A DNA stretch of 22,570 nucleotides from a virus: positions 1-22,570 of the IMG/VR virus record IMGVR_UViG_3300010371_001388; one strand, 5' to 3'. The notes below the pieces were generated by a model. The model worked only from the letters and a program-made list of their open reading frames with translations. It was not told the DNA's origin and made no database searches. The translations under genes and the position numbers were made by a program. Of the stretch, positions 1 to 22,570 are shown piece by piece (positions within the stretch are counted from its first letter, which is position 1; every line of letters begins with the position of its first letter).

Positions 1-19
1 CAATGTTTTAAAATTTAAG

Positions 20-27
20 CAAAAGTA
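20..27 (-). promoter_or_regulatory. Possible leftward -7 box at the window edge
   Basis: Read on the minus strand this is TACTTTTG, which fits the Bacteroidota -7 consensus TAnnTTTG. No TTG lies at the expected 19-21 base spacing upstream, and any gene it would serve is outside the window. The remaining bases 28-170 show no gene, tRNA or clear repeat. Confidence 0.25.
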
Positions 28-170
28 CACAAAAAGTGGCTCATTTTAGCCTCCAATAAGTAAAAGACCTGCCTTGTAAAGGTTTTATTACGTTCAAATT
101 ACCAAGCGGTTCTTGTAATTCGGAAAGGCAGCTATTGTCGCGCTGTTTTAGATGTTTTTATGAAATTAAT

Positions 171-201
171 TTTGAGACCTATAAAATTTTTCTTATCTTT
201 G
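171..201 (+). promoter_or_regulatory. Bacteroidota-type promoter of the terminase genes
   Basis: TTTG at 171-174, a 19-base spacer and TATCTTTG at 194-201 match the -33 TTTG and -7 TAnnTTTG elements used by the primary sigma factor of Bacteroidota. The expected start of transcription lies a few bases downstream, at the edge of the palindrome at 212-225. This is the best promoter match in the window and probably starts the packaging/tail operon. Confidence 0.7.
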
Positions 202-211
202 AATATGTTTT

Positions 212-225
212 ATGCCAATTGGCAT
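212..225. repeat. Palindrome ATGCCAATTGGCAT, copy 1 of 3
   Basis: A perfect 14-base palindrome just downstream of the -7 box and 10 bases before the preferred terminase start. Close relatives (ATGCCAATAGGCAT) lie ahead of the tape measure gene (9780-9793) and ahead of the head module (12831-12844). It could be an operator or an RNA hairpin in the leader. It also reads as Met-Pro-Ile-Gly-Ile, in frame with the terminase gene here. Confidence 0.7.
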
Positions 226-235
226 TTTAATCATA

Positions 236-691
236 ATGAAAAGATCGCGAATTTTATTTAGCAGCGCCCTGGACCTGGCGGACAAAATCGATAATTACTT
301 TAATTATATCGAAGGCGAATATCATATCGACAAAGCGGGCGCGTCTAAACAAGCAGAGCGAAAAATATGGGATCGCGAACCCGAGCCCGCCACCATCGCC
401 GGGCTGGCCCTTTTTCTCGGCTTTAACAGCATTCAGGCTTTTAATGAATATGAGCAAAAAGGCCGTTTCGCAAGCTCGCTAAAAAAAGGCAGCCTTCGCG
501 TTGAATCAGTTTACGAAAAAAAACTTCATCTTTCGTCATCGGCCGGCGCCATCTTTGCGCTTAAAAATAGGGGCAGGGACAATAAAAAAGAAGAAAATGC
601 TCCGGGTCGCAGGGGTAACGTAAACTTAAAAGTCGAAATTGTTAAATCAGGTCCCGAACTTGCGGCAAGTGAGCGCGACGTCACTTTGTAA
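236..691 (+). CDS. Phage terminase small subunit
   Basis: This is probably the DNA-recognition subunit of the packaging motor, which binds the phage genome and loads the large subunit. From 236 the protein has 151 residues. The order of features resembles the gp3-type packaging proteins: an N-terminal helix with an FSSALDL..KID.YF pattern, a WDREPEPATIAGLALFLGF segment near residues 38-56, then a Ser/Lys-rich stretch and the phrase AGAIFALKNR. An in-frame ATG at 212 lies inside a palindrome and would add eight residues (MPIGILII); the start at 236 gives the family-like N-terminus and leaves the palindrome in the leader. The gene lies 151-residue-short of nothing visible and ends overlapping the convergent lipoprotein gene by 11 bases. 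Family call is from sequence pattern and from the terminase large subunit downstream. Confidence 0.8.
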   Translation: MKRSRILFSSALDLADKIDNYFNYIEGEYHIDKAGASKQAERKIWDREPEPATIAGLALFLGFNSIQAFNEYEQKGRFASSLKKGSLRVESVYEKKLHLSSSAGAIFALKNRGRDNKKEENAPGRRGNVNLKVEIVKSGPELAASERDVTL

Positions 692-1133
692 AATCGTAAT
701 GATCTTTGGCCGTATAAACTTTGCCGGCTACCGGGTCGGCTATCAACCGCTCAACATTTAATGAAAAGTTTGTCGCGGTTAATTGGGTGATAATTTCGGG
801 TGTAACAGAGCCGTCTGTGGCGTTGATCAGGCTTAAATTCGCTCCGTTTATCGTATATTTAAATATGCTCAGGTTTGGCGCGGGTGATGCATTTGTTGAT
901 TTTACCCCGCTTCCGTCACTAAAATATTGGGCGAAATCGGCGTTGGTAAAACTTTTTTGAAATGTCGAATCAACTTCAATGCCGTTATAAAATAAGCGGG
1001 AGGTAAACGATCTTACATACCATTTACCAACTATCAATGTTTTCGAATTTTCAAAAGGGTTCGAGGCTTGCTTTTTACAAGCAATTAAAAAAATTAAAAA
1101 GAAAAGAATAGCTACGGGGAAATATTTTTTCAT
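681..1133 (-). CDS. Lipocalin-like lipoprotein (cargo gene)
   Basis: A predicted envelope lipoprotein of 150 residues. The start at 1133 gives MKKYFPVAILFFLIFLIACKK, a typical type II signal peptide with lipobox LIAC and lysines after the cysteine; an in-frame start 15 codons upstream (1178) would spoil the signal. The mature part begins with a GKWYVRSF motif, then NGIEVDST, a YFSDGSG turn and an NLSL strand, the pattern of the small lipocalin-like domain common in Bacteroidota lipoproteins. It faces the terminase operon, overlapping the small-subunit gene tail to tail by 11 bases and separating it from the large subunit. A second protein of the same layout is encoded at 6417-6869. Neither is expected in a virion, so the likely role is alteration of the lysogen surface. 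Ligand unknown. No good TAnnTTTG box is visible ahead of it. Confidence 0.75.
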   Translation of the reverse strand: MKKYFPVAILFFLIFLIACKKQASNPFENSKTLIVGKWYVRSFTSRLFYNGIEVDSTFQKSFTNADFAQYFSDGSGVKSTNASPAPNLSIFKYTINGANLSLINATDGSVTPEIITQLTATNFSLNVERLIADPVAGKVYTAKDHYDFTK

Positions 1134-1265
1134 AGCCGCAGGAAAATCTTTTCTAAATATACGATTAAGTTTGATCACACAGCTTTTATACTAAATATCA
1201 GGTCACGATATGCAATCTGCCGCCTAACGCGTCTATAGGCTAATAACGACTACAATCTATATCAA

Positions 1266-2486
1266 ATGTTTAAACCGGCAGTTACCGTATTGTTTGAAGA
1301 GAATTACAACTCCATCGCCAATATTATAATCAACCAGGGCGGTTCAGGCTCAGGAAAAACGTATGCGATTATGCAGGTTTTGTTCCGCAGAGCTTGCGAA
1401 AATAGCCAACAGGTTATCACCATTGTGGGGCAGGATATACCAAATCTTAAGTCGGGCGTATTGCGTGATGCATTAAAGATATATGATTCTTCTGAAGTGT
1501 TAAAAGCATTTTTAAAAAGTTATAACAAAACCGATAGGATATTTGAGTTTCACAATGGTTCCGTCATCGAGTTTAAGAGCTACGGGAACAGGCAAGACGC
1601 AAAATCTGGAAAACGCGACTATTTATTTGTAAACGAAGCCGATGGCATAAGTTGGGAAGTGTATTTAGAGCTGGCCCTGCGGACGAAAAAGCAGGTTTAT
1701 ATAGATTTTAATCCTACCTGCGCGTTTTGGGCGCACGATAATTTAGTGGGCCAGGAAGGTGTGCAGCTTATTATCTCTGATCACCGGCATAATCCTTTTT
1801 TATCCGATAAATCAAGGCTTGTGCTCGAAGCGCTGAAAAACACGGATCCGGAACGATGGCGTGTATATGCGCGGGGACTAACCGGTAAAGTAACCGGGGT
1901 AATTTTAAATAACTGGCATATTTGTCCTGCCGTTCCTTCCGGCGCTAAGCTTATTGCCGCCGGGTTAGATTTCGGATTTACAAACGACGAAACGGGTTGT
2001 GTATTGGTGTATCGTCAAAATGGCGAACTATGGATCGATGAAGTTTTATATGAAACAGGACTGACCAATCCCGATATATCCATAAAGCTTGTAGCGTCAG
2101 GCGTTAGCAGGCATACAGAGATAATAGCTGATAGCGCCGAGCCAAAATCGATAGAAGAGCTTCGCAGGCTGGGATGGTATGTCATGGGAGCTAAAAAAGG
2201 CGCCGATAGTATCATAAACTCTATCGATATTTTGAAGCGGTATCGTCTTAATGTGACGCATAGCAGTATCAACCTGCGCAACGAGCTCAGCCGTTATAAA
2301 TGGAAAATAGACGCATCCGGCCGGAATTTGAATGTTCCCGTTGATAAATGGAATCACCTTATAGATCCGTTACGGTACGTTGCTTTAAATAAGTTAAAGA
2401 TCGATAGATCGAAGCCCCTTAAAAGCAAGCTGCCATACAGCGATCAGCCAGCTTACGACTTTGCAGTTGCGCATCTGCTTAAATGA
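1266..2486 (+). CDS. terL: Phage terminase large subunit
   Basis: The ATP-driven motor and headful/cos nuclease of DNA packaging, 406 residues. The ATPase part carries Walker A GGSGSGKT at residues 25-32, Walker B YLFVNEAD at 119-126 ending in the catalytic Glu-Ala-Asp, and a coupling motif IDFNPT at 147-152. The nuclease part follows: AAGLDFGFTND with Asp235, IIADSAEP with Asp289, and HLIDPLRYV with Asp367, together the metal-binding acidic triad of the RNase H-like fold. All key residues are present and the length is normal. The gene starts 132 bases after the antisense lipoprotein and is followed after 24 bases by the next gene. No clear promoter lies directly ahead, so it may depend on transcription from 171-201 running through the antisense gene. 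Confidence 0.93.
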   Translation: MFKPAVTVLFEENYNSIANIIINQGGSGSGKTYAIMQVLFRRACENSQQVITIVGQDIPNLKSGVLRDALKIYDSSEVLKAFLKSYNKTDRIFEFHNGSVIEFKSYGNRQDAKSGKRDYLFVNEADGISWEVYLELALRTKKQVYIDFNPTCAFWAHDNLVGQEGVQLIISDHRHNPFLSDKSRLVLEALKNTDPERWRVYARGLTGKVTGVILNNWHICPAVPSGAKLIAAGLDFGFTNDETGCVLVYRQNGELWIDEVLYETGLTNPDISIKLVASGVSRHTEIIADSAEPKSIEELRRLGWYVMGAKKGADSIINSIDILKRYRLNVTHSSINLRNELSRYKWKIDASGRNLNVPVDKWNHLIDPLRYVALNKLKIDRSKPLKSKLPYSDQPAYDFAVAHLLK

Positions 2487-2510
2487 CAAATAATTAGTAA
2501 AACTGAACAC

Positions 2511-3203
2511 ATGATAGAAAAAACACTGAAAACAACGTACGGCAAGCTCAAAATAAAGATACCGGGCGATTTATCGGAGATGTCCCTGGGTCAGTTAATG
2601 GATATTCAGGAGAAGCCCAATCTAAATGACCTCGAAGCCATCAGCATTCTTGCAGGTTTGCCTGTGTGGCAATTAAATCATGTACGCCGCATGGACGATT
2701 TACAGGTTTTCGGTGAGCATGTCTTACTGTTATCTCAACAAATTGACCAACTCTACAACAGCGACGCCATACCACAGAAAATTACGTTGCTAACGGGTAA
2801 AACGATAAACGTTATTCATAATTTATCCATTGAACCTGCGGGCGCATTTATGGCCGCGAGGGAAATCATATCCGACGAAATAAACGGGCACATCCAGCAA
2901 TATGGAGCCGAAAATTGGCAGCAAAATTTCAATCCGTCTTTAAAAGCTTGCTGCCAGGTGCTCGCACATTACTTTTTCTGTCGTGCCACCGGTAAAAAAT
3001 ATAATGAATATGAAGCCGAAGAATTTTGCAATGAGATAAAGAAATTGAGGGTAACGGAGGCGCTGCCCATAGCCAAACATTTTTTTTCTTGTTATCCCAA
3101 CTTATCGAAACAGAGAACAGGCTTCTTTCGGCGTCTCCGACTGCATTGGAGAAAAAAGCTGGAATACAGTCTTTCGGGAAGTTTAAATATATCAATACCA
3201 TAA
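2511..3203 (+). CDS. Tail-assembly-chaperone-like protein, zero-frame product
   Basis: A 230-residue product as read without frameshifting. The first 192 residues look like a real, conserved protein: it opens with KTTYGKLKIKIPGDLSEMSLGQLMDIQ, and has a helical middle with a CCQVLAHYFFCRATGK segment near residues 146-161. The last 38 residues, beyond the T run at 3080-3087, are basic and look out-of-frame. The minus-one frame continues as a plausible protein to 3343. This is the layout of siphophage tail assembly chaperones, where a minority of ribosomes slip to make a longer form that coats the tape measure protein. The position directly after the terminase, far from the tape measure gene, is unusual for that role. 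A one-base indel in the homopolymer, real or from sequencing, is the main alternative. Confidence 0.6.
   Translation: MIEKTLKTTYGKLKIKIPGDLSEMSLGQLMDIQEKPNLNDLEAISILAGLPVWQLNHVRRMDDLQVFGEHVLLLSQQIDQLYNSDAIPQKITLLTGKTINVIHNLSIEPAGAFMAAREIISDEINGHIQQYGAENWQQNFNPSLKACCQVLAHYFFCRATGKKYNEYEAEEFCNEIKKLRVTEALPIAKHFFSCYPNLSKQRTGFFRRLRLHWRKKLEYSLSGSLNISIP
3080..3086 (+). promoter_or_regulatory. Candidate -1 ribosomal frameshift site T TTT TTT
   Basis: Eight T residues run from 3080 to 3087. In the frame of the 2511 gene the codons are CAT TTT TTT TCT, so T TTT TTT is in the exact phase required by the X XXY YYZ slippery heptamer. After a minus-one slip, reading resumes at TTC 3086-3088 and continues open to the stop at 3341-3343, giving a 277-residue fusion. 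A downstream stimulatory structure was not modelled. Confidence 0.6.
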
Positions 3204-3343
3204 ATTCCCTTGCTGGCGGTGATATCACCAAATGGTCCGAAATATTAAACATGCCTTATGAGCGTGTACTCACCAAGCTTTTGTTAAATAAAACGGAGGC
3301 AGAATATCAGAAAAAATACAGCGAACTGTTGAATACACAATAA
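3086..3343 (+). CDS. Frameshift extension of the chaperone-like gene
   Basis: This 85-codon segment is open in the minus-one frame relative to the 2511 gene. It has no ATG near its beginning; read alone it would need the TTG at 3089, inside the upstream gene. Its sequence looks like a genuine protein: an acidic/amphipathic start with ETENRLLSASPTALEKK, then SLAGGDITKWSEILNMPYERVL and a Lys/Glu-rich helix KTEAEYQKKYSELL. The W-x-x-x-L-x-M-P pattern recalls the T part of G-T type chaperones, where a Trp-containing helix precedes a short C-terminal helix; that comparison is from memory. I interpret it as the C-terminal domain of a fusion of about 277 residues. A separately started 84-residue protein is less likely. 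Confidence 0.6.
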   Translation, partial: FLLSQLIETENRLLSASPTALEKKAGIQSFGKFKYINTINSLAGGDITKWSEILNMPYERVLTKLLLNKTEAEYQKKYSELLNTQ

Positions 3344-3383
3344 CTAACCCAATCTTAAATTGTAATTCTTAATCGTAAATCAA

Positions 3384-3833
3384 ATGCCTATCCGCAATCA
3401 AATCGAAGCCATTGTACAAACCTTAACTTATACCCCCACGTTTGTTTATGGCACCGTAAACGAGCTCAATCAACTGGCTGACGACGCATCTTTCCCTTGC
3501 GTGTTCATGTACCCGCTACAGCCGATCGATATATCGCCACAGGTTAATGGTTCAGTCGATAATAGTTTTTCTGTTTACCTGGAATTTCTCTTTAAAACAG
3601 ATTTTGATCAGTACACATCGGATAACGAATCCTATGTAAATCAGGCGTTATTTATGGCAAACGAATTTATGGTTAAAGCATCCAAGTACCGCGAAGGGGA
3701 TGGGCGATATTTCCGTATCAAGGCAGGCGATCACGCCAAATCTTTGCCGGTATATAACAAGTTCGACGTTAATACCACCGGCGTTAACCTCACGCTAACG
3801 CTGGCAACCATGTATTTTGAAAACTATGGCTAA
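3384..3833 (+). CDS. Putative tail terminator / neck protein
   Basis: A 149-residue alpha/beta protein. It opens with an amphipathic helix (MPIRNQIEAIVQTLTYTPTF), has a FPCVFMYPLQP strand and a long SVYLEFLFKTDFDQYTSDNE segment, and ends in beta strands with the phrase NTTGVNLTLTLATMYFE. Size, order and ending are like the small neck or tail-completion proteins encoded between the connector and tail genes of siphophages, including tail terminators that cap the tail tube. No single motif proves this. It overlaps the following gene by eight bases (ATGGCTAA), so the two are probably translated together and work at the same joint of the particle. Confidence 0.5.
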   Translation: MPIRNQIEAIVQTLTYTPTFVYGTVNELNQLADDASFPCVFMYPLQPIDISPQVNGSVDNSFSVYLEFLFKTDFDQYTSDNESYVNQALFMANEFMVKASKYREGDGRYFRIKAGDHAKSLPVYNKFDVNTTGVNLTLTLATMYFENYG

Positions 3834-4290
3834 TGTAATGAACAATAACCCCGTGATTGATGATAAAATAATTCAATTTCTTGAGACGCTTAAAACCGAT
3901 GTGATCAATTCAATGCAGGCAAAGCGGGCTGATGGAAATGGGCAAACGGTAAAACAGCTTCTTATAACAGTTGACGGCAGCAAAACACAGCTGGAACTGC
4001 CCGGTTATATGCAATTGTTAGAAACCGGGCGTGGGCCGACAAGTAAAAATGCCCTCATCGGTAACCCGCCAATGCTGCAACGGATACGGCAATGGTGCCG
4101 CGAAAAAGGGATACCGGATAAAGCAGCCTGGGCCATAAAAAAATCGATCGATAAAAATGGCTTCAAAGGCAAGCCCGGTATTCTTTCCGACCCATTGAGC
4201 GACAATAACATAAGTTTCAGACTGGAAAACTTATTGGATTGCATCGCTTCTGTCATAACTGAACAATTGAAATCAATTAATACGATATGA
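3826..4290 (+). CDS. HK97 gp10-like tail completion protein
   Basis: A 154-residue protein that probably joins head and tail. The visible pattern is that of gp10-like morphogenesis proteins: a central LPGYMQLLETGRGPTSK segment followed by GNPPMLQRIRQWCREKGIPD, then AAWAIKKSIDKNGFKGKPG and an ending with LSDNNISFRLENLLDCI. The 'E-x-GR-x-P...P...I..W' order and the later 'I...G..G.PG' are hallmarks as I know them. The start ATG at 3826 overlaps the previous stop by eight bases; a TTG at 3817 gives three more residues and is less likely. Its own stop overlaps the next start as ATGA at 4287-4290. This tight coupling suggests a fixed ratio of the three products. Confidence 0.6.
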   Translation: MANVMNNNPVIDDKIIQFLETLKTDVINSMQAKRADGNGQTVKQLLITVDGSKTQLELPGYMQLLETGRGPTSKNALIGNPPMLQRIRQWCREKGIPDKAAWAIKKSIDKNGFKGKPGILSDPLSDNNISFRLENLLDCIASVITEQLKSINTI

Positions 4291-6410
4291 ATCTTATAGC
4301 AAAAATCGACTATTCAAATACCTACGTAAGCGGCACCCAGGTAAATGGCGAGGTATTTATCGCGCTCTTTGACGCTTCCAGCGGGCAACCTGCAAACGGA
4401 AATAATGTTGTGGTCAGTTATGAGCAAAATATTAACGGTTCGGTAGCCGACGGTCAGGCAACCATCGCAGGGCAAAATGCCGCCATTTATACCGGGCTGA
4501 TCAGCGATACCGATCCTTCGCATTTTTATTTTACAAAATTCCAGGTCACCGGTATCAGTGCATTGCCCGATCCCGCGCCGCCGGTAAATGCTTGTGATCT
4601 TCATATTAACTTTATCAACGTCGATAATTCCGAATCTGCCCCCGGTGCTGCTGACGGCCAAATTACAGTAAATGCAACTTCCAGCTACGGACCTGTTACG
4701 TACAGTATAGATAATATAAGCTTTCAATCGTCGCCAACGTTTACTGGCTTAACCGGCGGCTTAAAAAACGTTTATGTAACCGATGCTAATGGCTGTACCG
4801 CTCATTCGGTAGTTACTATTCCTACCTTGACCAACTTGCTGGTAAGTGATCCTTCCATAAGACTAACGGGTGGAAATATTTCCCGCTGGAATGCTGCATT
4901 TAACCCCATTGTTTTTACATACCAGCGCAAAGATTTTGAAGTTACATCGGTTGCATTAGATACAGTGAGCGGCAATGCGGCGGTTTCGGTTAATTGCGAT
5001 ACCACAGCAATAAATAATGCCATCATCGCAAATAACCAGGCCGTAGTTAATGCTGCGGCGCTCAACGTTGTATTAGCCAATATCACACCGGTGTATGTTT
5101 ATCTCAACGCAGGTTCATATGCAGGTACATTCCAGGTATTATCGGTTTCCGGCTCGGGAAGTCTGGTTATTAATACGCCGTACACCACGAATGCCACAGG
5201 CTTTGCAAATATCAACTTGCTGCGGCCCTACTATCAGGTGCGAACGCAAATCACTTATATCGACCCTGTTACCGGGCGTCAAAATACCATTACAGCAACC
5301 AACCGTCCCGATAACACAGGGTTGATAAAAGCCGATATTTCCAACTTTCTGCAAAGTCTGCTGCGCGCCGCCGATAGTGGTGATTTTACACAAATAAATT
5401 ATCGTGATACAAATTTAAGCGCCAGTTACCAGGTTTCTTATGCCGAGTATTGGGATGGCAAGCTTGCCGGTGCGCAAACGCTGGCATATATTTCGATAGC
5501 CAATCCATACTATGTTTTGTATGCGGCGAAGCAATTGGGCGATGGTTACGGCGGCAACCTGGCAGCATACGTGCCCTTTCAATCCGTTACCGACAACAGC
5601 CAACTTGCAAAATGGATAACCGACTTTAGCGAGCCCGCATATTCTAACACATACCCCTTCGATATTGGTTTTATTTATAGTGAGGAATTGCTTGGCCAGC
5701 AGCTTTATTGCGAGCTTGTTATGCTCGACATTAACCGTAATCCACTACCTGGTGGTCCACAAAACACTGACCTTTTAAATGAAGATGGTTCCTGGCTCTT
5801 AAATCAGGATGGCGGCAAATTGATTATTGCCAACCAAACTTTGATAAATACGCAGCTGCCGGCGCAGTTAGGATTAAATCGCTTGCTGATAAACGCCAGT
5901 TTCGGTAGCGACGTTTATTATTTTACAGTGGCGTTGAAATATAATGATGATGGCGGCATTGCGCATACTGTAACCCAAACGCAAACCATCCGTATCGAAG
6001 ATGCGGTTGATGAACAATCGGTTTATTTGCGGTGGATAGGCTTAAGCGGATGCTGGAACTATTACCGGTTTGTGTATAACCAGGAAATTTCTCTGGATGT
6101 GCAAAATGCTGTGATCATCAAAAATTATGTATCGGATTGGGCTAATCAGGATGGCATTGAAGAGGTGATAGGCAAAAGTGCAGGTCAAAAAATGAAAATA
6201 ATGGCCGAAGATCTTTCAGTGGCCGATATTAAAGGATTGCAATCCATCAAGTACTCGCCAAAGGTTCAAATGCTCATAAATAAAAATCCGGTTAAATGGC
6301 AAACAATTGTCATAAATACGGCCGCCTTCAGCGAGTATGAAACACTTAACGGTCAGGCGCCTTTTAGCGTTACGTTTAATATGCCGTCGATTAATATCCA
6401 GACGCAATAG
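4287..6410 (+). CDS. Large tail/baseplate protein with a SprB-like repeat
   Basis: A 707-residue virion protein, probably at the tail tip. Residues 1-95 form a beta-rich domain. Residues about 104-178 match the SprB-type repeat of Bacteroidota gliding adhesins in order: AADGQITVNA, PVTYSIDN, SSPTFTGLTGG, VYVTDANGC. Residues about 260-400 are beta-rich (YVYLNAGSYAGTFQV and YQVRTQITYIDP). Near 494-514 there is a doubled LLNEDGSWLLNQDGGKL phrase, and near 575-600 VYLRWIGLSGCWNYYRFVY, which resembles a segment I associate with Bacteroidota phage tail proteins. The start overlaps the previous stop by four bases. It ends six bases from the convergent lipoprotein gene. Tail-tip or adsorption function is inferred from size, position and the adhesin repeat; a cargo-only role is unlikely given the coupled translation. 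Confidence 0.6.
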   Translation: MNLIAKIDYSNTYVSGTQVNGEVFIALFDASSGQPANGNNVVVSYEQNINGSVADGQATIAGQNAAIYTGLISDTDPSHFYFTKFQVTGISALPDPAPPVNACDLHINFINVDNSESAPGAADGQITVNATSSYGPVTYSIDNISFQSSPTFTGLTGGLKNVYVTDANGCTAHSVVTIPTLTNLLVSDPSIRLTGGNISRWNAAFNPIVFTYQRKDFEVTSVALDTVSGNAAVSVNCDTTAINNAIIANNQAVVNAAALNVVLANITPVYVYLNAGSYAGTFQVLSVSGSGSLVINTPYTTNATGFANINLLRPYYQVRTQITYIDPVTGRQNTITATNRPDNTGLIKADISNFLQSLLRAADSGDFTQINYRDTNLSASYQVSYAEYWDGKLAGAQTLAYISIANPYYVLYAAKQLGDGYGGNLAAYVPFQSVTDNSQLAKWITDFSEPAYSNTYPFDIGFIYSEELLGQQLYCELVMLDINRNPLPGGPQNTDLLNEDGSWLLNQDGGKLIIANQTLINTQLPAQLGLNRLLINASFGSDVYYFTVALKYNDDGGIAHTVTQTQTIRIEDAVDEQSVYLRWIGLSGCWNYYRFVYNQEISLDVQNAVIIKNYVSDWANQDGIEEVIGKSAGQKMKIMAEDLSVADIKGLQSIKYSPKVQMLINKNPVKWQTIVINTAAFSEYETLNGQAPFSVTFNMPSINIQTQ

Positions 6411-6416
6411 TTGATA

Positions 6417-6869
6417 CTATTTATTTAAATAAACCTCCTCATTTACTTGATAAGGATCGCTTGCAGACTGATACAAATACGACCCCCGGAGTATTAAATG
6501 ATTATCGTCTGTTTTAGTTATGCTACAATTAGTTGCGTGCAAATAATAAGTCGTTTGCGAAAATGATAAGCTCAAATTGCTTACGTGATAAGTAAAAGGT
6601 AGTGGAACAATACTAGGATCGCCGTTTGAATCAGTTCCTGTACCGTCGGAATTAAATTGATAAAAGGCGTTATCGAATTTTGTAGAAATCTCAGGCGTGC
6701 CGGCAACGCCGTTCTTAAAAATAGTTACTATATACCTGCTTATAGTCCATTTTCCTGTTACGGATATTGACGGAGTCGGTTTAGACCCCTTCTTGCAGGA
6801 AGAAAAACTAAAGTTAAATATCGCTATGGTTAACAATACGCATATATGTTTTCTTATTGTCGATATCAT
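6417..6869 (-). CDS. Lipocalin-like lipoprotein (second cargo copy)
   Basis: A 150-residue predicted lipoprotein. The start at 6869 gives MISTIRKHICVLLTIAIFNFS followed by the lipobox FSSC and two lysines; an in-frame start 12 codons upstream (6905) would add an unlikely extension. The mature protein shows VTGKWTISRYIV, FKNGVAG, a YQFNSDGTGTDSNGD turn, FTYHVSNLSL and a short ending VNEEVYLNK. The layout parallels the lipoprotein at 681-1133 (GKW, NG, SDG-G, NLSL at similar spacing, same length and strand), so the two are distant paralogues. It is convergent with the gene ending at 6410 and divergent from the gene at 6941, the usual position of a cargo gene slipped between virion genes. A TACTTTTG box sits 25 bases ahead of the start, so it probably has its own promoter. 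Confidence 0.75.
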   Translation of the reverse strand: MISTIRKHICVLLTIAIFNFSFSSCKKGSKPTPSISVTGKWTISRYIVTIFKNGVAGTPEISTKFDNAFYQFNSDGTGTDSNGDPSIVPLPFTYHVSNLSLSFSQTTYYLHATNCSITKTDDNHLILRGSYLYQSASDPYQVNEEVYLNK

Positions 6870-6893
6870 TATACAATCCCAAAATGTTGTATT

Positions 6894-6901
6894 CAAAAGT
6901 A
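6894..6901 (-). promoter_or_regulatory. -7 box of the second lipoprotein gene
   Basis: On the minus strand this reads TACTTTTG, a full match to TAnnTTTG, 25 bases ahead of the preferred start at 6869. No TTG is at the right spacing upstream, so only half of the promoter is supported. A separate promoter would fit constitutive expression of a cargo gene in a lysogen. Confidence 0.45.
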
Positions 6902-6940
6902 CCATATTATTTTAAATAACTTAAAATTCCGACCATCGCG

Positions 6941-9061
6941 ATGGACCAACTCAAACTATATTTAAATGACCAACTGGCTGATCTCAGCGACGATAGCCCT
7001 ATTGCGCTTACGTTTCAGATCAATAACCTGGCAGAAGTGCAAAATCAGCAGGGCAATACCTCGAATCAATTTAAAATTCCTCTGACGCAGCGCAATCGGC
7101 AAATTTTAGGTTTTCCCGACGATGTACCTTTTACCACTAACCTGCCATATCAAAAATACCAGGCAAAGCTTGTTCAGGATGGGCTGGAGATCATTCCTTA
7201 TGGCGTTGCCCAAATAAATGGGATTGATCAGGATACGGCGAATATTACCATCCTGTCTGGGAACGTAGATTTTTTTGACGCCATCGGGGGCAAATTGTAC
7301 GATATGGGCGACAGCACAAGTCCGTGGAGCAACTATGGGCAAAATTTGGTTTGGAAGCCGTATGACCATGTTTGGAATTTGGATAATGTCGCCAATGCTC
7401 AAAACAAAACCGATGGCTGGATTTGGCCTGTTGTCGACTACGGCGCGATTGATCCGACTGATTTTAACACCGCCATCGATGTAAGGTATCAGCGCCCTGG
7501 TTTCTTTATTAAAACCGCAATCGAATTGCTCCTGAAATCATCCGGCTACAAAGCAACAGGATCGTTATTGGCTGATCCGCTTTATCCGTTAATGATTGCC
7601 CAGTTTTCAAACGGAAGTTTCGAACATGGTACGGATTATCAAAACAAAGTCGATAACCGGGGATTGAATGTTAGCAATACAGGACAAACTACTTTAAATC
7701 ATCCGAGCGTTTTAAAGCCGGCAGCCCCGCTGATGTGGAACACGATTAATTCGGATCAGTCCAACCAGTTTTCCGGCAACACGCTCTTTACGGCGAATGA
7801 TATTAACAGCGTCAGCATTACAGTTACTTTTCCGCATGTATTTTTACATGGCCGTGTAACGCCGCAGCAAAACTCAAGTAAACTGTCGACTTATATTTAT
7901 TACCGCGACCCAAATTACCCGGCCACACCCGATGCTATATTGGCTCAATATGATTTTTCATTCGATGGTCATGGAGAAAAAAAAGCGGGCAATCCCTCAG
8001 GATCCGATCTCAATGGCTGGACCCGCATCAGCGGCGATGGGGGCAGCATTGTGGGAGGTATCGATATTTTTAATACAACTATTTCAACGCAAACTACTTT
8101 GCCAAAAAATGGAGGCCTTTATACCGGTTATGTTTGGCATGGCCTGACGCCATGTTACGCAGTTATCTATCCGGGAGCCACATTTGTTATAAAAAGCCAG
8201 AACCAAACCATCCAATTTACGCAAACGGTACAATGCGAACGTATTTTCCCTGATATTTCACAAAAGGATTTACTCAAAGATACTTTGCAGCGCTTTGGTA
8301 TTATTTGTCAAACCGATAACGCCAGCAAAACTATATCGTTTAACTCGTTTAAGGATATTGTAAATAACATACCCGTTGCCCGGGATTGGAGCAACAAATG
8401 CCTTAACCAGGGCAAGCAGGTTGCTTTTCAGCTTGGTAATTACGCCCAGGTAAATTATATGAAATACCAGGACGATAGCGCCATTTTACCGGCAAAGTTT
8501 GGCTGGTCGCAAATTAATATCGCCGATCAAACGTTAGCGCCGAACACCGATTTGTTTACAAGCCCTTTTTCAGCGACCTTGAACCGTCCATACGATGGAG
8601 GGACGATCGCACAGATTTTAATGATCGACAACACTTCCTCCGCCGGTAATTTTAGCATTGGCGTTTCCCCCCGTATTTTGATCGATCAGAAACTAAATAT
8701 CGCTGCGTTGGGTAAAACAATAACTTTTACTGATGGCAACGGCAACAATCGGGTTGTAAATGATGTGATTAGTACGCCGTATTTTTATAAGCCGGATGCG
8801 CCGGAACCGCAGGCCGGTTACGGCCGCGCAAGCTTGCTTTTTGACGACCTGCGAAAAAAATACTATACCGAATTAGAAAAAATTCTTTGGCAAACAAAAA
8901 AGATCGTAAGGTATATTATGTTAACGCCGCGCGATATACTTGAGCTCGATCTCCTTATTCCCGTTTATATTCGCCAGGACAGTGCTTATTATTATATAAA
9001 TAAGACCGATGCCTGGCGAAAAGGACAACCTACAAAGGTTGAGTTGATTAAACTTGGTTAA
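6941..9061 (+). CDS. Phage baseplate hub / tail-associated protein
   Basis: A 706-residue virion protein. The N-terminus is characteristic: a beta-rich MDQLKLYLNDQLADL, then IALTFQINNLAEVQNQQGNTS and FKIPLTQRNRQILGF, a pattern I recall from Bacteroidota prophage tail genes. Further on are RPGFFIKTAIELLLKSSGYKA near residues 184-204, DISQKDLLKDTLQRFGIICQT near 438-458 and a C-terminal YIMLTPRDILELDLLIPVYI. Size and the 'tail-hub' style segment around DLLKDTLQRF...IIC suggest a gp27-like hub or distal tail protein, but this is inference. It follows the divergent lipoprotein promoter region and precedes the secreted cargo gene and the tape measure gene. Host-cell attachment and tube closure are the likely roles. 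Confidence 0.6.
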   Translation: MDQLKLYLNDQLADLSDDSPIALTFQINNLAEVQNQQGNTSNQFKIPLTQRNRQILGFPDDVPFTTNLPYQKYQAKLVQDGLEIIPYGVAQINGIDQDTANITILSGNVDFFDAIGGKLYDMGDSTSPWSNYGQNLVWKPYDHVWNLDNVANAQNKTDGWIWPVVDYGAIDPTDFNTAIDVRYQRPGFFIKTAIELLLKSSGYKATGSLLADPLYPLMIAQFSNGSFEHGTDYQNKVDNRGLNVSNTGQTTLNHPSVLKPAAPLMWNTINSDQSNQFSGNTLFTANDINSVSITVTFPHVFLHGRVTPQQNSSKLSTYIYYRDPNYPATPDAILAQYDFSFDGHGEKKAGNPSGSDLNGWTRISGDGGSIVGGIDIFNTTISTQTTLPKNGGLYTGYVWHGLTPCYAVIYPGATFVIKSQNQTIQFTQTVQCERIFPDISQKDLLKDTLQRFGIICQTDNASKTISFNSFKDIVNNIPVARDWSNKCLNQGKQVAFQLGNYAQVNYMKYQDDSAILPAKFGWSQINIADQTLAPNTDLFTSPFSATLNRPYDGGTIAQILMIDNTSSAGNFSIGVSPRILIDQKLNIAALGKTITFTDGNGNNRVVNDVISTPYFYKPDAPEPQAGYGRASLLFDDLRKKYYTELEKILWQTKKIVRYIMLTPRDILELDLLIPVYIRQDSAYYYINKTDAWRKGQPTKVELIKLG

Positions 9062-9088
9062 TGATAAAATTAAAATGTACGATAATAC

Positions 9089-9119
9089 TTGTTTTTTATA
9101 AATCAGATTTTTAAATTTA
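9089..9119 (+). promoter_or_regulatory. Possible promoter of the secreted cargo gene
   Basis: TTG at 9089-9091, a 20-base spacer, then TAAATTTA at 9112-9119, which differs from TAnnTTTG only in its last base. The start codon follows 35 bases later. The spacing is right but the -7 box is imperfect. Confidence 0.35.
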
Positions 9120-9154
9120 CCAAAAACATTAGCAAATCATTAAATCATTTAACA

Positions 9155-9736
9155 ATGAAAAGAACCTTACTTATCACACTATTGTTCATCCCTTTTTTGG
9201 GAATATCGCAGACAACAAAACCAATTGATGGATTTTTGGGAATCAAATTTGGATCTGGCAGGGCATCTGTTATAGCCTCAATGGAAGCAAAAGGCAGTGT
9301 CCTTACCAGTAAAAACACTAGCGATCCGCTTATTTTTACTAATGTTAAACTAGGTCATCGGGCGGCAAAATGGCTCTATGTTTACTTCGTTGATGATAAA
9401 GCTTATGAAGGCACAATTATATTCCAGGCTGAAAACGAACCCGAAAGTTTAGATTACTATAATGCTCTTGTTAAAGATGTGACCGATGTTTATGGTCCTG
9501 GAACGAGAGGCAACAATCTTAAATCACCCTACCAATATGGCGATGGCAGGGAGGCAACGGCAATTTCGGGGGGCTATGGAGCTATTTTTGATACTTGGAA
9601 GGATGGCAAAAATAGTTTACAAGCTATAATTCGTAGTTTAAATGATGAAGTATACTCGCAATTGTTATACATCGATAGCGACCTAAACGCGCAAGCTGAA
9701 GCAAAGCAAAAAGCTAAAGAAAAATCAGATTTTTAA
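9155..9736 (+). CDS. Secreted/periplasmic protein of unknown function (cargo gene)
   Basis: A 193-residue protein with a clear signal peptide: MKRTLLITLLFIPFLGISQ, probably cut after SQ, with no lipobox cysteine. The start at 9155 is chosen for that signal; an upstream in-frame TTG (9089) would add 22 unlikely residues. The mature part has a GFLGIKFGSGRASVIASMEAK motif, mixed strands and helices (KWLYVYFVDDKAYEGTIIFQ), a Gly-rich YGDGREATAISGGYGAIFD stretch and a Lys/Ala-rich tail QAEAKQKAKEKSDF. The GxxxG-xxxA-V-xxxM start resembles small periplasmic proteins common in Bacteroidota; function unknown. It is more AT-rich than its neighbours, has a strong terminator right behind it and a candidate promoter ahead. 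It is read in the same direction as the virion genes but looks like an inserted independent unit. Confidence 0.65.
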   Translation: MKRTLLITLLFIPFLGISQTTKPIDGFLGIKFGSGRASVIASMEAKGSVLTSKNTSDPLIFTNVKLGHRAAKWLYVYFVDDKAYEGTIIFQAENEPESLDYYNALVKDVTDVYGPGTRGNNLKSPYQYGDGREATAISGGYGAIFDTWKDGKNSLQAIIRSLNDEVYSQLLYIDSDLNAQAEAKQKAKEKSDF

Positions 9737-9742
9737 TTTTAT

Positions 9743-9766
9743 AAAAAAGCTCAATTGGGCTTTTTT
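9743..9766 (+). terminator. Rho-independent terminator
   Basis: AAAAAAGCTC, a four-base loop AATT, then GGGCTTTTTT: a 10-pair stem (one G-T pair) ending in a run of T, seven bases after the stop of the secreted protein gene. The hairpin is A/T-flanked on both sides and could also work for the other strand. It would stop transcripts before the tape measure gene, so that gene should have its own promoter or antitermination. Confidence 0.8.
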
Positions 9767-9776
9767 ATAGGTATAT

Positions 9777-9796
9777 TATATGCCAATAGGCATATA
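9777..9796. repeat. Palindrome TATATGCCAATAGGCATATA, copy 2 of 3
   Basis: Two 8-base arms around AATA, 10 bases after the terminator and about 20 bases before the tape measure start. The 23 bases 9780-9802 are identical to 12831-12853. It also forms a tiny reading frame, Met-Pro-Ile-Gly-Ile-stop. Its place between a terminator and a gene start suggests a regulatory site. Confidence 0.7.
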
Positions 9797-9815
9797 AAAC
9801 ATATTAATATTTATT

Positions 9816-12062
9816 ATGGCAGACGACATTAACAAAAAAATTACGATCGGGGTTGAACTGGAGGCGGATCAGCTTAATCAAAATATCGATAACATCAATA
9901 AGGCTATCGACAGCCTTTTATCTAAACAGCAACAGCTAAGTGCAGCGGGTCAGCAAAGTTCCGCTGGATTTGATAGTATCTCGTCAAAACTGGATGCACT
10001 ACAGAAAAAGTTACAGGATGTTACTACCCAGATAAATACAAGTTCAGCGGCATTAGGGTCCTTAAACACGTCTGCCAAGACTGCTGAAAATTCGCTGGCC
10101 TCTTTAACGGCACAGCATCAAAAAAATACAAAAGCGGCAGGCGATACTGGCTCCAAAACAAAAGAGCTGGGCGGGCAAATTGCTGCACTTAATCAGTCTT
10201 TAAACCAGCAAAAAAGTGCTGCTGACCAAGGCAGCAATGCTGTCGTAGGTTATAGTGCAGCGATTTCTAAAAGCGCTGCTGGAACACAGCAGCTACAAAA
10301 AAACATTGGCGATGCTAACGGCGTATTAAGCGCGCAGATTGGCCTTGTTAACAGCAATAAGGGAGCTTTCGACGCTCACAAGCTCACGATGGATCATCTT
10401 AAAACATCTTTTGATGAAATAAAAGACGTTTCGGGCATATTTGGTCCAAGTTTGCAGCAGGCCGCGCAGGGCTTCAATACGATGAAAAGTGGCTTATCCC
10501 TGGTTAAAGATGGGTTGAGTGGAGTTGGCGAGGCGATAAAAGCTGACGGGTTTGGATTTTTGCTGGATATATTACAACAGATTTTTGACTACTTTGTCCA
10601 TACAAAAACAGGCGCTCAGATGCTTAGGGGCGCTATATCTGCGATAGGCGTCATAGTTAACAAAGTTAAGAGCGTTGTCAGTTCATTTTTGAATGTAATG
10701 ATCAGCGCATTTTCACACCCCATTGATACATTGAAGTCTCTGGGGCGTACGATCGAACAAAATTTGATCAATAGGTTTAAAGCGTTCGGTGTAATACTCG
10801 ATGGTATCATCCACCTCGATTTCAAAAAGATGGCAAACGGCGCTGCGCAGGCGTTAACTGGGGTAACCGATGCGGTTGGTAAAGTGACTAATGCGTACAA
10901 TTCAGTTGTAAGAAGTGCAAAAGAAACGGCTGGCGACATGGCGGGCGCATTCAAAAAAGGATACGAGGATGCTGGTCAGTATGCCGATGATTTTGGGAAC
11001 AAAGTTGGTCAGTCAAACAAAAGGGCTCGTCGATCAATAAACGGATCGGCTACCAACACTGATGCCATTGGGCGTGCGGATAATACCGAACGCGACCAAC
11101 CGCTGGTAGGGGCACAAGCCGGCGTTACCACAAGTTCAACTATTTCAACGGACCAGAAGGTCGAATCAAAAGACCTGGCAGCCGAAGAAAAGGCTAGGTT
11201 AGAAACTGATAAAAAGGATAATGCCGAGGCAGATCAATCTGCTAAGATTAAAATCTCAGCGTTAAAGCAAGTGGAAGACTATGCTAAGCAGTCTGCCGGT
11301 AAAATTGCTGAGAACGCGTTGAGTACACTTACTAAAAGTATCGGGCAGCAAACCCAGGCAAAAATAGCGGCGTTGGAAAAGGACAAAGCGAACGAGCTTA
11401 GCAACAGCAGCCTTACGTCCGCCCAAAAGCTCGCCATTCAGCAAAAATATAAACAGCAGGAGGCGCAGATAAAAGCAAAGGCATTTAAAGAAGAGCAGGA
11501 AGCCTCCATAGCGCAGGCTATTATTAACGGCGCATTGGCAATAACGAAAGGCACCGCTCAAACCGGCATTTTGGCGACATTATATGTACCGACGATTATT
11601 GCCGAAACCGCTGCCCAGGTAGCGAAAATAGCGGCGCAAAAACCACCTGCTTATGCCACCGGAGGCTTGCATTATACATCAGATGGCCGGGGAGGCGTAT
11701 TGCCGGGATATAGTAAAACCGATAACACCAATGCCTTTCTCAGATCGGGTGAAGGTGTGGTGGTGTCCGAGGCCATGCAAGTGCCCTGGGCCCGCAACTT
11801 GGTAAGCGCTATAAACGTAGGTTTCGGCGGCCGCGACTTCTCTATAACGGCGCCAACGCGGGGTTACGCTGTTGGCGGTATATTCACCGATGGCGGCGAT
11901 GCAAACCGGTATTATAATCAGCCCGTGCACGACCAGAAAAACCTGGCTAACTCCATCGCTTACCAAATGATCAACAATTTTCCGCCTGTTTACGTGGATG
12001 TGAAGGATATCAACAACCAGCAAAACATATTGGCACAAACCATCAACAGGGTAAATCTCTAA
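9816..12062 (+). CDS. Tape measure protein
   Basis: A 748-residue protein that sets tail length and is ejected at infection. Residues 1-165 are polar, Gln/Ser/Ala-rich and predicted coiled coil (NQNIDNINKAIDSLLSKQQQ onward). A hydrophobic region follows around 248-300 (FLLDILQQIFDYFV, AISAIGVIVNKVKSVVSSFL), then a Lys/Ala helical stretch near 440-560. A second hydrophobic helix near 571-610 (AITKGTAQTGILATLYVPTI) leads to the ending typical of tape measures: YATGGLHYTSDGRGG, NAFLRSGEGVVVSEAMQVPW. These features together identify the class well. The 748 residues predict a siphovirus tail of moderate length by the usual 1.5 angstrom per residue rule. It lies after a terminator and a palindrome and is followed by a small gene at 12124. 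No frameshift pair lies directly upstream. Confidence 0.85.
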   Translation: MADDINKKITIGVELEADQLNQNIDNINKAIDSLLSKQQQLSAAGQQSSAGFDSISSKLDALQKKLQDVTTQINTSSAALGSLNTSAKTAENSLASLTAQHQKNTKAAGDTGSKTKELGGQIAALNQSLNQQKSAADQGSNAVVGYSAAISKSAAGTQQLQKNIGDANGVLSAQIGLVNSNKGAFDAHKLTMDHLKTSFDEIKDVSGIFGPSLQQAAQGFNTMKSGLSLVKDGLSGVGEAIKADGFGFLLDILQQIFDYFVHTKTGAQMLRGAISAIGVIVNKVKSVVSSFLNVMISAFSHPIDTLKSLGRTIEQNLINRFKAFGVILDGIIHLDFKKMANGAAQALTGVTDAVGKVTNAYNSVVRSAKETAGDMAGAFKKGYEDAGQYADDFGNKVGQSNKRARRSINGSATNTDAIGRADNTERDQPLVGAQAGVTTSSTISTDQKVESKDLAAEEKARLETDKKDNAEADQSAKIKISALKQVEDYAKQSAGKIAENALSTLTKSIGQQTQAKIAALEKDKANELSNSSLTSAQKLAIQQKYKQQEAQIKAKAFKEEQEASIAQAIINGALAITKGTAQTGILATLYVPTIIAETAAQVAKIAAQKPPAYATGGLHYTSDGRGGVLPGYSKTDNTNAFLRSGEGVVVSEAMQVPWARNLVSAINVGFGGRDFSITAPTRGYAVGGIFTDGGDANRYYNQPVHDQKNLANSIAYQMINNFPPVYVDVKDINNQQNILAQTINRVNL

Positions 12063-12077
12063 GTTCCTGGTATAAAC

Positions 12078-12100
12078 TGAGACAACACACATCTGTCTCA
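12078..12100. repeat. Inverted repeat TGAGACA-N9-TGTCTCA
   Basis: Seven-base arms at 12078-12084 and 12094-12100, between the tape measure stop and the small gene at 12124. No T run follows, so an operator is more likely than a terminator. The arms resemble a widened form of the TGACA/TGTCA half-sites in the array at 12455-12825. Confidence 0.55.
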
Positions 12101-12123
12101 CGCAAACTTAACTAACTCATATC

Positions 12124-12360
12124 ATGAATATCAAATTGGCTAATACCCTCTTTGACGAGGGAATATTTTCGTCATTGTATAAGGCCGGCTTTATCACGGT
12201 TAAAGTATTCGTTTACCGCGAGATCTATCTTTGGGTTCAGGCGCAGATTAAAACGCGTGGCATCACCAAGAATCAAGCAGTATTGGAAGCCGAAGTCAAA
12301 TTTATGAAAGACGAGCGGACCATTTGGCGAGCATTGAACAGTTTTGATGATGGACAATGA
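12124..12360 (+). CDS. Small possible DNA-binding protein
   Basis: A 78-residue protein, mostly helical by eye. Residues about 45-73 (RGITKNQAVLEAEVKFMKDE then RTIWRALNSF) look like a helix-turn-helix: a helix starting at the Thr after Gly-Ile, a turn, then a recognition helix with TIWRAL, comparable to the 'TIYRAL' pattern of many small regulators. An aromatic REIYLWVQAQIKTRG segment precedes it. This assignment is by pattern only. The gene stands between an inverted repeat upstream and the iteron and tandem-repeat hub directly downstream, which fits a protein that acts on those sites, but no direct evidence links them. Start: ATG at 12124 after an A-rich leader. Alternative: a small virion or chaperone protein after the tape measure. 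Confidence 0.6.
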   Translation: MNIKLANTLFDEGIFSSLYKAGFITVKVFVYREIYLWVQAQIKTRGITKNQAVLEAEVKFMKDERTIWRALNSFDDGQ

Positions 12361-12362
12361 AA

Positions 12363-12450
12363 CCCTTCAAGCTCTTAAGCGAGTTTATTTAAGCTCATAA
12401 CGAACTTAATTTGAGCTGCAAACGTGAATAATGTGAGCTTTATTTCGATT
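12363..12450. repeat. Four 22-base AGCT-centred iterons
   Basis: AGCT begins at 12370, 12392, 12414 and 12436, exactly 22 bases apart. The surrounding bases are also partly shared: an A/T-rich left arm such as TAATTTG or TTATTTA and a CG dinucleotide six or seven bases to the right of each AGCT. Taken as 22-mers the units are 12363-12384, 12385-12406, 12407-12428 and 12429-12450. Two helical turns per unit would put a bound protein on one face of the DNA. They start three bases after the stop of the small gene and end five bases before the tandem array. Confidence 0.7.
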
Positions 12451-12454
12451 CTAT

Positions 12455-12825
12455 AATACTGACAAAACACTGTCACCATTTGACAAAAAGATTATCCCGA
12501 CCTTTGAAATATAACGATCAGTGAAATCTTCCGCCAATCGGTGCAATCACAAACAATACTGACAAAACACTGTCACCATTTGACAAAGAGATTATCCCGA
12601 CCTTTGATTATACCAATCGGTGAAATCATCCGCTAATCGGGGCAATCACAAACAATACTGACAAAACACTGTCACCATTTGACAAAGAGATTATCCCGAC
12701 CTTTGATTATACCAATCGGCGAAATCATCCGCTAATCGGTGAAATCCCAAACAGTACTGACAAAACACTGTCACCATCTAACAAAAACATTATCCCGACC
12801 TTTGAATAAACCGATCCATAGAATT
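12455..12825. repeat. Tandem array of four ~99-base repeats
   Basis: Units begin at 12455, 12555, 12654 and 12753 (periods 100, 99, 99); the fourth decays after about 12815. Each unit opens with ACTGACAAAACACTGTCACC, giving TGACA-N6-TGTCA, and in units 1-3 a third TGACA five bases later; in unit 4 this is TAACA. Next come TTATCCCGACCTTTGA, whose GACCTTTG is one base from the TAnnTTTG box, and in units 1-3 two GTGAAATC-like boxes 20 bases apart. Units 2 and 3 are almost identical; 1 and 4 are diverged. No reading frame runs through it convincingly. Confidence 0.85.
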
Positions 12826-12830
12826 TAATT

Positions 12831-12844
12831 ATGCCAATAGGCAT
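12831..12844. repeat. Palindrome ATGCCAATAGGCAT, copy 3 of 3
   Basis: Five-base arms ATGCC/GGCAT around AATA, just after the fourth tandem repeat. The identity with the copy at 9780 extends to 23 bases (12831-12853). It lies about 110 bases before the head-module start codon and again reads Met-Pro-Ile-Gly-Ile-stop. Confidence 0.7.
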
Positions 12845-12895
12845 ATAAAACATTGCCATAACTGACCAATAATTACCATCATCTGGTACTAAATT

Positions 12896-12932
12896 AATCG
12901 GTGAAATCACATTGTTAAATCGATGAAATCAC
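12896..12932. repeat. GTGAAATC doublet ahead of the protease gene
   Basis: AATCGGTGAAATCAC at 12896-12910 and AATCGATGAAATCAC at 12918-12932, 22 bases apart, 20 bases before the protease start. The same box type occurs in the tandem array and ahead of the portal, tail fibre and last gene. Confidence 0.7.
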
Positions 12933-12951
12933 AAAATAATTTCAAATCTAA

Positions 12952-14148
12952 ATGAGCTACAAAATCTATTTATACGATACCGACACCGACTGCATAGGTT
13001 CCGGCACCTTATCATCGTCTTATATACAAGGGCAGCTCCAGGCTGCTGCCGGCCAGGATGTGGAAGTTCATATCAGTTCTGTAGGGGGCAGCGCCTTTGA
13101 CGCTATTGCCATATACGATCTGTTTAAGAAATATTCAGGCAGCGTAACCACTTATATCGATGCCCTTGCCGCCTCCGCAGCTTCGATAGTTGCAATGGGT
13201 GGTAAAACGGTGGTCATGAGTAAATATGCGTTGCTCATGATCCATAAGCCAATGGTAGGCACGGGCGGCAATGCAGATGAACTGCTAAAAGATGTGCAAA
13301 TGTTAAATATTGTCCAGTCGCGCCTTGCGCAGATATACATGGACAAAACCGGGTTGGACGGAGTTACCGTTAATAGTTTGATCAACTCCGTCACCTGGTT
13401 GTCTGCCGATCAGGCGCTTAGTCTCGGTTTTATCGACCAGGTCGATGACTACAGCGCAACGATAACAAACACCGCCCTGATTAAAAATTATGTAAGTACA
13501 GCGCCAATATTTTATCAACGGTACATTAATAAAATCTTAACCAATAAAAGCAACATGAACATCGAAAACAAAGAGCTTATCGAAAAAACCACGACGGTTT
13601 TGGATAAGATTATGAACTTCTTCAAAAAAGTAGTCAACAAGCAAACCATCACCGACAAGGGCATTTTACACCACGCCGGGGAGTTAACCGAAGGCGCCGA
13701 AGTTTACAACGACGACGACATGAGCGAACCTGCCGCCGCCGATTGCTATACCACCGCAAGCGGCAGTAAAGTTGCAGTTCAGAGCGGCAAGGTCCAAAAA
13801 ATTACACCTCCGCAGGATGCCGACCCGGCTGCGGATAGCGATGATACAGGGGAAGCTTCAAGTATCCTCAAGTCGCCAAAAAAACCGTCGGACATTCAAA
13901 ATAAGCTGCAATCTGTAAAGGCGAAATTGCACGCGCAGAATGCGTTGTTAAATGAGGCTAAGGAAGCATTGGAAGAAGCAAACATCCGTCTGAAAAAAAC
14001 ACGCGAAGAGGTAAAGAACGAAATCCATTCAAACTTTACTCCGGAAGGTTCTAAGCGCAGCAATAAAGCAAAAACCGAGGCTGCCCCTTTCTTCGCGCCG
14101 CAAACTACCCTCGCGCAAAACGCCGTCAGAAAAGCGGTTGCTAAATAA
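12952..14148 (+). CDS. ClpP-type prohead protease fused to a scaffold domain
   Basis: A 398-residue head maturation protein. Residues 1-166 are a ClpP-like (S14) protease: ISSVGGSAFDAIAIYDLF at 41-58, then DALAASAAS with nucleophile Ser75, LLMIHKP with His98 and WLSADQALSLGFID at 149-162. By alignment with ClpP the third catalytic residue would fall near Ser146-Val147, and no acid is there; phage relatives usually show an acidic ETWL at this point. Residues 200-398 are a scaffold-like tail: Asp-rich and Lys-rich spacer, a coiled coil around 302-345 (NKLQSVKAKLHAQNALLNEA) and a basic end. The protease would cleave the scaffold during capsid maturation, and the capsid gene follows 43 bases later. 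An internal ATG-started scaffold from 13555 is possible but not proven. Confidence 0.82.
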   Translation: MSYKIYLYDTDTDCIGSGTLSSSYIQGQLQAAAGQDVEVHISSVGGSAFDAIAIYDLFKKYSGSVTTYIDALAASAASIVAMGGKTVVMSKYALLMIHKPMVGTGGNADELLKDVQMLNIVQSRLAQIYMDKTGLDGVTVNSLINSVTWLSADQALSLGFIDQVDDYSATITNTALIKNYVSTAPIFYQRYINKILTNKSNMNIENKELIEKTTTVLDKIMNFFKKVVNKQTITDKGILHHAGELTEGAEVYNDDDMSEPAAADCYTTASGSKVAVQSGKVQKITPPQDADPAADSDDTGEASSILKSPKKPSDIQNKLQSVKAKLHAQNALLNEAKEALEEANIRLKKTREEVKNEIHSNFTPEGSKRSNKAKTEAAPFFAPQTTLAQNAVRKAVAK

Positions 14149-14191
14149 CACTTTCACCCAAATACACTAAAACTTTAAAACATTTAAACAA

Positions 14192-15400
14192 ATGGCTCAA
14201 TTTACATTTACAAACAACACTTATGCCGGCGAAGCACTGGCGGGGTTTATGGCCAGCACGCTTTTGGAAGCCGATTCTGTTAAGCGCGGATTGCTGACCG
14301 TTATCAACGACGTTAAATCACGAAAAGTTATACTGGACGTTGACGACGATGTGGTTCTGCAGGATCCTTCAGGCATATTTACCGATCAGGGGACCACAGC
14401 CCTGCAAAATGAAAGTTACCTCGATCCCGTGGTATACGAATTTATGAAACAGGAACAATGGGATAAGCTCATCCAGTCGTGGGAAGCGCAAAGTCTTAAA
14501 CCCGGTGCTTTCGTTGATTACGAAGGAGTAGTGGATCTGTCCGACTTTATGGTACAGCGTTACCTTACAAAAATACAGATCGCAAATGAGCGGTTATACT
14601 GGCTTGGCAAAGCTTCAACCAAAGAGGCGACTTTTACTGCGGCTTTCCCGGGTTTGCTGCCAGCTATAGCAACCGCGTCAGGGGTTTACAAAGTTGGTCT
14701 CGGCAAACCTGCTACCTCGATGTCGGCAACGGCAATTGATGCAACAGGGTCTGTAACTGTTTCTGATACCTCAACTTTAGCCGACGGCGATGTTGTAACC
14801 ATCACTGCTATTACCGGCACTAGCAAGGATACCACAAACGGAACGCCGGGTATCTCAATCCAGGGGCAATCCTATTTTATCCAGGTAACAAGCGCCACAA
14901 CTTTTAAACTGGTGCGCAACTACAACGAGGTAAACAGCCGTAAGCCAGCCACTTTTGCCAACACATCCACCGCCGCAATCATCAGCTACATCAACGTAAG
15001 CAATGTGTTGCAGGTTTTGGGCAGCGTGTATGCCCAGCTTGACCCGGCCGACCGTATCCAGGACGACTTTAACCTGCAGGTTCCATTACATGTGGGCTAC
15101 GCGTTCGCGCAAGCCCAGGCAAATAAGGCGTTGAACGTCATCAACGCGTTTACGGATATGAAAAAGATGGATTACCTCGGTATCCCTTTGCAGATCATGA
15201 ATCACTGGCAGGCCAACACCATTTTAGGCGCACGTTCTTCCAACCTGTTTTTGGGTGTGGACCTGTTAGGCGATGCTTCAGAGCTGTCTACCGTATACAT
15301 GAAGCCTTACACCAACGATAACGTAGTGCGCATGAAGGCGCGCATGAAAGCTGCGGTAAACTACAAATTTGCAAACGAAATATTTTACCTGTCGGCCTAA
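14192..15400 (+). CDS. Major capsid protein
   Basis: A 402-residue shell protein in the usual place after the protease. It begins with AQFTFTNNTYAGEALAGFMA and contains LDVDDDVVLQDPSGIF, EFMKQEQWDKLIQSWEAQ and a C-terminal half with PLHVGYAFAQAQANKALNVI and a closing VNYKFANEIFYLSA. Between about residues 180 and 265 lies a beta-rich stretch with GSVTVSDTSTLADGDVVTIT, GQSYFIQVTSATTFKLV: the pattern 'DGDVVTIT...TG...NG..F.V....TTF.L' matches the small FCCH/Ig-like domain often inserted in phage structural proteins. It is flanked by capsid-like sequence and probably forms a surface protrusion. No sign of frameshift. An HK97-type fold is likely but is not shown by any short motif. Confidence 0.75.
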   Translation: MAQFTFTNNTYAGEALAGFMASTLLEADSVKRGLLTVINDVKSRKVILDVDDDVVLQDPSGIFTDQGTTALQNESYLDPVVYEFMKQEQWDKLIQSWEAQSLKPGAFVDYEGVVDLSDFMVQRYLTKIQIANERLYWLGKASTKEATFTAAFPGLLPAIATASGVYKVGLGKPATSMSATAIDATGSVTVSDTSTLADGDVVTITAITGTSKDTTNGTPGISIQGQSYFIQVTSATTFKLVRNYNEVNSRKPATFANTSTAAIISYINVSNVLQVLGSVYAQLDPADRIQDDFNLQVPLHVGYAFAQAQANKALNVINAFTDMKKMDYLGIPLQIMNHWQANTILGARSSNLFLGVDLLGDASELSTVYMKPYTNDNVVRMKARMKAAVNYKFANEIFYLSA

Positions 15401-15439
15401 CCATCGTAGGGTCAAACAGACATTATAAACCTGCTACCT

Positions 15440-15477
15440 AAAGTCTCCCCTGCCGGGGGAGATTTAGAGGGGGCTTT
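15440..15477. repeat. TCTCCCC/GGGGAGA hairpin element, copy A
   Basis: AAAGTCTCCCC, loop TGCC, then GGGGGAGATTTAGAGGGGGC TTT. TCTCCCC pairs with GGGGAGA, and the outer AAAG can pair with CTTT in an alternative fold. It lies between the capsid gene and the next start. Copies B and C flank the portal end. I recall similar elements scattered in Sphingobacteriaceae genomes. Confidence 0.8.
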
Positions 15478-15489
15478 AATCAACTAATT

Positions 15490-16080
15490 ATGTCAATTTA
15501 CAATAAAATAAACGCGGGGTTCAGTTTGGGAACTGATGCGCCAGTCACAGCCGGTATCGAAGACGTTATTTACATCTTCAACCAGGATGATATTACCCTT
15601 ACTTACGATACAACCAATCCGCTTATTGTCACCGGTTTAACTTCGGTAAGTAGCGGTAAGATTTACAAATTCTACGGTACCAACAATAGCTTCAATACCA
15701 TATCGAAGCTGGCTAAAACTTCTGTAGGACCGCGGTATACCGAAGAAATAGACTTTAATGTCGCTGGTTTATCAGTAGATGTAAAAACACAATTAATGGC
15801 AATGGGCTATGGCCGGGTATGTGCCATATCGGTAAACAACTACAACAGCAGCGATTCGGCGATAGAGTTGTTCGGCGCCGTAAACGGATTGATTCTTACC
15901 GATGCCGAACGGAGCGCCGCTGATGAAACCCTGGATGGCGGCTACAAATTAAAATTGACGAATCCCGACAAACTAAGGGAGCCGTATCCGCCGCGTGCAG
16001 TTTCTATCGCCCCAACCAGCGGCCCTGCCACTTATGCCAGTACAATCGCCGCTGTCGAAGCGCTGGTTGCAACATCTTAA
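15490..16080 (+). CDS. Virion structural protein (possibly tail tube)
   Basis: A 196-residue, largely beta protein: MSIYNKINAGFSLGTDAPVT, GLTSVSSGKIYKFYGT, a TSVGPRYTEEIDFNVAGLSV strand pair, then LMAMGYGRVCAISVNNYN and IELFGAVNGLILTDAERSAA before a Pro-rich end. The order 'EI/V-D-F... L..M..GR..AI..NN......E..G...GL' resembles small structural proteins next to the capsid gene in Bacteroidota prophages. Tail tube, tube-like connector or decoration protein are all possible; position in the head block favours a head-side role and the size favours the tube. The hairpin element stands directly ahead, and the next gene starts five bases after the stop. Confidence 0.5.
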   Translation: MSIYNKINAGFSLGTDAPVTAGIEDVIYIFNQDDITLTYDTTNPLIVTGLTSVSSGKIYKFYGTNNSFNTISKLAKTSVGPRYTEEIDFNVAGLSVDVKTQLMAMGYGRVCAISVNNYNSSDSAIELFGAVNGLILTDAERSAADETLDGGYKLKLTNPDKLREPYPPRAVSIAPTSGPATYASTIAAVEALVATS

Positions 16081-16085
16081 CCACA

Positions 16086-16307
16086 ATGAAAAAGAAATAC
16101 ATTTTAAAACCTGGCCGGCACCAATTTGCGCCAGGTTCCCCGGCGGTTCATACCAATGATAATGTAAGCGACAAAGAGGTAGAATGGTACCTTGAAAACT
16201 ATCCTCACATAGCAGCTTTGATTGAAAAAAACGGGGCAGAAGTTGACCAGGAGCTCGAATCGGAACGGGCAGCCACAGAATCAATCAGCGAAGTCAACAA
16301 CGAATAA
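16086..16307 (+). CDS. Small conserved phage protein
   Basis: A 73-residue protein with a compact front half: MKKKYILKPGRHQFAPGSPA, then VHTNDNVSDKEVEWYLENYP and HIAALIEKNG, and an acidic, disordered tail. I recall the 'KPG.HQF.PGS.a.H.NdN' phrase in small genes beside capsid and portal genes in this phylum; no function is known to me. Start codon five bases after the previous stop, so very likely translated with it. A head-tail joining or capsid-binding role is a guess from position only. Confidence 0.6.
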   Translation: MKKKYILKPGRHQFAPGSPAVHTNDNVSDKEVEWYLENYPHIAALIEKNGAEVDQELESERAATESISEVNNE

Positions 16308-16325
16308 ATCAATAAATAAACAAAC

Positions 16326-16372
16326 AATCGGTGAAATCATCCCGGTAACTATCGGGACCAATCGGTGAAATC
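16326..16372. repeat. GTGAAATC pair flanking a hairpin ahead of the portal gene
   Basis: AATCGGTGAAATCA at 16326-16339 and CAATCGGTGAAATCG ending at 16373, with TCCCG-N8-CGGGA (16340-16357) between them. The nearest perfect form of that hairpin, TCCCGATAG/CTATCGGGA, is a repeat I recall from Sphingobacteriaceae. The second box ends six bases before the portal start. Confidence 0.7.
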
Positions 16373-16378
16373 GAAAAC

Positions 16379-17674
16379 ATGAAGACCTACTTACCACAAA
16401 TTGAGCGGAGGATATTTGTACGCCCAAATCAAACATTCGGCATACTTAATTACGACCTGGATAACGCTTATCCGCAACGCATGCTCGAGTTGGTGGCTAG
16501 CTCCCCGACAGCAAAGGACTGTTGGTCAAAAAGAGGGAAATTTATTGCGGGTAATGGGTTTGAGGAACCGGAATTGGGTAAACAAATTGTTAATCAAAAA
16601 GGCCTCACATTGGCTAAGTTGCTGAAGGCTGTGGCGATTGATAAAGCGCTGTTTACAGGGTTTGGTATTCACGTAAATTATAATGCCAATTTTAAGATCA
16701 CATCGGTTAATTATGTAAAGTTTGAGGATATCCGGATGGGCGATACCGACAGTCCCGAAACGAACGGTAAATACGCGCTCTATTCCGACTGGGGTCGGAA
16801 AACCTGGAAAAACATTATGCGAAGCAAGATCACCTTCCTTGATAAATACGATCCCAACCCTCAAATTATCGAAAGCCAGGTTATTGCAGCGGGTGGGTGG
16901 AACCAATATAAGGGACAGCTTTTTTACTTCAATCCGGAAGTAGATGATTATCCCCTGATCGAAGCCGACAGCGTTTGGGAAGATTTTGAAACCGAAGCTG
17001 GGATAAAGATCTTCAATAACCGCGAAGTTACCACTGGTTTTTTACCCTCGACGATGCTGTTTATGCAATCCAGGAGGGAAGAGGCCGATAACAGCCGCCC
17101 GGATGAGGAACGTCCTTATGGTAATATGCCGTCTCAGTTGGAAAAAGACTTAGGGGCATTTCAGGGTGCCAAAAGTGCCCAAAAGATTATCGTCATTGAA
17201 TATGAAGATGAAACTTCCAAACCCGAATTTCAGCCGTATTCTATTCAAAATAATGACAAGCTGTTCGAGACAACCGAAAAATCGGTAGAGGCGAGGATTA
17301 TCAAAGGCTTTTCGGTTCCGAAAGAGCTTATTAATTCTGAAAACTCGTCCGGGTTGAGTAACGGCGGAGAAAAAAAGGAGGCCATCCGCGAATTCAATGA
17401 CAATACCGCGCCCGACAGGTTGGAGCTGTCCGAAACGTTTGCCGAAATATTCAGCCATTATTGTTTGGATATCAACCCGGCCGGCAACTGGAATATAGTA
17501 CCCGTTCCCGCAAACGTAGCCGACGATGTAACCGGCATCAAAGCCGGTGCCAGCATCAACCAGTTGCTTTTAGCCGATTTATCTGCCGAAACAAAAATAG
17601 CCACACTGGTTTATGCCTACGGTTTTAAACGATCCGAAGCTGAAGCGATGTGCGGTACGGTTAACCAACAATAA
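16379..17674 (+). CDS. Portal protein
   Basis: A 431-residue protein predicted to form the ring through which DNA enters the head. It starts MKTYLPQIERRIFVRPNQTF, has a conserved early YDLDNAYPQRMLELVASSPT and CWSKRGKFIAGNGF, a middle beta/alpha region with KFEDIRMGD, and an ending with FSVPKELINSENSSGLSNGG and REFNDNTAPDRLELSETFAE, the latter two matching the helical stem region of portal proteins I know from Bacteroidota. Assignment is by these patterns, size and place between capsid and connector. Its last 21 residues (LVYAYGFKRSEAEAMCGTVN) have a diverged second copy downstream in the same frame, separated by a repeat element whose first bases supply the stop codon. The portal lies after the capsid gene, the reverse of the common order. 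Confidence 0.7.
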   Translation: MKTYLPQIERRIFVRPNQTFGILNYDLDNAYPQRMLELVASSPTAKDCWSKRGKFIAGNGFEEPELGKQIVNQKGLTLAKLLKAVAIDKALFTGFGIHVNYNANFKITSVNYVKFEDIRMGDTDSPETNGKYALYSDWGRKTWKNIMRSKITFLDKYDPNPQIIESQVIAAGGWNQYKGQLFYFNPEVDDYPLIEADSVWEDFETEAGIKIFNNREVTTGFLPSTMLFMQSRREEADNSRPDEERPYGNMPSQLEKDLGAFQGAKSAQKIIVIEYEDETSKPEFQPYSIQNNDKLFETTEKSVEARIIKGFSVPKELINSENSSGLSNGGEKKEAIREFNDNTAPDRLELSETFAEIFSHYCLDINPAGNWNIVPVPANVADDVTGIKAGASINQLLLADLSAETKIATLVYAYGFKRSEAEAMCGTVNQQ

Positions 17675-17708
17675 AAGTCTCCCCTACAGGGGAGATTTAG
17701 AGGGGGCC
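17674..17708. repeat. TCTCCCC/GGGGAGA hairpin element, copy B
   Basis: AAAGTCTCCCC, loop TACA, GGGGAGATTTAGAGGGGGCC. The last base of the portal stop codon is the first base of the element, so the element edge TAAAAG provides the stop. The element itself has no stop in the portal frame. Confidence 0.8.
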
Positions 17709-17770
17709 TGTTGGTTTTTGCCTACGGCTTTAAACAGGCCGAAGCGCAGGCTATGTGCAGTACTAAATAA
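17708..17770 (+). pseudogene. Second, diverged copy of the portal C-terminus
   Basis: In the portal frame these bases read LLVFAYGFKQAEAQAMCSTK then stop, against LVYAYGFKRSEAEAMCGTVN at the real end of the portal. By my alignment 42 of 53 bases agree. There is no start codon nearby, and only 11 codons (the hairpin element) lie between the portal stop and this copy. It is best seen as a remnant, either of an older portal end or of recombination with a related phage. Readthrough of the portal stop would add it as a 32-residue extension. Confidence 0.65.
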
Positions 17771-17794
17771 CGTTTTATTTTTTTACTAAAACTA

Positions 17795-17832
17795 AAAGTC
17801 TCCCCAACCGGGGGAGATTTAGAGGGGGCTTT
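17795..17832. repeat. TCTCCCC/GGGGAGA hairpin element, copy C
   Basis: AAAGTCTCCCC, loop AACC, then GGGGGAGATTTAGAGGGGGC TTT, identical to copy A outside the loop. It ends one base before the start codon of the connector gene, so a hairpin here would cover the translation initiation region. Confidence 0.8.
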
Positions 17833-17833
17833 T

Positions 17834-18466
17834 ATGAACACCATTTATTTAATCAACCAAACTACGTTTCAAAGCTATGAGGATATCTCGGTTAATGTGA
17901 AACCCGGGCGCCTGAATGTTTTTATAAAAAAAGCGCAGGACTTGGATATTAAGCCCTTTTTGGGTCATGCTTTGTATTACGATTTTATGCAGAATTTCAA
18001 TTCTGATGGAACAATTCAGGATACTGCACCGCAGCCATATAAGGATCTGTTGAACGGCAGCGAATACCTCGACAATTATGGCCATATCGTATTATATGAG
18101 GGCTTGTTGCCTGCATTGGTCTACTTCACGTTCGCCAGGTTCATTGAAGCCGATGCGGTACATTACACCGCTACCGGCCCGGTGGTAAAACACCATGATA
18201 ACGGCGACCCGGTTGCTCCGAAGGATATTGTAAAACTGGTTCAGCAGCAGCGCAGCGTGGCCAATGCTCACGCTAACGAGGTCGAAAAATTTCTTTGGGA
18301 CAACAAACAGGACTTTCCGCTTTGGCAATACAGTGGGAAAAATAAAAGCAGCAGGCAAGCCGGGCCGCGCATAAGAAGCATCGACCGCACAAACTTCAAT
18401 TATCCATCAGGTTACGGGCCTATCGGTCCGGATGGGTACCTGCCCATTACCGAATTCATGAATTAA
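17834..18466 (+). CDS. Head-tail connector protein
   Basis: A 210-residue, mainly helical protein that probably docks under the portal. It begins MNTIYLINQTTFQSYEDISV, followed by NVFIKKAQDLDIKPFLGHALY and ALVYFTFARFIEADAVHYTA, then a long helix KDIVKLVQQQRSVANAHANE and an aromatic FLWDNKQDFPLWQYSG near the end. The 'A.....IKPFLG...YY' phrase and the later 'YL..N...FP.W' are what I associate with the connector family next to Bacteroidota portal genes (DUF6712-type); the name is from memory. Start ATG lies one base after hairpin element C. The protein's last part, SGYGPIGPDGYLPITEF, is Gly/Pro-rich and probably flexible. Confidence 0.65.
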   Translation: MNTIYLINQTTFQSYEDISVNVKPGRLNVFIKKAQDLDIKPFLGHALYYDFMQNFNSDGTIQDTAPQPYKDLLNGSEYLDNYGHIVLYEGLLPALVYFTFARFIEADAVHYTATGPVVKHHDNGDPVAPKDIVKLVQQQRSVANAHANEVEKFLWDNKQDFPLWQYSGKNKSSRQAGPRIRSIDRTNFNYPSGYGPIGPDGYLPITEFMN

Positions 18467-18475
18467 CCCACCGCC

Positions 18476-18531
18476 AACCGGTGCAATCATTCTGAAATCG
18501 GTGAAATCATTTTCAAATAACGGTGAAATCA
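18476..18531. repeat. Three GTGAAATC boxes ahead of the tail fibre gene
   Basis: Boxes begin at 18481 (GTGCAATC), 18501 (GTGAAATC) and 18523 (GTGAAATC), so 20 and 22 bases apart, each preceded by CG. The last box ends eight bases before the fibre start. The spacing matches the pairs inside the tandem array. Confidence 0.7.
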
Positions 18532-18538
18532 AAAAATT

Positions 18539-21013
18539 ATGTCTGATAAAAAAATAAGCGAGTTACCTATAGCCACGGCCATCAGCGCATCCGATATTTC
18601 GGTACTGGTTGATAACGGTACCGACTATCAATATACATTTACGCTGCTGCTGCAGTTCCTGGAGGCCAATCTTACTACCGGCGCCAACATTTCGTTCGGC
18701 ACAATATTGCCTCAAAATACGACCGGCAGCAATGGCGATGTTTTTGTAAATACATCCGCAGGTTCGTTTGCGCAAAAGGTCGCTGGTACCTGGACGATCG
18801 TCTATACGCTTCTTGCCGCTAACGGCGCCGATGGCACATTACTCTACGGCGCCGGCATGCCCGGAACATCAGCAGGCAAAAACTCCGACAGCTATATTAA
18901 TACTTTAAACGGTATATTTTATAAAAAAACTGCAGGGGCCTGGTCGCAGGTATTCTCAATGGCGACCGGGCCCCAGGGGCCGCAGGGCATTGCCGGAACA
19001 AACGGAACCAATGGTGCCGATGGCAACACAATCTTGTTTGGCACCATCGATCCTTCAAACAGCACCACCGGCGCAAACGGTAATTTTTACATAAATACCA
19101 CCACCTACAAGTTATTCGGCCCTAAAGCTGCCGGTGTTTGGGGAGCCGGTGTTTCATTGATCGGATCAGGGTTGCCCGGCGGTGGTGCGGCCGGGCAAAT
19201 ATTGGCCAAGGCAGATGGTACAGATTTTAATACCATTTGGGAAGATAATTCTTTTGCAAATCTTGCGGGTCAGCCTGCCGATAATACAAATATGGCTTCT
19301 GCGTTAAGCGGAAAAGTCGACAAGGTAACGGGCTTCGGTTTAAGCAGCAACGATTATACCGGCAGCGAAAAAATCAAGCTCGCGTCATTAACCAAACACT
19401 ATCAGGGTAAATACAGTTCTTTATCGGCGCTGCAAACAGCTGTTCCGGCGGGCAGCGATGGCGATTATGCCATCGTCGTTGGTTCGCCAAACGACCAGGA
19501 ATATATTTGGGACAGCGATCACACCTCGTGGGTAACTACCGAAAATATTCCCGCCAGCACATTCGCCGCCCTTGGCGGCAGCCCCAGCGACAACGCATCG
19601 CTAAATTCGGTTTTAAATGCAAAGGAAAATACGGCAAATAAAGACGCGGTTAACGGCTACGCGGGATTGAACGGCAGTGGCAATTTCAATAAAACCACCG
19701 ATAATTTAAACGAGGGCACGTCTAACCTGTATTTCACGGTTGCCCGCGTGTTGGCGGCTGTTTTAACCGGAATCGGTTTTTCTACCGCAACTGCGGTACT
19801 GGCAACCGATACCATTTTACAGGCCATCGGTAAGCTCCAGGCGCAAATTACGGCTTTGTTTAAAATACCCGTAGGCGGCACGGCCGGGCAGGTGCTAACC
19901 AAAATTGATGCTACGGACGGGAATACGCAATGGGCAAGCGTTTTAACGGCGGCGAATAATTTGTCGGATTTAAATAACACACAAACGGCGCTCTCGAATC
20001 TCGGCTTGCCTGCGGTATTTAATGTAACACGGACGGTTTCTGCGACCATTAATCAATATACCGAGATAGGTCAAATAACAGAGCCCATAATAGATATACA
20101 CGGAAATGGTCTTACGACTATGCGTCTGAAAATCATTATCTCGGCGGACGGCTCACCGAGTTTGACCTCTCTTACAGCAATGGAATATGATATAGCCCCG
20201 CATTTTTGGAAAGCAAATGGGAGTTGGCTAACTATAAATCCAACGCTAAGAACTGGATTAGGTACGAATGCAATAATATATACTAACGTTCAGGCATTTT
20301 ATACCAACGTTGGTGATGGAAATGGTTATTTAAAGTTAAGGCTAAACAATAATACAGCTACTAACGGTGTAGCAACTACGTTTAATATTTCAATCTATGT
20401 CTATAGGCCAGCTAATTGTGGCTTTAATCCACTGACTGGTACCGGAACAGATGCCACAGTTTATGGTGGTTACGATATAAATATATGGCAGGATTATAAT
20501 TTGGCTAACCTGTGGTTTTACGCTTTAAATGGTATAAACGCATCAAGCAATTTTAATTTGCAAAAGGCATTAATACTTAACGGTGCGACAGGTAGTTCAG
20601 GACAAGTACCCGTAAACGCTGGTACCAATAACCCAATGACATGGGGACAGATTGCTTTAATAGTTGCAACAGGTGACTTTACTGCACAGGCAGCCAACAA
20701 AACAATTGCAACATTTACAGTTGGGGCATCAACTGCCTTATTCAGAATCGGAGGTTACATAAACATTGTGTCAGTTACAACAGATGTCATTCAGCTCCAG
20801 ATTACATATACCGATGAAAATAACACAGCAAAAACGGCAATATTTTATAGTCAAGGGACAACCATACCGGGTTTATCCGCAACTGGAAATTCAGCATTTC
20901 CAACGATAGATATACGCTGTAAAAATGGGACAACAATAACAGTTTCGGCGACATTAACCACGAGCAGTGGCAGTATCAGTTATGATTGCGGCGCTAGGAT
21001 CCAACAGCTTTAA
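18539..21013 (+). CDS. Tail fibre / receptor-binding protein
   Basis: An 824-residue fibre-like protein. Residues 1-45 (MSDKKISELPIATAISASDI) form the attachment segment common to phage fibre proteins. Repeated beta units with 'NGDVFVNTSAG' and 'NGNFYINTTTYKLFGPKAAG' follow, and a short collagen-like run GPQGPQGIAGTNGTNGADGN lies near residues 143-162. Two AGQ(I/V)L(A/T)K.D..D.NT.W phrases at about 221-233 and 449-461 are linker repeats. From about residue 495 to the end the DNA becomes clearly AT-rich and the protein Ser/Thr/Asn-rich with beta strands, ending DCGARIQQL; this is probably the variable tip that contacts the receptor. No intramolecular chaperone motif is visible. The lysis genes follow. 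Confidence 0.8.
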   Translation: MSDKKISELPIATAISASDISVLVDNGTDYQYTFTLLLQFLEANLTTGANISFGTILPQNTTGSNGDVFVNTSAGSFAQKVAGTWTIVYTLLAANGADGTLLYGAGMPGTSAGKNSDSYINTLNGIFYKKTAGAWSQVFSMATGPQGPQGIAGTNGTNGADGNTILFGTIDPSNSTTGANGNFYINTTTYKLFGPKAAGVWGAGVSLIGSGLPGGGAAGQILAKADGTDFNTIWEDNSFANLAGQPADNTNMASALSGKVDKVTGFGLSSNDYTGSEKIKLASLTKHYQGKYSSLSALQTAVPAGSDGDYAIVVGSPNDQEYIWDSDHTSWVTTENIPASTFAALGGSPSDNASLNSVLNAKENTANKDAVNGYAGLNGSGNFNKTTDNLNEGTSNLYFTVARVLAAVLTGIGFSTATAVLATDTILQAIGKLQAQITALFKIPVGGTAGQVLTKIDATDGNTQWASVLTAANNLSDLNNTQTALSNLGLPAVFNVTRTVSATINQYTEIGQITEPIIDIHGNGLTTMRLKIIISADGSPSLTSLTAMEYDIAPHFWKANGSWLTINPTLRTGLGTNAIIYTNVQAFYTNVGDGNGYLKLRLNNNTATNGVATTFNISIYVYRPANCGFNPLTGTGTDATVYGGYDINIWQDYNLANLWFYALNGINASSNFNLQKALILNGATGSSGQVPVNAGTNNPMTWGQIALIVATGDFTAQAANKTIATFTVGASTALFRIGGYINIVSVTTDVIQLQITYTDENNTAKTAIFYSQGTTIPGLSATGNSAFPTIDIRCKNGTTITVSATLTTSSGSISYDCGARIQQL

Positions 21014-21028
21014 ATTAAAACTAAACAT

Positions 21029-21250
21029 ATGCAAACATCATCATTATTCTCCCTCGATCTTAAGGATCTGGGCAAGGGCCTTTTAGTGGCCGTTGGCGGC
21101 GCGGTGATCTCAGCCGCGCAAAGCAGCCTCCAGACGGGCGCATTAACATTTAACTGGAAAACGATTGGCGGCGTTGCCCTTGCTGCGGGGCTGTCGTATC
21201 TCGCCAAAAACTTTTTCACCCCGGCCAAAACCATTACCCCGGCCGGTTAA
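21029..21250 (+). CDS. Small membrane protein, holin candidate
   Basis: A 73-residue protein with two hydrophobic segments, about residues 17-31 (KGLLVAVGGAVISAA) and 45-60 (TIGGVALAAGLSYLAK), and a short tail rich in Pro and Thr. A small two-segment membrane protein directly before an endolysin gene is the classic holin position, where it would form the inner-membrane holes that free the lysozyme. The segments are short and Gly-rich, so topology is uncertain. The gene starts 15 bases after the fibre gene and ends 15 bases before the lysozyme. Confidence 0.5.
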   Translation: MQTSSLFSLDLKDLGKGLLVAVGGAVISAAQSSLQTGALTFNWKTIGGVALAAGLSYLAKNFFTPAKTITPAG

Positions 21251-21265
21251 CCATCAATTATCAAT

Positions 21266-21730
21266 ATGCAACTAAGCGAAAACGGATTTAAGATCATTAA
21301 AAACTTTGAAGGGCTGCGGTTGGCGGCCTATCGCGATGTGGCCGGCGTGTGGACGATAGGTTACGGTTCAACAAGGTATCACGATGGGAAGCGCGTGAGG
21401 CCAGGCGATAAGCTGGCGAACGAGGCCCAGGACGATGCGCTGTTCCGCAACACCCTGGGTCAGTATGAGCAGGCGGTAAACCAATGTGTTAAGGTAGCGC
21501 TAACCCAAAATCAGTACGATGCGCTGGTATCCTTTACCTATAACGAAGGCGCCGGAGCATTGGAAGGCTCTATGCTGTTAGTGAAATTGAACGAAAAGGA
21601 TTACGAAGGCGCAGCCGCTCATTTCATGGCATGGGATAAAATAACCGATCCGGCAACAGGCGAAAAAGTAGTATGCGATACGTTGGTACAGCGCCGCAAG
21701 GAAGAAAGCCGGTTATTTCTATTGGTATAA
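21266..21730 (+). CDS. Endolysin, GH24 lysozyme
   Basis: A 154-residue T4-type lysozyme that cleaves the beta-1,4 bond between N-acetylmuramic acid and N-acetylglucosamine in peptidoglycan. The catalytic signature is complete: Glu15 in NFEGLRLAAYRD, Asp24 eight residues further, and Thr30 in WTIGYGST (E-x8-D-x5-T). Family motifs continue with LTQNQYDALVSFTYNEGAGA near residues 92-111 and the closing LVQRRKEESRLFL. There is no signal peptide, so it needs a holin to reach the wall. Length is normal for a single-domain phage enzyme without a separate wall-binding domain. Confidence 0.92.
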   Translation: MQLSENGFKIIKNFEGLRLAAYRDVAGVWTIGYGSTRYHDGKRVRPGDKLANEAQDDALFRNTLGQYEQAVNQCVKVALTQNQYDALVSFTYNEGAGALEGSMLLVKLNEKDYEGAAAHFMAWDKITDPATGEKVVCDTLVQRRKEESRLFLLV

Positions 21731-21752
21731 CATTTTCAACATATTATCTGCC

Positions 21753-22037
21753 ATGACAGCGATCGAACACCAGGAGCTTAGAGGAATTACAATCAGGAAC
21801 CTCGTTGTCACCATCGTCAGCACGGCGAGTATCGTTGCATCGGTAATGACAACCTACTTCGGCCTCAAAACCGACATACGGGAAATTAAAACCACCCAGG
21901 CTACCGACACAAGGATAAACAACATCCGCCTGAAGATACTCGAAGACAATGTCGCCCTACTTCAAAACGAAGTGGACGAAATTAAACTTTCTGGTAACCG
22001 GCCGTTCGCAGCGGCTAAACCATCACAAGAGCGTTGA
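21753..22037 (+). CDS. Membrane-anchored coiled-coil protein, spanin-like
   Basis: A 94-residue protein with one N-terminal membrane helix, about residues 15-38 (RNLVVTIVSTASIVASVMTT), then a predicted coiled coil (DIREIKTTQATDTRINNIRL and on to EVDEIKLS) and a short basic, Pro-containing end. One inner-membrane anchor with a periplasmic coiled coil right after the endolysin is the layout of an inner-membrane spanin, which would help break the outer membrane. No partner lipoprotein gene is nested in it. Alternative: a holin or antiholin. Confidence 0.5.
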   Translation: MTAIEHQELRGITIRNLVVTIVSTASIVASVMTTYFGLKTDIREIKTTQATDTRINNIRLKILEDNVALLQNEVDEIKLSGNRPFAAAKPSQER

Positions 22038-22057
22038 CAGGCCTGTAAAAACCAAGG

Positions 22058-22090
22058 AATCGGTGTAATCACGCTCAATCGGTGTAATCA
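22058..22090. repeat. GTGTAATC doublet ahead of the last gene
   Basis: AATCGGTGTAATCA at 22058-22071 and AATCGGTGTAATCA at 22077-22090, exact copies 19 bases apart, 28 bases before the next start codon. T replaces A in the middle of the box compared with the other sites. Confidence 0.7.
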
Positions 22091-22117
22091 AAAAACAAAT
22101 CAATAAATCATAAAAAA

Positions 22118-22570
22118 ATGAGTATAAAAACTGTTCTAAACAAAATTTGGGATGAGATAGCAGCTATCTTCAATGGCTTCCCGGCCGAAATGAAAACCGC
22201 CATACATATAGGCGTAGTCGTGATCGAAAATATAAAAAACTTCGTGGATTCGCCGGTTGCGGATATACTAACCGTACTGATCCCCGGCGATATCGACGAT
22301 GACATCAAAAATTGTCTTCGGGCAAAATTGCCCGAAATATTAACGGAGCTTAAACTGGCCGATAGCTGCACCGGACTAACAGACCCACAGCAAATTACAG
22401 CATGCGCGGTAAAAGTTCTGCAAGAATTGGACGGCGATATAAAGAGCTCGTTTTTGCACAGCCTTTCCATTTTCGTGGCTCAAATAGCCTCTGGCGGAAA
22501 ATTAACCTGGGCTGACGGCGTAGCCATCCTGGAATGGTATTATCAAAACGAATATAAAGCCACTGCCTGA
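22118..22570 (+). CDS. Unrecognised protein of the lysis region
   Basis: A complete 150-residue protein whose stop codon is the last triplet of the window. It is helical by eye: MSIKTVLNKIWDEIAAIF, a hydrophobic AIHIGVVVIENIKNFV near 28-43, an acidic PGDIDDDIKNCLRAKLPEIL at 56-75, and an ending SGGKLTWADGVAILEWYYQN. There are three cysteines (66, 84, 96). I recall proteins with the 'DSP.ADIL..LIPG.ID' and 'TW.D...ILE.YY' phrases after lysozyme genes in Bacteroidota phages, but know no function. A role in lysis or in holin control is only a guess from position. The doublet at 22058-22090 precedes it. Confidence 0.6.
   Translation: MSIKTVLNKIWDEIAAIFNGFPAEMKTAIHIGVVVIENIKNFVDSPVADILTVLIPGDIDDDIKNCLRAKLPEILTELKLADSCTGLTDPQQITACAVKVLQELDGDIKSSFLHSLSIFVAQIASGGKLTWADGVAILEWYYQNEYKATA

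Follow-up and report, generated by a model that had tools for sequence, protein, structure and literature searches.

Tandem copies of a putative activator-dependent promoter before the head operon of a phage-derived cluster inherited in Mucilaginibacter

We found that a repeat array in the window, which is an entire IMG/VR record of 22,570 bases, is probably a fourfold tandem repeat of one activator-dependent promoter serving the head operon of a phage-like cluster, with ORF78, a small protein encoded just upstream, as the activator. The first-pass annotation had read the array as a multiplied operator-promoter unit before the head module, a proposal that is strongly supported by a genus-wide layout, an invariant 23-nt spacing and covariation with the candidate activator. 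Judged from sequence comparison, the core of the finding is not the composite of motifs but a promoter that appears to be conserved, repeatedly multiplied and activator-dependent, the probable activator being picked out by covariation. The setting is other than the one first supposed: the cluster is a chromosomally fixed, inherited element, and a free phage is not evident.

In the mechanism that we propose, RNA polymerase with the housekeeping sigma factor would be unable to use the array promoters alone. ORF78 would bind the dyad of each unit, probably as a dimer, and recruit polymerase; transcription would then start from each unit, and the head genes would be turned on after transcription of the first operon. 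With several such promoters in a row, output would be higher or the response sharper, and the graded or cooperative late switch suggested by the first-pass annotation is plausible. Phage activators that replace the -35 contact are already known. Promoters multiplied in series and kept throughout a genus with lineage-specific copy number were not found in the literature searched.

The array in the window

The array comprises four units between 12455 and 12851, starting at 12455, 12555, 12654 and 12753, and Tandem Repeats Finder placed it at 12455-12816 with a period of 99, 3.6 copies and 92% matches. These results and the positions of the motifs (Table 1) agree with the earlier description of four copies of a unit of about 99 bases, each with a TGACA-N6-TGTCA palindrome (TGACAAAACACTGTCA). 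The palindrome starts correspond to unit steps of 100, 99 and 99, and the palindrome at zero mismatches occurs nowhere else in the window. The half of the unit that carries the promoter is the better conserved, with 48-54 of 54 positions identical between units; unit 4 lacks the second half of the repeat. Units 2 and 3 are 96% identical, suggesting that part of the array is young.

Two other elements assigned to the composite unit by the first-pass annotation fared less well. The third TGACA is present in units 1-3, with TAACA in unit 4, as described, but it was rejected as a functional part of the switch, as it occurs in 3 of 221 distinct units, all of them from this window. The paired GTGAAATC boxes of units 1-3 do lie 20 bases apart, but each unit holds only one exact copy, accompanied by a copy with 1-2 changes (the pairs are GTGAAATC/GTGCAATC, GTGAAATC/GGGCAATC and GCGAAATC/GTGAAATC). 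These boxes are an ordinary dispersed host repeat: in each of eight Mucilaginibacter genomes, 1-46 exact copies of AATCGGTGAAATCA were counted, often paired about 20 nt apart, against 0-1 copies of the reversed pattern. They were therefore rejected as part of the composite unit and of the switch. Repeats of the form AGTCTCCCC...GGGGGC, found between the head genes at 15440-15484, 17673-17717 and 17795-17839, are probably dispersed host repeats too.

Table 1. Features of the array and its surroundings (window coordinates; transcription starts are predicted)
Feature	Position	Strand	Remark
Putative promoter before terminase genes, ordinary -33/-7 type	170..201	+	TTTTG-N19-TATCTTTG; from sequence; unlike array promoters
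ORF78, 78-aa helix-turn-helix protein, proposed activator of array promoters	12124..12360	+	conserved upstream of array; predicted HTH; covariation
Putative operator dyad, unit 1 (TGACAAAACACTGTCA)	12460..12475	+	predicted -51 to -36
Putative -7 box GACCTTTG, unit 1	12499..12506	+	start near 12511; 23-nt spacing conserved
GTGAAATC-type boxes within units 1-3	12521..12746	+	dispersed host repeat, no part of promoter
Putative operator dyad, unit 2	12560..12575	+	
Putative -7 box GACCTTTG, unit 2	12599..12606	+	start near 12611
Putative operator dyad, unit 3	12659..12674	+	
Putative -7 box GACCTTTG, unit 3	12698..12705	+	start near 12710
Putative operator dyad, unit 4	12758..12773	+	
Putative -7 box GACCTTTG, unit 4	12797..12804	+	start near 12809
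Head maturation (Clp-type) protease, putatively the first array-driven gene	12952..14148	+	PHROG 94 E 1.2e-54; Pfam CLP_protease
Head operon downstream	14192..18466	+	probable capsid 14192-15400; 15490-16080; portal 16379-17674; DUF6712 17834-18466

One promoter layout across the genus

Upstream of the head-protease gene, 260 units of one architecture were detected in 116 Mucilaginibacter or IMG/VR loci, against 0.01 units in shuffles. The shared layout is tACTGACAAA-mnAs-TGTCAsCAy and, with a gap between dyad and box of exactly 23 nt, CCGAymTTTG. The middle of the dyad is short and variable; the flank that follows TGTCA is C or G, then CA, then C or T; and the box, GA(T/C)(A/C)TTTG, is preceded by CC and has G as its first base in 98% of cases. 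When the gap between dyad and box was left free at 8-44 nt, it was 23 nt in 220 of 232 cases. The exact 16-mer TGACAAAACACTGTCA was found in 44 IMG/VR stretches, many of which share a contig with relatives of the head protease. Among the genome loci that bear the protease, 49 came from Mucilaginibacter or from MAGs labelled only Bacteroidetes, and one further, distant match came from Peptoniphilus. Almost all of the regions upstream of the protease carry 1-5 units of the one layout. Counted over the 104 loci with at least 800 nt upstream, two units were present in 49, three in 33, four in nine, one in four and none in nine, so that at least one unit was found in 95 and at least two in 91. Moreover, most of the loci scored as unit-less have altered operators in the same 23-nt geometry (TGCCA-N6-TGGCA in M. 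roseus and its relatives, TGTCA-N6-CGCCA in M. polytrichastri and TGACA-N6-CGCCA in others).

The unit step varies by lineage from 77 to 212 nt (181 in M. rigui, 159 in M. terrigena, 177 in M. pineti and 99 in the window), and one M. terrigena genome (G147) has at least 22 nearly identical units of 159 bp, split over two contigs (C3 and C13; L172). That both copy number and period differ between lineages suggests that the promoters have been multiplied repeatedly, and the lineage-specific arrays amount to a natural experiment on the effect of promoter number. In many loci the units of one array are strongly diverged except in operator, flank and box. Chance or a neutral satellite expansion of intergenic DNA, devoid of function, could produce an array that is young in part, in a window that also holds dispersed host repeats, but not readily a genus-wide pattern in which diverged units keep just these three elements. 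This architecture largely refutes neutrality, although the exact copy number could still be neutral, and we regard the probability of a functionless array as practically nil.

Another class of explanation is that the repeats act in RNA or DNA processing, as a terminator or antitermination array, an origin, a packaging site or a recombination site. There is a precedent in the Caulobacter gene transfer agent (GTA) cluster, which has three 150-bp direct repeats that terminate transcription (PMC11150451). Against this, the sole terminator-like match in 12063-12960 falls inside ORF78 and not in the array, for which reason a terminator was rejected; no Rfam family was matched; and the free variation of period and copy number around a fixed operator-box spacing fits promoters better. 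A processing role is thus highly improbable, and the origin or recombination hot spot considered by the first-pass annotation gets no support. A comparison of the array region with GenBank phage records gave nothing beyond chance pieces, and a literature search on the palindrome, or on Mucilaginibacter together with GTA or prophage, gave nothing on point.

The reading of the units as promoters takes its positions from Flavobacterium psychrophilum, in which TAnnTTTG, the box of sigma-A promoters, occupies -12 to -5 (PMC9723704). By this measure transcription would start at the four positions given in Table 1, and the dyad would cover -51 to -36. The array box, CCGAymTTTG, is best described as a variant of the Bacteroidota -7 box, to judge by its sequence. 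It has the TTTG core in common with the -7 element (TAnnTTTG) of Bacteroidota housekeeping promoters, but differs from it in reading GAnnTTTG and in being preceded by CC, and the operator with its flank stands where these promoters have a -33 TTTG. Indeed, 210 of 221 units had no TTG near -33, and the array units do not show the combination of -33 TTTG and -7 TAnnTTTG that defines sigma-A promoters in Bacteroidota.

The dyad overlaps the -33 region, which would suit a repressor as well as an activator, and nearly all genomes have a regulator-like gene of the S24-peptidase type close to the cluster. The dyad could then be a repressor operator that silences the head promoters, as a lock on late genes. 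We consider this very unlikely, because only 11 of 221 units have a TTG that could serve transcription free of an activator, whereas the promoter predicted before the terminase genes of the window is of the textbook type. The S24 gene is, moreover, a general host gene, present in 134 of 150 genomes whether or not they carry the cluster, and was rejected as a dedicated cluster regulator.

The layout of the units recalls the phage Mu promoter Pm, which has a start-proximal box and no -35, and at which Mor binds a dyad at -51 to -36, centred on -43.5 (PMC4287176). With starts predicted from PMC9723704, the sequence of the array units would fit this scheme: the dyad is predicted at the identical position, the box is present, there is no -35-type element, and the candidate activator, like Mor and the C of the late promoters, is small and has a (predicted) HTH. 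The two systems are thus alike in layout but not by descent. Pm is single and the Mucilaginibacter promoter, with its Bacteroidota TTTG-type box, occurs in series of 2 to more than 20; furthermore, Mor and ORF78 have no sequence similarity and no significant structural similarity.

A stem or palindrome, TATGCCAAnnGGCATA, was also observed at 211-234, 9779-9802 and 12830-12853 of the window and at many loci. In related loci, 33 sites have its first base 11 nt past the start of the -7 box, that is, at the predicted transcription start. Possibly, it is a 5' RNA hairpin or a second operator.

ORF78 as the candidate activator

The gene for ORF78 lies directly upstream of the array, where it closes the block of tail genes, and its end is separated from the first dyad by about 100 nt. 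Of 150 genomes of the genus, 84 have ORF78, and most of these also have the capsid gene. AlphaFold2 predicted five helices with a C-terminal HTH (helices 49-60 and 64-73) at a mean pLDDT of 95.6, the recognition helix starting at residue 64. ORF78 matched no Pfam family, had no credible sequence relative in the PDB and gave only a weak match to PHROG 26001, of unknown function. A fold search against the PDB returned nothing at E 0.001, and the best match in BFVD was a 'Homeodomain-like domain containing protein' of an uncultured phage (TM 0.85, 32% identity). Membership in the Mor/C family was rejected for want of sequence or fold similarity: with 29 members of the ORF78 family searched against Pfam, no match to it appeared at E up to 1, and Mor (1rr7) reached only E 6.2 and TMq 0.29 in the PDB fold search. 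The P2 Ogr late activators have a cysteine zinc finger and a TGT-N12-ACA site near -55. The ORF78 of the window has no cysteine, none is conserved in the alignment and the operator is different, so that this family was rejected as well. In four genomes we noticed distant relatives of ORF78 (34-42%; G035, G036, G062 and G093), which in G036 and G062 have a distant portal gene about 4-5 kb away; these probably represent the wider phage family that the element came from.

ORF78 changes along with altered operators. Residue 50, in the first HTH helix, is N, H or Y with C at operator base 17 in 79 of 80 sets, and R, K or S with G at this base in 16 of 17; the exceptions are L054 (R50 with C17) and L357 (N50 with G17). 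Residue 64 is K in all three sets that have G at operator base 18. As a control for shared ancestry, all columns of ORF78 and of the Clp head protease (about 470) were ranked against the operator bases, and residue 50 came first for position 17 and residue 64 first for position 18. On a tree built from Clp only, residue 50 and base 17 each change seven times; four of five supported independent pairs agree and none is opposite, with a median p of 0.125 for these few pairs. For residue 64 and base 18, about three of four independent pairs agree, again with none opposite (median p 0.25). In both comparisons the pairs are too few for p to fall to 0.05. In one genome (G066) the operator flank CACGAA led us to expect K64 beforehand, and K64 was then found. 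A third covariation, of residue 63 with operator position 3, is limited to one clade and equalled in score by Clp columns, and is at most consistent with a contact. The specificity of ORF78 is testable with a few point mutants, since operator bases can be matched one by one with the residues that seem to read them.

Autoregulation of ORF78 was rejected, as no operator was found before its gene in any of 122 loci. The likely order of expression would thus be the terminase-tail operon, with ORF78 at its end, and then the head operon.

Several genomes also have scattered host sites with the layout of the array promoters, and these bear on the question of which protein binds the dyad. The promoters could be multiplied as we propose but have a dyad bound by a host regulator of the CRP/FNR or OmpR/PhoB kind, ORF78 doing something else. 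The half-sites of TGACA-N6-TGTCA are spaced as in CRP sites, and a Pho-box-like reading of ACTGACAAA..TGTCACCA, as an 11-bp direct repeat, is possible as well. Moreover, two genomes (G024 and G095) have similar host sites, many of them with a 22-nt spacing, in the absence of a detected ORF78 or capsid, suggesting that another protein may use such sites. Other genomes speak for ORF78: the 11 scattered sites of G066 all lack the canonical C at position 18, in keeping with its own K64 protein, and G006 and G099, in which most scattered sites have G at position 17, possess a second, diverged ORF78 (58-61%) elsewhere in the genome with S at residue 50. Against a host regulator stands also that two ORF78 residues, at places where an HTH would be expected to contact DNA, follow the operator bases more closely than all other columns of ORF78 and Clp. 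PhoB was rejected, the motif being absent from the pst loci of G006 and G034 and a clear PstC being found in only two of eight genomes. A host regulator at the dyad is therefore unlikely; our preferred candidate remains ORF78, which could be aided or replaced by a host factor.

Two features of the host sites were noted in passing. In G006 and G099 (loci L181-L202 and L259-L282) host promoters of the array layout have the form TGTCAGCACTTATCCC...CCGAAATTTG, and several are followed by a GNRA-like hairpin and a boxA-like stretch, GTTCTTTGAA, as in antitermination leaders. In G014, two paralogous genes of 362-368 aa and unknown function (C1:1811934 and C2:382985; L256 and L261) have one unit each, 18 nt before the ATG, with the same operator core as the G014 array.

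An inherited phage-derived cluster

In the window, genes for terminase and tail, including a tape-measure-like protein, precede ORF78, the array and the Clp-type head protease, which is followed by the probable capsid, portal, DUF6712, tail fibre and lysozyme. Its position and strong conservation mark the gene at 14192-15400 as the probable major capsid gene. Among the 20 genes of the window, of which several are without a known family, none for integration or replication was recognised, the ends of the cluster being provisional.

The capsid gene was found in 76 of 150 genomes of the genus, nearly always once, about half of the genus being without it. A comparison of 75 kb in five species showed the cluster flanked by the same host genes throughout, with an RRM protein and others on one side, among them an Omp85-type protein in four of the five, and a YCF48-like gene on the other. 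Host neighbours from the same set were found in 17 of 18 further genomes; the eighteenth, G124, has no S24 gene anywhere and no such neighbour in the stretch examined. Capsid and host S24 gene share a contig in 61 genomes and are 7-33 kb apart in 57 of these. Distances between RpoB proteins are correlated with those between TerL proteins (Mantel r 0.57, p 0.0002), and the two trees share 6 of 17 splits, against 0.18 expected by chance. Portal relatives of at least 71% were found, among 301 genomes of the family, only in those already drawn from the genus, the others reaching 33-38%. Capsid dN/dS was 0.02-0.07 where it could be estimated, with synonymous sites near saturation, indicating long-term purifying selection on the structural genes. 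We conclude from these comparisons that the cluster appears to be a phage-derived chromosomal element, vertically inherited under selection and roughly following the host tree, and not a passing virus.

Single copy, fixed host locus, vertical inheritance and purifying selection together form a GTA-type pattern, found here in Bacteroidota and in culturable soil bacteria, and the cluster possibly resembles a GTA. We put forward tentatively that it may be a genus-wide, vertically inherited Mucilaginibacter GTA, whose head operon would be run by an array of near-identical promoters and a private family of ORF78 activators, with the same activator on scattered host genes in some species and an array length tuned by lineage from 2 to more than 20. 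To our knowledge, such a GTA would be the first in Bacteroidota.

The GTAs of Caulobacter (GafYZ) and Rhodobacter (GafA) offer a parallel, each being a domesticated chromosomal phage cluster with a dedicated direct activator; particle production is established for these two, whereas the Mucilaginibacter cluster is known from its genes. The available part of PMC11150451 describes about 18 other promoters of Caulobacter GafY besides that of the GTA, which resemble the scattered sites in some Mucilaginibacter genomes. According to the same part, GafY acts with IHF from a site at about -123 to -113 and GafZ acts by antitermination; promoter arrays are not described there for GafYZ, unlike the situation in Mucilaginibacter. 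Very few GTA-like elements outside Alphaproteobacteria are known (PMC12946183). The Faecalibacterium FpGTA treated there is, as here, a candidate of this kind, but belongs to another phylum, is podovirus-like and has no array-type promoters described in the available part of that paper.

Two clusters are in decay. That of Mucilaginibacter sp. L196 (G006, L223) has lost most genes between terminase and ORF78, and that of Mucilaginibacter sp. MD40 (G004, L215-L216) has lost capsid to tail fibre and keeps ORF78, two promoter units and Clp.
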